Source: a bacterium (GTDB lineage: Bacteria > Myxococcota > UBA727 > JAUIJE01). Taken from it: a DNA stretch of 64,000 nt. The translations under genes were made by a program, and so were the position numbers. The notes beneath the pieces were generated by a model. That model saw nothing but the letters and a program-made list of their open reading frames with translations. It ran no database searches and was not told where the DNA came from. Position 1 is the first letter of the stretch; each line of letters opens with the position of its first letter. The DNA is taken from contig JAUIJE010000008.1 in assembly GCA_030431455.1 (NCBI GenBank), forward strand, positions 1 to 64,000, written 5' to 3'. Positions 1-64,000 of the stretch are shown here, in pieces.

Positions 1-305
1 GGCCCCAGAGCTGGTCCCCGAGCTGGTCCCCGAGCTGGCCCCAGAGCTGGTCCCCGAGCTGGCCCCAGAGCTGGTCCCCGAGCTGGTCCCCGAGCTGGCC
101 CCAGAGCTGGTCCCCGAGCTGGCCCCTGAGCTGGCCCCAGAGCTGGTCCCCGAGCTGGCCCCTGAGCTGGCCCCAGAGCTGGCCCCCGAGCTGGTCCCCG
201 AGCTGGCCCCAGAGCTGGTCCCCGAGCTGGTCCCCGAGCTGGCCCCAGAGCTGGTCCCCGAGCTGGCCCCTGAGCTGGTCCCCGAGCTGGTCCCCGAGCT
301 GGTCC
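1..305. repeat. 12-bp tandem coding repeat, about 25 units
   Basis: Units alternate between GAGCTGGTCCCC and GAGCTGGCCCCA, with rare variants (GAGCTGGCCCCT, GAGCTGGCCCCC), and run without interruption from base 1 to about 305; they probably continue beyond the window. Because the unit is a multiple of three, copy-number change keeps the minus-strand frame open and only alters the length of the (D/G)QL(G/W) ladder. The high identity suggests recent expansion or contraction. Confidence 0.95.
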
Positions 306-571
306 CTGCTGATCTTTTGCAGCAGGTTCACGGCAAGCATCCCAGCCGCCGGGCTATCCACAAAGAACACCAGGCCAGGGGGCTCAAGGCCACGTTCGCG
401 ATATGAGGCATCCAGCGCCCGACGGGCAGCCTCGCGGTCGGTTGGTTCAGTGGAGCGACCAAGGGCCAGCATCTCTGCTCGCCATTCGCGCATCCGCGCC
501 CAGTCGGCCTCGGGGATTTCCACAAGGCGGTTGCCGTCCCAGGTGCGGCCGTTTTCGTCTGTGCGCCGCAT
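1..571 (-). CDS. DUF6745-like repeat protein, 3' end cut by window edge
   Basis: The minus-strand frame starts at ATG 571 and stays open to base 1, giving at least 190 residues with the C-terminus outside the window. Residues about 1-90 are non-repetitive and include ARRALDASYRERGLEPP and VFFVDSPAAG, the pattern I associate with DUF6745 proteins (a small acidic/aromatic head, then a long QL/QV ladder). From about residue 90 the protein becomes a four-residue ladder of (D/G)QL(G/W/R) encoded by 12-bp repeats. The start overlaps the stop of the upstream gene by one base (TGATG), so the two are translationally coupled. Function is unknown. Such genes are often found in phages or variable islands, which agrees with the tRNA fragment nearby. 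The family call rests on pattern memory, not on a search. Confidence 0.6.
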   Translation of the reverse strand, partial: MRRTDENGRTWDGNRLVEIPEADWARMREWRAEMLALGRSTEPTDREAARRALDASYRERGLEPPGLVFFVDSPAAGMLAVNLLQKISRDQLGDQLGDQLRGQLGDQLWGQLGDQLGDQLWGQLGDQLGGQLWGQLRGQLGDQLWGQLRGQLGDQLWGQLGDQLGDQLWGQLGDQLWGQLGDQLGDQLWG

Positions 572-912
572 CAGTCTTCCACCCGCCGCCAGCCCTCGGG
601 GGTGTATTCGCGCTGACGCTGAACGCGCCAGAGGCCCGAGCGCAGCACCAGGGTTTCGTGGGTGTCGTGGGTGCGGTGGTGCACGATGTCCACCGGGTCG
701 CCCTCGATCCGCAGGTAGCAGACCATCCCGTCATCGGGGACGTCGAACACCCCGACGCCCTTTGCAGTCACAGTGTGGTGGTGGCCAGTCTCGCTGTGGG
801 CAAGGACGTGCTGACCGTTCAGCGCCTTCCGTTCCACCAGCCCATCAGGCAGCTGGTCGACGCGGATGAGCAGCATGTCCCCTTGGGCGCCGATGTTGTC
901 TACGTTCTTCAT
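571..912 (-). CDS. Small GHHH-motif protein, partner of the DUF6745-like gene
   Basis: The protein has 113 residues from ATG 912, which has GGAGGA five bases upstream; an in-frame start at 969 has no comparable ribosome site. It begins MKNVDNIGAQGDMLLIRV and contains SETGHHHTVTAKGVGV and a VDIVHHRTHDTHETLVL stretch near the C-terminus. The 'GD-lli-R ... E-tGHhH' pattern occurs in small proteins of phages and actinobacterial or myxobacterial islands, usually next to DUF6745 genes. No signal peptide or membrane segment is visible. The cluster of histidines could bind metal, but that is inference. It is coupled to the next gene by a one-base stop/start overlap. Confidence 0.7.
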   Translation of the reverse strand: MKNVDNIGAQGDMLLIRVDQLPDGLVERKALNGQHVLAHSETGHHHTVTAKGVGVFDVPDDGMVCYLRIEGDPVDIVHHRTHDTHETLVLRSGLWRVQRQREYTPEGWRRVED

Positions 913-1083
913 GTTTCCTCCGTTTTGTTGGTGAGTTAGTGATGCAGGATCATTGACTGAACCCCGCACGGCCCGCGTCTCCTCTGGCGGAACCTGATAG
1001 GTGACGAGGGGGCCCAGGAATCCCCTCGTCGGTCTCCACCCTCGACGCCTGGGCGTCCTCTCCGGCCAAGCCGGCGCGGGCTT

Positions 1084-1296
1084 TTATGAAGTTCCCTTGT
1101 GCTCAGCTTTCTCGAGCGCCGACCGCACAAAGCAGTCCTTCGCTTCGAGCAGCTTGCGGAGCCCCGCGGCCTTCTCTGCCCCATCGGGCAACTCTGCGTC
1201 CATCTGAGTCGCCAGGGTGCGCATGGGCTCGCTCACCTTCTGGAGGTTTTCGGGGAGATGGCCGAACTGAAACCATCGAATCGTCGGATGCGACAC
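1084..1296 (-). CDS. Small helical protein resembling Acb2/Tad1 hairpin proteins
   Basis: The protein has 70 residues from GTG 1296, with AAAGGA about seven bases upstream, and ends at TAA. The core reads FGHLPENLQKVSEPM, then an LPDGAEKAAGLRKLLEAKD stretch ending in CFVRSAL. It is therefore two helices joined at an LP-x-G-x-E turn with a conserved LLEAKD helix. Small phage and prophage proteins with this layout have been grouped with the Acb2/Tad1 hairpin domain. Acb2 and Tad1 are phage proteins that sequester signalling nucleotides of CBASS and Thoeris immunity. The similarity is in layout and a few positions only, so nucleotide binding is inference. It lies in the same minus-strand group as the DUF6745-like gene. 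Confidence 0.6.
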   Translation of the reverse strand: MSHPTIRWFQFGHLPENLQKVSEPMRTLATQMDAELPDGAEKAAGLRKLLEAKDCFVRSALEKAEHKGTS

Positions 1297-1460
1297 TGAC
1301 TGTCCTTTCGTTTGTAAACTGATGCGGCGCCCAGAAGCAGGACGGCAAAGTAGCGACGACGGGGCTTTCGGCCGCCGGCGCGGAAGGTGAGACGCAGGTT
1401 CTCGTTCGGCTCATGCGAGAGCGCCATGTTGCGCAAGTAGACGATTTGCCCGTCCCTCAT
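1233..1460 (-). CDS. Possible small basic protein, uncertain
   Basis: This 75-residue frame begins at ATG 1460 (MRDGQIVYLRNMALSHE) and has a basic, hydrophobic middle (RRRYFAVLLLGAA). It overlaps the following gene by 64 bases in another frame. No convincing ribosome site precedes it and no family is recognised. I list it because it is the only frame able to fill the gap between the tRNA fragment and the 1084-1296 gene on the strand used by its neighbours. Confidence 0.3.
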   Translation of the reverse strand: MRDGQIVYLRNMALSHEPNENLRLTFRAGGRKPRRRYFAVLLLGAASVYKRKDSQCRIRRFDGFSSAISPKTSRR

Positions 1461-1591
1461 CGCCGGCCACCAGTGTGCGGCTTTTGTGCGGTGGATTTTG
1501 CGCGGGGTGCGCCCGGGTGCGTTTGGTGCTCCAGGGGCTGCGCATGGTGCTGCGGTTTGGGGGCGGGTGCGTCTGGTGCGCTACCGTCTCC

Positions 1592-1641
1592 CCGGCCTGT
1601 CACGCCGAAGGTCGCGGGTTCGAGTCCCGTCCGCCCCGCCA
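1592..1641 (+). pseudogene. 3' half of tRNA-Asp (GUC), att-like fragment
   Basis: From the anticodon arm to the encoded CCA the sequence is that of a bacterial tRNA-Asp: anticodon loop CTGTCAC, variable region AGGTC, T-arm GCGGG-TTCGAGT-CCCGT, acceptor 3' strand CCGCCCC, discriminator G, then CCA. The 5' half is not canonical. A GGGGCGG that could pair with the acceptor occurs at 1560-1566, but the 25 bases between it and the anticodon stem do not make a normal D-arm and are part of a local GGTGCG-rich repeat. A fragment starting at the anticodon loop and ending at CCA is the usual att footprint of tRNA-integrating elements. The intact tRNA would then lie to the left, beyond the element. Confidence 0.65.
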
Positions 1642-1646
1642 GAAAT

Positions 1647-1674
1647 GGAGCCCTTTGGGCTCCTTTTCTTTTTT
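1647..1674 (+). terminator. Rho-independent terminator after the tRNA fragment
   Basis: A perfect 7-bp stem, GGAGCCC/GGGCTCC with a TTT loop, is followed by a T-rich tail (TTTTCTTTTTT). It sits five bases after the CCA, as expected for the terminator of a tRNA-Asp gene carried along with the fragment. Confidence 0.9.
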
Positions 1675-1675
1675 C

Positions 1676-1724
1676 GCGGGGCGGACGGGCTCGAATCCCG
1701 CGACCTTCGGCGTGACGGGCCGTC
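1676..1724 (-). repeat. Inverted copy of the tRNA-Asp 3' half
   Basis: Read on the minus strand this segment repeats the tRNA-Asp anticodon-to-acceptor region with only about three differences over 45 bases, including an indel in the T-arm. With the direct copy at 1592-1641 it forms a large inverted repeat whose centre is the terminator hairpin. A shorter inverted remnant (CCGCCCCGCGACCTTCGG...) lies at 1819-1845. Confidence 0.9.
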
Positions 1725-1921
1725 GGCGAGAATTCAAGCAGTGGCGGTACGCGCGGGTTCACCCGCTCTCCGAGGGGCAAGCCCCTCCCCCGCAAGCGGG
1801 GCCCCCTCCCATTTGGCCGTCCGCCCCGCGACCTTCGGCGTGACGCACCCTCGACGACAATCAACCCCTCACAACACGCGCGGGTTCGCCCGCTCGCCGG
1901 GGGGCAAGCCCCTCCCCGCGT
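1676..1921. repeat. Two diverged copies of a ~127-bp repeat unit
   Basis: Each unit holds an inverted tRNA-Asp remnant followed about 50 bases later by a block with two small hairpins (GCGGGTTC-CCCGC and GGGGCAAGCCCC). Matching positions are ACCTTCGG at 1703 and 1831, and GCGCGGGTTC at 1751 and 1878, a period of 127-128. The units differ at many positions, so the duplication is old. No gene is evident in 1642-2001. Confidence 0.8.
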
Positions 1922-2001
1922 GCCGGGCCGGCGGTTCGGCCGCGGCCCGTTCGTGCCGAAATCCGCCCGAAGCCCAGGCCCCACGACGCCAGATCGAGAC
2001 A

Positions 2002-2036
2002 GTTCATTGCATCCAAACATTTCTGATTCTATGAAC
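2002..2036. promoter_or_regulatory. Possible MarR operator/promoter region
   Basis: A locally AT-rich stretch upstream of the marR-like gene is bounded by GTTCAT and ATGAAC arms 23 bases apart. MarR proteins commonly repress their own operon from such sites, but this spacing is wide for a single operator, so the assignment is weak. Confidence 0.25.
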
Positions 2037-2071
2037 TATCCAATCCAAGTGAAGCAAACCCGGAGCCACCG

Positions 2072-2563
2072 ATGGGCCGTCCCAAACGCGACATCATGCA
2101 CACCACCATCGAGCTGTTCCTCGACGCGCTCAGCGCGGTGCGCACCCTGCACCACCAACGCCACGGCGCGGTCAGCTGGCTGCGCCTGGATCTTTCCATG
2201 CGCCAACTGAAGGCAACCATGACGCTGGTCGCGCAGGGCCCGATTCCCGCGGGGGAGCTGGCCGCCACCCTCGGCATCGCCCCCTCGGCGGCCACCCCGC
2301 TTGTCGATCAGCTGTGCGAGCTCGGCCTCGCCCAGCGCGAACCCGACGAGGCCGACCGCCGCGTCACCCGGGTGCGGGCCACCCCCGAGGCCCAAGCGCT
2401 GCGGGACCGCCTGATGAACAGCAACCGCGAGGTCCTGCTCGAGTTGCTCGACCACCTCACCGTGCGCGAACTCGGCGCGCTCGAGACAGGGTTGGCCGCG
2501 CTTGTGTCCGCCGCAGAACAGAACCAACGCCCCGCGGAAGCCCGCGCCCAGGTCGCCTCATGA
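2072..2563 (+). CDS. MarR-family transcriptional regulator
   Basis: This 163-residue winged-helix protein has the MarR layout: N-terminal dimerisation helix, then AELAATLGIAPSAATPLVDQL as a helix-turn-helix at about residues 60-80, and the wing EPDEADRRVTRVRAT ending near residue 110. The DxRxxxV/R wing motif is typical of the family. The start ATG 2072 has CGGAG upstream. Its stop overlaps the transporter start by four bases (ATGA), so regulator and pump are made together. Regulators in this arrangement usually repress their pump and release DNA on binding a toxic ligand. The ligand cannot be read from the sequence. Confidence 0.9.
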   Translation: MGRPKRDIMHTTIELFLDALSAVRTLHHQRHGAVSWLRLDLSMRQLKATMTLVAQGPIPAGELAATLGIAPSAATPLVDQLCELGLAQREPDEADRRVTRVRATPEAQALRDRLMNSNREVLLELLDHLTVRELGALETGLAALVSAAEQNQRPAEARAQVAS

Positions 2564-4173
2564 ACGCCCCCATCGACGCCCCCATCGACGAACTGGCACC
2601 CGACGAGCTGCCCCGCCGCGTGGTCATCGCCACCATGGGCGGCGTGGTGTCCGCCATGCTGATGGCCGCCCTCGACGGGACCATCGTCGGCACCGCGATG
2701 CCGCGGGTCATCGCCGAGCTTCACGGCTTTGAGCATTACACCGCGGTGACCACCGTCTACATGTTGGCCGCGACCGCGGTCGTGCCCATCGCCGGCAAGC
2801 TCGGGGACCTGTTCGGGCGCAAACCCTTCCTGCTCCTCGGCGTGGTCGTCTTCGTCATCGGCAGCGCCCTGTGCGGCGCGGCCCAGACCATGACCCAACT
2901 GGTGATCTTCCGCGGCCTCCAAGGCGTGGGCGGCGGGTTTTCCCAGGCGATGGCCTTCACCACCATCGCCGACCTGTATCCCCCGGCCCAGCGCGGACGG
3001 ATCACCGGGGTGATGGGTGGCGTGTTCGGCCTCGCCAGCGTCATCGGGCCCGCCATCGGCGGCTTCCTCACCGACGGCCCCGGGTGGCGCTGGTGCTTCT
3101 ACGTGAACCTCCCCGTCGGGGCGGTGGCCGCGATCATCCTGTGGCGCTTTTTCCCCGGTCGGCCGCCGCGCACCGAAGCCAAGCCCAGCATCGACTACGC
3201 GGGCGCGGTCACCATGTTGCTCGGGGTCATCCCCCTCCTGCTCGCGCTGTCCTGGGGCGGGCGCGAACACGCCTGGGACTCCCCCCTGATCCTCGGCTTG
3301 CTCGGCTTCGGCGCCGCCGCCGCGGGCCTGTTTTTGTACATCGAGACCCAAACCAAAGAGCCCATCTTGCCCCTGGGCCTGTTCCGCAATCGCATTGTGT
3401 GGACGTCGTCGGCCGCGGCCACGCTGGTCTCGGCGGGCATGTTCGGCACCACCATCTTTATTCCGTTGTTCATCCAGGCGGTGATCGGAACCTCGGCCAC
3501 CAAGAGCGGGGCCGTGCTCACCCCCATGATGTTCGCGATGATCGCCTCGAGCATCACCTGCGGCCAGCTCATGACCCGCACCGGCAAATACAAATGGTTC
3601 GCCGTGGCCGGCACCGCGGTGACCACGGTGGGCCTCTTCCTGCTCTCGCGGATGGACGCGCACACCACGTACGCGACGGTGTTCGGCAACATGATCGTGA
3701 TGGGGCTCGGGCTCGGCCTGACCATGCCGGTGTTCAACCTCGCGGTGCAAAACGCGGTCGAACACCGCCAAGTCGGGGTCGCCACCTCGTCGGTGCAGTT
3801 CATGCGCTCCCTCGGCGGGTCCATCGGCGCGGCGATTTTCGGCAGCGTGTTGCTGAACTTCTTCGCCCCCGCCCTGCACGAAGCGTTGCCGGCCGACCTC
3901 GCGGCGAAGTTGCCCCCCGAAGCCCTCGCCCGCTTCGAAAACCCCCAGCTGCTGATGAACCCCGAGGCCACCGCCCAGCTCGCGCAAAGCCCCCTCGCCG
4001 CCCACCTCGAGCCCATCCTCGAGGCGGTCAAGGCGGCCTTGGCGTCCTCGCTCGCCGATGTGTTCGGCTTCGGCGCGTTGCTGGTTCTGCTCTCGGTGGG
4101 CTTGACGCTCTTTTTGCGCGACATCCCCTTGCGCAAGACCAACGCGGTGCGCGCGGCCCCGCCCGTCGAGTGA
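2560..4173 (+). CDS. DHA2-family MFS drug efflux transporter
   Basis: The protein has 537 residues and about 14 hydrophobic segments, the size and topology of the DHA2 (EmrB/QacA-type) proton-drug antiporters. The motif LDGTIVGTAMPRV in the first membrane helix corresponds to the family's LDxTIVNVALP signature. GKLGDLFGRKP after helix 2 is MFS motif A, and a GxxxGPxxGG-type motif C (GLASVIGPAIGGFLT) lies in helix 5. It should export hydrophobic compounds from the inner membrane. The start overlaps the marR-like gene by four bases. A large cytoplasm-facing segment near residues 430-480 precedes the last helix. Confidence 0.92.
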   Translation: MNAPIDAPIDELAPDELPRRVVIATMGGVVSAMLMAALDGTIVGTAMPRVIAELHGFEHYTAVTTVYMLAATAVVPIAGKLGDLFGRKPFLLLGVVVFVIGSALCGAAQTMTQLVIFRGLQGVGGGFSQAMAFTTIADLYPPAQRGRITGVMGGVFGLASVIGPAIGGFLTDGPGWRWCFYVNLPVGAVAAIILWRFFPGRPPRTEAKPSIDYAGAVTMLLGVIPLLLALSWGGREHAWDSPLILGLLGFGAAAAGLFLYIETQTKEPILPLGLFRNRIVWTSSAAATLVSAGMFGTTIFIPLFIQAVIGTSATKSGAVLTPMMFAMIASSITCGQLMTRTGKYKWFAVAGTAVTTVGLFLLSRMDAHTTYATVFGNMIVMGLGLGLTMPVFNLAVQNAVEHRQVGVATSSVQFMRSLGGSIGAAIFGSVLLNFFAPALHEALPADLAAKLPPEALARFENPQLLMNPEATAQLAQSPLAAHLEPILEAVKAALASSLADVFGFGALLVLLSVGLTLFLRDIPLRKTNAVRAAPPVE

Positions 4174-4222
4174 CCCCGGGCCCGCATCGACGCGCGCGGG
4201 CGGGGATGCCTAGACTGTCCGG

Positions 4223-5383
4223 GTGTTCGCCGTGGTCATCGCCGCCGCCCTCGCCGTCCCCGCCTACAACGCGGGGGTCACCGGCCACGCCATGACCGGC
4301 TGCGGCCAATGTCACGGCAGCGCCCTGACCAAGCCCGCCCTCGAGGTCACCGGGCTCCCCAGCGGCACCTTCTTCGACACCAGCCTCGACGTCGAGCTGC
4401 TCATCCACAGCAACGTGGCCAACGGCCGCGGCGGCGGACTGGATGTCCGCATCACCGGGCCCGGGGCCCTCCTGCAGTCGACCGACCCCAAGACCCAGCT
4501 CAACCTCGGCGAGATCACGCACGACGGATACAAGCTCGCCCCCATGGGCACCAACACCGTCACCTTCTCCATGCGCATTGTGAACATGAAGACCGGCACC
4601 CACACCATCCACTTCGCGGGCAACGACGTCAACGGAACCGGCAGCTCGGGCGGCGACACCTGGCAGACCACCACCGCGCAGTTTGAGGTCTACAACGTCG
4701 ACAACGATTTTGACGGCGTCCTCAACGACGTCGACGCCGACCCCAACACCCCGGCCACCCCGTGCGATGGCTTCACCCCGGTGTGCACCACGCTCGACCA
4801 GGTGGGCTGCTGCGAAGACAACTGCCCCGACGTCGACAACGTGGACCAGACCGACACCGATCAAGACGGCGCGGGCGACGCGTGCGACAACTGCCCCGAC
4901 GACGCCGACCCGACATTTGTGGACAGCGATGGCGACGGCGTCGGTGACCTCTGCGACAACTGCCCCGACGACTACAACTCGGACCAGTACGATGGCGACG
5001 GGGATGGCAATGGGGATGTATGCGCTCCGCCGGCCCTCCCCGACGCAGGGGTCGACGCGTCGGCGCCTGACGCCGCGTGGCCCGATGGCGGCGCCGACGC
5101 GGGCGCCCCCGACGTGGTGGGCGTGCCCGACGCCGCCGTGGCCAGCCCCGACGCGGGCCCGCGAGACGCGGGCGGCCCCGACGCCCACGACGGGGCCGAG
5201 GATGCCGGGGGCCCGGGCCTCGACGGGGGCACGCGCCCCGGGGCTGATGCCGGCGCCTCCCCCGACGCGGGACCGGACGCGCCCGGGGGGTGTCGTCACC
5301 TGGCCGCGGTGCCTTCGGCACCAGGCTCGCTCGTCCCGCTCGCGTTGGGGTTCGGGCTCTTGTGCCGTCGACGCCGGACGTGA
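4223..5383 (+). CDS. Exported CxxCH protein with TSP3 repeats and MYXO-CTERM-like tail
   Basis: The 386-residue protein starts at GTG 4223 with a short signal peptide ([16 protein letters not shown]). Residues 25-32 contain CGQCHG, a single c-type heme motif, followed by a beta-rich domain resembling reelin-type or choice-of-anchor domains. Residues about 155-260 hold thrombospondin type 3 calcium-binding repeats ([22 protein letters not shown]), then a long Asp/Ala/Gly-Pro linker. It ends with GGC, a hydrophobic stretch and LLCRRRRT, like the MYXO-CTERM sorting signal processed by myxosortase. It is probably a surface-anchored cytochrome-like protein. The stop overlaps the next gene's GTG start. 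Confidence 0.8.
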
Positions 5384-6405
5384 GCGGGCCGCCGGTCGAC
5401 CTGCTCGTCGTGGGCGCGGGCCTGGCCGGCGTGCTCGTGGCCGAGGGGGTGCGGCGCCGGGCGCCCCACCGTGCGATCACCATGGTGCACGACCCGCGGC
5501 ACGCCTCCGGTTCCCACACCCCGCTCGCCCTCTGCCACGCGCTGCCCGGCCGGTCGCTGCGCTACGACGACGACACCGCCCGGGCGTTCGCCAAGACCCG
5601 CGCCGCGTTCGCGAACGACCCCGCCGCCCGCCCCCTCGACATCGTGCGGGCCCTGCACCCCGGGCACGACCCGGATCGCATGCGGCGCACGTTCGAACAG
5701 AGCCGCGACGCGCTCGGCCGGGATGGCTTTGCCCCGCGCGTGATTTCGCCTGACGCGGTCGGCACCGTCGGGCTGTCGCCGGCGGCGGCCCCCGGGGGCG
5801 CGCTGGTGTACGGCGCGGGCTTTTCGATTCCGCTCGGCCGGGTGCTCGAACAGCGTCGTCGCGCGCTCGTGGCCGCCGGGGTCCAGCTGCGGCCGGCGGT
5901 GGTGCACGAGGTCATCGCCTCCTCGGGGCCGCCCGCGGTGCGGACGTCCGCCGGACATCTCGTCGCGCGCCACATCGTGCTCGCCGCGGGCACGGGGCTT
6001 TCCACTTTATGCCCCGAGGCCGGTCTCGACACCGAGGCCGGCGCGCTCGCGGTGTGCGCGCCGGTCTCGCTGCCGGGGGCCTACGCGGGGGGCACGTTTC
6101 TCGCCCCCGCCCACGATGGTACAGTGGCATTGGGTTCGACCCACCAACCCGCGCACGCCCCACGCGATGACGACGACGCCACCCGCGCGCTGCGCCGGGC
6201 CGCGGCGCGGCTTCGCCCCGACCTCGACCTGCGGCCGCGCCAGGTGTTCTGGGGAGAGCGCGCGTTCGCCCGGTCGCGACGACCGGTGGTGGACGAGGTC
6301 AGGCCGGGGGTGTTTGTGTGCGGGGGGTTCGGCGGGGGCGGCCTGCTCCGGGCCCCGGCGGCGGCCGATCGGGTGGTGGACGCGCTTTTGCGCGCCGGCG
6401 GCTGA
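5380..6405 (+). CDS. FAD-dependent oxidoreductase, DAO family
   Basis: The chosen start, GTG 5380, overlaps the previous stop (GTGA) and gives a 341-residue protein that opens directly with the Rossmann motif [21 protein letters not shown]. The GxGxxG fingerprint, a central substrate region and a C-terminal FAD motif ([16 protein letters not shown]) match the D-amino-acid-oxidase/glycine-oxidase superfamily, although the protein is somewhat short and the substrate is unknown. It has similarities to the C-terminal oxidase of MnmC-like proteins. No signal peptide is present, so it is cytoplasmic. An upstream in-frame start at 5290 would overlap the neighbour by 94 bases and is unlikely. Confidence 0.8.
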
Positions 6406-6538
6406 CTTTCAGACCCGGGCCATGACCGGCTGAATGTCCAATACAATTGAGCACTTGGGACAGTACGAAAGTTTCAGGAACCCAAGGTTGTGCCCGGCGC
6501 CGCAGCTGCGATGTCTACGCGCGCAGGGAGGGTTTTAT

Positions 6539-9121
6539 ATGTCCACACGCATTGTTTCGACCGTGGTCGGTGCGCTGCTCGCGGGCGCGCTGGCGTTGCC
6601 GGTGCACGCGCTTTCGATCACCAGCCAGACCAACATCACGCCCGCGGGCCTGACCGGGGTGACCGCGTACAAGATCCGCACCGCGAGCCCGGCCACCGAT
6701 GTGTACGTCGCCTACGTGAACCTGTGTTCCGACACCGTTCATGTCGAGGCCACGGCCAACCCCTCGAGCTTCCGCACCGTAGGGTCCTTCGCCAACCTCG
6801 TCGGGGCCCAGCTCGCGGTCAACGGCGACTTTTACCGAAGCCCCCTGCGGGTCTACGGCGACGCGGTCGGGGGCGGCAGCCGGTGGCCGGTGGGCAAGAC
6901 CGGCCGGGACGGCGCGGTCTCGGACCAATGGTTCTACGAGAAGTATGGGTGGATCGCGTTCGGCCGCGACTTCGTCGAATTCTCCCACACCAAGTGGGTA
7001 AAGAACAATGCCAGTGCATTGGGGGTTCAGGAAGGCTGGGAGGCGACCGGCTTCACCCAGGACATTCCCCCGGGCACCACCGCCCTGGTCGCGGGCTTCC
7101 CCGAGATTGTGCACGAAGGCGCCGCGCACCAATGTGACGACCCCGCGGACGGCTGCTTTCCCGACCGTGGCGACATGGACGACTACCACCCCCGCACCGC
7201 GATGGGGCTGACCCAGGATCGCCGCACCTTCATCCTCGCGGTGGTCGACGGCCGCACCACCAACAACGCGGGGATGCGGGGCTACCACCTCGGCCTGTTG
7301 ATGGAAGAGCTCGGCGCCTGGGTCGCGTTCAACCTCGATGGCGGCGGCTCGTCCCAGTTCTGGATGAACGGCAGCTACCGCAACAACTACAGCGGCAACA
7401 ACAGCGGCAACGGGGCCCGCTCGGTGGCCAACCACTGGGGGGTCTTCGCCGGGGCCAACAATGGCAAGCCGAACAAGCCCGGCCATTGCCTCGACTATCT
7501 CGACCACGCGGTCATCGGCCAAGCGCTGTTTTCGCCTCAGTCGTCCTCGGACTTTGATGGGGACGGCACCGCCGACGCCTGCATCCGCACCCCCGACGAC
7601 GGCATGCACTGTTCGGGATTTGACGACTTCGACCTCGACGTGGACAGCAACCGGCTCGGGGGCAACACCTGGCGCGACGTCACCAACTGGGCCAGCCTGC
7701 GCACCGGGGACATCAACGGCGACGGCATCGCCGACGTGTGCGCGCGCAACAACAGCAACCTGCGCTGTTTTGTCGGCGGCCCCAACAACGTCTTCCCCAC
7801 CGCCCTCGACGGCCCTGCGCTCGCCGACGAGAGCGGGTGGAACCTCTCGGCGTACTTCTCGAGCCTGCGCCTGGTGGATTTCGACGGCGACGGACTCGAC
7901 GACCTTTGCGCCCGGGCCTCCGCGGGCATGCGCTGCTACCCGTCCCTCGGCGACGGTTTCGGCGCGGTGGTGCAGACCAGTGTGTTCGGCGATGGCGACG
8001 GCTTCACCGACGCGGACAACTACGGCACCCTGCGCATGGCCGACATCGACGGCGACGGCCGGGCCGATGTGTGCGGTCGCACCGACACCGGGATCGAGTG
8101 CTACCTCTCCGACGGGTTTGGCTTCCCCACCCTCGTGGAAGGGCCGAACTGGGCCGATGACAACGGCTGGTGGCGGCCGCAGTACTGGTCCACCATCCGC
8201 CTCACCGACGTCGACGCCGACGGACGGGCCGACATCTGTGCCCGGGCCGCGGCGGGTTTTCGGTGTCACCTGTTCGACGGCGCCGGGTTTGGTCCCGCCA
8301 TCACCCTCAGCGTGCCCTCCAATGACAATGGGTGGGCCGCGCCCGAGCACTACGGCACCTTGCGCATGGGTGACATCGACGGCGACGGCGACCGCGACGT
8401 GTGCGGCCGGGCCAACAACGGCGTCCGCTGTTGGCGCTACGAAGACGGGGCGTTCCTGACCCCGGCGTTCCTCGCGGATGTGTTCTCCGATGGCAACGGT
8501 TGGGACCAGCGCCGGCTGTACCACACGCTTCGGCTCGCCGACGTCAACGGCGACCGCATGGCCGACGTGTGCGGCCGGGACGAAGCCGGCGTGGTCTGCC
8601 AGCTCTCCACCGGCACCGGGTTTGCCGACGGCGAGACCCGCGGCCCGGCCTGGGGGGGCATCGGCTACGAGACCGACTCGGTGTTCGGCACCCTGCTGCT
8701 CTCCGGCCCCACCTGCCTCTCCACCGGCGCAGAACAATGCAATGGCATCGACGACAACTGTGACGGTGTGGTCGACGAGGGCTGCCCCGATCCCGAGCCC
8801 GAGCCGCAGCCCGAGCCCGAGCCCGAGCCCGGCCCCGACGCGGGACAGCCCGAGCCCGAGCCGCAGCCCGAGCCCGAGCCGCAGCCCGAACCCGAGCCCG
8901 GCCCCGACGCCGGACAGCCCGAGCCCGAGCCGCAACCGGCGCCCGAACCCACACCAGAGCCGGAAGCGCTCCCCGACGGCGGGACCGCTGAGCCGGAGCC
9001 GGACGTCATCACCGTCGAGCCCGAGCCGCCGCCGGGCGGCTGCGCGGCCACCCCGGGAACCCCCGCCGCGCTGGTGCTGGGGGGCGCGATGTGGCGCCGC
9101 CGCCGCCGAAAAAACCAATAG
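6539..9121 (+). CDS. Secreted phosphodiester glycosidase-like protein with FG-GAP-type repeats and MYXO-CTERM-like tail
   Basis: ATG 6539 follows GGGAGGG and gives a signal peptide ([16 protein letters not shown]); the frame extends 105 bases upstream without support. Residues about 30-310 match the NAGPA domain (phosphodiester glycosidase, PF09992): NGDFY, a TAMGLTQD stretch, [11 protein letters not shown] and [11 protein letters not shown]. Then come about six 50-residue modules of the type [26 protein letters not shown]-like calcium repeats that each carry cysteines. A MopE motif ([16 protein letters not shown]), a Pro-Glu linker and a Gly-Cys/hydrophobic/Arg-rich end follow. The domain is known to cleave phosphodiester-linked sugars (UCE, YoeB-type relatives). 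The layout suggests a surface-anchored glycan enzyme; its substrate is unknown. Confidence 0.88.
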
Positions 9122-9159
9122 ATAAAAGCACATACACCGGGTGCCGACGCTCTCGGAGA

Positions 9160-9186
9160 CCGCGCCTTGCCGGGCGCGGCCTTTCT
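9160..9186 (+). terminator. Probable terminator of the phosphodiester glycosidase gene
   Basis: A 7-bp stem CCGCGCC/GGCGCGG with a 6-base loop is followed by CCTTTCT. The T-tail is short, so termination efficiency is uncertain, but the position 40 bases after the stop codon fits. Confidence 0.55.
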
Positions 9187-9193
9187 GCGCTAC

Positions 9194-9214
9194 GGTTAGA
9201 CCAGTGGTCTAACC
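9194..9214. promoter_or_regulatory. Perfect palindromic operator upstream of the Rieske gene
   Basis: Arms GGTTAGACC and GGTCTAACC are perfect inverted repeats around a 3-base centre (AGT). The site ends 18 bases before the Rieske oxygenase start and 9 bases before its AGGAGGG ribosome site. Size and symmetry fit a TetR-type dimer site, and a TetR-family gene is the next gene in the same unit, so autoregulation is the natural inference. Confidence 0.7.
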
Positions 9215-9232
9215 ACCAGTTTAGGAGGGCGC

Positions 9233-10255
9233 ATGTCCCGCTCGTTTCCCGTCGCCTGGTACCCGATTCTGGAGTCCCGCGCCCTGACCGGCCGGCCGCG
9301 GGCGGTGCGCCGGTGTGGCCAGGATCTGGTGCTGTACCGCCGCCGCAGCGATGGCGCGGCGGTGGCCCTGCGGGACCGCTGCCCCCACCGCGGGGTCCGG
9401 CTGAGCCGTGGCCGGGTCGATGGCGACGGGTTGCGGTGCGCGTACCACGGCTTCTTGTTCGAAGCCGACGGCACATGCAGTGACATCCCATGCGATGGCC
9501 CCGGGGCCCACATCTCGCCCAAGATGTGCGCCCCCGCGCACGAGGTGCGGGAGCAGGCCGGGCTCATCTGGTTGCGTCACGGTCCCGCCGCCCGGGCCCC
9601 GGTCGACCTGGCCGGCCTCGAAGACACCGGCTGCGGGGCCTCGGGGGCCATGGACTGGCCCTTTTCCCTGTTGCGATCGGTGGAGAGCAACTTCGATCTC
9701 CACCACGCCCCGCATTTGCACCGCGGGATCTTGCCCGGCGCGGGCCCTCGGATGGTCCAGCCACATTGTGAGGTGCACGACGGCCGGATCGAACTCACCG
9801 GCCGGCTCGAACACGCGGACGGCCGGGGCATGGACGTGCTCGTGCGCCACCAGTTTCCATCCGTGACCTACTTCCGGCTCGCCCGCTCGCTGTCGTTCAC
9901 GGTGTTCGACGCCCCCATCGACGACGACAACACCTGGCGCCTGGCGCGTTACCACCAGGACTTCCTCCCCGTGCCCGGCCTCGGCCACCTCCTGGCCCGG
10001 CTGCTGGTGTGGTTCGAGTGGACGGTGGTCCAGCGCCGCCAGGACCTGCCCATGGTCGAGACCATGCGACCTCGGCGCTACACCCCAGGGTGCGACCGGC
10101 TGGTGCGCGCGGACGTGGGGGTGGCGCAATACCGAAAACTCTACCGCGCCGCGGTGTCCGACGAGCACGCGCCCCCGATCACCCTGTCGTCGTCGCGCGC
10201 TGCGGCCGAGACGCCGGATGCGCTACAACCGGGCCATGCCCCGTCCCCGCTTTGA
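9233..10255 (+). CDS. Rieske [2Fe-2S] ring-hydroxylating-type oxygenase
   Basis: The 340-residue protein carries the Rieske motif CPHRG at about residues 50-54 and CAYHG at about 69-73 (C-x-H-x17-C-x2-H). Downstream, the mononuclear-iron motif is seen as ESNFDLHHAPHLH at about residues 145-157. This is the arrangement of single-component-terminal Rieske non-heme iron oxygenases (VanA/PobA-like, sterol or aromatic substrates). A separate reductase is required and none is visible nearby. The start is supported by AGGAGGG. Its 3' end overlaps the TetR gene by 20 bases. The palindrome at 9194-9214 probably controls it. Confidence 0.88.
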   Translation: MSRSFPVAWYPILESRALTGRPRAVRRCGQDLVLYRRRSDGAAVALRDRCPHRGVRLSRGRVDGDGLRCAYHGFLFEADGTCSDIPCDGPGAHISPKMCAPAHEVREQAGLIWLRHGPAARAPVDLAGLEDTGCGASGAMDWPFSLLRSVESNFDLHHAPHLHRGILPGAGPRMVQPHCEVHDGRIELTGRLEHADGRGMDVLVRHQFPSVTYFRLARSLSFTVFDAPIDDDNTWRLARYHQDFLPVPGLGHLLARLLVWFEWTVVQRRQDLPMVETMRPRRYTPGCDRLVRADVGVAQYRKLYRAAVSDEHAPPITLSSSRAAAETPDALQPGHAPSPL

Positions 10256-10850
10256 CAAACTCGAGCCAAAACGGCGCGACGCGATCCTCGACGCGGCCGC
10301 GGACGAGTTCGCCGCCGCGGGGTTCGAAGCCGCCTCGTTCAACCGCATCATCCGCGCGGCCGGCGTGAGCAAGGGCGCGATGTATTACTACTTCGACGAC
10401 AAGCGCGACCTCTTCGCCACCTGCGTGACCGCGGAGCTCGACGGGCTGTCCCGCGCGGTCGGAGACATCGATTCCCCGGCCAGCGCGGAGGCGTTCTGGG
10501 ACCAGACCCAGGCCATGGCCCTGCGCGCGTTCGCGTTCCTCACCGAAAGCCCCCGGCGCGAGCGCCTGGTGCGCACCGTCCTCGCGTCGTGGGCCGCGCA
10601 CGCCGAGGCCCTCGCCCCGCTGCTCGCCCGGGCGGAGGCGTTCACCGCCACCCTCGTCGGCACCGGCCAACGCCTCGGCGCGGTGCGCGCGGATCTCCCC
10701 CCCAGCCTGCTCACCCGGGTGCTGCTCGCGTTCGGCCAAGCCGCCGACGCCTGGCTGGCCGAACATCTCGACGACCTGCCCCCCGAGGAGGTGCCCCCGC
10801 TGATCGCCGCGGTGCAGGGCATGATGCGGCGCGCGGTTGAGCCCGCCTGA
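10236..10850 (+). CDS. TetR/AcrR-family transcriptional regulator
   Basis: With the start at ATG 10236 the protein is 204 residues and begins PRPRFDKLEPKRRDAILDAA, the usual TetR N-terminal helix. The DNA-binding domain includes EFAAAGFEAASFNRIIRAA and GVSKGAMYYYFDDKRDLF, the classic helix-turn-helix ending in YYxFxxKxxL. The C-terminal ligand domain is divergent. An earlier ATG (10218) would add six residues. It overlaps the Rieske gene, so both are one transcript, and it most likely represses this unit through the 9194-9214 palindrome. Confidence 0.9.
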   Translation: MPRPRFDKLEPKRRDAILDAAADEFAAAGFEAASFNRIIRAAGVSKGAMYYYFDDKRDLFATCVTAELDGLSRAVGDIDSPASAEAFWDQTQAMALRAFAFLTESPRRERLVRTVLASWAAHAEALAPLLARAEAFTATLVGTGQRLGAVRADLPPSLLTRVLLAFGQAADAWLAEHLDDLPPEEVPPLIAAVQGMMRRAVEPA

Positions 10851-10916
10851 CGATCCGGCCAAAGCCAGCGCCCCCGGGATAGACTGTCCCGAACGCTCCC
10901 CCACCGAGGAGGCGCC

Positions 10917-11321
10917 ATGGTCGCCAAGATTCGCAGCACCTTCCAACGCGTGGCCCAAGACGGCCGCGTGGGCAAAGCCGACGTCAAAGCCCTGGCCGAA
11001 CAGGCCCTCGACGGCCAAGGCATCACCAAGAACGAAGCCGCCCAGCTGCGCAAACTGCGCGAAGAGCACGCCGACAAGTTCACCGCCGCCGGGCTGAAAG
11101 CCATGGACAGCTTCCTCGGGGCCATGGGCCGGTCGTGGAGCCGGACCAAGGAAGTGCACCTGCCCAACGTCGACGACGAGAAGCTGCAAGAGCTGCTCGA
11201 CGACCCCCGGGTGGGTTTTTACAACCGGGGCGGGGGCTCCGAGTCGGGCGGCGCCCGCCGCGCCACCCCGCGCGCCCCGGCCCACACCGGCGGCACCCGC
11301 CGGACCCGCGGCGGCGAATAG
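10917..11321 (+). CDS. Unrecognised 134-residue helical protein
   Basis: GAGGAGG stands five bases before ATG 10917. The protein is mainly helical for residues 1-100, rich in Lys, Glu and Ala (VGKADVKALAEQALDGQ, TKNEAAQLRKLREEHADKF), then has a Gly/Arg/Pro-rich disordered tail (RRTRGGE). No signal peptide or membrane segment is seen and I do not recognise a family. The basic tail could contact nucleic acid. It converges on the PaaK-like operon with a single base between the stop codons. Confidence 0.75.
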   Translation: MVAKIRSTFQRVAQDGRVGKADVKALAEQALDGQGITKNEAAQLRKLREEHADKFTAAGLKAMDSFLGAMGRSWSRTKEVHLPNVDDEKLQELLDDPRVGFYNRGGGSESGGARRATPRAPAHTGGTRRTRGGE

Positions 11322-11322
11322 A

Positions 11323-12630
11323 TCAACCCTCGCGCATCGATTCCGCGGGCACGATCACCCGCGGGGTCGGCACCTGCCACGACCACGTGAGCCCGGCGTC
11401 GTCGGGGAGCGCCGCGCGCACCGCGGTCTCAACCCGGCGCTGCAACTGGGCGGCCTCGGCCACGTACAGGCCCGGGGGCAGGGCCAGCGCCACCTGCAGG
11501 TGAACCGTCCGGCCCACCGCAGACAGGGCATAGCGGGGGCGGCCCACGCTCCCGGCGCTGCACAGCCCGGCTTGTTCCCACTCGTGGGGTTCGCGCTCGA
11601 CCAATGGCTCTGCATCCAGCGCGGCCAACACCGGCCGGGGCGCGAGCAACACCCCCCCGTCCTCGTCGAGGGCGGCTTGGCTTCGCCGCCCCCAGATGGT
11701 GAAGCCCCGCTCACCCCCGGGGCAGCCCCGCTCCACCTTGACCAGGTCCCCGGTGCGGTACCGCACGAGCGGCATCGCCTGCATGTACGGGTAGAGCCCG
11801 GTGAGCAGCAGCTCGCCCACCCCGTCGTCCAGAACCTGGCCTCGGTGGTCGACCACCTCGGGCACAATCGGCAGCCCGTCGAAGTGCAACCGCCCGCAGG
11901 TCGGGCACGCGTAGGCCCCGGCCCGAAACTCGCTCAGGCTGTAGGTTTCCTCCAGCCCCGCGCCCCACGCCGCGGCCAGCCGGGCCCGGCTGGCGGGGAG
12001 CAAGAAGTCTGAGTTGGTGCGGATGCGGCCCACGCCAAAGCCGGCCGGATCGATCCCGGCGCGGCGCAGCCAGGCGGTCACCGCCTTGAGCTTGGACACC
12101 GAGATGGACAGCTCGTCGACGACAAACGCCCCGGAGCCATCCCGCGCCGACAGCACCGACACGATGTGGTGCAGGTGGTTGTCGTGCCCCACAAACGGTA
12201 GGTGCACCACCCCGGGACCGTCCTCATCGTGCCCCATGCCGTGGTGGGTGTTGCCCACCACCAAGGTCGTGCCCCCGACCGCGGGGTCGCCCGGCCCATC
12301 GCGCATGGTCCAATAGGATTGTTCGGCCTGCAGCTCCGCCGGGGCCCGCCGCATCTCGAGGGTCTCGCCCGCGGCGCGGGTGGTCCCGGAGGAGAGCACA
12401 GGTTCGCCGAAGGTCTCGACCCCGCTGAGCAGGTCCGCTTGGTGGGTCACCGCGGTGGCCTTGTCCAGGGGCGGCAGGCCGGCGAGGTCGGCCTGGCCGC
12501 GCAGGACCGGACGGTCGGTGAGCCCCCAGTGCCGGGCGTAAAACGGCACGTTGGCCCAGACAAACTCGATCGTCTTGTCGAGCAGGTAGTCGCGCAGCCG
12601 GTCGAGGGGGGCGTCGCTCACGGCCGCCAC
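11323..12630 (-). CDS. PaaK-like adenylate-forming enzyme, second copy
   Basis: The 435-residue protein has the fold signatures of phenylacetate-CoA ligase relatives: VLSSGTTRAAGE as the glycine/serine ATP loop, YSLSE at about residues 215-219 (A5-like motif), and YRTGDLV at about residue 300 (A7-like, TGD). A CPTCGRLHFD segment between them resembles the zinc-binding C-x2-C site found in PaaK-type proteins. The C-terminal swinging domain is reduced. Its start overlaps the upstream paralogue by 13 bases. The acid substrate is unknown. The position at the end of a nucleoside salvage operon gives no obvious substrate. Confidence 0.75.
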   Translation of the reverse strand: MAAVSDAPLDRLRDYLLDKTIEFVWANVPFYARHWGLTDRPVLRGQADLAGLPPLDKATAVTHQADLLSGVETFGEPVLSSGTTRAAGETLEMRRAPAELQAEQSYWTMRDGPGDPAVGGTTLVVGNTHHGMGHDEDGPGVVHLPFVGHDNHLHHIVSVLSARDGSGAFVVDELSISVSKLKAVTAWLRRAGIDPAGFGVGRIRTNSDFLLPASRARLAAAWGAGLEETYSLSEFRAGAYACPTCGRLHFDGLPIVPEVVDHRGQVLDDGVGELLLTGLYPYMQAMPLVRYRTGDLVKVERGCPGGERGFTIWGRRSQAALDEDGGVLLAPRPVLAALDAEPLVEREPHEWEQAGLCSAGSVGRPRYALSAVGRTVHLQVALALPPGLYVAEAAQLQRRVETAVRAALPDDAGLTWSWQVPTPRVIVPAESMREG

Positions 12631-13895
12631 CGCGCGGCGGGGGGCGCGGGGTGTACCTCGACGTGCAGGGCCGCGCCGCGTCGGGTGGCGCGGCCCTGCG
12701 CGGGGTGCGCGGCGAGCAGCCGAGACCGCACCCGCGCGGCCAAAGCGGCGACCTCGGCGGCGTCCTCGTCGAAGGGGGCGCGCACCGCGACCCGCAATGT
12801 CACAGCATCACCTGCGCGAACAACGGTCGCGCGCGGCGACCCGAGTACCCCCGGGCGCACCACCCCGCGCTGCTCATGAATCACCGGGTGGCGATCGACC
12901 GCCGGCTCGTCGTCGAGGGCATCGAGCAGGCCCCGGGGGCTGAGCCACACCTCCGTGCCCGCCGCGCCCATGGCCAACACCGCATCCGCCGCCCGCCCGA
13001 GCACAAAAAAGCCCGCCCCTCGTTCGCACCGGGCCGCGGAGAGCTCGACGAGGTCCCCCGTGCGGTACCGCAAAAACGGAAACCCGGTCACGTCCGGCAG
13101 CAGGGTGGTCAGCACCAGCTCGGCCACCGGGCCGGGGGCGACCTTCTCGGTGAGGGGGTCGATGAGCTCCAGCAGCACGGGCATGTCGTCGAAGTGCAAC
13201 GCCCCACAGCGGTCACAGGTGGTGGCCACCGCGGGGATCTCGGACAGGCTGTAGTTGTCCCACAGGGTGGCGTTCCACGCGCGCGCGAGTCGACGGCGCC
13301 AGGGGGCGGACAGCAAGCTCCCGTTGGTCCCGATGTCCCGCACCCCGGTGGCGGTGAGGTCGACCCCCGCGTCGAGGAGCCAGACGGTCAACGCCGTGAT
13401 GTTGGTGACGGATCCGAGCAGGCGCGTGATCGCGTCCTCGGGCCGCGACAGCAGCCGCGCGACCTGATCAAAAGCATTGGCATGGGGCAGCAGCGGCAGG
13501 TTGACGTGCGCGTCGTGGCGGGGAGCGGGCGGCCCGTGGTGAAGGTTGGGCAACACCAAGGTGCGGCCGCCCTCCTCGTCGGAAACGCGGCCCGGGCGGG
13601 GCCGGCGATCGTCGGGATGGGTCTGCACCAACAACACCTGGGACCCGTCCCGGGTGGTTCCCGACGAGAGTCGCGGCACCAGATCGGCCCCGGGCCGGTC
13701 GGGGGCGAGGTCGCGTTGGTGATGCATCGCCTGGCGCTTGTTGAGCAACGGGAGCCAGCGCAGCGTGTCGAGGTCGGTCACGTCATCGGGGCCGAGCCCG
13801 AGGCGTTTCATCTGGGCCCGGTAGTACGGCACGTGGGCGTAGGCGAACGCCACCGTGGCCCGCAGCTGCTCGAGGACGGGCGCGCTGTCCTTCAC
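12618..13895 (-). CDS. PaaK-like adenylate-forming enzyme, first copy
   Basis: The 425-residue protein is a paralogue of the downstream gene in the same order of motifs: LSSGTTRDGSQ, YSLSE, a CDRCGALHFDDMP zinc-type site and FLRYRTGDLVEL. The N-terminus (FAYAHVPYYRAQMKRLG) matches the opening of PaaK-like synthetases. Identity between the two copies is clearly limited, so the duplication is old and the copies probably differ in substrate. The start overlaps the purine nucleoside phosphorylase stop by four bases, which ties it firmly to the nucleoside operon. Confidence 0.75.
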   Translation of the reverse strand: MKDSAPVLEQLRATVAFAYAHVPYYRAQMKRLGLGPDDVTDLDTLRWLPLLNKRQAMHHQRDLAPDRPGADLVPRLSSGTTRDGSQVLLVQTHPDDRRPRPGRVSDEEGGRTLVLPNLHHGPPAPRHDAHVNLPLLPHANAFDQVARLLSRPEDAITRLLGSVTNITALTVWLLDAGVDLTATGVRDIGTNGSLLSAPWRRRLARAWNATLWDNYSLSEIPAVATTCDRCGALHFDDMPVLLELIDPLTEKVAPGPVAELVLTTLLPDVTGFPFLRYRTGDLVELSAARCERGAGFFVLGRAADAVLAMGAAGTEVWLSPRGLLDALDDEPAVDRHPVIHEQRGVVRPGVLGSPRATVVRAGDAVTLRVAVRAPFDEDAAEVAALAARVRSRLLAAHPAQGRATRRGAALHVEVHPAPPAARWRP

Positions 13896-14752
13896 GCCGC
13901 GAGGCGACCGAAGAGGTCGAGCACGAGCGCGGCGAAGCTCTTCTCGACCTGCTTGGCCGTCTCCTTGACCTCGTCGTGGGAGAGCTTCTCTTGGGAGATG
14001 CCGGCCGCGAGGTTGGTGATGCAGGAGATGCCCAACACCTCGGCGCCCCCGTGGCTGGCGGCGATTGCTTCGAACACGGTGCTCATGCCCACCGCCCCCG
14101 CGCCGAGGGTGCGCACCATGTGGATCTCGGCCGGGGTCTCGTAGGACGGCCCGAGCATGCCCGCGTACACGCCCTTTTTGAGCTCAAGGCCATGCCCCTG
14201 GGCGACCTCGAGAGCGAGCGCCTGCAATGTCTTTGCATAGGTGTCGCTCATGTCCGGGAACCGCGGCCCGAGCCGGGGATCGTTTTCGCCCACCAGGGGG
14301 TTGCTGCCGGTGAGGTTGAGATGGTCGGTGATGAGCATCAGGTCGCCCGGCCGCATCCCGTCCTGCAGCCCCCCCGCGGCGTTGGTGAGGATGAGTTTCT
14401 TGACCCCGAGAGCGAGCAGCACCCGGGTGGGGAACACCACCGCCGAGGGGGCATAGCCCTCGTAGAAGTGCACACGCCCTTGCATGCAGAGCACGTCGGT
14501 GCCGTCGTGTTGCGCGTACACCAGCCGCCCCTTGTGCCCCTCCACCGACGAGGTGGGGAAGTGGGGAATGGCCCCGTAGTCGAGCGCTTGGCCGCCGTGC
14601 TCGAGCAGGGTGTCGCCCACGTGGCCCAGGCCGGAGCCGAGCACCACCCCCACCTCGGCCAACGGCTGGTCGGGGCGTTTTCCCATGCGCTCTTTGACCG
14701 CGGCGGCAGCGGCGGTGATCTGGGCGAATCCGTGAGAGGCAGGTTGGGCCAT
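13892..14752 (-). CDS. punA: Purine nucleoside phosphorylase
   Basis: The 286-residue protein fits the trimeric PNP family (phosphorolysis of inosine, guanosine and deoxy forms to base plus (deoxy)ribose-1-phosphate). Visible motifs are VVLGSGLGHV (phosphate site), MQGRVHFYEGY, the LTNAAGGLQDGM loop, MLGPSYETPAE and GISCITNLAAGI. It is cytoplasmic. With deoA and deoC it supplies the sugar-phosphate end of nucleoside catabolism. The next gene upstream is the nucleoside transporter, 16 bases away. An exact CAATG-N4-TGCA word lies in it at 14225-14237. Confidence 0.93.
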   Translation of the reverse strand: MAQPASHGFAQITAAAAAVKERMGKRPDQPLAEVGVVLGSGLGHVGDTLLEHGGQALDYGAIPHFPTSSVEGHKGRLVYAQHDGTDVLCMQGRVHFYEGYAPSAVVFPTRVLLALGVKKLILTNAAGGLQDGMRPGDLMLITDHLNLTGSNPLVGENDPRLGPRFPDMSDTYAKTLQALALEVAQGHGLELKKGVYAGMLGPSYETPAEIHMVRTLGAGAVGMSTVFEAIAASHGGAEVLGISCITNLAAGISQEKLSHDEVKETAKQVEKSFAALVLDLFGRLAA

Positions 14753-14768
14753 TCGGGTCTCCGAGGGG

Positions 14769-16315
14769 CTAAAGCAAAAGTCCGGCGAGGGCGGCGGTCT
14801 GAAAACAGGCCAGGCTCGCCGCGATCATCGAGATAAACCCAAGCCGCGCGAGGTCCGCGCGCCGGCTGGGGGCCATGGTGGACAGCCCACCGATCTGAAT
14901 GCCGATGGACCCCAGGTTGGAAAACCCACACAGGGCATAGGTGGCGATGACCACGCTCTTGGGATGCGACAGGGTGCCCGCCTGCATCGCGCCGGACAGG
15001 TCGATGTAGGCCAAGAACTCGTTGATCACGGTCTTGGTGCCCATCATCGCCCCGACCTGGGGCGCGTCTTCCCAGGGGACCCCGAGCAAAAACGCGAAGG
15101 GGGCCAAGATCACGCCCAAGATGCGTTGCAGGGTCCAGACCTCGTCGGACAGCGCCGAGGCCACGCCCCCGATCATCCAATTGAGCAAAGCCACGATGGC
15201 CACAAAGCTGATCAACATCGCCCCCACATTGAGCGCGAGCTTGAGGCCGTCGGTGGTGCCTTGGGTGATCGCGTCGAGCACGTTGGCGGTGCCTTCTTCG
15301 GCCCCGCGCTCGTCGTCGGCGGCCGGGTCCACCGTCGCCGCGTCCTCCCCGTCGAGGGTCTCGGGGGTCTCGGTCTCGGGCACAATGATCTTGCTCATCA
15401 CCAACGACGCCGGCGCGCTCATCACGCTCGCGGCCAGCAGGTGCCCGGCGATGTCGGGGAACGTCTCCTGCAACATCGCGACGTAGACCGCCATCACCCC
15501 GCCGGCCACGGTGGCGAAGCCGCCGGTCATCACCGCCATCAGCTCGCTGTTGGTCATCCGGGCCAGATACGGCCGCACCAACAACGGCGCTTCGGTCTGG
15601 CCGACAAAGATGTTGGCCGACGCCGACAATGACTCTGCACCGGACGTGCCCATCAGGCGGCGCATCACGAAGGCCATGCCCCGCACCACCCACTGCAACA
15701 CCCCGAGGTAGTACAGCACCGAGGTCATGGCCGAGAAAAACAGAATCGTGGGCAACACCCCGAAGGCCAAGAACGCCCCCGTCTGCGCCACCATGTCGGT
15801 GGGCTGACCCCCTTGCAGCACCGGCACGGTTTGGTCGACCAGCCCCCCAAATATGAAGCGCGCCCCGTCGACGGAGAAGCTCAGCAACCGCGTCACCGCG
15901 ACGTTGGCGACCTCGAACAGCTTGCGGCCCAGCCCGGTCTTGAGCACCAACACCGCGAACACAAACTGCAGCCCGACCCCGATGCCCACCAGGCGCCACG
16001 AAATGTCTCTGCGCGACCGCGACAACAAAAACGCGAACCCGAGGCAGACCAAGATGCCCACCAGCCCCATGGCGCGGCTGGCCAGCGACTGATCGCCCAC
16101 CTGGTCTCGCATGGCCGCGAACGTGACCTTCTTCGGCGGAACCGCCGCCTCGGCGGTGGGGGCTTTCTCGGCCTCAGCCGGGGCGGTGGTCGTCGGGACC
16201 AGGCTCGCATCGCCGCTGTCCTGCTCTGCCCCCGCGTCCGCGGTCGGTGGCGGGGGACCGGCATCGGCCTGGGCCCCGACCGCGACCAGCCACACCGCAG
16301 CGACGAGGAGCCCTC

Positions 16316-16319
<4 letters not shown>
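14769..16319 (-). CDS. nupC: NupC-type concentrative nucleoside transporter
   Basis: The CNT family core is recognisable: QTGAFLAFGVLPTILFFSA, an IFVGQTEAPLLVRPYL stretch, MTGGFATVAGGVMAVY, MGTKTVINEFLAY and CGFSNLGSIGIQIGGL. These motifs line the substrate and sodium sites. The start GTG 16319 overlaps the deoA stop by four bases and gives 516 residues. Unusually, the protein opens with a signal-peptide-like segment (LLVAAVWLVAVGAQADA) followed by a 50-residue Ala/Pro/Glu linker before the first core helix. Between core helices there is also an acidic insert (ETETPETLDGEDAATVD). It imports nucleosides for the adjacent phosphorylases. Confidence 0.93.
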
Positions 16320-17638
<1,319 letters not shown>

Positions 17639-17657
17639 GCCCAGGCCCCCTGGCTGG

Positions 17658-18578
17658 TCAGTAGCTGCCGCTGCTCGTCTTGCCGGTGACGATCGCCACC
17701 GAGGCCGACGCCCCGATGCGGTCCGCGCCCGCGGCCACCATGTTCTTTACGTCGTCGAGCGAGCGCACCCCGCCCGAAGCCTTCACCTGCATGTCGTCGC
17801 CGACGATTTGGCGCATCAGGGCCACGTCCTCGACGGTGGCACCGCCGCCCCCAAAGCCGGTCGACGTCTTCACAAAAGCCGCCCCCGCGGCCTTCGACAG
17901 CGCGCACCCGATGATTTTTTCTTCCCGGGACAGCTGCGAGGTCTCGAGAATCACCTTCACCGGGTAGGGCTTGGACGCCTGCACCACTTTGCAGAGGTCG
18001 TCTTGCACCGTGGCGTAGTCCTTGGACTTGAGCGCCCCGATGTTGATCACGGTGTCGATCTCGCGCGCGCCGTTGCGGATCGCCTCGCGGGCCTCGAAGG
18101 CCTTGGCCGAACCCGTCGACGCCCCGAGGGGAAAGCCCACCACCGCGATCGGCTTCACCCCGCTGCCCGCCAGATGGCGGGCCACGAACGGGATGTTGAC
18201 CGCGTTGACGCACACGGTGGCGAAGTGCCACTTGCGGGCCTCGTCGCACACCTGCGCGAGCTGGTCGTTGGTGACGTCCGGCTTGAGCAACGTGTGGTCG
18301 ATGAGGGCCGCGACTTTGTCCGAGGGCTTTTTGCCGCCGCCGCCCGCGCCGATGCGGGCCGCGCCGAGCTGCACCATGTGCTCGACCACGTCCGGCTTGC
18401 GGGTGGCGCAGAAGCCGCACGCGTTGCAGCTGCTGGCGTCGGCGGTACACGGCTCGTCGGGGTTGTGGCCGGGGTCGTAGCCGCCGCTGGCCGTGGGCGC
18501 CAAGGCGAGCCGGGCCGCGACCTTTTGCGCGATGGCGTCCACCAGTCCGTCGATTGAGTCCTGTCCCTGGGCCGACAT
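17658..18578 (-). CDS. deoC: Deoxyribose-phosphate aldolase with Cys-rich N-terminal extension
   Basis: Residues about 85-306 are a class I DERA: LIDHTLLKPD, VCVNAVNIPF, GFPLGAST, EIDTVINIGALKS, the Schiff-base lysine in FVKTSTGFGGGGAT and KASGGVRSLDD. It cleaves deoxyribose-5-phosphate to acetaldehyde and glyceraldehyde-3-phosphate, the last step of the pathway in this operon. The first 85 residues are extra relative to the usual 220-260-residue enzyme and hold four cysteines in PCTADASSCNACGFCA (C-x7-C-x2-C-x2-C), a spacing suited to a metal or Fe-S site. ATG 18578 is preceded by AGGAGAAGGAC. It is the first gene of the operon. Confidence 0.93.
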   Translation of the reverse strand: MSAQGQDSIDGLVDAIAQKVAARLALAPTASGGYDPGHNPDEPCTADASSCNACGFCATRKPDVVEHMVQLGAARIGAGGGGKKPSDKVAALIDHTLLKPDVTNDQLAQVCDEARKWHFATVCVNAVNIPFVARHLAGSGVKPIAVVGFPLGASTGSAKAFEAREAIRNGAREIDTVINIGALKSKDYATVQDDLCKVVQASKPYPVKVILETSQLSREEKIIGCALSKAAGAAFVKTSTGFGGGGATVEDVALMRQIVGDDMQVKASGGVRSLDDVKNMVAAGADRIGASASVAIVTGKTSSGSY

Positions 18579-18660
18579 GTCCTTCTCCTGGTCGAAGAAG
18601 GGTCATAGCCCATTTCCGCCGAGAACACAGCGGCAGGATGCAGAGTTGTGAGAGCGCGGG

Positions 18661-19167
18661 TCAGGGCGCGACGACGTCGAAGGACCCTTCGAGGTATCCG
18701 CCGTCGTCGAGCTCTGCGGTGAAGCTGCCGATCACCCGGTCGGAGACCTCGTGCAAGACGAGCGTGCCGTCGGTGACGTCGGCGTAGATGGTGTTTTCCG
18801 AGCTGAGCATGCGCACGCCGTCGGACCGCATGGTGACCACGAGGTCGCCGGTCGACACCGCCATGGTCGGCCCCTCGTCGCGGGACAGGGCGGACACAAG
18901 GTGGATGGGCTCGCCGACCGGGAGCAGGGTCAGATCGTCCACGTCCACGGTCACGACTTTGAGGGTGTTGTTCTCCTCTTCGGACAGGACGATGTGGAAA
19001 TCGTTCAGCGCCGGGTGGCTCCGGACCGCCGGCTCATTGTCTCGAATCGAGAAATCTGAAGCGCGCACAACCCCGTCCACCAGGCCGGGCGCCCCACACG
19101 CGGTGCTCAATGCCGAGACAGCCAGGATGGCCAGAAGAGACAGTGTGGGGCGGGAGGGGCGGGTCAT
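18661..19167 (-). CDS. Predicted lipoprotein, unrecognised
   Basis: ATG 19167 gives a 168-residue protein with a lipoprotein signal peptide (LSLLAILAVSALSTACGAP, Cys about residue 24). The mature part is acidic and beta-rich, with no family I recognise. Longer frames upstream would hide the signal peptide inside the protein and are rejected. It stands apart from deoC by about 80 bases and is probably a separate small unit. Confidence 0.75.
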   Translation of the reverse strand: MTRPSRPTLSLLAILAVSALSTACGAPGLVDGVVRASDFSIRDNEPAVRSHPALNDFHIVLSEEENNTLKVVTVDVDDLTLLPVGEPIHLVSALSRDEGPTMAVSTGDLVVTMRSDGVRMLSSENTIYADVTDGTLVLHEVSDRVIGSFTAELDDGGYLEGSFDVVAP

Positions 19168-19599
19168 ACAAACAGTATGAGGCCGCCCGCGATTGTTCGC
19201 AAGTCTATGAAATGGCTTGGCTTTCGACCACATGTCAGCCCCCTTGGGTCCGTTGGCTACATTCACCTTCCCTCGCCTCCTCACCGATGAAACGATCCCG
19301 CATACGCAAGCGGTCCTGTTTCATTGTGATGGGGCCCACAGGCCCCCGTGCACGGGGGGGACTGTCCCACCCACCGTGATCATGACCACAAAAAAGTGTC
19401 TCACCTTGGCGAGACACCCGCACCATGACGCCGGCGACCCTGATCGTTCTGCGCGAGAACGATCACCGTCGCCCGGGGGGGACACAGGTCGCCTGGCCCC
19501 CGACGCCGGCCCACTGTGGCCCGCTCGGTGGCATAGACGCCACTTTTTGACCCGGATTCTGTGCGCGACGCCGCAGCGTCGGCACGGTCACACCCGCGC
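19168..19599. other. Intergenic region with two hairpins
   Basis: No gene is supported in these 430 bases. A terminator at 19390-19417 serves the minus-strand isomerase. A second perfect hairpin, GATCGTTCT/AGAACGATC with a GCGCG loop, lies at 19442-19464, between the isomerase stop and the terminator. The rest is compositionally ordinary with a slightly AT-richer part near 19190-19330 that could hold the lipoprotein promoter. Confidence 0.6.
19390..19417 (-). terminator. Rho-independent terminator, minus strand
   Basis: On the minus strand a 7-bp stem GTGTCTC/GAGACAC with an 8-base loop is followed directly by TTTTTT. It lies about 180 bases past the stop of the isopentenyl-diphosphate isomerase gene, which it probably serves. 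Confidence 0.8.
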
Positions 19600-20646
19600 T
19601 CAGACCACGGGGTGCAGGTGGGTGTTGCCCTTGAGCTCCTCGACGCTGTTCGCGCCGATGCCGAACATGCAAACCCGGAGCTCCTCGAGGGTCTGTTCGA
19701 TGAAGCGCGCCAGGGCTTCGTCGCCCTGGTCCGCGGCCACCAACATGGGCCGCGCCATCGAGCCGATGTCCGCCCCGAGCGCGATGGCCTTGGCCACGTC
19801 GATGCCCGACCGCAGGCCGCCGGTGGCGATGAGCGGAATGCGACTGGACACCGCCCGCACGTTGAGGATGGACTCGGTGGTGGGCACCCCCCACTCGCCG
19901 AAGATCGTGCCCATCACCCGGCGACGTTCTGACTTGGCGCAGATGCCCTCGACCCGGGCCCAGCTCGTGCCCCCGGCGCCGGCGCAATCGATGCCGGCCA
20001 CGCCGGTGTCGATGAGGCGCTTGGCGGCGTCCTGTGACATGCCGAAGCCCACCTCGCGCACAAACACGGGCACGCCGCTGCGGTCGAGCTCCTTCACCAC
20101 GCTCTTGATGCGGTCGGCGAGGCCGACAAAGTCTTGGTCCCCGCCCTGAATCGCTTCCTGCATCGGGTTGAGGTGCAAAAACAGCGCATCGGCTTCGATC
20201 ATGTCCACCGCGCGTTGCGCATGCTCGGCCCCCCAGCCCTTGTTGAGCTGGACCGCGCCGATGTTGGCGAAGATCAACGTCGACGGGGCCTCTTCGCGGA
20301 CCTTAAAAAACTGCGCCCGTTCGGTGTCCTCGATGCCCACCCGCTGCGAGCCCACGCCCATGGGCAGCCGGTACTTCTCCGCCCCCCGCGCGAGGGTGCG
20401 GTTGATGTCGTGGCCCCGATCGACGCCCCCGGTCATGGGCGAAATCATCAGGGGCGCGGACAGCTCCTTGCCCACCAAGCTGGTGCTGAGGTCGATGGCC
20501 TCGAGGCTCACCTCGGGCAAGGCGTTGCTCACGAAGTCGTAGCGCTCAAACCCGGTGGTCTTTTTGTACTCCACCTCGGGGGTGAGGCAGGCCTCGATGT
20601 GTTGGACCTTGGACTTGGGGTCTCGCTTGTCCGCGCTGTCGGGCAT
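19600..20646 (-). CDS. fni: Type 2 isopentenyl-diphosphate delta-isomerase
   Basis: The 348-residue FMN enzyme interconverts IPP and DMAPP in isoprenoid synthesis. Visible family motifs: PLMISPMTGG, LPMGVGSQRVG, IFANIGAVQL, ALFLHLNPMQEAIQ with the conserved substrate loop, the VREVGFGMS stretch, GIDCAGAGGTSW, and IATGGLRSGIDVAKAIALGAD binding FMN phosphate. ATG 20646 has AAGGAGAG upstream; an earlier ATG at 20682 lacks one. It is cytoplasmic. It shares strand with the cell-wall genes upstream and could supply the undecaprenyl carrier, but that link is inference. Confidence 0.94.
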   Translation of the reverse strand: MPDSADKRDPKSKVQHIEACLTPEVEYKKTTGFERYDFVSNALPEVSLEAIDLSTSLVGKELSAPLMISPMTGGVDRGHDINRTLARGAEKYRLPMGVGSQRVGIEDTERAQFFKVREEAPSTLIFANIGAVQLNKGWGAEHAQRAVDMIEADALFLHLNPMQEAIQGGDQDFVGLADRIKSVVKELDRSGVPVFVREVGFGMSQDAAKRLIDTGVAGIDCAGAGGTSWARVEGICAKSERRRVMGTIFGEWGVPTTESILNVRAVSSRIPLIATGGLRSGIDVAKAIALGADIGSMARPMLVAADQGDEALARFIEQTLEELRVCMFGIGANSVEELKGNTHLHPVV

Positions 20647-20691
20647 GGCGCTCTCCTTCGTGCTGAAGAGCGCTTTTGACACCCAGCGGGC

Positions 20692-22137
20692 TCAGCGTCC
20701 AGCGCGGACTTTCGACGACGTCTGGCCGGGGAGCGCGGCCAACGGCGGCGCGGGAGGGATGCCGACGTTGACCGCTTCGGGGAACAGCGAGTACTTCACC
20801 GGCACCGACGGGATGGACACCTTGGTGCCTTTGGCCGGCTTGGCCTCTGGTTTGGTGCGGTTCATTTTCGCGACCTTGGCGCCGGACACGCCGTGCAGTC
20901 GCGCGATCTGTTCGATGGTTTGGCGGCCGTTGGCCTTGGCCCAGGTGCGCACGTGGTACTCGGCCTTCTTGCGCTCGTCGGCGGAGAAGCCGAGCACGGT
21001 CATGTAAAACGCGTCGCGGCTGCCGGCGGGCACACGCAACGGCAAGCCGTAGGGAAGCACCACTTGGCCCGCGAGGGCTTCGGGGGTGAGCGAGGGGTTG
21101 TAGTACTCGAGGTGCTCGGTGGTGAGCGCGCCGCTCTTGTCGAGCTGGGGGGCGAGCACGGGGAACGGCAGGCGCACGACGTCGAACGACCACGCGGTCT
21201 CGCGCTGGATGTCTTTGAAGTACGCGTCCTGGTGCGCGAGCACGTCGTGCACGGCCAAAAACGACGCGTAGTAGTTGCGGGCCGCGAACCCGAAACGCGA
21301 CGACTTGAACTTCGCGAGGATGGTGGCGAAGTCGGTGGTCCCGGCGGCCTTGATGCCGCGGCGCATGCCCGCGCGGCCGTAGTTGTAGCTGGTGATCGCC
21401 ACCGGCCAAGGGCCGACGTTCTTTTTGGCGGTGTTGAGGTACTGCGCGGCCGCGTCGGTGGCGATGATGGGGTCGAAGCGCTCGTCGAGCACCAAATGTA
21501 CCTGCATGTACTCCTTGGCGGTGGGCCGCATGAACTGCCAGGGTCCCACCGCGCCGGCGTGGGAGCGAGCCCGCAGGTCCATGAGGCTCTCGACATAGGC
21601 CAGGGCCACGATGTCCTCGGGCAGGCCTGCGCGCTTGAGCCGGGCCTTGACGTCGGCCTCCCACGCCCCGGCCGCGATGTAGCCCTTGACGAACTTTTCG
21701 CGCAGGCCGTTCTGGACGCGAATGGAGCTGGCGCGGTTGTACTTGTCTTTGCGCTTCACCTTGCTGAGGTTGTTGAACACCTCTTTCTCGACGTCGTTGA
21801 GGCCCTTGTCGGTCTTGGGCTGCTTTTTGTGCAGGCTGCGCAGCGCGGCGTTCAGTTCTTTGCGGCCGGCGTTGATCGCCTGGCGCCGGGTCACGCCGTT
21901 TTCGGTCTTGCCTTTGCCGGGCACGCGGATGACGCGATAGACGAGGCTGAAATCGGACGGGTCGTGGAACGCAATGTCATTCACCGACCAGACGGCGTAC
22001 ACCTTCTTCCAAAACTCGACATTGTCCTCGAGGCCCTTGACCTTTGGAAAGTCCTCGGCTGCCGCGGGGACCGCGAGCAGACCGACCAAAAGAAAAGCAG
22101 CGACACGACAGCAGCGTGAGAACAGAGCGGTGGTCAC
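20692..22137 (-). CDS. mltD: Membrane-exported lytic transglycosylase, MltD-like
   Basis: The 481-residue protein starts at GTG 22137 with a signal peptide (VAAFLLVGLLAVPAAAE). Residues about 165-290 form the SLT domain: GLPEDIVALAYVESLMDLRARSHAGA (written here in two parts: GLPEDIVALAYVES and the following RARSHAGAVGPWQFM), TAKEYMQV, AAAQYL and the SYNYGRAGM motif. The catalytic Glu lies in YVES. The C-terminal region (TWAKANGRQTIEQIARLHG, VSIP) is LysM-like. It cleaves glycan strands of peptidoglycan in the periplasm with anhydro-MurNAc formation. The neighbouring PBP4-type peptidase supports a wall role. Confidence 0.9.
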   Translation of the reverse strand: MTTALFSRCCRVAAFLLVGLLAVPAAAEDFPKVKGLEDNVEFWKKVYAVWSVNDIAFHDPSDFSLVYRVIRVPGKGKTENGVTRRQAINAGRKELNAALRSLHKKQPKTDKGLNDVEKEVFNNLSKVKRKDKYNRASSIRVQNGLREKFVKGYIAAGAWEADVKARLKRAGLPEDIVALAYVESLMDLRARSHAGAVGPWQFMRPTAKEYMQVHLVLDERFDPIIATDAAAQYLNTAKKNVGPWPVAITSYNYGRAGMRRGIKAAGTTDFATILAKFKSSRFGFAARNYYASFLAVHDVLAHQDAYFKDIQRETAWSFDVVRLPFPVLAPQLDKSGALTTEHLEYYNPSLTPEALAGQVVLPYGLPLRVPAGSRDAFYMTVLGFSADERKKAEYHVRTWAKANGRQTIEQIARLHGVSGAKVAKMNRTKPEAKPAKGTKVSIPSVPVKYSLFPEAVNVGIPPAPPLAALPGQTSSKVRAGR

Positions 22138-22157
22138 GACAGTCCTGGGACTGAGGT

Positions 22158-23762
22158 TCAGGGGTTGCCGCCCTTTTCAGGCTCGGCTTCTTCCGCGGAG
22201 GACAATACCGCAACCGCAGGATTGCGCTCGGTCTCCGGCGCTTCGGGACGTTCCCAGGAGGCACCGTCGGAGGCGAGGGCTTCACCGATGTGGTTCTGGA
22301 TTTCCCAGATTTGCGACACGCGCACGTCAGAGGCGTAGCCCTGGACCAAAATCGAGAACGCCAACACGCGGTTGCGCGGGTCGACGACGTAGCCGGACAG
22401 CGCGCTCACCCCGCGCAACGTCCCCGTCTTGGCCCGCAGCCGGCGCTCGGCGGGGCCGTCTTTCATCCGGTGGCGGATGGTGCCTTGGGTGCCCGCGACC
22501 GCGAGCGAGCTTTTGAACTCGGTGCCCAACTCGAAGCTCTCGTGCATGTGGTCGAGGAGCTGCACGATCTGGCGGGCGGTGACGCGGTTGACGTCGTTGA
22601 GCCCGGAGCCGTTGCCGTAGACGTAGCCCTCGGCGGGGAACCCGACGTTCTGCTGGAGGAAGCGCCGCACGCGGGCGAGGCCGTCGGCGAAGGTGCCGGG
22701 TTTTTTGGTGGTCTCGGCCCCGAGGGTTTTGACCACGGTCTCGGCGATGAAGTTGTTCGAGTAGTGGTTGAGATCGCTGATCACTTTGGTCAGCCGGGGG
22801 CTTTGGTCGACGTAGACCAGGCGGGCCCCGGGGGGGAGCTTCTTGGGCACCACGCGGTCCCGGACCCAGACGCCCCGTCGCTGCAAAAACGACACGAGGG
22901 CCGCGCCGAAGTAGCGGGGCGGGTCGTAGACGCGGCGGTAGATGCGGCGGGCGCGGTCGCGGTAGCCGACCTCGCCGCTGACCTCGACCAGGGTGGTGCC
23001 GCGCGGCTTGTCCTCGGCGGTGCCCACGCGGAGATAGCGGACCCACCGACCGGTGGTGACCTGGCCTTCGACCCGGGCGGTGGACACCGGGGGGTCGAGC
23101 TCGACGGTGGCGAGGGTGCCTTTTTTGCCCGGCACAATGTTGATGCCGATGGCGTTGAAGTTGAGCGACAGCGCGCTCACCGGGGCGGCGTAGGCGCGGT
23201 CCGGGGCCTCCTCGAGCTCCCAGCCCTTGGCCTCCATGTCGCGATCAAAGAAGCTGTCGTCGACGAGCACGCGGCCTTTGATCTTGCGGATGCCGGCCAG
23301 GTAAATCTCATTGGCAACCCGGGCCAGGCGCTCGTTGACCACGGTGGGGTCGCCGTAGCCTTTGACCACGAGGTCGCCATCGAGCACGCCGTTTTGGACC
23401 GGGCCGGTGACGTAGTACTCGGTGCGCCAGCGGTACTCGGGGCCGAGGATCGACAGCGCGGCCGCGGTGGTGACGAGCTTGGCGTTGGAGGCGGGGTTGA
23501 TCAGGCGGTCGGGGTCCGCGCTGGCCAGCACTTGATCGGTCTCGACGTCGTAGACCATGAACGACATCTCGGCCCCCTGCAGGGCCTCGTCTTGCAGGAT
23601 CGCCAGCAACGCCTCTTGCGCGAGGACGGGGAGCTCGGGGGAGACCTCGACCTGACGGTCCGGGACCGCCGCCGCGATCGGCGCGCTCTCGTCGGCGCCC
23701 GCCGCGGTCACCGACCACAACAGTGCCCCGACGCTGAGAAAAAGTGCGCCCCTCTTCGTCAC
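22158..23762 (-). CDS. dacB: D-alanyl-D-alanine carboxypeptidase/endopeptidase, PBP4 family (S13)
   Basis: The GTG at 23762 has GGGAGG six bases upstream, far better than ATG 23789 or ATG 23810, and leads straight into a signal peptide (GALFLSVGALLWSVTAAGADE); the protein is then 534 residues. Active-site motifs are SxxK in NPASNAKLVTTA, SxN in HYSNNFIAE and KTG in AKTGTLRGVSALSG. The NGSGLNDVNRVTARQI stretch is also typical of S13 peptidases. It trims peptidoglycan peptides in the periplasm. It ends 21 bases before the transglycosylase start, suggesting one operon. Confidence 0.93.
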   Translation of the reverse strand: MTKRGALFLSVGALLWSVTAAGADESAPIAAAVPDRQVEVSPELPVLAQEALLAILQDEALQGAEMSFMVYDVETDQVLASADPDRLINPASNAKLVTTAAALSILGPEYRWRTEYYVTGPVQNGVLDGDLVVKGYGDPTVVNERLARVANEIYLAGIRKIKGRVLVDDSFFDRDMEAKGWELEEAPDRAYAAPVSALSLNFNAIGINIVPGKKGTLATVELDPPVSTARVEGQVTTGRWVRYLRVGTAEDKPRGTTLVEVSGEVGYRDRARRIYRRVYDPPRYFGAALVSFLQRRGVWVRDRVVPKKLPPGARLVYVDQSPRLTKVISDLNHYSNNFIAETVVKTLGAETTKKPGTFADGLARVRRFLQQNVGFPAEGYVYGNGSGLNDVNRVTARQIVQLLDHMHESFELGTEFKSSLAVAGTQGTIRHRMKDGPAERRLRAKTGTLRGVSALSGYVVDPRNRVLAFSILVQGYASDVRVSQIWEIQNHIGEALASDGASWERPEAPETERNPAVAVLSSAEEAEPEKGGNP

Positions 23763-23954
23763 TCGTGCCTCCCTCGTCCAACGTGGCATATGTAGGTCCT
23801 CATCTGACACAAGGTCCCATCACCCTTACGCATTCCCTCGTTTTCTGATCTTATCAGCGGTCCGATGTCTCGCGAGTTTCTGTCTCACTTCAGGTGGTTG
23901 TCTTCCCCCTCCGGGGACCGGAATGCCCCGTCGGCCGACATCGATTCCCTTGTC
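23763..23954. promoter_or_regulatory. Divergent promoter region between dacB and the peptide transporter
   Basis: These 190 bases separate the divergent units. The AT-richest part contains the small palindrome CTGAT-CTT-ATCAG at 23845-23857, a candidate regulator site. No promoter consensus is strong enough to name. Confidence 0.35.
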
Positions 23955-25607
23955 ATGAAAGCTGCGCACCCGGCACACCAAAGGGCATTGCGGCGTCGTT
24001 GTCCGACCCCGTCTCCGACGACCGCGATCGCGTTGGTGTTCACCATCGCTTGCGCGGGCTGCCAAAAGCCGGCGCGCGACCCCGACACCGCGGTGGTGCT
24101 GGTGGCCAAGGACCCCGAGGCCCTCGACCCCCGGTTCGCCGGCTCGGCGGTGGCGGTCCAGCTCAGCCATTTGGTGTTCGCGCCGCTGTTCACCATCGGC
24201 GACGACCTCGCCCCCGCGCCCTACCTGGCCGCCTCCTACGAACAACCCGACGAGCTGACCTACGACGTGACCCTGCGCCCCGGTCTGACCTTTCACGATG
24301 GCAGCCCGCTGACCGCACAAGACGTGGTGTTCACCTACGGCCACCTGGGCGACGAGGACGTGCGCTCGATTCACGCCGGGAAGTACACGAACCTGGAAAA
24401 AGTCGAGGCCCTGTCCGACACCCACGTCCGCTTCACCCTCAAGGAGCCCTGGGCCGCGTTCGCCATCGAGCTCTGCGCCCTCGGCATCGTGCCCGCCCGC
24501 TGCGCCGGGCGCACCGACGAGTGCCGCACGTCGCTGGTGGGCAGCGGCGCGTTCATGGTCGAGACGTGGAACCAAGCCGAAGAACGCATCGTGCTCCAGC
24601 GCAACCCGCGCTTTTTCAAAGGCCCGCCCCCGATCAAAAGAATCGCTGTGCGGGTCGTGCGCAACCAGACCACCCGCCTGCTCGAGCTCATCGACGAAAA
24701 CGCCGACCTCATCATCGGGGACATGAGCCCCACCGCGGTCGACGTGGTCAAACAAAACGCGCACCTCGCGATCCAGACCGCCCCGGGCCTCGACTACTCC
24801 TACATGGCCCTCAACCTGCGCGGCCCCCGCGGCGGGGACGAGGACCCCGAGAAGGCCCGCACCCGGCGCGCCCTCGCCGACGTGCGGGTACGCCGGGCCA
24901 TCGCCCACGCCCTCCACCTCGACGAGGTCATCGCCACCAAGCTGCGCGGGGCGGCCCGGCGGGCCACGGGCATGCTCCCCCCCGGCCACTGGGCCAAAAA
25001 CGAAGACCTGACCCCGATTCCGTTCGACCCGCAAACGGCGCGAACGTTGCTCGACCAAGCCGGCTTCCCCGACCGGGGCGAGGACGCGGGGGGACGCTTC
25101 TCGGTGGTGATCAACACCACCCCGCAGCGGCTGCGCAAAAGCATTGCCTTGTTGTTCCAGGACTACCTGCGCGACGTGGGCATCGACGCCAAGCTGCGGG
25201 TGGCGGAGTGGTCGACGCTGTACCAAGAGATCAGACAGGGCAACTTCGAGATGTTCTCCGCCAAGTGGACGCCGGTGGTCGAGCCCGACTTGATGCACTG
25301 GGTGTTTCACTCCAGCAACATTCCGAGCCCGGACCACGCCGGCGGCAACCGCGGGGCCTACGTCGACCACGAGCTCGATCGGTGGATCGACGAAGGCCGC
25401 ACGATGTCGGATCGAAAGACCCGCGCGCCGTACTACCAAAAGGCCGAAGCCCGGCTCGCCGAGGCCCTGCCCTATGTGCCGCTGTGGTTCGAAGACCTGA
25501 TCGCGGTCCAGCACCAACGCCTGACCGGCTTCGCCCTGACCCGCACCTCCTCGCTGGTGCCGCTCGACGCGGCCCGGCTCGGGCCCCTCGGCCCGGAGGC
25601 GAAATGA
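23955..25607 (+). CDS. Peptide ABC transporter substrate-binding lipoprotein (SBP family 5)
   Basis: From ATG 23955 the protein is 550 residues with a lipobox (FTIACAGC, Cys about residue 34). Family features are LDPRF near the mature N-terminus, YDVTLRPGLTFHDGSPLTAQDVVFTY, NPRFFKGPPPIKR and RRAIAHALHLDEVI. These are the hallmark segments of DppA/OppA-type binding proteins. It captures oligopeptides or similar ligands in the periplasm. A longer frame from 23865 would bury the signal sequence. The stop overlaps the first permease gene by four bases (ATGA). Confidence 0.93.
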   Translation: MKAAHPAHQRALRRRCPTPSPTTAIALVFTIACAGCQKPARDPDTAVVLVAKDPEALDPRFAGSAVAVQLSHLVFAPLFTIGDDLAPAPYLAASYEQPDELTYDVTLRPGLTFHDGSPLTAQDVVFTYGHLGDEDVRSIHAGKYTNLEKVEALSDTHVRFTLKEPWAAFAIELCALGIVPARCAGRTDECRTSLVGSGAFMVETWNQAEERIVLQRNPRFFKGPPPIKRIAVRVVRNQTTRLLELIDENADLIIGDMSPTAVDVVKQNAHLAIQTAPGLDYSYMALNLRGPRGGDEDPEKARTRRALADVRVRRAIAHALHLDEVIATKLRGAARRATGMLPPGHWAKNEDLTPIPFDPQTARTLLDQAGFPDRGEDAGGRFSVVINTTPQRLRKSIALLFQDYLRDVGIDAKLRVAEWSTLYQEIRQGNFEMFSAKWTPVVEPDLMHWVFHSSNIPSPDHAGGNRGAYVDHELDRWIDEGRTMSDRKTRAPYYQKAEARLAEALPYVPLWFEDLIAVQHQRLTGFALTRTSSLVPLDAARLGPLGPEAK

Positions 25608-26686
25608 GCGGGGCCGGCGCCGTCGACGTGCTGTTGGTGCTGCTCGCCCTGGGCAGCCTCGTGGCCTCGGCCCTCGTCGGCCAGGACGGGCTCTGGGCGC
25701 GCCTTCTGTCGGTGGTGGCGGTGTTGTTCGGGGCCACGCTCATCGTGAGCGGCATGTTGCGCCTGGTGCCCGGCGACCCCGTCGAGAACATCCTCGGTGA
25801 CCAGGCCCCGCAGGAGAGCCGGGACGCGTTGGCCCAAGACCTCGGGCTCGTCGACGAACACGGCGCGCCCATCGGGTACGTGGCCCAATACGGCCGGTTT
25901 GTGCGCGGGGTGTTCGCCGCGGGGGTGCTCGCGGTGGCGCCCAGCTCGAGCCACGAGGGGCTCCAAGAGTCGTTGCCCGAGGAGCTGATGAGCTTTCGCA
26001 CCCGGCAGCCGGTGCGCGACATCGTGCTCGCGCGGCTGTCGCGCACCGCCGGCTTGGCCCTGTTGGCGATGTTGATCGCGCTGGTGCTCGGGCCGTTGCT
26101 GGGGGTGTTGGCCGCGGCGGGACAAGGCACGGTCCTCGACGCCGTCGCGATGGCGTTCGCCATCGTGTTCGTGGCCGTGCCCCGGTTTTGGCTCGGGCCG
26201 TTGATGATCCTGGCCTTCGCGGTGGGGCTCAGTTGGTTTCCGGTGAGCGGGGCCGAGCACGGCTTCTCCAGCTACGTGTTGCCCGCGATCTGTCTCGGCA
26301 CCGCCCTGGCCGCGGTGCTGGCCCGGTTTTGCCGGGCCTCGCTCCTCGAGGTGCTCAGCCAAGATTATGTGCGGACGGCGCGGGCCAAGGGCCTGTCCGA
26401 GCGGGTGGTGCTGTTCAAGCACGCGCTGCGCAATGCTCTTGTGCCGGTGCTCACCATCGCCGGGCTGCAGTTCGGGGCGGTGCTGGCCGGGGCGGTGGTG
26501 ACCGAGAAGGTTTTTGTGTTCCCCGGCGTGGGCCTTTTGTTGTTCGAGAACATCATGCGCTTGGACCTGCCGGTGGTGCAGGGCTGCGTGTTGTTGATCG
26601 CCACCGCGTACGTGCTCGCCAACCTGCTCACCGACGTGCTGTATCAAGTCGCGGACCCGCGCCTGCGGGCGGGGCGGGCACGATGA
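25604..26686 (+). CDS. Peptide ABC transporter permease, DppB-type
   Basis: The 360-residue membrane protein has an N-terminal helix followed by the family's LRLVPGDPVENILG segment, a large external loop and five further helices. The permease motif facing the ATPase is YVRTARAKGLSERVVLFKHALRNAL, seen here as RTARAKGLSERVVLFKHAL. It pairs with the next gene to form the membrane channel. Start and stop both overlap neighbours by four bases. No ATPase gene follows, so the ATPase subunits must be encoded elsewhere. Confidence 0.92.
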   Translation: MSGAGAVDVLLVLLALGSLVASALVGQDGLWARLLSVVAVLFGATLIVSGMLRLVPGDPVENILGDQAPQESRDALAQDLGLVDEHGAPIGYVAQYGRFVRGVFAAGVLAVAPSSSHEGLQESLPEELMSFRTRQPVRDIVLARLSRTAGLALLAMLIALVLGPLLGVLAAAGQGTVLDAVAMAFAIVFVAVPRFWLGPLMILAFAVGLSWFPVSGAEHGFSSYVLPAICLGTALAAVLARFCRASLLEVLSQDYVRTARAKGLSERVVLFKHALRNALVPVLTIAGLQFGAVLAGAVVTEKVFVFPGVGLLLFENIMRLDLPVVQGCVLLIATAYVLANLLTDVLYQVADPRLRAGRAR

Positions 26687-27537
26687 GCACGCTTGTCGCC
26701 CTGCTCCATTCGCGCGGGGCCAGACGATTTCGCAAGAGCCACCTGTCGATGGTGGGGCTGGTCATCGCCCTGTTGCTCGTCGTGGTGGGGCTGCTCGGCC
26801 CGCTGCTGCTCGGGCCCGACGCGCTGGCGTTGCACCCCGCGCGCGACCTCGCCGCCCCCGGCCGGTACGGCCCGCTCGGCAACGCGGAAAACGGCGTCGA
26901 CCTGTTGAGCGCCCTCATCGAGGGGGCCCGCTTGTCCCTGTTTGTCGCGGGGCTGTCCACGTTGGTCTCGGCCACCGTGGGGGTCCTGTTCGGGGCCTTC
27001 TCCGGCTTCGTCGGGGGGCGCATCGATGCGCTCTGCATGCGGCTGGTCGACGTGCTCCTCGCGTTCCCGGGCATCCTGCTCGCGATCTACATCGCGGCGG
27101 TCCTGCCCCCCTCCGTGCTCAACGTGGTGTTCGCCCTGAGCGCCACCGGTTGGGTCGGCTATGCCCGGTTGGCCCGCGGTCAGGTCCTCGAGGTCCGCCG
27201 CTTGGATTTTATCGAGGCCGCGCGCGCGTTGGGCGCGCACCCGGTGCGCATCCTGTTGCGCCACATCCTGCCCAACATCACCGGCCCGGTGGTGGTCCAA
27301 GCCAGCTTTGGCCTGTCCACCGCCATCCTCGCCGAGGCCGCGCTCAGCTTCTTGGGCCTCGGGGTCCCCCCGGGCGAGCCCTCCTGGGGCGCGCTGCTCG
27401 ACGAGGGGGTCGACCACCTCCTGGTCGCCCCCCACCTGTCGATTTTTCCGGGAATCTGCATTTTTGTGAGCGTGTTGGGATTCAACTTCCTGGGCGACGG
27501 TTTGCGCGACGTATTCGACGTCCGCTCGCAGCGCTGA
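26683..27537 (+). CDS. Peptide ABC transporter permease, DppC-type
   Basis: The 284-residue protein has the DppC/OppC pattern: RRFRKSHLSMVGLVI in the first helix, LGNAENGVDLLSALIEGARLS before the second, and the EAA motif DFIEAARALGAHPVRILLRH. The usual TDxxGRDxxSR stretch is changed to NAENGVDLLS. It is the last gene of the transporter group; a DppD/DppF ATPase pair is absent. NagZ follows after about 50 bases. Confidence 0.92.
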   Translation: MSTLVALLHSRGARRFRKSHLSMVGLVIALLLVVVGLLGPLLLGPDALALHPARDLAAPGRYGPLGNAENGVDLLSALIEGARLSLFVAGLSTLVSATVGVLFGAFSGFVGGRIDALCMRLVDVLLAFPGILLAIYIAAVLPPSVLNVVFALSATGWVGYARLARGQVLEVRRLDFIEAARALGAHPVRILLRHILPNITGPVVVQASFGLSTAILAEAALSFLGLGVPPGEPSWGALLDEGVDHLLVAPHLSIFPGICIFVSVLGFNFLGDGLRDVFDVRSQR

Positions 27538-27588
27538 CGAAGCGCTACACTGGGTTTTGGGCCCCTGCGCAGACGGGGCGGAGGCGAC

Positions 27589-28710
27589 GTGACCGAACTC
27601 GATGTGGGCCAACTGTTCGTGATGGGCTTTGCCGGGACGTCGGTGCCCGGTGACGTGGCCAAGTTGATGCGCGACGAGAAAATCGGCGGCGCGATCCTGT
27701 TCTCGCGCAACATCGAATCCCTCGAACAGGTCGTGGCCCTCAACACCGAGCTTGTCGCCCTCGGGGACGAGCAGCACCCGATGATGATCAGCGTCGACCA
27801 GGAAGGGGGCCGGGTCGCCCGCCTGCGCGGCATCGCCACCGACCTGCCGAGCATGCGGGCGGTGGGCGAAAAGAGCCGCGACGACGAGGACCTGCCCTAT
27901 CGTTTGGGCGCGATGATGGCGCGCGAGCTCACCGCCCTCGGCTTTCACCTCGACTACGCCCCGGTGGTCGACGTGGACAGCAACCCGGACAACCCCGTCA
28001 TCGGGGAGCGGTCCTTTTCGCGCGACCCGCACGAGGTCGCGGCCTTCGGCGCGGCCATGATCCGCGGGATGCAACAGGCCGGGCTCGCGGCCTGCGCCAA
28101 ACATTTTCCCGGCCACGGCGACACCGACACTGATTCGCATCTCGAGCTGTGCCGGGTGCCCCACGACCTGACCCGCCTGTACGACGTCGAGCTGGTGCCG
28201 TTTTTGGCCGCGGCCCAGGCCCACGTGGCCACGGTGATGACCGCCCACGTCATGTTCCCGGCCCTCGATGACGAGCTGCCCGCGACGCTGTCGGAAAAAA
28301 TCCTCCAACGGCTCCTGCGGGACCGCATTGGCTACGACGGGGTCATCGTGTCGGACGACCTCGAGATGCGCGGGGTCGCGGACCACTTCGAGATCGAGCA
28401 GCTCGTGACCCTCGGGCTCAACGCCGGCGTCGACCAGTTCTTGATCTGCCACGACCGCGAGAAAGTGGAGCGCGCGGTGGCAGCGGCCCGGCAAGGGCTG
28501 GCCGACGGGACCATCGACGCGGCCCGGGTCCGCGGGGCGCTGGCCCGGGTCGAGCAGCTCAAGCGCCAGTTCGTCGGGGCCCCGGCCGCCCCCCGCTTGG
28601 ACGACGCGCGGGCGCTGGTGCGCGCGGCCCCGCACCTGGCCCTCGCCGGGGCCTTGACCGAGACCGCGTCGGCCCATGCCCGGGGCCAAAGCGCGGTGGA
28701 CGCGACCTGA
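27589..28710 (+). CDS. nagZ: Beta-N-acetylhexosaminidase, GH3
   Basis: The 373-residue protein has NagZ signatures: MMISVDQEGGRVARLR, GFHLDYAPVVDVDSNPDN, a SRDPHEVAAFG stretch and AKHFPGHGDTDTDSHLELC, which contains the catalytic His-Asp loop. The nucleophile Asp is in VIVSDDLEMRG. It removes GlcNAc from anhydro-muropeptides in peptidoglycan recycling. Start is GTG 27589. It sits directly behind a peptide transporter, which suggests import of wall peptides or muropeptides together with their processing; the transporter's ligand is inferred, not shown. Confidence 0.94.
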   Translation: MTELDVGQLFVMGFAGTSVPGDVAKLMRDEKIGGAILFSRNIESLEQVVALNTELVALGDEQHPMMISVDQEGGRVARLRGIATDLPSMRAVGEKSRDDEDLPYRLGAMMARELTALGFHLDYAPVVDVDSNPDNPVIGERSFSRDPHEVAAFGAAMIRGMQQAGLAACAKHFPGHGDTDTDSHLELCRVPHDLTRLYDVELVPFLAAAQAHVATVMTAHVMFPALDDELPATLSEKILQRLLRDRIGYDGVIVSDDLEMRGVADHFEIEQLVTLGLNAGVDQFLICHDREKVERAVAAARQGLADGTIDAARVRGALARVEQLKRQFVGAPAAPRLDDARALVRAAPHLALAGALTETASAHARGQSAVDAT

Positions 28711-28790
28711 GCCACGCCCGCGAATGGCCATAAACGCCCACTGCGCCGCGGCTTTTGCTATACGCTGCGGGGAACAGTCGGGGATTGTGC

Positions 28791-29531
28791 ATGGACGAAA
28801 AGCTCAGAGAAGCGCTGGCCACCGGCCGCGAGCTTTACGCGAAAAAAGAGTTTGCCCGCGCGGAGCCCTACCTGACACGGGTGGCCCAGGCCAACGTGCC
28901 GTACGCCGACGTGCACAACATGCTCGGGGTCATCCACCATGACCTGGGGCAGTTCTCGAAGGCGCAGGCGTTTTTCGAAGAGGCCTTGCGCATCAACCCG
29001 GCGTACACCGAGGCCGGGCTGAATCTCGCGGTCACGTACAACGACATGGGCAGGTACCAAGAGGCCAAGGCCATCTACTTGTCCGCCCTCGACAAGTCGA
29101 CGCAGCCGGGCAAGAAGCTCGACTCGTTTGTGCTCGGCAAGCTCGCCAACATGTACGCGGACATCGCCGAGGTCTACGCCTCCGCGGGCGCGTTCGAGGA
29201 AGCGATTCACGAGTACCGCCGGGCGTTGGCGTTGCGCCCGACGTTCATCGACATCCGGTTGTCGCTCGCCCGGGCGCTGCGTGACGCAGGACGTCCCGAG
29301 GACAGCCTGCGCGAGATCAAGACCCTGCTCGCGCAGAATCCCGATTACATCCCGGCGCGGATCCATCTCGGCATCACCCAGTTTTCTTTGGGGAACTCGG
29401 ACGCCGCGATCGAGGCCCTCCGCGCGGTGCTCGAGGAAGAACCCGACGAGCCCCGGGCCCAGCTGTACCTCGACATGATCCTCAGCCACGCCGCCCGGCA
29501 GGGCGAAGGCCACGACGGCGGGGACAGCTAA
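28791..29531 (+). CDS. TPR-repeat protein
   Basis: The 246-residue protein starts at ATG 28791 and consists of about six tetratricopeptide repeats, e.g. NMLGVIHHDLGQFSKAQAFF, AYTEAGLNLAVTYNDMGRY and AAIEALRAVLEEEPDEP. It has no signal peptide, so it is a cytoplasmic scaffold. Partner proteins are unknown, but two FHA-domain genes follow on the same strand, and TPR-FHA clusters are common in myxobacterial signalling loci. Confidence 0.9.
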   Translation: MDEKLREALATGRELYAKKEFARAEPYLTRVAQANVPYADVHNMLGVIHHDLGQFSKAQAFFEEALRINPAYTEAGLNLAVTYNDMGRYQEAKAIYLSALDKSTQPGKKLDSFVLGKLANMYADIAEVYASAGAFEEAIHEYRRALALRPTFIDIRLSLARALRDAGRPEDSLREIKTLLAQNPDYIPARIHLGITQFSLGNSDAAIEALRAVLEEEPDEPRAQLYLDMILSHAARQGEGHDGGDS

Positions 29532-29591
29532 AATCTTGCTGGCACCGGTCCTCAACCCTTATGAATTGGGGACTTTGGAGGAGTGCACCCT

Positions 29592-30518
29592 TTGACACCC
29601 AGCGGCTACGCCCTGCGCTTCATCAGCGGCAAATACGAAGGCGGCGTCTACCAGCTCCCCGATGAGCAGGAGATCGTCATCGGCCGCGGCGGTGAGCTGG
29701 ACCTCGTCCTCGTCGAGGACATGGTGTCGCGGAAGCACGCAAAGATCACCACCGGCAGCGGCAAGATCATCATCCAGGACCTGGGCTCGACCAACGGCAC
29801 CTTCGTCAACGGGGAGAAGATCAAGCGCGCCCCCCTGCGCGACGGCGACCGGGTGCTCATCGGCACCAGCATCCTCAAGGTCGTGCCCGCCGACGGCGAC
29901 ATCAACGCCGGCGCTGCCGATCTCCAGCGCGCCGCCGACGAGAACCAACGCCGCCGGGCCGAGCAAGGCGCCGACACCGCCATGAGCGGCAGCCTCAGCG
30001 ACGTGGCCGTGCCCGACCTGCTCCAGCTCTTCACCACCAGCCGCAAGACCGGGGTGCTCTCGGTGACCAACACCGAGGACGCGGGCCGGGTCTACATCCG
30101 CGAAGGCCAGATCTACTACGCCGAATACAATGGCATTGAAGACATGGACCCGCTCAAGGCCCTGACCCGCATGATGGGTTGGGACGAGGGGGAGTTCCGG
30201 ATGGGGCCGCCGTCGGATCAGGTGTTCGACTTCGAGATCGGCGAGCCCAGCGACCATGTGATCATCGAGGCCGCGCGCCAGCTCGACGAGTTCCGGCGCC
30301 TCGCCGACGATCTCCCCGAGCTCGAGGACATGGTCAAGGTGCCGCGGCCGCTGAGTCCGAGCCTGGCCGAGCTCTCCGCCGAGGAGCTTGAGGTGTTCCA
30401 GCTCGCGCTCAACCACGAGTTCTTTCAGCCCATTCTCGACGGCAGCCCGTACTCCGACCTCCAGACGGGCACGTTGGTCAAAGGGTTGCTCGACCGCGGC
30501 TACCTCCGCATCGGCTGA
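29592..30518 (+). CDS. FHA and DUF4388 domain protein
   Basis: Residues 1-95 are an FHA domain (IVIGRGGELDLVLVED, MVSRKHAKI, LGSTNGTFVNGEKI), which binds phosphothreonine. Residues about 130-235 are DUF4388, with GSLSDVAVPDLLQLF, KTGVLSV and GRVYIREGQIYYAEY. The rest is acidic and helical. The TTG at 29592 is ten bases after GGAGG; the in-frame GTG at 29583 touches that same ribosome site and is less likely. The pairing FHA-DUF4388 is characteristic of myxobacteria and relatives and marks Ser/Thr-kinase signalling. Confidence 0.88.
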   Translation: MTPSGYALRFISGKYEGGVYQLPDEQEIVIGRGGELDLVLVEDMVSRKHAKITTGSGKIIIQDLGSTNGTFVNGEKIKRAPLRDGDRVLIGTSILKVVPADGDINAGAADLQRAADENQRRRAEQGADTAMSGSLSDVAVPDLLQLFTTSRKTGVLSVTNTEDAGRVYIREGQIYYAEYNGIEDMDPLKALTRMMGWDEGEFRMGPPSDQVFDFEIGEPSDHVIIEAARQLDEFRRLADDLPELEDMVKVPRPLSPSLAELSAEELEVFQLALNHEFFQPILDGSPYSDLQTGTLVKGLLDRGYLRIG

Positions 30519-30574
30519 CCCCGCCTCCGCCAGAAACGCGCGCGGTCCCCTGACCCCGCTGTATGATTTTTGGG

Positions 30575-31867
30575 ATGTCGAAAAAGGCAGCCCAGGCGAT
30601 GATTGTGGTCGAGCGCGGGACGTTCACCGGGCAACTGGTGGAGCTGTCCCGCCGCACCATCACCATCGGGCGCTCCAGCAAGAACCAGCTCAGCCTCAAG
30701 GGCGCGGCCGGGGTCTCGCGGGTGCATTGCCAAGTCGCCTTTGATGAAGGCCGGTACTTCATCACCGACCTCGGCAGCCGGAACGGCACCATCGTCAACG
30801 GGGTGGAGATCCAGGGGGCCTATCCGCTCGCCGACGGGGACTTGATCGAAATCTCTGACGAGGCGATGCGGTTCTCGCAACCCGACGGCATCCCTGCAGA
30901 TGCATTGGCGGACCGCGAGACCTTCGTGCTCGACCCCGCGGCCCGTCCCCCGGTGGACCGCCGGGCCCCCGCCCCCCGGCTCGACGTGGACCTGCCCAGC
31001 AATGACCTCGAGCTCACCCCCGCCTGGGTCCCCGCGCCCACCCCGTCCACCCAGAACCGGGTGCTGCCGCCCCCCATCGTCCCCGCCGCGGACGACGTCC
31101 TGCCCGTGCTCGACCTCAAGGACGCGCAGCGCCAACGCACCCTGAGCGAAACCGGCGCAATCCTGCGCGAGGTCTCCATGGAGTCGCGCAAAAAGAGTTC
31201 GTTCATGTTTCTCGTCGGGGGCTTGGTCGGGCTGGTGTTCATGCTGGGCGCATTGTTCGCGTGGGACACCACGCTCAACGACGGCGCCTTCTTCGCCGAC
31301 CTCAGCGCGTGGGCCGCCCACCTCGCCGGCGAGGACGAGCCCCGCCCGGTCGAGCCGCGCCCCGACCCCGCGCCCCCCGACGCATCCCCCCCCGCGGTCC
31401 CCGGTGCCGACGCCGGCCCCGCCGGGCGCCCCGATGCCGGCGCGGACGACGAGGAAGAGGACGAAGACACGCCCCCCCTCGAGCCCGAACCGGACGCTTC
31501 TGCAGGTACATTGTACTCGGCGCGGGCCGCCCGAACCGGAAAGGTGACCCGCACCTTGGTCAAAGCCGGCGCCCACGTCGACGTGGGCGCGCCCCTGCTC
31601 AGCATTGACGCGACCTCGTCGCGGGTCCGCCGCAAGCTCGCCGCCCTCGCCCAAGAGGAGCGGGTCCTGCAGCAGGCCGCGGCCCAAGGCCGCGCTCAGG
31701 CCCAAAAGGACCTCAAGGAGGTGCGGGCCGAGCGCAAGGTGTGGGGGGCCAGAGAGCGGGTCGTCACCGTGCGCGCCAAAGTCGCGGGCACGGTCAAATC
31801 CGTCGCGGTGCGACGCGGCCAGCGGGTCAAACGGGGCGCCACCGTGGTGGTCATTGTCCCCGACTGA
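30575..31867 (+). CDS. FHA protein with transmembrane helix and periplasmic barrel-sandwich domain
   Basis: Residues about 10-100 form an FHA domain (TITIGRSSKNQLSLKG, SRVHCQVAF, LGSRNGTIVNGVEI). A Pro-rich linker leads to a single membrane helix (FMFLVGGLVGLVFMLGALFAW) near residue 215. Outside the membrane come an Asp/Pro/Ala-rich stretch and a C-terminal domain with two half-motifs, GKVTRTLVKAGAHVDVGAPL and GTVKSVAVRRGQRVKRGATV, separated by a coiled coil. That is the HlyD/lipoyl-like barrel-sandwich layout, without an obvious lipoyl lysine. ATG 30575 was preferred over 30563. Two exact CAATG-N4-TGCA words lie in it (30895, 31501). Confidence 0.8.
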   Translation: MSKKAAQAMIVVERGTFTGQLVELSRRTITIGRSSKNQLSLKGAAGVSRVHCQVAFDEGRYFITDLGSRNGTIVNGVEIQGAYPLADGDLIEISDEAMRFSQPDGIPADALADRETFVLDPAARPPVDRRAPAPRLDVDLPSNDLELTPAWVPAPTPSTQNRVLPPPIVPAADDVLPVLDLKDAQRQRTLSETGAILREVSMESRKKSSFMFLVGGLVGLVFMLGALFAWDTTLNDGAFFADLSAWAAHLAGEDEPRPVEPRPDPAPPDASPPAVPGADAGPAGRPDAGADDEEEDEDTPPLEPEPDASAGTLYSARAARTGKVTRTLVKAGAHVDVGAPLLSIDATSSRVRRKLAALAQEERVLQQAAAQGRAQAQKDLKEVRAERKVWGARERVVTVRAKVAGTVKSVAVRRGQRVKRGATVVVIVPD

Positions 31868-31909
31868 CCCCATGCCTATGTTGTTTGGATACGAGTGACG
31901 GGAGGACGA

Positions 31910-32296
31910 ATGGCAGACGGAAATCGACAAGGTTGTTTGGGTACCCTTTTGGTGTGGATCGCGTCCGCGGTCTCGGTGTGGCTCACCGCCGAGCTGATGC
32001 CGGGCATTTGGGTGCAGAACTTCTGGCCCACCGCGTTCTGGGCCGCGTTCGCCATCGGGCTGGTCAATGTGTTTGTGAAGCCCCTGCTCTACCTGTTCAC
32101 GTTGCCGATCAACCTCGCCACCCTCGGCCTGTTCAGCCTCTTTCTCAACGGCCTGTGCTTGTGGCTCGCGGCCCGCTTCATCGACGGGTTCAAGGTGGAG
32201 GGGTTCTTCGCCATGGTCATCGGCGCGGTTGTGCTCAGCGTGGTCAGCAGCATTGTGGGCCACCTGTTCCGCCCGCGCGAGGACGACGAAGATTGA
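31910..32296 (+). CDS. Phage holin superfamily IV-like membrane protein
   Basis: ATG 31910 has GGAGG five bases upstream. The 128-residue protein has four hydrophobic segments and the pattern VFVKPLLYLFTLPINLATLGLF, LFLNGLCLWLAARFIDGF, which is that of the YvlD/phage holin IV family. Membership in that family does not prove holin activity; most chromosomal copies have unknown roles. The stop overlaps the xdhC start by four bases (TTGA). Confidence 0.88.
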   Translation: MADGNRQGCLGTLLVWIASAVSVWLTAELMPGIWVQNFWPTAFWAAFAIGLVNVFVKPLLYLFTLPINLATLGLFSLFLNGLCLWLAARFIDGFKVEGFFAMVIGAVVLSVVSSIVGHLFRPREDDED

Positions 32297-33099
32297 TCGA
32301 CCCCGCGCGTCTGCTCGAGTTTGCCCAGGGAGCGCACCCCGCAGCGCTGGTGACGGTCACCGCGACCTCGGGGTCCACCCCGCGCAAAGCGGGCGCGAGC
32401 ATGGTTGTGATCGCCGACGGCAGCGAGCTGGGGGCGATCTTCGACACCATCGGCGGGGGCGCGATTGAGCATCGGGTGCGGCGGACCGCGCTCATCGCCA
32501 TCGCCGAGACCCGGCCGCGTGCAGCCACATTTGCGCTCACCACCGAGCTCGGGATGTGCTGTGGAGGACAGATGACGGTGTTCATCGAGCCGCTCCGGCA
32601 ACGGCCCCCCCTGGTCATCTTCGGCGCCGGTCACGTCGGGGCCGCGGTGGCGCAGGTCGCGGACGCGGCCGGCTTCGCGGTCACGGTGGCGGATCCGCGC
32701 GAGGAGCTGCTCACCGAGGAGCGCTTGCCCCAGGCCGCGCTCATCGACGGGTACGAGGGAAGCGATTTGGACCGGCTGCCGTTCGGTCCCGATTGTTTTG
32801 TCCTCGTGGTCACCCACGATCACCCCACCGACCAAGCCCTCGTCGAGCAAGTGCTCGGCCGGCCCGCCCGCTACGTGGCCATGATCGGCAGCCAGCGCAA
32901 AGCCACGCTGATGCGCGAACGGTGCCTGGCCAAAGGGTTCGATCCCGCCCTCGTCGACGCGGTGCGTTCGCCGGCGGGCATCGACATCGGGGCCGAGACC
33001 CCCGAGGAGATCGCCGTCTCCATCGTGGCCGAGATGGTGCAGGTGCGCCGCACCGAGGCCGCCACCGTCGAGCCGGCGCACCTCCGTGAAGTGAAATAG
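32293..33099 (+). CDS. xdhC: XdhC-family maturation factor for molybdenum hydroxylases
   Basis: TTG 32293 overlaps the previous stop and gives 268 residues. Motifs: SGSTPRKAGASMVV, GGGAIEHR, a conserved CCGGQM, the Rossmann segment LVIFGAGHVGAAVAQVADAAG, and HDHPTDQALVEQVL. C-terminal segments such as YVAMIGSQRKATLM and IDIGAETPEEIAVSI are also typical. XdhC binds molybdenum cofactor, promotes its sulfuration and delivers it to xanthine dehydrogenase-type enzymes. Its client is likely the reductase encoded at 36746-40721. Confidence 0.94.
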   Translation: MIDPARLLEFAQGAHPAALVTVTATSGSTPRKAGASMVVIADGSELGAIFDTIGGGAIEHRVRRTALIAIAETRPRAATFALTTELGMCCGGQMTVFIEPLRQRPPLVIFGAGHVGAAVAQVADAAGFAVTVADPREELLTEERLPQAALIDGYEGSDLDRLPFGPDCFVLVVTHDHPTDQALVEQVLGRPARYVAMIGSQRKATLMRERCLAKGFDPALVDAVRSPAGIDIGAETPEEIAVSIVAEMVQVRRTEAATVEPAHLREVK

Positions 33100-33102
33100 C
33101 CC

Positions 33103-33693
33103 GTGTACGGGCTGGTGGCCGCGGCCGGGCGTTCGGCCCGCATGGGGGTGCCCAAAGCCCTGCTCGCGTTCGACCCGCGCACGAGTTTTGTCCGCCACAT
33201 CGTGCAGAGCTACCGCCAGGCCGGCCTCGATGACGTGCTGGTCACGGTCAGCCCCGACGCCACCGGCGCGCGCGTCCGCGCGCACCTCTTGCCTGACCAC
33301 GTCACCGTGCTCGACAACGCGCACATGGGCCAAGGCTTGATGGGCAGCCTGTGCACCGCGGTCACGCATCGTGCAGGCCCATTGCTGTTCTGTCCGGTGG
33401 ACGCGCCCTTTGTCGACGTCAAGGCTTGCCAATGGCTGGTCCACGCCGCCCGGCAAGGCGCGGCCTCGGCCCAGCTTCTCACCGGGGCGGGCCTCGGGCA
33501 CCCCGCGATGCTGTCCGGTCCCGTGGCCGCGCGGGCGCCCGACGCGATGGCCCGCGGCTGTACCCCCCGCGACTTGTTCGACGACCAGACGGTGCTGGTC
33601 GAGTGGCCGGACCCGGCGTGCGCACAAAATGTCAATGCACCGGCGGACTACATCGCGCGGTTCGGCCGGGCCCCGGTCGTCGCTGGGCCCTGA
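33103..33693 (+). CDS. mocA: MocA-like molybdenum cofactor cytidylyltransferase
   Basis: The 196-residue protein begins VYGLVAAAGRSARMGVPKALL, the LAAGxSxRMGxxK nucleotidyltransferase signature (read from GTG 33103). LFCPVDAPFVD carries the metal-binding Asp pair typical of MobA/MocA proteins, and AMLSGP is a conserved product-site motif. MocA makes the cytosine dinucleotide form of the cofactor used by the xanthine oxidase family. It is three bases after xdhC, so the two form one maturation unit. The protein could alternatively be another NTP transferase of this superfamily, but the context favours MocA. Confidence 0.85.
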   Translation: MYGLVAAAGRSARMGVPKALLAFDPRTSFVRHIVQSYRQAGLDDVLVTVSPDATGARVRAHLLPDHVTVLDNAHMGQGLMGSLCTAVTHRAGPLLFCPVDAPFVDVKACQWLVHAARQGAASAQLLTGAGLGHPAMLSGPVAARAPDAMARGCTPRDLFDDQTVLVEWPDPACAQNVNAPADYIARFGRAPVVAGP

Positions 33694-33720
33694 CGCATCC
33701 CGCGCCTCGGGGCGCGCGGT

Positions 33721-34170
33721 CTAGGACGCGGGTTGGACCTGCAGCCGGGTTTCGCCCACCCGGATGAGATCCCCCTCGAGCAGGTGGGTCTCGGTGACTT
33801 TTCGGCCGTTCACCGAGGTGCCGTTCTTGGAAGCCACGTCGACCACGCTCACCCCCGCCTCATCGCAGAACACCATCGCGTGGGTCTGGCTGACCGCCTC
33901 GTCGTGCAGGTCCACGTCCTCGGCGCGCTCGAAGTTGTCCACCGCGGGGCGCGCGCCCGGGCGGGTGAGGTTGGCCCGGCGGCGGAGATGGTCTTGCACC
34001 AGCCGTTGGTCCTGCGCGTCGAACCGGCGACGCTCCCCCTGCGGGATCATGATGGTGGCGGTCATGTCCTTGTCGTAGGCGCGCCCGATGACGCGAAACG
34101 CGCCGGTGGCGATGGGAAACCGGCGACCGCTGTCAGGGCCCACGGTCACGACGAGCACAATGCCAGACAT
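33721..34170 (-). CDS. FHA-domain protein
   Basis: ATG 34170 yields 149 residues. The FHA domain is atypical: the first strands and a GRAYDKDMTATIMIP segment are followed by a 45-residue basic insert (RRRFDAQDQRLVQDHLRRR) before SQTHAMVFCDEAG and the conserved ASKNGTSVNGRKV. It has no membrane segment. Minus-strand orientation separates it from mocA and the Nudix gene. It is the third FHA protein in about 5 kb. Confidence 0.85.
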   Translation of the reverse strand: MSGIVLVVTVGPDSGRRFPIATGAFRVIGRAYDKDMTATIMIPQGERRRFDAQDQRLVQDHLRRRANLTRPGARPAVDNFERAEDVDLHDEAVSQTHAMVFCDEAGVSVVDVASKNGTSVNGRKVTETHLLEGDLIRVGETRLQVQPAS

Positions 34171-34259
34171 GCGGGATTTTATCCCAGGTCCCGCCCCGAA
34201 CGATAGCGCGGGCCCCCGAGCGGGCTCGCGCCGCGCGCTGGCGACGCTATAAACGGGCC

Positions 34260-35099
34260 ATGACCGCGCCCGCCATCCGCCCCGCATCCACCGTGCTCGT
34301 GTTCCGCCCCGAAGCGGACGGCTATGCGGTGTTTATGGTCAAGCGACACCACAAGAGCGGGTTCATGGCCGGGGCGCACGTGTTCCCGGGGGGGCGCGTC
34401 GACGAGGCCGATGCCGATGTGCCGGTGCTGCCCCAAGACCGGGCGCGGTGCGCCGGGCATTGGGACGACGCGCTCACCGACGAGGGCGCCTACGCCCACG
34501 CGGCGGCCGCGGTGCGTGAGCTGTGCGAGGAGACCGGCGTGCTCTTGGCCAAGGACGCGGCCGGACAGGCCGCCGGTCCCGACGTGGCCGATCTGGTGTT
34601 CGCCGCGGTCAAAGAGGGCGCGTCCTTTTCCGCCGAGCTCAGCGCGCGCGGGCTGTTCGCCGCGGTGGACAAGCTCGTGCCGTTTGCCTGGTGGCTCACG
34701 CCCGAGGCCGAACCCAAGCGGTACGACACACGGTTTTATGTGTGTGAAGCCCCCGCGGGCCAGGCCGGGGACATCGATGGGCACGAGGTCGTGCAGTTCG
34801 ATTGGTTCACCCCTGCACAAGCATTGTCCGCCTACGGCACGGGCGAGATCGCCCTGGCCCCGCCCACCCTGGTCAGTCTCGAGGACCTGCGCGGGGTGAC
34901 GCAGCTCGATGAGGTCGCGGCCCGGGTGGAACGGCCGGTGCGCATGATCTGCCCGGTGATCGAGTCGTCGGGCGGGGGCATGTTGCTCACCCTGCCCGGC
35001 CACGCCCGGCACCCGGAGGGCGATGCCCTGTGGCCCGGCGAACGCAACTGCATTGTCATGACCGGGCCGGGGAAGTTCGCGTCGGCTTGGCAGGATTGA
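34260..35099 (+). CDS. Nudix hydrolase, NUDT19/CoA-type
   Basis: The 279-residue protein has a Nudix box split by an insert of roughly 40 residues: HVFPGGRVDEAD, then AAAAVRELCEETGVLL. Inserted Nudix boxes of this kind occur in the NUDT19-like subfamily that hydrolyses CoA or acyl-CoA. The REXXEE core (RELCEET) is intact, so it should be catalytically active. Substrate is inferred from subfamily shape only. It is cytoplasmic. An exact CAATG-N4-TGCA word lies at 34814-34826. Confidence 0.88.
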   Translation: MTAPAIRPASTVLVFRPEADGYAVFMVKRHHKSGFMAGAHVFPGGRVDEADADVPVLPQDRARCAGHWDDALTDEGAYAHAAAAVRELCEETGVLLAKDAAGQAAGPDVADLVFAAVKEGASFSAELSARGLFAAVDKLVPFAWWLTPEAEPKRYDTRFYVCEAPAGQAGDIDGHEVVQFDWFTPAQALSAYGTGEIALAPPTLVSLEDLRGVTQLDEVAARVERPVRMICPVIESSGGGMLLTLPGHARHPEGDALWPGERNCIVMTGPGKFASAWQD

Positions 35100-35746
35100 G
35101 GCCGCGCGGATCTGAACACGCGTTTGCGCGAAGCAAACCGCCAAGACCCACGCTGAGGTTTGCGGAGCAAACCGACAAGCCACTCGCTCAGGTTTGCGGA
35201 GCAAACCGAAATGCCACCTGAGGGCCCTTGGGCCTCTTGGCGAGGGGCCAGAGGCCGTCAGGCGTCTCGGCGAGGGTTCGTGGTGTGTGGGCGGGTTCGG
35301 CACGGAAGTCGCAAATTAGACAGTTCACGCCCACCTCCGGCCCCGACGTTTGCGAAGCAAACTCGAAGCCCAAAGGCGGCGGCGCAGCCGACGCTTGGGC
35401 CACCCCACCCCTTCTTTGGGTGGGGAATTGAAAACACCCCACCCACGACGGGACACACCTGTCCCGCCCGTCGTCCGTCCCGACTGGCCCGCTGCGCGCT
35501 TTCACTGAGTCCGCAAAACCGCCGGCGCAGTTGCGTTTTGGATCCACGCAGAGACGCCTGGCGGCGCTCCGCGTGTGTCTTGGCGGTTTGCTGCGCAAAC
35601 GCGGCATTGGATCCCAAATCTCATCGCCCACAAGCCGACCCAGAACCGCTCGGTACCCGCTGACTTGACCCGGGTCACCCCGGTCCTTTCCTCCCCTCGC
35701 GTCCAGGTTGTCCATACCCTGGGTGTGCCCTTTTGCCGGAGGCCTC
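35100..35746. other. Intergenic region with REP-like palindromes and hairpins
   Basis: No convincing gene is present in these 650 bases; frames found there have no start signals and translate the repeats. Besides the palindromes listed separately, there is a G/C-rich hairpin near 35400-35450 (GGGTGGGG ... CCCCACCC). The texture is that of a repeat-rich spacer between two plus-strand units. Confidence 0.7.
35122..35600. repeat. Five copies of a GTTTGC-GCAAAC palindrome (REP-like)
   Basis: Copies: 35122-35138 (centre GCGAA), 35157-35173 and 35191-35207 (identical GGTTTGC-GGA-GCAAACC), 35348-35362 (centre GAA) and 35586-35600 (centre TGC). The first three are spaced 36 and 34 bases apart and share flanks (CGCTGAGG/CGCTCAGG before, CCGAC-AAGCCACT-like after), so they look like a short tandem array. 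Each can form a hairpin in RNA or DNA. None occurs elsewhere in the window that I noticed. Confidence 0.9.
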
Positions 35747-36676
35747 ATGAACCGAACTCGACTGCTCCCCCTCGCCCTGCTCACGCTCCTCGCCGCCTGC
35801 CAGGACGAGACCCCCGCCTCCGATGTGCGCGGCAACTACGACCTCACCTACGACAACGTGCTCACCCTCCAGCTCAAGATCGGCGGCCGGGTGTTCGAGG
35901 CCGAGGGCGACGAGACCGGGGACGTCACCTTCGAGACGGATTCGGGCCCCGTCACATTGGACCTGGCCGCCTTCTGCGCGCGCCCCGAGGTCGAGTGCCC
36001 CTCGGAGACCCTGTGGGCCAAGGTGTCCATCGACCAGCCCAACATCGACGCGGACAACCCCAACACCCACGTGCTCAACGTCATCAACAACACCGTGCAC
36101 GAGCTCCCCGACGGCCAGCGCGCCGAGGTCGTGAGCGGACTCATCGACGAACGCGACCGGTTCGGGCTCGTGCTCGGCGGGGGCCACCAGTCGGAAGGCG
36201 ATTGCACCTTGCTCGCGTTGTCGACCGCGGGCGGACGCTTCTCGCACGAGGGCGAACGCCTCGAAGAAATCCCCGGCCCCGACGCGGGGGCCGTCGCCGA
36301 CGGGGGGGACCCGGGCGCGCCCGACGCCGACGGGGGCATCACCGGGGCGCCTCGCACCCGCGTGGTCTGGGACGAGGGCGCCCCCGTGGACGGCATCCAA
36401 GAGGGCAAGGTCAAGCTCGGCTTTCTCGGGGCCTGCGCGTTCAACGACGTGGCCCTGGTCGCGGCCACGCTCACCATCGAGACGGGGTTTGCCGGCACCC
36501 GCACGGGGGCGTTCGATCCGCCCCCGTTCACCCCGCTGGACCCGGCCGACGTCGACGGGGGGCTGATGCCCGGCGCCGGCCCCGACGCGACGACGGACGC
36601 GGGTCCTTTGGGAGGGCCGGACGCGGGCGCGGCCCCGGATGCGGGGCTGGATGCCGGGGTGAGCGACGCCGGCTGA
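35747..36676 (+). CDS. Predicted lipoprotein with DAG-rich tail
   Basis: ATG 35747 has GGAGG upstream and starts a lipoprotein signal peptide (LLPLALLTLLAAC, Cys about residue 18). The mature protein (309 residues in total) has two beta-rich parts separated by an Asp-Ala-Gly linker (PDAGAVADGGDPGAPDADGG) and ends in repeated DAG units. Cysteines near residues 78 and 84 could pair. I do not recognise a family. It is transcribed in the same direction as the reductase operon 70 bases downstream, but looks unrelated in function. Confidence 0.8.
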   Translation: MNRTRLLPLALLTLLAACQDETPASDVRGNYDLTYDNVLTLQLKIGGRVFEAEGDETGDVTFETDSGPVTLDLAAFCARPEVECPSETLWAKVSIDQPNIDADNPNTHVLNVINNTVHELPDGQRAEVVSGLIDERDRFGLVLGGGHQSEGDCTLLALSTAGGRFSHEGERLEEIPGPDAGAVADGGDPGAPDADGGITGAPRTRVVWDEGAPVDGIQEGKVKLGFLGACAFNDVALVAATLTIETGFAGTRTGAFDPPPFTPLDPADVDGGLMPGAGPDATTDAGPLGGPDAGAAPDAGLDAGVSDAG

Positions 36677-36745
36677 GCTGCTGCGGTACCGCATCGACAC
36701 GCGCCCAGGCGTTGCCGGGGCCGCCCTGGCTGGCTACAGGGGGGC

Positions 36746-37321
36746 ATGGTTCAGGCATTTGAGCAGCTGATCGAACTGACGGTGAACGGCCGCACCCAGA
36801 GCGTGGCCGCCCCCGTGCACCACACCCTGTGCGAGGTGCTTCGGTACCGGCTGGGACTCACCGGCACCAAGCAGGGTTGCGACAAGGGCGATTGCGGCGC
36901 GTGCACGGTGCTCGTCGACGGCCAGCCGGTGCTGTCGTGCCTGACCCTGGCCGTGTCCGCCCAGGGCAAAGCGGTGACCACCATCGAGGGGCTGCAAAAA
37001 CCAGACGGGCTCGACGTGGTGCAAGACGCGTTCGACCGGTGCGGGGCCCTGCAGTGCGGCTTTTGCCAGCCGGGCATGATGATGTCCGCGCGCGCGCTCC
37101 TCGACGAGCACCCGCAGCCGACGATGGGCCAAATCCGCGAGGCCCTGAGCGGCAACCTCTGCCGCTGCACCGGCTACACCAAGATTCTCGAGGCGGTGCT
37201 GCTCGCGGCCACTAAAGGTGAGGACCGCGAGCAAGCCTACGAGACCATGCGCCAAAAGAGACAAGCGAGCGCGCCCTTTGACCGGCCGTCGTCGTTCGGG
37301 CCCGAGGGGGCGTCGTCATGA
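36746..37321 (+). CDS. hcrC: 4-hydroxybenzoyl-CoA reductase-type small [2Fe-2S] subunit
   Basis: The 191-residue protein carries two [2Fe-2S] sites of the xanthine oxidase family: the plant-type site QGCDKGDCGACTVLVDG plus a later Cys in VLSCLTL, and the helical site LQCGFCQPGMMMSA with NLCRCTGY. The N-terminal wording VLRYRLGLTGTKQG is close to that of HcrC. It passes electrons between the FAD subunit and the molybdenum site. It ends with an extra ~25-residue tail. The stop overlaps the large subunit start by four bases. Confidence 0.9.
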   Translation: MVQAFEQLIELTVNGRTQSVAAPVHHTLCEVLRYRLGLTGTKQGCDKGDCGACTVLVDGQPVLSCLTLAVSAQGKAVTTIEGLQKPDGLDVVQDAFDRCGALQCGFCQPGMMMSARALLDEHPQPTMGQIREALSGNLCRCTGYTKILEAVLLAATKGEDREQAYETMRQKRQASAPFDRPSSFGPEGASS

Positions 37322-39738
37322 CCGAACCGAAGACCGTGCACGCGCACGGAACCACCATCGAGCACAGCGTCGAGCGGCCCCACCAAGGGCCGGGTCTCGG
37401 CGGTCGCGGGCGCAAGGTGGACGGCAGCCAAAAAGCCACCGGCCGCGTCCTGTACGCCGACGACATCATGTTGCCGGGCATGCTCCACTGCAAAATCAAA
37501 CGCGCGACCCGCGCCCACGCACGCATCGTGGACATCGACCTGAGCGCGGCCCTCGCCCTCGACGGGGTGCACGCGATCATCACCGGCCAGGACCTGCCCA
37601 CAAAATACGGCATCATCCCCTGGACCAAAGACGAACGCGCCCTGTGCAAAGACAAGGTGCGCTTCATCGGCGACGGCGTCTGCGCGGTGGCCGCCGACAC
37701 CGAGGAGCTCGCCAACCTCGCGGTGCGCAAAATCAAGGTCACCTACGAAGACCTCGACCCGGTGCTCGACACCGACACCGCCGCGCAGACCGGCGACGAC
37801 GAGCGGAGCAAGGTCAACGAAAAGGCCAAACGCGGCAACATCACCAAACGCGTCGAGCTCAGCTTCGGCGACGTCGACAAAGCCCTGGCCGAGGCGGACG
37901 TGGTCGTCGACGACGTGTTTCAGTTCCAGGGCACGACCCACGCCGCGATCGAACCCCACTGCGCCATCGGCGATTACGACGTGGGCCGGGGCATGCTCAC
38001 CGTGATCAGCGCCACCCAGGTCCCGCACTACCTGCACCGGGACCTCGCCGAGGTGCTCGGCTTGCCCCAAAATCGCATCCGGGTGAAGCAACCGCCCGTG
38101 GGGGGCGCGTTCGGGGGCAAGAGCGAACCGTTCGACCTCGAGTTTTGCGTGGGCCAGCTCTCCATGATCACCGGCCGGCCGGTGAAATGTCTCTACACCC
38201 GCGAAGAGGTGTTCTACGCCCACCGGGGTCGCCACCCCATGCGTATGCATTTCCAAGCGGGGGCAAAAAAAGACGGCACCGTGTGCGCGGTCAAAAGCCA
38301 CATCGACATCGACGGCGGAGCCTACGCGTCCTTCGGCATGATCACCGCCTACTACGCGGGCCAGCTGCTCACCGGGCCAGTGGGCATGCAGAACTACGCG
38401 TTCACCTCGACGCGCTATTACACGAACAAGCCCGCGTGTGGTCCCAAGCGTGGCCACGGCTCGGTGCAGCCGCGCTTCGCGTTCGAGATTCAGCTCGACA
38501 TGCTCGCCGAGCGATTGGGCATGGACCCGATGGCCCTGCGCAAAAAGAACTTCGTCGGTGAAGGGCAAAAGACCGTCAACGGCCAACAGATCGGCTCGTC
38601 GGGTCTGCACGAATGTCTCGACGCGGTGGCCAAGGCGTCCGACTGGGCAAACCGCTACGGCAAGCTTCCGCGCGGCCGCGGCCTCGGCGTGGCCACGAGC
38701 ATGTACATCTCGGGCACCAACTACCCGATTTACCCCAACGACATGCCGCAGAGCGGGGTGCAGGTCGCGCTCGACCGGTCGGGCCGGGTGCGGATTTTTT
38801 CGGGGGCGTCCGACATCGGACAAGGCAGCGACTCGGTGCTCGCCCAAATCTGTGCCGAGGAGCTCGGGGTCGACATCGACTCTGTGCAGGTGGTGAGCGG
38901 TGACACCGACCTCTGCCCCGTCGACCTCGGCGCGTACTCCTCGCGGGTGACGCTGATGATGGGGCACGCGGCGCTCGAAGCCTGCCGCACGGTGCGCGAA
39001 AAAGTGCAAAGCGCCCTCGCCGCGTTCTGGAACCGCGATGAGGCCGCGCACAAAGTCACCGGCGGACAGTGCACGCCCACCGACGTGGCCCTCGAGGGGG
39101 GACGCGCCTGGTACTTGAACGACACGTCGCTCGCGGTGTCGGTCACCGACGCGTTCCGCATCGCCGAGGCCCACTGGGGCACGGTGGGGGCGACGGGCGG
39201 TTACCGCACCAAAGAGCGCGGGGGCGAATACCGGGGCGGGACCATCGGCAGCTCCCCCGCCTATTCGTGCACCGCCCACGTGGCCGACGTCGAGGTCTGT
39301 GAACAGACCGGGCGCATCCTGGTGCACAAGATCTGGGTCGCCCACGACTGCGGCCGCGCGCTCAACCCGGTGCTCGTCGAGGGCCAGATGGAGGGCAGCA
39401 CGTACATGGGCTTTGCCGAGGTCGCCCTCGAAGAGATGCTCTACGGCGCAAACGCCGTGCGCCAGGGCATGCTCGTGGGGCCGAGCCTGCTCGACTACCG
39501 CATCCCCACGACGCTGGACACGCCCGCGATCGAAGCGCTCATCGTGGAAAAGCCCGACCCCAATGGGCCCTACGGCGCCAAGGAGGCGGGCGAAGGGCCG
39601 TTGCACTCGACCATCCCCGCCGTGGCCAATGCCATTTACGACGCGGTGGGCGTGCGCTTGTTCGAACTTCCGTTCACGCCCCACAAGGTCCGCCAGGCCT
39701 TGGCCCAACAGGCCCAAGCGGCGGAAAAGGCGGCCTGA
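37318..39738 (+). CDS. hcrA: 4-hydroxybenzoyl-CoA reductase-type molybdenum subunit
   Basis: The 806-residue protein is the molybdopterin-binding subunit of the xanthine oxidase family. Visible segments: GLGGRGRKVDGSQKATGR, IEPHCAIGDYD, PPVGGAFGGKSEP binding the cofactor, GASDIGQGSDSVLAQICAEELG, and the C-terminal GAKEAGEGPLHSTIPAVANA. The last motif has the conserved Glu of these hydroxylases and the wording seen in HcrA. In HcrABC the complex removes the phenolic hydroxyl of 4-hydroxybenzoyl-CoA to give benzoyl-CoA with reduced ferredoxin. The substrate assignment rests largely on the partner subunit. Confidence 0.9.
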   Translation: MTEPKTVHAHGTTIEHSVERPHQGPGLGGRGRKVDGSQKATGRVLYADDIMLPGMLHCKIKRATRAHARIVDIDLSAALALDGVHAIITGQDLPTKYGIIPWTKDERALCKDKVRFIGDGVCAVAADTEELANLAVRKIKVTYEDLDPVLDTDTAAQTGDDERSKVNEKAKRGNITKRVELSFGDVDKALAEADVVVDDVFQFQGTTHAAIEPHCAIGDYDVGRGMLTVISATQVPHYLHRDLAEVLGLPQNRIRVKQPPVGGAFGGKSEPFDLEFCVGQLSMITGRPVKCLYTREEVFYAHRGRHPMRMHFQAGAKKDGTVCAVKSHIDIDGGAYASFGMITAYYAGQLLTGPVGMQNYAFTSTRYYTNKPACGPKRGHGSVQPRFAFEIQLDMLAERLGMDPMALRKKNFVGEGQKTVNGQQIGSSGLHECLDAVAKASDWANRYGKLPRGRGLGVATSMYISGTNYPIYPNDMPQSGVQVALDRSGRVRIFSGASDIGQGSDSVLAQICAEELGVDIDSVQVVSGDTDLCPVDLGAYSSRVTLMMGHAALEACRTVREKVQSALAAFWNRDEAAHKVTGGQCTPTDVALEGGRAWYLNDTSLAVSVTDAFRIAEAHWGTVGATGGYRTKERGGEYRGGTIGSSPAYSCTAHVADVEVCEQTGRILVHKIWVAHDCGRALNPVLVEGQMEGSTYMGFAEVALEEMLYGANAVRQGMLVGPSLLDYRIPTTLDTPAIEALIVEKPDPNGPYGAKEAGEGPLHSTIPAVANAIYDAVGVRLFELPFTPHKVRQALAQQAQAAEKAA

Positions 39739-39740
39739 CC

Positions 39741-40721
39741 ATGCTGCGTCTCGATCCCGTTCGCGTCGAAATGCCCGCCACCGCCGAAGAGGCGGTGGCC
39801 CTGCTGCACCAACACCAGGAGGGGGCGCGCTTGGTGGCGGGGGGCACAGACATTGTGCCCAACCTCAAGCACAACCTGCTCGAGCCGGTGGTGTTGGTCC
39901 ATCTCGGTCGCGCCCAAAACGCCCTCAGCGGGGTCCAAGACGACGGGGACCACCTCGTGATCGGGGCCATGACCACCCTGCACGACATCTCCGTCAACCC
40001 GCTGGTGACCGCGCATTGTCCCGCCCTCGCCGACGCCGCCCACCACGTCGCCGGCCCCCAGCTGCGCCGCATGGGCACCATCGGGGGCAACCTCTGCCTC
40101 GACACGCGCTGCCTCTACTACAACCAGACGTACTTCTGGCGCGAAGCCCTCGGCTTTTGCCTCAAGAAGGACGGCACCCAATGTCACGTGGTCGCAGGGG
40201 GCAAAAAATGTGTCGCGGCCGCGAGCAACGACGGCGCCACCGCCCTGCTCGCCCTCGGGGCCGACCTCACCATCCTCGGGCCCGACGGGTCGCGCACCCT
40301 GCCCTTGGCCGATTTCTACGTGGCCGATGGCGTGCGCAACACCGTGCTCGCCCGCGACGAAATGGTGACGAGCGTGCGGGTCAAAAAAGCCGGTCCCCAC
40401 CGCCGCGAGGGCTTTGCCAAGCTGCGCCACCGCGAAGCCATCGACTACCCCATGCTCTCGGTGGCGGTGGCCCTCCACGTGGACGACAATGACATTGTCG
40501 AGGCCGCGACCTTAATCGTAAACGCCCTCGCGGCCCGGCCCAAGTCCGTGCGCCTCGACTTCTGCGTGGGCAAAAAATGGGACGCGGCCCTCGACGAGGA
40601 CATCGCGGCCCGGGCCCACAAGCAGTGCACGCCCATGACCAACATCTGCGACGACCCCGGGTGGCGCAAAGACATGGTCCCGGTGTACGTGCACAAAGCC
40701 CTGCGAAAGGCCCGCGCGTGA
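39741..40721 (+). CDS. hcrB: 4-hydroxybenzoyl-CoA reductase-type FAD subunit with [4Fe-4S] loop
   Basis: The 326-residue FAD subunit has the flavin motifs LVAGGTDIVPN and RMGTIGGNLCLD. Directly after the latter it has an insert holding Cys residues in CLDTRC, GFCLKK, TQCHVV and KKCVAA. In the Thauera enzyme this insert binds a unique [4Fe-4S] cluster that lets electrons run in the reductive direction; ordinary xanthine dehydrogenases lack it. This is the strongest evidence that the complex is a 4-hydroxybenzoyl-CoA reductase. Its stop overlaps the deacetylase start (GTGA). Confidence 0.93.
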   Translation: MLRLDPVRVEMPATAEEAVALLHQHQEGARLVAGGTDIVPNLKHNLLEPVVLVHLGRAQNALSGVQDDGDHLVIGAMTTLHDISVNPLVTAHCPALADAAHHVAGPQLRRMGTIGGNLCLDTRCLYYNQTYFWREALGFCLKKDGTQCHVVAGGKKCVAAASNDGATALLALGADLTILGPDGSRTLPLADFYVADGVRNTVLARDEMVTSVRVKKAGPHRREGFAKLRHREAIDYPMLSVAVALHVDDNDIVEAATLIVNALAARPKSVRLDFCVGKKWDAALDEDIAARAHKQCTPMTNICDDPGWRKDMVPVYVHKALRKARA

Positions 40722-41821
40722 TCCGCCGCGCCACCCGCGCCACCCTGCTCGCTGCGCTGTCGCAGGTGGGTGCCTTGCCCCTCACCCGCCGCGCGTTTCA
40801 CCGCGTGTCCGTGGCCGTGCGCGGGGCGGCGATCGTGTTTTTGCGCTGCCGGCGGGTCTTGCCCGACACCGAACGGGGCCGCCGCCACGTCGACCGCCTC
40901 ACCGGCTCGGCCCTGTTGCCCCACGAGCTCGAACGCGCGCTCAAGGACTGCCAACGCACCTTGCGCTTCATCCACGCCGGCGAAGCCCTCGCCCGCATCG
41001 CCCGGGGCGAACGTCTGCAAGAGGGCGCGGCGGTGCTCACCTTCGACGAGTCGTTCGCCGCCACCGCCGAGTGTGCGCTCCCCATCCTGTCGCGCCTGCG
41101 CGTCCCCGCGCTGTTCTTCGTCACCACCGAGCCCCTCGACACCGGCGAGACGCTCTGGGACCAGGAAATCCACGCCGTCCTGCAAAACCACGCGCCCACC
41201 CCGCTGTCCGTTCCCTGGATCGATCGGGTGCTCAACACCGACACCGCCGAGCGCCGGAGCCGCGCCTTGAGACGGCTGCTCCTGAGCATGATCGACCTGG
41301 GCGAACAGGACCTCGCCACCCGCCGCCAGCGTCTGTACGAACGACTCGGACAGCGTCCGCATGTGGATGCCTTGGACCGCATGCTCAACCGGGCCGAACT
41401 GAGACAGCTCTCGCGCGATCCCCACGTGTCAATTGGAGCGCATGGCCACCGCCACTTCGCCCTCTCCGCGGTCTCCGATGCGACACTCACGGAAGAATTG
41501 GAAACGCCGCGATCCATCTTGCGGGAGCTTTGCGGCAACTCCTTCGCGGACGTCGTGTCGTATCCGTTCGGGCGGCCGCCGTACTACGACGACCGGGTGG
41601 TGAAGGCGGCCCAGCAGGCGGGGTACCGCGCCGGGTTCACCGCCAACAGCGGCGTGGTGCGGCCTGGCGATCACCTTTTTGCGTTGCCGCGCCTGGCCAT
41701 GGGCCGCCGCAAGAACAGCATCGACGCCTATGAGCTGATGGGCGTGTCGGACGCGGTCGACGAGCTTCTGCACGTGGTCATGGGCACCCGCGATCAGCTG
41801 ATCGCCGAGCTCGAGGGCTGA
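40718..41821 (+). CDS. Polysaccharide deacetylase-family protein
   Basis: The 367-residue protein starts at GTG 40718, overlapping hcrB. The NodB-like domain is visible as AAVLTFDESFAATAECALPI (TFDD changed to TFDE), LFFVTTEPLD, VSIGAHGHRHFALS with the His pair, and YPFGRPPYYDD. Between the first and second halves lies a roughly 100-residue Arg/Leu-rich insert. Such proteins remove acetyl or formyl groups from glycans or act as amidases. Residues 1-20 are not a clear signal peptide. Coupling to a reductase for aromatic CoA esters is unusual, and I see no mechanistic link. Confidence 0.85.
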   Translation: MIRRATRATLLAALSQVGALPLTRRAFHRVSVAVRGAAIVFLRCRRVLPDTERGRRHVDRLTGSALLPHELERALKDCQRTLRFIHAGEALARIARGERLQEGAAVLTFDESFAATAECALPILSRLRVPALFFVTTEPLDTGETLWDQEIHAVLQNHAPTPLSVPWIDRVLNTDTAERRSRALRRLLLSMIDLGEQDLATRRQRLYERLGQRPHVDALDRMLNRAELRQLSRDPHVSIGAHGHRHFALSAVSDATLTEELETPRSILRELCGNSFADVVSYPFGRPPYYDDRVVKAAQQAGYRAGFTANSGVVRPGDHLFALPRLAMGRRKNSIDAYELMGVSDAVDELLHVVMGTRDQLIAELEG

Positions 41822-41949
41822 TCCGCCCCCGAAAGGGCGCTTCCCCCTTGTCAAAAACCGGAATCCGGGTTTGTCTCGCGATTGAGCGCGGTGTTCCCTG
41901 TGATGTGTCGATACGAGACGAGCGCAGGGTGTCATGAAAGGAGCGCTTC

Positions 41950-43317
41950 ATGTCTCGCCGGAAGAAGCCGACCCGTTCCATCTCTGCTCGGGTTTTGATG
42001 ATCGATGACGACGAAGCCATCTGCGGCCTGGTCTCAAAATATCTCCAGCACCACGGGCACTCCATCGAGACCATGAACGACGGGAGCAAGCTCGACGAGG
42101 CGCTGCAGAATCCGTACGACGTCATCCTCCTCGACGTGTCCCTCCCGGGCGAGGACGGCCTGAGCCTGCTCGACCACATCGTGCGCGTGCGCCCCGAGAT
42201 CGCGGTGGTGATGCTCACGGCCATGACCGCGGCGGAGACCATCGTCGAGACCATGCGCCGCGGGGCGTTCGACTACCTGACCAAGCCGCTCGACATGCAG
42301 CGGCTGCAGATCGTGGTGCGCAACGCGGCCGAACACACCCGGCTCCGGCTCGAGAGCGACGGTCTCCGCGCGGCCATGATCCGCGGCGACGGGGGCCCCG
42401 ACCTTATCTGCGCCAGCCAGGCGATGAGCGAGGTCATCTCCCTGGTCGAGCGCGTGGCCCAGACCCACGTGCCCGTGCTCGTGCACGGCGAGAGCGGCGC
42501 GGGCAAAGACGTCGTCGCCCACCGCATCCACGCGCGGTCCCGCAGCAAAGACGGCCCCTTCGTGTCCATCAATTGCACCGCCCTGCCCCCCGACCGCCTG
42601 GAAGAGGAGCTGTTCGGGGATGGCGAGACCGCGGGCAAGCTGGAGCAAGCGGTGGAAGGCACCCTGTTTCTCGATGAGGTGGGCGAGATGGACATGGAGC
42701 TGCAGACCAAGCTGCTCCGCGCCCTGACCGAACAAAAGCGCAACCCGCGGGTCATCGCCGCCACCACCCGGCACCTGCCGAGCGAAGTGTCGCGGGGGAA
42801 GTTTCGCGCCGACCTGTTCTACCGGCTCAATGTCTTCTCCATCACCGTGCCGCCGCTGCGCGACCGGCGCGACGATGTGCCCGCCTTGGTGCGCTTCAAC
42901 GTGGCCCGCTACGCGGCCCGCGAGGCGTGTCCGCCGCCCAAGATCTCCGACGAAGCCCTGCGCGCGCTCAAGGCCTACGATTGGCCCGGCAACGTGCGCG
43001 AGCTGGCCAACGTCGTCGACCACGCGATCATCTCCGCGGCCGGGGCCGAGATTCGGCTCGACGACCTGCCCGAGAACATCCGCGAAAAGGCCAAAGAAAA
43101 AGAGAACGAGCCCCGCGACCCGCTCGAGCTCGACGCCGACGGCAGCTCCAACGTGCGGCCGCTCAAAGACCTCGAACGCGAGATGATGGTCGCGGCCCTG
43201 CGCGAGACCCGCGGCAACGTCTCCGAGGCGGCGCGCCGCCTCGGCATCGGCCGGGCCACGTTCTACCGGCGGGCACAACGACACGGTCTCACCCGGGAAG
43301 ACGGCTTTCCCGGCTGA
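41950..43317 (+). CDS. NtrC-family response regulator lacking the GAFTGA loop
   Basis: The 455-residue protein has a receiver (ARVLMIDDDEAICGLV, phospho-Asp in VILLDVSLPG, Lys in DYLTKPLD), an AAA+ domain (Walker A VHGESGAGKDVVAHRIH, Walker B GTLFLDEVGEMD, RADLFYRLNVF) and a Fis-type HTH (GNVSEAARRLGIGRATFYRR). Between Walker A and B the usual GHEKGAFTGA-type loop is absent: the sequence runs EEELFGDGETAGKLEQAVEG. GAFTGA is what contacts sigma-54, so this regulator probably cannot activate sigma-54 promoters. A GTCTCG/CGAGAC pair lies upstream at 41873-41919. Kinase partner is not adjacent. Confidence 0.93.
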   Translation: MSRRKKPTRSISARVLMIDDDEAICGLVSKYLQHHGHSIETMNDGSKLDEALQNPYDVILLDVSLPGEDGLSLLDHIVRVRPEIAVVMLTAMTAAETIVETMRRGAFDYLTKPLDMQRLQIVVRNAAEHTRLRLESDGLRAAMIRGDGGPDLICASQAMSEVISLVERVAQTHVPVLVHGESGAGKDVVAHRIHARSRSKDGPFVSINCTALPPDRLEEELFGDGETAGKLEQAVEGTLFLDEVGEMDMELQTKLLRALTEQKRNPRVIAATTRHLPSEVSRGKFRADLFYRLNVFSITVPPLRDRRDDVPALVRFNVARYAAREACPPPKISDEALRALKAYDWPGNVRELANVVDHAIISAAGAEIRLDDLPENIREKAKEKENEPRDPLELDADGSSNVRPLKDLEREMMVAALRETRGNVSEAARRLGIGRATFYRRAQRHGLTREDGFPG

Positions 43318-43329
43318 GCCCCCCGCGGG

Positions 43330-44766
43330 CTAGGGCCCGACGAGGTGAAGCGAGCTTTGGCTCATCACCGTCGCGGTGTGTTCGCCATCGCGCACCCCCA
43401 CGTCGGTGATCACCTGCAGCAACATCGGCGGGGCCACCGCGACCAAGAACGCGTCCGCCTGTGATTGCACCACACCCGCGCCCAGAGGCCCGGTCAAGCC
43501 CCCCGACGTGGCCTTGGCGAAGCGGCGGGTCACATCGTCGTCGAGGTCGAAGCCATCCAACGACGCGTCCTCGCCCCGGACGAGCACGTCGCGCATCGCC
43601 ACCCAGGTGAGCCCGGAGCGGTCAACGCCGGACAGCTCCACCACCCCCGCGCGCGAGGCCAGCAGGGCGGCGGGGAGCGCGGCCCGCGACACCCGGGTGC
43701 GCACCCAGGCGACCTCCCGCGGCAATGCACTTGCATTGCGCAGCTCCTGGGTCAACACCACCGCGGCTTTGTCCGTGCCCTCGAGCAGGCGGATGCGCAC
43801 GTCGTGGGACAAACCCGGGCCCGCCGCCTGTTGGGCCGCGGACAGCGCCGCGTGCTCCTCGACCAGCCGGGCCACGTCGGTGGCGAGCCGGTCGGTGGTC
43901 TGGTCCAGCCCCGCCACCCGCTGGTCGGCCACCTCGCGCAGGGCGCGTTGCTCGTCGGTGAGCACGAACAGCGCCCCCGCGAACACGGCCACGGTCAACA
44001 GCTGCACGAACAGCACCGGCCACAGCCGCACCACCGGGCGGGTCTCGTCGAAGGGCTTGCGCACCACCTCGGTGACCTCGCTGCGGGTGAGGTCGGCCCG
44101 CGAGGGCAGCGCGGCGAAGGGGTCGATGAACGGCCCGCGGTCGTCCTCGTCGTCGTCGTCGAGGGGCGGCGGGGGCAGGCGCACCGGGAGCGAGCGGTCG
44201 GTGACCTCGGGGACGGGGCTGGCCTCGGCCGCGCCGCCGGCGGGATCGGCTTCGTCGGACCCGGGGGCCGGGGGAGGCCCCGCGTGGGTGGAGTGGCGCT
44301 CGAGGGGGGTGTCGGCGTCGAACAGCGCGCCCGGCCGCTCCCAGGACGCGGGGGTGGGCACGGTGCGGGTCGCCAATGACACTGCTTCGTCCCGGGCGGG
44401 TGCATCCTGGTGCCGGGCCCGCTGGCGCTCGGCCATGTACGCCCGCTGCTCCCGGCAGAACGCGCGCACTTTTTGGCGCTGGTCGTCGGACAGCCCCGAG
44501 AAGCGAAACCCCAACCCGTGGGGGGCGGGCGCGGCCTCGGTGTCGCCGGGCATGGTGATGCGCACGACCTCGGCGGAGAGCTCCGGGAGGGGCACGTCGT
44601 CGAGGGGGATGATGCGCAGGGTGGCGCCCTCGGCCAACACCAGGTCCCCGGTGGCGAACAGACCGGTCTCGCTCAGGTCCACCACCTGGGCGGTGGCGTA
44701 GTTGTCTCCGTCATCGAGCACGGCTTTGACGTCGACGGGGACCCGAGGCGCGCGGCGCTGAAACAT
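43330..44766 (-). CDS. PilZ-domain membrane protein
   Basis: ATG 44766 has GGAGG five bases upstream and yields 478 residues. Residues 1-110 form a PilZ domain with FQRRAPRVPVDVKA (RxxxR) and VVDLSETGLFATG (D/NxSxxG), the c-di-GMP ligands. A disordered acidic/Pro linker is followed by one membrane helix (VLFVQLLTVAVFAGALFVLT) at about residue 265, a coiled coil and a periplasmic domain of unknown type. A cytoplasmic c-di-GMP sensor coupled across the membrane is the likely role. It converges with the NtrC-like gene and overlaps nothing. Two exact CAATG-N4-TGCA words form a near-perfect palindrome at 43723-43738. Confidence 0.88.
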   Translation of the reverse strand: MFQRRAPRVPVDVKAVLDDGDNYATAQVVDLSETGLFATGDLVLAEGATLRIIPLDDVPLPELSAEVVRITMPGDTEAAPAPHGLGFRFSGLSDDQRQKVRAFCREQRAYMAERQRARHQDAPARDEAVSLATRTVPTPASWERPGALFDADTPLERHSTHAGPPPAPGSDEADPAGGAAEASPVPEVTDRSLPVRLPPPPLDDDDEDDRGPFIDPFAALPSRADLTRSEVTEVVRKPFDETRPVVRLWPVLFVQLLTVAVFAGALFVLTDEQRALREVADQRVAGLDQTTDRLATDVARLVEEHAALSAAQQAAGPGLSHDVRIRLLEGTDKAAVVLTQELRNASALPREVAWVRTRVSRAALPAALLASRAGVVELSGVDRSGLTWVAMRDVLVRGEDASLDGFDLDDDVTRRFAKATSGGLTGPLGAGVVQSQADAFLVAVAPPMLLQVITDVGVRDGEHTATVMSQSSLHLVGP

Positions 44767-44958
44767 GTCCACCTCCTGGGGCGAGGTTAGGGGCATCGGC
44801 CTGTCCAAGTATCCGCTCATTGTCCGATCACGGCCCGCGGTCGCCCGTCGAGCAGACCGGGTACCATCTGGTACCGGACCGCCTCAAACAGGGCCGCTTT
44901 TTGGGGCCGGCCTGCAAACGCCGCTAAGATGCGGACGCCTCAGGGAAAGGACGCCCCG

Positions 44959-45402
44959 GTGAGCTTTCGCAGTGCCCGCATCGGTTCGGTTTATGTGCTT
45001 CGGTGGCAAGAACCGACCAAACAGGACCTCGTGTTGATTTTGGACGAGATCGCCCAGGCCCACAAAGATTGTGGCGAGAAGGTGGTGTACCTCGGCATTG
45101 TGGGCGAGGAGTCGCCTCCCCCGGATGACGACGTGCGCAAGGCGATGACCAGCACGTTCAACGATCTGCAGGAGCATTGCTCCACCAGCCACTTGGTGAT
45201 CGAAGGCCGCGGCTTCCGGAACGTGATGCTGCGCAGCATCGCCACGGGGGTGTTCCTGGTGTCGGGCAACCGCACCACCCACATGCACGACACCGTGGCC
45301 AGCGCGCTGGACAAGATGGCCCTGCCCGCGGCGCAGAAAGAAGAGCTGCTGCGCAAAGGCCGGGAGCTCGGTTTGTTCGACCCCGCGCCGCCCGCGTCCT
45401 GA
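44959..45402 (+). CDS. Small cytoplasmic protein, possible STAS/SpoIIAA-like fold
   Basis: GTG 44959 (AAAGGA upstream) gives 147 residues. Alternating strands and helices (VYVLRWQEPTKQDLVLILDE, VVYLGIVGEESPPP, HLVIEGRGFRNVMLRSIA) resemble the alpha/beta pattern of SpoIIAA/STAS-like proteins. Similar unassigned proteins occur in myxobacteria. The family call is a guess from pattern only. It carries an exact CAATG-N4-TGCA word at 45167-45179 in a different reading frame from most others. Confidence 0.6.
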   Translation: MSFRSARIGSVYVLRWQEPTKQDLVLILDEIAQAHKDCGEKVVYLGIVGEESPPPDDDVRKAMTSTFNDLQEHCSTSHLVIEGRGFRNVMLRSIATGVFLVSGNRTTHMHDTVASALDKMALPAAQKEELLRKGRELGLFDPAPPAS

Positions 45403-45405
45403 CCC

Positions 45406-46500
45406 TCAGCGCACCGAATCGAAGCCCGGCGGCTCCGGCCCGAGGGCGACGTCCCCCCATTCGAGCACCGCGGCGGCGGCGTTGGACACGCTCCCCACCG
45501 CGTACACCAGGACCCGGTCGCCGGGCTTCACCCCCCGCCGGGCGCAGGTGAAGTAAAGCCCGGTGAGCGGCAGCACCGGCCCGACGTTGGCGGTCTCCGG
45601 ATGCACGTTGACCACCGCCTCCGGCGGGACCTGGCACATCTCCGCGCAGAACGCCGCGTACCAGGCGGTGGGGGTGGGAAACACCCAATGCTGGATATCC
45701 GCGGGGCGACAGCCCGCGTCGGCCCACACCTTGTCCACCGTCTCGGTGATGAACAGCTCCGCGGTGTCGCGCAGCTTGCTCGCCCCGCCTTTTTGCAGCG
45801 CCAGCTTCACAAACGGGTCGCCGTTGCCGTCGAGCACCAGCTCTTGGCGAAGGGCCCCCACCGTCTCCACGGTGTTGCGCACCGCATGTCCCTGCAGCCG
45901 CGCCCCCTGCCCGTCCATGGTCATGACCATCGCCGCGGCCCCATCGCCGTCGCCCCACCGCAGCGTGGTGTCGGGCAAATGGGTGGTGCTGTAGCTGCAC
46001 GAGGTCGCGATCAAGACACATTGGGCCCGGCCCGCGCGCATCATCGCGTCGGCCACCGACAGCGCCACCAACCCCGACGAGCAAGCGCTCTCGAGGTTCC
46101 ACGCCGGGCAGGTCAGGCCCAGCCCCAGCGCCAACGGCGCGGCGTTGCCCACCCCCCAGATGTCGGGAAAGAAGCTGCAGCAGATCAACAAGTCGACGTC
46201 GTCCACCGTGCGCCCGGCCGCCTGCAGGGCGTCGGCGCACGCGCGCTCCTCAAGAGACTGCGCGGTCTCCCCCGGGCGCCGCCAGCGGCGGCGGCGCGCC
46301 CCCCGGAAGGGGTCGGACAAATAGGGTCCCATCGCCCGCACAAACGTCGACGGGGCCCCCTCGTCGGCAGACCAGGTGCGGGCCAGCGCTTGCTGCGCAG
46401 CGGCGTCGACGAGGTCGGGGTGCGCCGTGCGCAACATGTCGTTGTCGACGATCTGTTCGGGAAAGGCGAGCGAGAGCGCCCGCAGCGTCGGTTCGGTCAT
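45406..46500 (-). CDS. Ketoacyl synthase III-like condensing enzyme
   Basis: The 364-residue protein has the thiolase fold pattern of KAS III: DVDLLICCSFFPD, the nucleophile in NLESACSSGLVALS, and late motifs VNVHPETANVGPVLPL and GDRVLVYAVGS. The Cys is in place and an Asn appears in TANVG, but the position expected for the catalytic His (FxxHQAN in FabH) reads WVFPTPTAW, so the normal triad may be altered. It is 33 bases upstream of nothing else on its strand but lies directly behind the ThDP enzyme gene (34-base gap). The pair suggests a small secondary-metabolite or signal pathway rather than fatty-acid initiation. Confidence 0.82.
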   Translation of the reverse strand: MTEPTLRALSLAFPEQIVDNDMLRTAHPDLVDAAAQQALARTWSADEGAPSTFVRAMGPYLSDPFRGARRRRWRRPGETAQSLEERACADALQAAGRTVDDVDLLICCSFFPDIWGVGNAAPLALGLGLTCPAWNLESACSSGLVALSVADAMMRAGRAQCVLIATSCSYSTTHLPDTTLRWGDGDGAAAMVMTMDGQGARLQGHAVRNTVETVGALRQELVLDGNGDPFVKLALQKGGASKLRDTAELFITETVDKVWADAGCRPADIQHWVFPTPTAWYAAFCAEMCQVPPEAVVNVHPETANVGPVLPLTGLYFTCARRGVKPGDRVLVYAVGSVSNAAAAVLEWGDVALGPEPPGFDSVR

Positions 46501-46533
46501 GTCGGCCTCCGCCCCCCCGGCGCGCCGGGCTCT

Positions 46534-48264
46534 TTAGCTTTGAGATTGTGGACCCATCGCCTCGAGCGAACGAATGCGCCGCATGATCGGGGGGTCGCAG
46601 GACGCGTCGATGCGCACGTCGAGGACCACCGGTCCCGGCGCCGCCATCGCCTCACGGACCGCGGCCTCGAGCTCGTGTTCTTGGTGCACCACCAGGCCCC
46701 ACGCCCCCATGGCCCGCGCGAGCTGGGCGAAGTCGGTGGGGGGCAGGCGCGTCTCCAGGGGGGTGAACCCCTGGGCGCGCATGCCCTTTTCGATGATGCC
46801 GTACTGGCCGTCGTTGAGCACGATCCACACCGCGGGGACCTGGTATTGGACCGCGGTGCTCACTTCGTTCTGCATGAGCATTGCGCCATCGCCGACCAAG
46901 GCCACCGCCTTTTGTCGACGGGCCAACGCGGACCCCACCACCCCGCAGGTCATGTGGCCCATCGAGCCCCAGCTGCCGGCCATGCGGAACTGCGGCTGGG
47001 AAAACCGCAGGTGACGAATCGCCCAGGTGAAGGCGTTGCCGCACTCGGCCATCACCACCGCCCGGGCGCCGTCGATGACCACGTCCTGCACCACGTCCAT
47101 CAGCACCTGGGGGCGCACCGGACCGGCGTCGCGCAGTTCCAGACGCGCGGGGCGCGCCAACCCCAATGCCGCTGGATTTGGCGCGGGCCGCCCGTCGTCG
47201 AGGTGGTGCAACACCTCGCGCAAGAACGCCCCCACGTCGGCTTGAATGCCCACCGTGGCCACCGAGGGAAACGCCGCGCCGAACACCCCGGGGTCGACGT
47301 CGACGTGGAGCAAACCGTGCGGGGGCAGGAGTTCCTCGTCCCACATCGTGCTCAGCTCGCCGAGGCGGCTGCCCAGAACCACCGCGTGGGCGATGTCGCG
47401 TTCGCGGCAGGCGTGTTTGACATTGTCGTGGCCGGCCACCCCGGTGACCCCCACGAACTGGGGATGCTCCTCGGGGAAGATGCCCTTCGCCCGCGGGGTG
47501 CACATCACCAACGCGCCCGTGCGTTCGGCCACCGCGCGCACCTCTTGGACCGCGTGGCGCGCGCCAAAGCCGACCCACAACGCGGTCCGCCCGTCGGCGA
47601 GCATGCGGGCCGCGACCCCCGCCTCGTCGGACGACATCGGGGTGCGGCTCAACTGCGCGGGGAGCTCGACCCTTTGCGGGCCCTCGGCCCGTTGGGCGCT
47701 GACCGGCAACGCCAGGTGAATCAACGCCGCCCCCGGCCGCATCAAGAGTTCTGCCGCCCGCCGCCCCAGCGCGGCCAACACCGTGGGGTCGGCGAGCGAG
47801 ACCGCGAGATCGAACAAACGCCCCCCGAACAGATCCGGACCGCCCAGGCTCAACGGCCCGGTCTCTTGCACCGCGAACCGGCCGATCCGGGCCGGGGCGG
47901 TGGCGGCGCTGACCACGATGATGCGCGCGCCCTCGTCGCGGGCGGCGGCGAGGCCGTTGAGGGCGTTGAACAGGCCGGGCCCGGTGGTGGTGTACAGCAG
48001 GACCGGCCGGTTGGTGGCGAGGGAGGCTTCGATGGCGGCGAACGCGGCGCCCGACTCGTGCCGAAACGCCAACGCCCGGATCGAGCTGCGGGTGAGCTCG
48101 TCGGCGAAGGGGGCGATCGCGCCCCCCACCAGGCCGTACGCTTGTTCGACCCCGAGGTCGACGGCGAGCTCGATGAGCCGCCGGGAGACGGTGGCGACGG
48201 GCTCCTTCCCGCGCCGGGGACGACGGCTCGGCGCGGGGCGCATGGATTCGACGTCTTTGGCCAT
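46534..48264 (-). CDS. Thiamine diphosphate-dependent enzyme (acetolactate synthase-like)
   Basis: The 576-residue protein has the three-domain ThDP layout. The catalytic Glu is in FRHESGAAFAAI near residue 70. TTTGPGLFNALNGLAAA is the conserved loop after it, and the ThDP/Mg motif runs from VGDGAMLMQNE to LNDGQYGIIEKG. In acetolactate synthase-type enzymes it decarboxylates a 2-oxo acid and ligates the unit to an acceptor. The FAD-binding pattern of true AHAS is not obvious. Next to a KAS III-like gene it recalls xenocyloin-type acyloin formation (XclA with ketosynthases), but this parallel is inference. Confidence 0.88.
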   Translation of the reverse strand: MAKDVESMRPAPSRRPRRGKEPVATVSRRLIELAVDLGVEQAYGLVGGAIAPFADELTRSSIRALAFRHESGAAFAAIEASLATNRPVLLYTTTGPGLFNALNGLAAARDEGARIIVVSAATAPARIGRFAVQETGPLSLGGPDLFGGRLFDLAVSLADPTVLAALGRRAAELLMRPGAALIHLALPVSAQRAEGPQRVELPAQLSRTPMSSDEAGVAARMLADGRTALWVGFGARHAVQEVRAVAERTGALVMCTPRAKGIFPEEHPQFVGVTGVAGHDNVKHACRERDIAHAVVLGSRLGELSTMWDEELLPPHGLLHVDVDPGVFGAAFPSVATVGIQADVGAFLREVLHHLDDGRPAPNPAALGLARPARLELRDAGPVRPQVLMDVVQDVVIDGARAVVMAECGNAFTWAIRHLRFSQPQFRMAGSWGSMGHMTCGVVGSALARRQKAVALVGDGAMLMQNEVSTAVQYQVPAVWIVLNDGQYGIIEKGMRAQGFTPLETRLPPTDFAQLARAMGAWGLVVHQEHELEAAVREAMAAPGPVVLDVRIDASCDPPIMRRIRSLEAMGPQSQS

Positions 48265-48290
48265 GACCTGGCTTATCGCTCGTCGGGCTG

Positions 48291-48317
48291 CGTGTCAGGT
48301 TTGTGAGACACGTTTTT
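48291..48317 (+). terminator. Hairpin with T-tail between minus-strand genes
   Basis: CGTGTC and GACACG arms enclose 10 bases and are followed by TTTTT on the plus strand. No plus-strand gene ends here, so it may instead be a regulator site or the 5' leader of the ThDP enzyme gene. A similar GAGACAC-type hairpin ends the isomerase gene at 19390-19417. Confidence 0.4.
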
Positions 48318-48359
48318 GGTGAAGAACTGTCTTAATTGGCGGCCATTTAGCTCGACCGG

Positions 48360-48824
48360 CTACGGCCCCGGGGGCGGTCCCAAAAAGACAAGGTTGCCGT
48401 GGGCGGTCTGGCGGTGAATCTGCCCGAACCAAATGACATAGGTGTCGACGCCGTCGGGGATCACGGCGAAGCCGAGGTCGAGTTCGAACAGGACCCGCAC
48501 CACATCGGCGGAAATCGTCTCTTCGACCACGGTCGGGGTTGTCCCGAAGAGGGCATCGAGGGCCTGAAGGTCGGCCACGATGTTGTCTCGCCCGATGGTG
48601 ACCCCTTGGTCGCTGATGACCCGGGCCTGCTTCGAGTAGTTACACGCCACCGCTTCCCAGTCCTTGTCCGCCAGCGCCTGACGGTGGTCTTGCATCACCT
48701 GCTCGGGGGTCCGGAAGTAGAGGTAGGCGGGGCATTTGGGGCCGTTGTTGCCCCAGCCATGGGCCATCGCGCCCGCCCCCCACAAGGTGGTGACAAGCAC
48801 CGCCATCATCGTCATCTTGTTCAT
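48360..48824 (-). CDS. Exported SnoaL/NTF2-like protein
   Basis: The 154-residue protein has a signal peptide (MMAVLVTTLWGAGAMAHG) and AAAGGGG before the start. The mature part fits the NTF2-like/SnoaL alpha+beta cone: PEQVMQDHRQALADKDWEAVACNYSKQARVI (given in pieces: PEQVMQDHRQALADKDW, EAVACNYSKQARVI), then a GRDNIVADLQALDALFG helix and beta strands. Such proteins form small ligand pockets; no catalytic residues are clear. Two Cys could pair. It is separated from the ThDP gene by about 95 bases. Confidence 0.82.
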   Translation of the reverse strand: MNKMTMMAVLVTTLWGAGAMAHGWGNNGPKCPAYLYFRTPEQVMQDHRQALADKDWEAVACNYSKQARVISDQGVTIGRDNIVADLQALDALFGTTPTVVEETISADVVRVLFELDLGFAVIPDGVDTYVIWFGQIHRQTAHGNLVFLGPPPGP

Positions 48825-49104
48825 CTCGGACCCCTTTCGCTGTCTCAGCTTGCCGCTTGAAACGGTGGATCGAAGGAAAATGGCCTGACCTGGTCCGCGG
48901 CGACCAAAAAGCCGTTATATTTCGATTACTTATCGTTAGCGCAGGCACCCTTCACCTGTCTCAGTTCGAGTATCTCAAAACGATACGGTGACCGGGGCGA
49001 TCACCCCCCACCGGCGCGCCGCAGCGACGGCAGCGTCTCACGCCGGGCGCACACCAATGCCACTGGAGCCGGGCGCGGTCGGGGCGCGGTGGTAGAGTGC
49101 GCGC
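48825..49104. other. Divergent intergenic region, locally AT-rich
   Basis: The 280 bases separate the SnoaL-like gene from the CAP-domain gene. The stretch near 48910-48985 is the AT-richest of the area (ATATTTCGATTACTTATCG) and probably contains both promoters. No gene or clear palindrome is visible. Confidence 0.5.
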
Positions 49105-49644
49105 ATGTTGTCATGGTCCGCCCCGGGCGCGCGCGGGGTCCTTTGTGGGCTCTGGCTCCTCGCCACCGCAGGGTGCGGCCCGGGCCACAACCCGGTGCCC
49201 GAGCCGGAGACGTGGCCCGAGGACTGGACCGCCCGCGAGGACGAGATGCTCGCGCTGGTCAACGAGGCGCGGGCCGCGGCCACGGCCTGTCCGTCCGGGC
49301 CAAAAGCCGCCGCCCCCGCGCTGGTGCGCGACGCGGCGCTGCGCTCGGCCGCCCGCGGCCACGCCTGGGACATGGCCACCCAACAGTATTTCGACCACGA
49401 CGGGCTCGACGGCCGCGACCCGTTCGACCGCATGACCGACGCGGGCTACACCGGCTCGCCCGCGGCCGAGAACATCGCCGCCGGCAACGTCACCGCCGAA
49501 GCCACCCTCGAGCAGTGGCTGACCTCGACCAGCGGCCACTGCGACAACATCATGGACCCTGACCTCGTCGACATCGGCATCGGGTTTGCCAGCGACGAGG
49601 ACGCCCCCTTCGCGGGCTACTGGGTGCAGAACTTTGGCCGCTGA
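49105..49644 (+). CDS. CAP/SCP-domain lipoprotein
   Basis: The 179-residue protein has a lipoprotein signal (LCGLWLLATAGCGPG) and a CAP domain: MLALVNEARAAATAC, HAWDMATQQYFDHDG, AAENIAAGN and HCDNIMDPDLVDIGIGF. The conserved His, Glu and His of the CAP cavity appear in FDHDG, AENIA and GHCDNIM. Bacterial members are mostly of unknown function at the cell surface. It has no obvious operon partner; the next gene starts 88 bases later. Confidence 0.92.
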   Translation: MLSWSAPGARGVLCGLWLLATAGCGPGHNPVPEPETWPEDWTAREDEMLALVNEARAAATACPSGPKAAAPALVRDAALRSAARGHAWDMATQQYFDHDGLDGRDPFDRMTDAGYTGSPAAENIAAGNVTAEATLEQWLTSTSGHCDNIMDPDLVDIGIGFASDEDAPFAGYWVQNFGR

Positions 49645-49732
49645 GTGCGCGCCGGTGTCGCTTCTTCCGTGACAAACCTGCGATTTTTCTGGTCAACTGC
49701 GCGCGATGCCGACCTTCGCTACCCTGACCGGC

Positions 49733-50689
49733 ATGGGCACTTCGACATGCACCCCGCGGGCGCTCGCGCTTGTCCTCGTGGCGCTGGTCTCGACCGGTTG
49801 CGCCACCACCATGGTGCCGGTGCACCCCTCGGGCGCGGCCTCCATCGGTCAGCCCGTCGACGGGGTTCGCTTCGACCGGGACAAGATCACCTTCCGCGAA
49901 CCGGGGGCGCCCATCTCCACCGGGCACATCTGGCGCCGGGAAGTGGCCCAGTACTCGGCCGACCAGCTCAACACCCTCATCGACGCTGACCCCGCCGCCC
50001 CCGCGGCGGAGACCACCGTCACCATGGAACTGCACACCGGCAGCGTGCTGTCGCTCGGCTCCTCCAAAGAGCTCACCGTCACCATGGCCACCACCCTGCC
50101 CGACGGCCGGCGGGTGGTGAGCGAGCCGCGTTCGGGGTTCATCGACAACAACGTTGAGTACTTGAGCCAACAGTGCCTCATCTTTGCCGGGCCCATCCTC
50201 GAGGTGGTCAGCTTCGTGGTCGCGATCTTCATGCTCGCCAACTTCGGCATCGGCCTGATCCCCACCCTCGGCATCGGCGCGACCCCGGGGCCGGGCTGGG
50301 CCCTGTGTGGGTGTTTGCTGTTCTCCGCCGCCACCGGGCTCATCCTCAACGGGGTGCAGCTGCTGGTGCAGAATGCAGTGGCATTTTTTCAAGAACGCCG
50401 CGCGTCGGATGTGTTCCTCGACGCGCTGAGCGCCCACGCCGACGACGTGCGCCGCGCGATACAGGCCCCCCCGCCGACCAAGCGCGCGCCCCCCGCGGCG
50501 ATGCCCGCTCCCGCCGACGCGCCCCCGCCCGCTCCCGCCGACGACCCCGAAGGGCCGCCCGCCGAGGTGGCCCCCCCGCCCGCGGAGACCGCGCCGCCGC
50601 CGGCAGAGACCGCGCCGCCCCCCGACGAGGCGCCGCCGCCGATCTTGCACGACCCGGCCGACCCGGACCCCAAAGCGTTCCGCTACTGA
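49733..50689 (+). CDS. Lipoprotein with two hydrophobic helices and Pro/Glu tail
   Basis: Starting at ATG 49733 the protein is 318 residues with a lipobox (LVALVSTGC). A beta-rich domain (residues 30-140) precedes two hydrophobic stretches (ILEVVSFVVAIFMLANFGIG and GWALCGCLLFSAATGLILNG) around residues 160-210. The last 90 residues are disordered and Pro-rich (PPPAETAPPPAET). I do not recognise a family. A lipidated N-terminus plus membrane helices is an unusual combination. The last seven bases overlap the convergent small membrane-protein gene. Confidence 0.75.
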   Translation: MGTSTCTPRALALVLVALVSTGCATTMVPVHPSGAASIGQPVDGVRFDRDKITFREPGAPISTGHIWRREVAQYSADQLNTLIDADPAAPAAETTVTMELHTGSVLSLGSSKELTVTMATTLPDGRRVVSEPRSGFIDNNVEYLSQQCLIFAGPILEVVSFVVAIFMLANFGIGLIPTLGIGATPGPGWALCGCLLFSAATGLILNGVQLLVQNAVAFFQERRASDVFLDALSAHADDVRRAIQAPPPTKRAPPAAMPAPADAPPPAPADDPEGPPAEVAPPPAETAPPPAETAPPPDEAPPPILHDPADPDPKAFRY

Positions 50690-50958
50690 GCGGCGGGGGC
50701 GGGCAAAGCCCGCCGCGGATCCGAGACCGGTAGATCGCGCGCGCGGGCGTAGGCCAAGATCTCCTCGACCGCCGCGTCGTAATCCGCCGCATCGAGCGCC
50801 CCGTTGCGAAACTGCACCGTCACCGTCTCGAGGTCCGCCTGCACCCGGGCCAGGCGAGACAGGGCCCGGTCCTGCGAGAGGAAAAACTTCACCACCGCGT
50901 AGCCGGCCCCCCCGACAAGACCCAGCAACATCACCGCGCGCACGACCAGACCGAACAT
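50683..50958 (-). CDS. Small single-helix membrane protein
   Basis: ATG 50958 is preceded by GAGGAGG; the longer frame from 50994 is not. The 91-residue protein has one membrane helix (VVRAVMLLGLVGGAGYAVVKFF) and a charged cytoplasmic helix, then a Pro/Ala-rich end. No family is recognised. The layout resembles SHOCT-type proteins, with a short C-terminal helix (LDAADYDAAVEEILAYAR) that acts as an oligomerisation module in that family. Confidence 0.7.
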   Translation of the reverse strand: MFGLVVRAVMLLGLVGGAGYAVVKFFLSQDRALSRLARVQADLETVTVQFRNGALDAADYDAAVEEILAYARARDLPVSDPRRALPAPAAQ

Positions 50959-51024
50959 GGCCACCTCCTCGATCCAATCTGGGTCCGCGCGCACGCGCGG
51001 GCAAGGCTCTCCCGGGGCCGGGCC

Positions 51025-51846
51025 TCAGGGCCGCAAAATCACACGAACCGGGCCGGTGTCGTCGTCGATGCGCCGCAGGGTGCGGCCGGTGCGCGCGGCC
51101 CAGCGCGCGGGTTCGCCGTCGTCGAGGGCGGCCAAGAACCCGGCCCAGGGCAGAAAATAGACCCGCTCGTCTGTGTGCGCGTCGCGCCGGGCCAGGCGCC
51201 GGCCGAGGGCTTCGCCGAGCAACATCGCGCGCGGCTTGGCCCCGCCGAGGGGCGGGGCCGGGTAGGTCACGATCAGGGGCCCGGCCGGGCACAGCTGGTG
51301 CGCGGCGTCGACGATGGCCGCGCGCTCATCCGCGCGCAGCACGTGGGCCAGCGCCGACCACCCGAACAGGACCGCGTCGTAGGGCGGGCGCAGGAAGGCG
51401 GCGAGCGCGCCCTGCCCCTGCCCGGCCGCGGCCAGGTCGCGGAACCGGCCCGCCGCCGCGCGCACGGGACATGCAGGGTCATTGCGGCGGGCGAGCAGCC
51501 GCAACAGGCCCTGGGCGGGGTCGAACGCATCGACCTCGTAGCCGTCGCGGGCCAGGGCGTGGGCCTCGCGGCCCGCGCCGCAGGCGGGCACGAGCACGCG
51601 CGCGGGGGGCCTTGGCAAGTGCGCGCCGAACAGCGGCCGCTCCCACGCGAACAAATCTGTGCCCAGCCCGTGGGGTGAGCGGTCGTACAAAAGCGGGGTC
51701 AACGCCGCGCGCTGCTCGTCGTCGAGCGCGGTCTGCACAAAGCCAAACAGCGCCGACTGCACATGGCCGAGGCCGCGCTGGGCGCGCTGGACCTCGCCCA
51801 CCGCCCGGGCGAGCACGCGGGCCGACAGGGGCGTGCGCTCAGCCAT
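51025..51846 (-). CDS. SAM-dependent methyltransferase
   Basis: From ATG 51846 the protein is 273 residues. After a helical N-terminal part, RVLVPACGAGREAHALARDG forms the SAM motif I, with the acidic residue following in YEVDAFD, and later VLFGWSALAHVL and a YPAPPLGG segment. It is a class I methyltransferase of unknown substrate. A longer frame extends upstream through the antisense of the next gene and is not real. It is divergent from the membrane TPR gene, with 84 bases between. Confidence 0.82.
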   Translation of the reverse strand: MAERTPLSARVLARAVGEVQRAQRGLGHVQSALFGFVQTALDDEQRAALTPLLYDRSPHGLGTDLFAWERPLFGAHLPRPPARVLVPACGAGREAHALARDGYEVDAFDPAQGLLRLLARRNDPACPVRAAAGRFRDLAAAGQGQGALAAFLRPPYDAVLFGWSALAHVLRADERAAIVDAAHQLCPAGPLIVTYPAPPLGGAKPRAMLLGEALGRRLARRDAHTDERVYFLPWAGFLAALDDGEPARWAARTGRTLRRIDDDTGPVRVILRP

Positions 51847-51930
51847 GGGCCGTTCGTACCCCGGGCGGCAAAAAGCGCCAATCCGGGCGCGGTTGGACCC
51901 GCCTGGGCCGGCCGGATAAACCGACAGGTC

Positions 51931-53559
51931 ATGAGCGGCCCTGCCCCCCGCGTCTGGCTCAACAACGGCCCCGTCGACCTGCTCGTGGGCTGTGGGCTTT
52001 TGACCGCGCCGCTTTTGCTCTTGGTCGCGGCCGCGGGCGCCCCCCACGCCGATGCGTTGACATTGGGCTTTTTTTTGCTCGCGCTGTTCTGCAACCAGCC
52101 GCACTACATGGCCACGGTGTGGCGCGCCTACCGTCACAAAGAGGACATCCTCGCGCACAAGACCCAAACCATCTGGCTGACGGGCCTGGTGGCGTTGGCG
52201 TTGGTCGCGGCCCACATCTGGCCGGTGGGGCTCTCGGTGCTGTTCGCGGTGTATTTGACCTGGAGCCCTTTTCACTATTCCGCCCAGAACTGGGGCATCG
52301 GCTTGCTCTTTTTGGGCCGGGCCCACGTCCGCACCGAGCCCTCTGAGCGCCGGGCGCTCAAGATCGCGTTTGGTGCCGCTTACCTTGCATGGGCATTGGC
52401 CCTGCACACCGGGGCCAAGGTCCCCGGGCTGTACAAGCTCGGCCTCGACCCGGCCTGGACGCGCCCGGCCCAGGGCGTGCTGTGGGCGACGTTTGTGTTG
52501 CTCACGGTGTACTGCCTGTTCAGCTGGTGGCCGCGGGCGGAGGGGCCCGCCCGGCGGGGGCTGTGGGCGGTGGCCGCGCTCTGCTTGACCCAGTTTTTGT
52601 GGCTGGTGCTCGCGGGGGTGATGGAGGCGTTGCGGGACGCGCCCTTGGACCCGTTTTTGGTCTCGGGGGGCGCGCTCGCCTTTTTGCACTGCGCGCAATA
52701 CCTCTGGATCATCGAGTACACCGAGCGCAAGGACCCGCGCAGTGACATGTACCGGCCGGGGGTGTTCTTGGCCGTGCTCGTCGTGGGCGGCATCGCGCTG
52801 TTCTTGCCCGGGCCCTGGCTCTTGCACACCGCGTTCGACGTGGACCTGCTGCACAGCGTGCTCGCGTTCCAGGCCGCGATCAACATCCATCACTTCATCG
52901 TCGACGGTGCGATCTGGAAACTGCGCGACGGCCGCGTGCGGCGCACCCTGGTGGACGAGGCCCCGGACGACACCCGCCCGGCCCGGGCCCGGGGGACAAT
53001 GCTGTTGCGTTATGTCGCGGGCCCGGTGCTGGCCCTGGCCCTGCTCGGGGTCTGGGCCCTCGAGTTTGTGCGCACCGCGGGGGTGATGGCCAAGGCCCCG
53101 CCAAAGGTCGCGGCCATGGCCGAGGAGCTCTTGCCCCAGCACACCCCGTTTGTGATCCGCCGGGCCGCGGCCCGGGTCGAGGCCGGGGACATGGCCGGGG
53201 CCGAACAGATCCTGCGCGCCGCCGTCGACGAGGGCAACCTCGGCCACGAGGTGCCACGCGCCTTGGCCCGGTTGCTCGCGGCCGAAGGCAAGCTCGACGA
53301 GGCCCTGGACGTCTACACGTTGCCCACGTTGCGCCTCGACCACGACGCGGAGAGCCTGCTGCACCTCTCGACCCTGCTGGTGCAAAAGCAGCGCATCGAC
53401 GAGGCGCGGGACGCGATGCGCCGGGCCATCGCCGCGGACCCGCGAAGCCCTGTGCCCTGGACCGCGCTGGCCGCCCTGGAGCTCAGCCAAGGCAATGTGG
53501 ATGCATCCCGCGCGGCCCAACGGCAGGCCGAGAAGTGGGCCGACGCCGGGCCGAATTGA
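51931..53559 (+). CDS. Polytopic membrane protein with C-terminal TPR domain
   Basis: The 542-residue protein has about nine hydrophobic helices in residues 10-385, including FFLLALFCNQPHYMATVWRA and the WSPFHYSAQNWGIG stretch with several His and aromatic residues, then three or four TPR repeats in residues 400-540 (AEGKLDEALDVYTL, RIDEARDAMRRAIAADP). Similar proteins are seen in myxobacteria but I cannot name a function. The conserved His/Tyr in membrane helices could bind metal or heme. Two exact CAATG-N4-TGCA words lie in it (52386, 53493). Confidence 0.75.
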   Translation: MSGPAPRVWLNNGPVDLLVGCGLLTAPLLLLVAAAGAPHADALTLGFFLLALFCNQPHYMATVWRAYRHKEDILAHKTQTIWLTGLVALALVAAHIWPVGLSVLFAVYLTWSPFHYSAQNWGIGLLFLGRAHVRTEPSERRALKIAFGAAYLAWALALHTGAKVPGLYKLGLDPAWTRPAQGVLWATFVLLTVYCLFSWWPRAEGPARRGLWAVAALCLTQFLWLVLAGVMEALRDAPLDPFLVSGGALAFLHCAQYLWIIEYTERKDPRSDMYRPGVFLAVLVVGGIALFLPGPWLLHTAFDVDLLHSVLAFQAAINIHHFIVDGAIWKLRDGRVRRTLVDEAPDDTRPARARGTMLLRYVAGPVLALALLGVWALEFVRTAGVMAKAPPKVAAMAEELLPQHTPFVIRRAAARVEAGDMAGAEQILRAAVDEGNLGHEVPRALARLLAAEGKLDEALDVYTLPTLRLDHDAESLLHLSTLLVQKQRIDEARDAMRRAIAADPRSPVPWTALAALELSQGNVDASRAAQRQAEKWADAGPN

Positions 53560-53675
53560 ACGATCGACCAGAAATATTTCCGTTCAGATTCAAGCACTTA
53601 TAGCAGATGGCGCAAGGTGTCGGGCCAACCCGGGCCCGGCTTCGCTAGACTGGTCACGCTGCCCTGGGAGGTCGT

Positions 53676-54134
53676 ATGTCCAACAAGCTGCAGGCCTATT
53701 TCGACGAGTACGCGGATTGCCACCGCCACCCGATGAACCGCCTGACCCACAAGATCGCCATCCCCCTCATCGTGTTCCACATCCTCGCGATGTTGCATTG
53801 GGTCAAGCTGTTCACCATTCCCGGCACCGCGTTTGTGCTCAGCCTCGCCCACGTCGTCTATGTGGCCAGCGTCTTGTGGTACCTCACCCTCTCGCCGTTG
53901 CTCGGCGCGGTGATGGCGGTGCTCTACGCGCTCTGCTTCCCCCTCGCCGAGGTCACGCCCTGGCCAGTGGTGGTCGGCATCGCGGTGTTCGGCTGGCTGG
54001 TGCAGCTCGCCGGGCACGTGGTGTGGGAAAAGAAGTCGCCTGCGTTTGTCACCAACCTGCTCCAGGCGTTGATCGGGCCGTTGTTCTTCATCGCGGTGCT
54101 GCTCAAACGTTGGCCAAGGCGCGCCCCCGCCTGA
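53676..54134 (+). CDS. Mpo1-like (DUF962) membrane protein
   Basis: The 152-residue protein has four hydrophobic segments and the Mpo1 signature: CHRHPMNRLTHKIAIPLIV near the N-terminus (HxxHPxNxxxH) and a second conserved region, WLVQLAGHVVWEKKSPAF. In yeast Mpo1 is an Fe2+-dependent dioxygenase for 2-hydroxy fatty acids in alpha-oxidation, using these histidines. The bacterial substrate is unknown. It is a likely inner-membrane protein. Confidence 0.9.
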   Translation: MSNKLQAYFDEYADCHRHPMNRLTHKIAIPLIVFHILAMLHWVKLFTIPGTAFVLSLAHVVYVASVLWYLTLSPLLGAVMAVLYALCFPLAEVTPWPVVVGIAVFGWLVQLAGHVVWEKKSPAFVTNLLQALIGPLFFIAVLLKRWPRRAPA

Positions 54135-54296
54135 GACGGTCGGGTTCTTTTCGGCCCCGGCCCCCCGCGCGGCGACGTCGAGCCGGCGACAAACGACGCC
54201 ACACGATCGGATTTGGCCCCGCCGGTTTGGGTGTCTCCCCCAGAGTGCTAGTGATTTTTTGACCATTGATTTTGGCCAGCGACCGAGGAGGTCACC

Positions 54297-56009
54297 ATGG
54301 GCAGCCCGCGATTCCCCGAACCACCCCCCAGCATCCCCGCCACCGAGCTGCGCAAGATCGACACCCTCGTCGACCGGCTCGCGGACCGAAAAGACGCCTG
54401 GGTCAAGCTCGGGTTTGAGGACCGCATCAAGTACTTGGACAAGCTCCAAGACGGCGTGCAGCGGCATGCCGCGGAGTGGGCCAAGGTGGTGTGCCAAGCG
54501 GTGGGCCTCGACGCCAACAGCCCCGAGGCGGGGGAAGCGTGGATCGGCGGTCCCATGACCACCGCGCGCAACATCCGGCTGCTCAAAGAAGCGCTCCAGG
54601 AAAAGGGGCAACCCAAGCTGCCCAAGTGGAGCAAAAAGCACGGCCGCGACGTGGCCCATGTGTTTCCCGCCAACACCATCGACAAGTTGATGTTCGCCGG
54701 CTTCGAGGCTGAGGTCTGGATCGAACAGGGCAAACCCGCGACCCAGGGCCGCATCTACCGCGAGAAAAAGAGCGAAGGCAAAGTCTCGCTGGTGCTCGGG
54801 GCCGGCAATGTCAGCTCCATTGGGCCGATGGACGCGCTGTACAAACTCTTCGTCGAGGACGAAGTGGTGGTGCTCAAGATGAACCCGGTGAACGAGTACC
54901 TCGGGCCGGTGATCGAAAAAGCGTTTCAGTGCCTGGTCGACGACGGGTACTTCGGCGTGGTCTACGGCGGGGCCGAGGTGGGCCAGCACCTGACCGCGCA
55001 CGAGAAGATCGACACCATTCACATCACCGGGTCCAACCGCACCCACGACGCGATCATCTGGGGCGGCACCGTCGAGGAACAAGAGAAGAACAAAGCCGCG
55101 GGCACCCCGGTGGTGACAAAACCGATCAGCTCTGAGCTCGGCTGCGTGACCCCGGTGATGATCGTGCCCGGCCCTTGGTCGGACAAAGAGATCGCGTTCC
55201 AGGCCGCGCACGTGGCCTCGATGGTGGCCCACAACGCGAGCTTCAACTGCAACGCGGCCAAGGTCCTCGTCGTGGCCAAGGATTGGCCGCTCAAGGACAA
55301 GTTCGTCAAGGCCGTGCACCAGGCGCTGTCCGACGTGCCCGCGCGCAAGGCGTACTACCCGGGCGCGCTGCAGCGCTACCAAGGCTTCTTGGACAAGTAC
55401 CCGCAAGCAGAGGCATTGGGGGACACCCCCGCGCAGGACCGCGGCGATCAGACGGTGGTGCCCTGGACGGTGATCCCCGACGTGGCCGCCGAAGAGGGCG
55501 AATACGCGCTCACCAACGAGGCGTTTTGCGGGGTGCTGGCCGAGGTCGAGGTCGAGGGCGACGACGCGGGGACATTTCTGAAGAACGTCGTGCCCTTCGT
55601 GAACGACAAGGTCTGGGGCACGCTCTCGTGCATGATGCTCATCCACCCCGAGAGCGAGCGCGCGTACAAAAAAGAGTTCGACGAGGCGATCCGCGACCTG
55701 CGCTACGGCGGCATCGGCATCAACGCCTGGGCCGGGGTGCTCTACGGCTTGGTGGTGACCACCTGGGGCGCCTACCCGGGCCACCCCCTCGAGGACATCC
55801 GCTCGGGCCGCGGGGTGGTGCACAACACCTACCTGCTCGACCACCCGGAAAAATCCATCGTGCGGGCCCCGTTTGTGATCAAGCCGACCCCCGCGTGGTT
55901 CGCCACCCACAAGAACCTGAAGAACCTCGGGGCCAAGCTCACCGCCTTCGAGGCCGCGCCGAGCCTGTTCAAGCTGCCGAGCGTGGTCGGCTCCGCGCTG
56001 AAGGGCTGA
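54297..56009 (+). CDS. Aldehyde dehydrogenase-family protein
   Basis: The 570-residue protein has the ALDH core: SLVLGAGNVSSIGPMDALYKL and KMNPVNEYLGP for the nucleotide site, HITGSNRTHD, the general-base Glu in SSELGC and the catalytic Cys in NASFNCNAAKVLV. It is longer than typical ALDHs (about 490). The product could be an acid or, if CoA is used, an acyl-CoA; the neighbouring methylmalonyl-CoA mutase makes a propionate/CoA context plausible but unproved. Start is ATG 54297 (GAGGAGG upstream). 166 bases lie before the mutase gene. Confidence 0.88.
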   Translation: MGSPRFPEPPPSIPATELRKIDTLVDRLADRKDAWVKLGFEDRIKYLDKLQDGVQRHAAEWAKVVCQAVGLDANSPEAGEAWIGGPMTTARNIRLLKEALQEKGQPKLPKWSKKHGRDVAHVFPANTIDKLMFAGFEAEVWIEQGKPATQGRIYREKKSEGKVSLVLGAGNVSSIGPMDALYKLFVEDEVVVLKMNPVNEYLGPVIEKAFQCLVDDGYFGVVYGGAEVGQHLTAHEKIDTIHITGSNRTHDAIIWGGTVEEQEKNKAAGTPVVTKPISSELGCVTPVMIVPGPWSDKEIAFQAAHVASMVAHNASFNCNAAKVLVVAKDWPLKDKFVKAVHQALSDVPARKAYYPGALQRYQGFLDKYPQAEALGDTPAQDRGDQTVVPWTVIPDVAAEEGEYALTNEAFCGVLAEVEVEGDDAGTFLKNVVPFVNDKVWGTLSCMMLIHPESERAYKKEFDEAIRDLRYGGIGINAWAGVLYGLVVTTWGAYPGHPLEDIRSGRGVVHNTYLLDHPEKSIVRAPFVIKPTPAWFATHKNLKNLGAKLTAFEAAPSLFKLPSVVGSALKG

Positions 56010-56175
56010 GCCCCTTCGTCCCCGGCCGCGCCGGGGGCGGTTGCCCCGGCGACGGCTGCGCCGCCAGCGGCGGTTGCCAGCCCCTTTTCGCTCCGGCAAC
56101 ACGCCGGGCGCGGGGCCCCAGCACGACGCGGACTGCACCGTTTGCAGCCGCGTGGGGCCCAAAAAGGGATGACCC

Positions 56176-58319
<2,144 letters not shown>

Positions 58320-58323
<4 letters not shown>

Positions 58324-59312
58324 CCGACGTCAAGGCGCTGGCCGAGGGTGTGCTCGCCGGACAGCGGCGGGCGCTCGGCCGTGCCATCACATTGGTGGAG
58401 AGCGACGCGCCCGACGACCGGGCCGCGGCCCACGCCCTGTTGCAGGCGCTTTTGCCCCACACCGGGGGCGCCCACCGCGTGGGGGTGAGCGGCACCCCGG
58501 GGGTGGGCAAGAGCAGTTTCATTGAAGCGGCGGGCCTGGCCTTGATCGACCAGGGCCAGACCGTGGCCGTGCTCGCGGTGGACCCGAGCTCGCCGGTGTC
58601 GGGGGGCAGCATCCTCGGCGACAAGACGCGCATGGAGGAGCTGTCCCGCCGCAAAGAAGCGTTCATCCGGCCCTCGCCCTCGAAGGGCACCCTCGGGGGG
58701 GTGGCCGCGCGCACCGGCGAGGTCATCAGCGTGCTCGAGGCCGCGGGCCACGACGTGGTCATCGTCGAGACGGTGGGGGTCGGGCAATCGGAGGCCGACG
58801 TGGTGCACCTCGTGGACACCTTCGTGCTGCTGATGCAGCCGGCGTCGGGGGACGATCTGCAAGGGGTGAAGCGCGGCGTGCTCGAGTTGATGGACCTGTT
58901 GGTCGTCAACAAAGCGGACGGTTCGCTGCAAAAAGCGGCCGAACAAGCGGTGCGGGATTTTCGCGCCGGCTTGTCGCTGTTTCGGCCCCGCGACGACGGG
59001 TGGCGGGTGCCGGTGATGGCCATGAGCGCCAAGGAAGGCACTGGTCTCGACGACGTGCTCGCGGCCATCGTGGCCCACCGGGACGCGGCCCAGGCCTCGG
59101 GCGGCTTTGATGCCCGGCGGGCGGCGCAGGCCGAGCGCTGGTTCTGGCGGGCCCTCTCGGAGACGTTGGTGGCCGAGGCCAAGCGCCAGGCGGGGGATTC
59201 GGTTACACTGCCGGCGTTGCTCGCGGACGTGCGGGCGCGGCGGGTGGCCCCCACCGGGGCGGCCTGGGACCTGGTGAAGACGCTGCGGTTTGGCGCGGAC
59301 GAAGAGTCGTGA
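58320..59312 (+). CDS. meaB: Methylmalonyl-CoA mutase-associated GTPase MeaB
   Basis: The protein has 330 residues from TTG 58320, overlapping the mutase stop. Family motifs are [16 protein letters not shown] (Walker A), [20 protein letters not shown] (switch I region), [14 protein letters not shown] (switch II) and VVNKADGS (NKxD). MeaB guards the mutase by gating adenosylcobalamin loading and expelling damaged cofactor. Position confirms the partnership. Confidence 0.97.
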
Positions 59313-59316
59313 AGCG

Positions 59317-60195
59317 ATGTCGATGAAGCAATGTCTCTGGATCGTGGTCGCGGTGACCGGGCTGTGGGCCCCGGTGGCGAGCGCGGATGCCTACATCGAC
59401 AAGGCCCGCGAGCTGATGGACCAAGCCGAGTACGAGCGCGCCTCCAAGGTGCTGCGCCTCGGCCTCGCCCGCGAAGAGGTGGGCGGCGATTTGATGGTCG
59501 ACCACTTCGAGCTCCAGGCGGTGTGTTTTGTCTCGCTGGGGCAAAAACAGCAGGCCAAGTCCGCGTACGCCAAGATCTTGACCATCCGGCCTGGGTTCAG
59601 TTTGCCCGCGAACACCTCGCCCAAGATTCGCGAAATCTACGACGCCACCTACCAGTCGATGAAGAAGGCGGGGATGTTGCGCTCGACGTTCAAGCCCGTG
59701 CACGTGCCGATCTCGACGAAGACGGGGGGGCTGGGGGCCCAAGCCGCGCTGAAGTTCGAGGAGAACGCGGACGAGATCAGCAAGGTCCAGCTTTCGGTGC
59801 GCCGCCTGGGCACGGCCGCGTACACCACCATCAATGCCAAGCCGGAGGGGGACAGCTTCGTGGCGGACATCCCCGCGTACCTGTTGCCCGCCGAGGAAGA
59901 GGCCTACGCGATGGAGTACTACTTCGCGGCCCTGGACAGCCAAGGCTTCCCCGCGGCCCAGGTCGGAAGCAAAGACCTGCCGCTGTCGTTCTTGGTGGTG
60001 AGCAAACGCGAGATCGAAGTGGGCGAGGAGCTGTCCAGCGGGACCACGTTGTTGTGGATCCCCGTCGTGGTCAGCGTCGCGGTGGGCGCAGTGGCCCTGA
60101 TCGGGGCCGGGACCGCGGCCGGGGTGGGCTACTTCGTGTTCCGCCCCCGGCGCGGCAGCGCCACGGTCACGGTGCGCCAGGCGGGGGTGGAGTGA
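59317..60195 (+). CDS. Exported protein with TPR-like N-terminus and C-terminal membrane helix
   Basis: The chosen start, ATG 59317, gives 292 residues with a signal peptide (CLWIVVAVTGLWAPVASADA). Residues 25-110 are helical, TPR-like (KARELMDQAEYERASKVLRL). The middle is beta-rich, similar to the domain seen in many myxobacterial PEGA-neighbour proteins. A membrane helix (LLWIPVVVSVAVGAVALIGA) lies near residue 250. It is probably inner-membrane anchored. The stop and the following start share one base (TGATG). Confidence 0.72.
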   Translation: MSMKQCLWIVVAVTGLWAPVASADAYIDKARELMDQAEYERASKVLRLGLAREEVGGDLMVDHFELQAVCFVSLGQKQQAKSAYAKILTIRPGFSLPANTSPKIREIYDATYQSMKKAGMLRSTFKPVHVPISTKTGGLGAQAALKFEENADEISKVQLSVRRLGTAAYTTINAKPEGDSFVADIPAYLLPAEEEAYAMEYYFAALDSQGFPAAQVGSKDLPLSFLVVSKREIEVGEELSSGTTLLWIPVVVSVAVGAVALIGAGTAAGVGYFVFRPRRGSATVTVRQAGVE

Positions 60196-60623
60196 TGACC
60201 AAAGGGAACTGCATCGCGCTGCTGGGCGCCCTGCTGGCCACGCTCCCGGGCGCGGGGTGCGGGCCGGACCACGGCGAGCTCGACCTCGTGCAGGTGGAGC
60301 TCGCCCTCGCCATCGACTTCGAGAGCGACGACCAGCTCGAGGTCAGCGTGTTTCAGGAGACGACCGCGGCCTGTCCCGGCATCGACGGGACCAATGTCGA
60401 TGCCCTCGACCCGCGCGAAGGCCGGCAACAGGCCTCGGCGGCCGGGCTCAACGACGGGTCGGTGTCGCTGTCGTTCGATGACCTGCCCGCGGAGGTGCCG
60501 CTCGCGTTCTTCGGGCGGGTCAAGCGCCCGGGTGAAGGCGACCTCGCTGAGGACTGCGCGGACGGGGTGGTGATCTCCGAGGGCACCAACGCCTCGATTT
60601 CGCTGGTCCTGGTCGCGCCCTGA
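60195..60623 (+). CDS. Small lipoprotein
   Basis: The 142-residue protein starts at ATG 60195, overlapping the previous stop, with a lipobox (LLATLPGAGC). The mature chain is acidic and beta-rich with two further Cys residues. No family is recognised. Coupling to the preceding membrane protein suggests they act together at the envelope. Confidence 0.75.
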   Translation: MTKGNCIALLGALLATLPGAGCGPDHGELDLVQVELALAIDFESDDQLEVSVFQETTAACPGIDGTNVDALDPREGRQQASAAGLNDGSVSLSFDDLPAEVPLAFFGRVKRPGEGDLAEDCADGVVISEGTNASISLVLVAP

Positions 60624-60700
60624 GCGCCCGGGACGCGACCGTTGCCGGCGAGAATCCGTGTGCTAACAGATCAGGCATAACCCTTCATGAGGTAGCTCCC

Positions 60701-61069
60701 ATGCAACGCGTGCTCATTGTCGCCTTCGGCCTTGTCTCCTTGTCCACCATCCTGCTTACCGCGTGCCCCAGCGGCACCTCCGGGGACGGCGACGGCGACG
60801 GCGACGGCGACGGCAACCGGGTCGCGGACGTGCTCGCCCTCACCGGGGACGCGACCAACGGGGCCGACCTGTACGACACCGATTGCCGGGTGTGTCACGC
60901 GCCGGACGGCAGCGGGACCGCCAGCGGCGCGAACTTGCAGGGCCTCACCGAGTCCGACGAAGACCTCCTGGGCACCATCATCGACGGCGAAGGCAACATG
61001 CCCGAGTGGGGCGGCATGTACAGCGACCAGGAGCTCGCCGACGTGCTCGCCCACATCAAGACCCTCTGA
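60701..61069 (+). CDS. Lipoprotein-type class I cytochrome c
   Basis: The 122-residue protein has a lipobox (STILLTAC), a DGDG linker, then a mono-heme cytochrome c fold: GADLYDTDCRVCHAPDG carries the CxxCH site and GNMPEWGGMYSDQEL carries the Met ligand. The C-terminal helix is LADVLAHIKTL. It shuttles electrons at the outer face of the inner membrane or periplasm. It precedes the selenoprotein gene by 73 bases on the same strand. Confidence 0.9.
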   Translation: MQRVLIVAFGLVSLSTILLTACPSGTSGDGDGDGDGDGNRVADVLALTGDATNGADLYDTDCRVCHAPDGSGTASGANLQGLTESDEDLLGTIIDGEGNMPEWGGMYSDQELADVLAHIKTL

Positions 61070-61142
61070 TCGGTCCAGCACTTTGGGCCGGATGCCGCGG
61101 CAACCCGATGGGCCGCGGCATCGTCTTGATGGGGGACGGACG

Positions 61143-61781
61143 ATGAACCGCGCGCGGGTGACGCTTGGGGTGATGATGCTGCTCGCCGGCGCGGCGCACG
61201 CCGCTCCGATGTACAAGCCGAGCGCCAAGAGCCCTGCCCCCGTCGACATCTCCACCAACGCGTATGGCGCGTTCTCCCTCGCGCCGAAGGCCCCGGGCAT
61301 CGGCGATGTGGTCGCCGATTTTACCCTGCCCACCGTGGACGGGACCTTCTCCCTGAAGGCCGCCCGAAAAAAGGGTGACACCGTCATCGTCTTCTACCGC
61401 GGCCATTGGTGACCCGCCTGCAACTGGCAGCTCGGTGAGCTCCAAAAACGCATGAACGACTTCACCGCCCGCGGCGTCACCGTCGTGGCCGTCAGCGTCG
61501 ACAAACCGGATACGTCCCGGCCGTGGAAGCAAAAGAAGGGCTTTACCTTCGCCCTCGCTTCAGATCCCGACATGGCCCTCATCGACGGGCGCTTTCACAT
61601 CCGCAACCCGCAGGAAAAGGATCTCGCCCTGCACGCCATTTACATTGTCGATGGCAAAGGGCGCATCTACTACCGCAAGGTCGCCCGCCGGCGGGCCATG
61701 CCCGGCGAGCTGCTCGACGCCATCGACTTCCACCGCGGGACCTACAAGCCCCCGGCGCCTCCGCCGGCGAAGGCGCCCTGA
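61143..61781 (+). CDS. Peroxiredoxin-like selenoprotein (Sec at codon 90, TGA 61410-61412)
   Basis: The reading frame continues through an in-frame TGA. Upstream it encodes a signal peptide (VTLGVMMLLAGAAHAA) and the AhpC/TSA thioredoxin fold up to IVFYRGHW; downstream it resumes without shift as PACNWQLGELQKRMND, then VTVVAVSVDKPDTSRPW and IYIVDGKGRIYY. The usual peroxiredoxin motif FYRGxWCPxC thus reads FYRGHW-U-PAC, with selenocysteine at the peroxidatic position and a resolving-type Cys three residues later (UxxC). A SECIS-like hairpin begins 12 bases after the TGA. The full product is 212 residues, normal for the family. The only alternative, two fragments, would leave both halves useless. 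A periplasmic peroxidase is expected. Confidence 0.88.
61410..61444 (+). promoter_or_regulatory. TGA codon plus predicted bacterial SECIS hairpin
   Basis: After UGA at 61410-61412 the mRNA can fold 61425-61444: UGG pairs with CCA and AGCUC with GAGCU around a GGU apical loop, with one bulged C at 61428. The loop lies 21 bases after the UGA, inside the known range for bacterial SECIS elements, and has the expected G-U at its tip. It recruits SelB with Sec-tRNA in known systems. Confidence 0.72.
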
Positions 61782-62983
61782 GCCAACGCGAAATCGATCG
61801 CGGCGAGGCGTGCCGCGGCCACCGCGTTGAGGTGTTCGCCCCGCACGTCCAACACCGTGCGCTGTGCCAGCACCAGCGGGGTGGCGTCGATCTGCCCCGC
61901 TTCCCACGCATGTTGCTGCAATTTGACGTTCGCTTCCGCGACGTCGATGGCGTCGGTCTGCAATGTCATGGCCGCGGCGCGGTGGGCCGCCCAATCCTGC
62001 TGTGCCCGTTGGACCTCGAACCACGCGTCCAGCCGGCCGCGGCGTTCGGCGGCCTCGGCGAGCGTGAGGTTGGCGTCCGCGCGCGCCCGTCCACCTTGGT
62101 TGCGCGCGAACAGGGGAAACGGCACCGAGAGCGTCAGGAGTCCGGCCGCATACCCCGAGCCGCCGAGGGGCCAACCCACGTCCTGGGTCGTCACCGACGT
62201 CCCCACGGTCACATCCGGCCAGGCCAGGCTCGATTGGAGCTCGACGTCGCGGCGGGCGGCGGCGACCTCCTGCCCGAGGGCCAGCAGATCGGGCCGTCCG
62301 TCGACGGACGGGTCCGTCGTGGGGGGCGGCGGCGGCAACGACAGGCCCGCGGTGGGGGCCACCGGTGACGACATCCCCACCACCCGCCCCAGGTCGGCGC
62401 AGGCGGCCTGGTACCGCGCCTGTTGTTGGCGTGCTTGCCCCGTGATGCGCGCGAGCTCGACCCGCCAAGCGTTGACGTCGGTGTCCGCCACCGCCCCGGC
62501 ATCGCGTTGTTGGCGGGTGAGCTCCAGCAGGTGCCGCACCGCTTCGACCGTCTGCGTGAGCAAACGTCCCCGGTCCTGTTCGAGCTGGGCCACGACGTAG
62601 GCACGGCGCACCGCGGCGATGACCTGGCCTTCGTTGTCGCGCTGCCGGGACTCTGCCGCATCGGCTTGGGCCGCGGCCAGAGACCGGGAATGCCCCCACC
62701 GACCGAACAACGGCCACGCCTGGCTGACCCCCAACGTGACACCGCCGGCCGGGCGCCCAATGTAATTGTATCGCGGGAGGGCTTGCGCGCTGATTACCGG
62801 GTTGGTGGGAAACGCCGCCGCCCCGGTCTGGGCCGCGGCTCCCAAGGCCCCCTGGGCCCGGCCTTGCTCGACGACGGGGCTGTGGGCGAGCGCGTGGGTC
62901 ACCGCGTCGTCCACGTCCATCGGCGTGGGCGCGAACGCGGCCGGTCCCACCCAAGCCAAAAGCCAAAGCGCGGACGGGGTCAT
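61742..62983 (-). CDS. TolC-family outer-membrane efflux protein
   Basis: ATG 62983 overlaps the pump gene stop by four bases and gives 413 residues with a signal peptide (ALWLLAWVGPAAFA). The OEP pattern appears as DDAVTHALAHSPVVEQGRAQ, then heptad-rich coiled coils and NQGGRARADANLTLAEAAERR in the second half. It should form the outer-membrane channel of the metal efflux pump next to it. Its last 40 bases overlap the 3' end of the selenoprotein gene on the other strand. Confidence 0.88.
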   Translation of the reverse strand: MTPSALWLLAWVGPAAFAPTPMDVDDAVTHALAHSPVVEQGRAQGALGAAAQTGAAAFPTNPVISAQALPRYNYIGRPAGGVTLGVSQAWPLFGRWGHSRSLAAAQADAAESRQRDNEGQVIAAVRRAYVVAQLEQDRGRLLTQTVEAVRHLLELTRQQRDAGAVADTDVNAWRVELARITGQARQQQARYQAACADLGRVVGMSSPVAPTAGLSLPPPPPTTDPSVDGRPDLLALGQEVAAARRDVELQSSLAWPDVTVGTSVTTQDVGWPLGGSGYAAGLLTLSVPFPLFARNQGGRARADANLTLAEAAERRGRLDAWFEVQRAQQDWAAHRAAAMTLQTDAIDVAEANVKLQQHAWEAGQIDATPLVLAQRTVLDVRGEHLNAVAAARLAAIDFALAQGAFAGGGAGGL

Positions 62984-64000
62984 TCCGGCTCCGCCACGGT
63001 CCCGTACCGCAGACAGAGAGCAGGGAGCACAAACAGGTTGAGCAGCAACGAGCTGATGACGCCCCCGAGGACGACCACGGCAAGGGGGCGCTCGATTTCG
63101 TGTCCAGGAAGGTCGCCCCCGACGATGATGGGCAACAAAGCCAGGGTGGTGGTCAGCGCGGTCATGAGGATGGGACTCAGCCGCTCCACCGAGCCGCGCA
63201 CGATGAGGTCTCGGCCGAAGGGCATGCCCTCCTCGGCGGCGAGGTGCTCGTAGTGGCTCACAAGCATGATGCCGTTGCGGGCCGCGATGCCGAGCACGGT
63301 GATGAACCCGACCATCGATCCCAACGACAACACGCCCCCGTCGAGAGCCGCGGCAACCACGCCCCCCACAAACGCAAACGGCAACGTTGCCCCCACGAGC
63401 AAGGTGGTCCGCACCCGCCGAAAGCAGGTGTACAACGCGAGCAGGACCGCCAACCCCGCCAGCAAAGACATCCACACCAGCCGCCGCTGGATGCGTTGCC
63501 GTTCGGCGTACTCCCCGAGCAGCTTGGCATGGTGGCCACGAAACAACGGGAGTTCGCGCAGGGTGGCTTCGACCTCCCGCGCCACCGCCCCGAGGCTGCG
63601 ACCATTGACCTCGAACCCCACATCGATGCGACGCGATGCTCCCTCTCGAACAATCACATTGGGACCGGACACCACTGACACGTCCGCCACCGCCCCCAAC
63701 GGGACGTAGGCGCCATCAGGGGTGGGCACCGTGAGCCGCCGCAACGCGTCGACTTGATGCTGCATGGCTTCGCCGCCCCGCACCACGACGTCGATCACCC
63801 GTTGGTCCTGGTACAGCTCGCCCACTTTTGTCCCTTGCAGCGCGACCTCCGCCACGCGGCGGATGCGCGCAGGAGACAGCCCCAACCGGGCCGCGTCGCC
63901 CACGCGGACCCGCACCTCGACCTGCGGAACCCGGGTCTGCTGCTCGACCTTCGGGTGATCCACACCATCGATGGCCTCGAGCGCGGTGGCGATTCGTTGA
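62980..64000 (-). CDS. CzcA/CusA-type heavy-metal RND efflux pump, N-terminal part cut by window edge
   Basis: The frame is open to base 64000, so only the C-terminal 340 residues are seen. They include part of the periplasmic porter region (DGAYVPLGAVADVSVVSG, GASRRIDVGFEVNGRSLGAV) and the last five or so membrane helices (LLAGLAVLLALYT, FAFVGGVVAAALDGGVLSLGS, GFITVLGIAARNGIML). The GIAARNGIMLV stretch is the CzcA/CusA version of the conserved RND helix. With the TolC-type gene it forms a metal or cation exporter; the specific metal cannot be told without the missing helix 4. Confidence 0.9.
   Translation of the reverse strand, partial: QRIATALEAIDGVDHPKVEQQTRVPQVEVRVRVGDAARLGLSPARIRRVAEVALQGTKVGELYQDQRVIDVVVRGGEAMQHQVDALRRLTVPTPDGAYVPLGAVADVSVVSGPNVIVREGASRRIDVGFEVNGRSLGAVAREVEATLRELPLFRGHHAKLLGEYAERQRIQRRLVWMSLLAGLAVLLALYTCFRRVRTTLLVGATLPFAFVGGVVAAALDGGVLSLGSMVGFITVLGIAARNGIMLVSHYEHLAAEEGMPFGRDLIVRGSVERLSPILMTALTTTLALLPIIVGGDLPGHEIERPLAVVVLGGVISSLLLNLFVLPALCLRYGTVAEPE

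Follow-up and report, generated by a model that had tools for sequence, protein, structure and literature searches.

The window analyzed here is the 64,000-nucleotide stretch C7:1-64000 of a 7.7 Mb genome assembled in 28 contigs, and its left edge is a contig end. Positions 1593-1641 carry the 3' part of a tRNA-Asp gene (tRNA positions 29-77), which is found intact as tRNA-Asp(GUC) on contig C26 (C26:36890-36966, minus strand). Apart from the intact gene, the genome has no strong match to this sequence elsewhere. The first base of the direct copy lies in the 5' strand of the anticodon stem, whereas an earlier note on this DNA had it begin at the anticodon loop; the copy ends with CCA. It is followed by the terminator that the same note had described, a GGAGCCC-TTT-GGGCTCC hairpin with a T-rich run behind it, and then by inverted and direct pieces of the same tRNA. 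The features are collected in Table 1.

Table 1. Features at the left end of the window, with strand and supporting evidence.
Feature	Position	Strand	Evidence
Right-hand end of the prophage (remainder C26:1-36889)	1..1592	.	Contig end in 12-bp tandem repeat common to C26 start; split phage protein
Phage protein, N-terminal half, cut by contig end	2..571	-	UOF77368 aligns to both halves; PF20530 on C26 half
Phage gene, function unassigned	571..969	-	phrog_27831, E 4.6e-7
Phage gene, function unassigned	1084..1296	-	phrog_1761, E 8.4e-30
Very probable attR, displaced 3' part of host tRNA-Asp (tRNA 29-77)	1593..1641	+	49/49 identical to C26:36890-36938
Original tRNA-Asp terminator (hairpin 1647-1663 and T-rich run)	1647..1674	+	Reading of the sequence; hairpin centre located by script
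Inverted copy 1, mirror image of the tRNA-Asp tail (tRNA 29-75) about the terminator loop	1676..1722	-	Score 38.5 vs 99th percentile 12.0
Diverged tandem unit, first copy (part of inverted copy 1 and hairpin-rich spacer)	1697..1790	.	Families D7, D10; spacing 127-128 bp
Direct piece of 13 nt, tRNA-Asp 3' end (tRNA 63-75), without CCA	1817..1829	+	blastn E 0.055, weak alone
Inverted copy 2 (tRNA 35-54), truncated, overlaps the direct piece	1825..1844	-	20/20 identical, E 5e-5
Diverged tandem unit, second copy	1825..1917	.	Families D7 (93%), D10 (86%)
MarR-family regulator, host gene past the array	2072..2563	+	PF01047, E 3.3e-10

The prophage adjoining the tRNA-Asp fragment

The direct copy is very probably the attR of a siphovirus-like prophage of about 38.5 kb, with the intact tRNA-Asp on C26 as attL. 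An integrase gene (C26:35693-36868) runs toward the intact tRNA-Asp and ends 21 nt from the tRNA 3' end. It encodes a tyrosine integrase (phrog_1, E 1.8e-58; Pfam PF00589) in which the R, HDLRH and Y motifs are visible. Between this gene and the start of C26 we identified genes for endolysin, tape measure, major tail, head-tail adaptor, capsid (PF05065) and portal proteins, together with the large and small terminase and an O-like replication protein. The earlier note had taken the tRNA-Asp 3' half ending in CCA for an att site and had advised looking for an intact tRNA-Asp and an integrase gene; both were located on C26, and the att site was borne out as that of an integrase-bearing prophage. 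An intact tRNA-Asp with no element between it and the fragment had been named there as evidence to the contrary; the prophage sits between the two.

The starts of C26 and C7 lie inside one common 12-bp tandem repeat in compatible orientations. This repeat encodes (QLGD/QLWG)n within a phage protein of the DUF6745 type and covers positions 1-312 of the window and positions 1-240 of the locus on C26 (L011). The C-terminal half of the phage protein that is cut by the end of C7 opens contig C26 (DUF6745, PF20530), and phage protein UOF77368, which has the same build, aligns to both halves (E 2.6e-9 and 7e-45). Because the repeat is shared and a single phage protein is split, the prophage is taken to consist of C26:36889-1 and C7:1-1592, which give about 38.5 kb, and in addition the repeat at the join. 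It is this repeat in a phage gene that broke the assembly. The ends of C7 and C26 have no exact overlap and the contig join crosses unsequenced repeat, as expected if the repeat exceeds either contig end in length.

Among phage records the best match to the large terminase was about 41% identical. Viral contigs contained distant terminase relatives only, and no relatives of the integrase were found in them. The GC content of the prophage (67%) was similar to that of the host (68-69%). A relative with an empty site was sought by means of the phosphoesterase gene upstream of tRNA-Asp, and genome G006 alone was found to keep this gene beside tRNA-Asp. G006 has no prophage at the junction, and its DNA downstream is unrelated.

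This arrangement makes it very probable that a temperate siphovirus-like phage used its tyrosine integrase to enter the host tRNA-Asp(GUC) gene in the 3' part. With its own copy of the 49-nt core, the phage would have rebuilt an intact tRNA (attL, on C26), while the original 3' part of the host gene, its terminator and the downstream DNA would have been displaced by about 38.5 kb to their present place from 1593 onward. A regenerated target and a displaced fragment mark the ends of an element according to the Islander principle (PMC4383910). Prophages and islands of this type (PMC4383910) resemble the present element in the regenerated tRNA at the integrase end, the displaced 3' fragment at the opposite end, the tyrosine integrase beside the tRNA and the phage genes between the ends. 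Nothing essential differs; the element here is split over two contigs, and the attachment site itself is ordinary.

A few annotations that overlap these features were rejected. ARAGORN predicted a tRNA-Gly at 1549-1641, which is phage DNA fused to the tRNA-Asp tail, and a tRNA-Asp at 45662-45743, which looks spurious; neither was matched by the Rfam tRNA model. Open reading frames of 100-187 aa across 1413-2034 were treated as spurious, and the one on the minus strand reads 'GRTGLEPATFGVTG', i.e., antisense tRNA. Long open reading frames containing 'GRTGLEPATFGVTGR' (window 1457-2020, minus strand, and L012 16865-17947, plus strand) likewise represent antisense tRNA-Asp and are not proteins to annotate.

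Inverted tails at tRNA-Asp and at other tRNA genes

Relative to tRNA positions 29-75, inverted copy 1 carries a substitution, an insertion and a deletion, one of each. No other close inverted repeat of the 64 kb comes near its arm pair in length, and the single-strand fold of the stretch has a z-score of -11.9. The near-identical inverted copy of the earlier note is present, with its limits refined to 1676-1722 and with three differences. The truncated third copy placed at 1819-1845 contains a truncated inverted piece as described, but is really a chimera of this piece with 13 nt in direct orientation. The chimera lies in a second, decayed unit about 127 bp downstream of the first.

The inverted copies sit outside the prophage, on the host side of attR. 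The left limit at tRNA position 29 is common to attR and inverted copy 1. This might hint at a link between the two events, or it may be due to chance, the anticodon stem itself being an inverted repeat.

In a survey of the tRNA loci of the genome (n = 43 tRNAs), every tRNA was scored for its match to the reverse-complemented 150 nt that follow it, and likewise to those that follow all other tRNAs. tRNA-Asp was scored with its displaced chromosomal flank. Against an expectation of 0.4, eight of the 43 tRNAs had scores above the 99th percentile of these cross comparisons: Asp (38.5), Asn (22.5), Arg-ACG (21), Arg-TCT (20.5), Pro-CGG (18.5), His (13), Phe (13) and Ser-TGA (12.5). All eight were the best in their column, and the upstream control gave two. 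Weaker inverted copies were found at the same place behind Gly-GCC and Met. The relatives sampled were five related genomes (the best-scoring 30 tRNA loci of each) and 41 tRNAs from named loci; here 3 of 210 tRNAs reached the same score, one of these matches being just a neighbouring tRNA gene. Genomes of the same order, which are too distant for alignment of the flanks, mostly lacked inverted copies. The inverted copies at tRNA-Asp thus very probably belong to a genome-wide pattern of tRNA tails that involves roughly every fifth tRNA gene.

The inverted copies are not a scar of the prophage, since they lie outside it, are centred on the terminator and have counterparts at many tRNA genes. The earlier note was right in finding them hard to explain by a single insertion. 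Of its overall reading, a recombination scar or att site, the att site stood and the inclusion of the inverted copies in a scar did not; its passing mention of a snap-back duplication was judged the better idea. We consider it probable that two independent events, prophage integration and inverted copying of the tRNA tail, are superposed at 1593-1844. The phage insertion would then have moved a tail array 38.5 kb away from its tRNA. The order of the events was inferred. The mirror copies are less usual than the prophage scar. A search of the open literature, with subscription papers outside its reach, gave nothing directly on point for inverted tRNA tails in bacteria.

Tail arrays and the E. 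coli tyrT repeats

Behind about ten tRNA genes of this genome (L373-L381) lie inverted pieces of the gene's own 3' half, which are often accompanied by direct ones. The Asn array consists of an inverted, a direct and an inverted piece, and the Arg-TCT array of inverted, direct, inverted and direct pieces with a period of 159, reaching the contig end. The Ser-TGA array has a period of 142 and direct 19-nt tails. Phe has three inverted and three direct pieces, the His array has a period of 88, and Arg-ACG has four inverted copies. Direct copies of the tRNA 3' end within tandem units are clear at Arg-TCT, Ser-TGA and Asn, and are represented at Asp by the weak 13-nt piece. At L375 (C6:15000-16173) the contig ends within the Arg-TCT tail array (period 159). 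Arrays of this kind may interrupt assemblies and conceal higher copy numbers.

The E. coli tyrT locus with its 178-bp repeats is the classical parallel. When examined in the same way, its units were found to carry an inverted copy of the T-arm ahead of the direct 19-nt tail copy. In E. coli K-12 tyrT/tyrV (L372) the inverted T-arm precedes each of the direct 19-nt tail copies that were checked in the 178-bp repeats. We found no mention of an inverted T-arm copy in the tyrT repeats in the open literature. Both systems have an array directly downstream of a tRNA gene, with direct pieces of the tRNA 3' end and an inverted T-arm copy per unit. They differ in that many tRNA species of one genome are involved here, whereas only one is in E. 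coli, and in that most copies here start behind an intrinsic terminator. Furthermore, the RtT RNA covariance model (RF00391) matched none of the arrays here and only the E. coli control, and for this reason the arrays were not filed as RtT RNA but as mere look-alikes.

A (T/C)GAGAA loop in the inverted T-arm is common to E. coli tyrT, Ser-TGA of this genome and the tRNA-Asp array of G033. In G033, another genome of the phylum, tRNA-Asp is followed by a tyrT-like array (L058 1550-1975) with the loop sequence CGAGAA.

Origin of the inverted copies

At eight of ten loci the mirror axis of tail and inverted copy lies no more than 2.5 nt from the hairpin centre, and at Arg-ACG, Pro and His it falls exactly on the centre. 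The inverted copies of Arg-TCT and Phe are off the hairpin centre. The inverted copy mostly starts right behind the hairpin. The axis test is supportive only, since any inverted copy that abuts a hairpin tends to symmetry, and its binomial value assumes a uniform axis and is no true probability. A nascent strand that folds back at the terminator hairpin to copy its own product would be expected to leave an axis centred on the hairpin.

Hairpin-primed template switching ("snap-back") is therefore a rather likely origin of the inverted copies, and the best reading overall would combine repeated events of this kind with tandem duplication. Strong terminators behind heavily transcribed tRNA genes would make the nascent DNA strand fold back and prime itself. 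The folded-back strand would copy 13-47 nt of the tRNA tail and then switch back. Direct tail pieces and units would multiply by tandem duplication and then decay, and at tRNA-Asp such a duplication would have produced the second unit. The same process may have acted at many tRNA genes of this genome, independently of the phage. Hairpins in RNA genes reportedly arise by template switching (PMC8794818), and high transcription is a condition for quasi-palindrome mutations in yeast (PMC3820800). The copies resemble these mutations (PMC8794818; PMC3820800) in being reverse complements centred on a hairpin, as fold-back synthesis predicts, but here 13-47 nt were copied beside many tRNA genes of one bacterium.

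In this reading the inverted copying appears mutational rather than functional. An RNA-level role for the copies is possible; the terminator-centred copies lie past the T-run. That the arrays as such are functional, with RNA pairing of inverted and direct pieces tuning the processing or termination of the tRNA transcript as has been proposed in outline for the E. coli rtT product, is unlikely. The tyrT units have the same order of inverted and then direct pieces, and the inverted T-arm loop is common to three arrays. However, at the terminator-centred loci, including tRNA-Asp, transcription past the T-run should be rare, most of the relatives sampled are without copies, and the RtT model gave no match.

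Mobile elements that integrated earlier, or in inverted orientation, at tRNA-Asp are unlikely to have left the inverted copies as scars, even though integration at this gene is proven and attR and inverted copy 1 begin at the same tRNA position. Insertion by a tRNA-directed integrase yields direct repeats, and the same inverted tails are present at about ten tRNA species, with the copy right after the terminator. It is very improbable that a second tRNA-Asp gene, placed tail to tail and sharing a two-way terminator, left the inverted copy as a remnant: 47 nearly identical nucleotides do lie in opposite orientation around a symmetric terminator, but no trace of a 5' half is present, about ten tRNA species would each need a lost twin, and few such inverted tails occur in the sampled relatives.

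With hairpin-primed template switching as the preferred origin, we tentatively suggest a lineage with unusually high fold-back copying at tRNA terminators, in which about one-fifth of the tRNA genes have inverted tails, several of these have grown tyrT-like, and the arrays may since have acquired a role at the RNA level. If true, the genome would provide a natural experiment on how the tyrT/rtT repeats of E. coli arose. About ten parallel cases of an apparent single mutational step, the fold-back at a terminator, would be available in one genome, making the origin of tyrT-type repeats testable. In a bacterium, the mirror copies would also tie template switching to strong hairpins and high transcription. 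In addition, they could pass as integration scars in tools that hunt for displaced tRNA fragments.

Two further observations concern tRNA-Asp loci of other genomes. In G006 (L075 about 2209-2310) the palindrome of the terminator hairpin extends into the last bases of the tRNA (CTCCGCCAAGAACG / CGTTCTTGGCGGAG). In G001 (L079 2804-2851, at a contig end) the intact gene is followed after about 55 bp by a direct copy of the tRNA-Asp tail that is broken and contains a small inserted hairpin.
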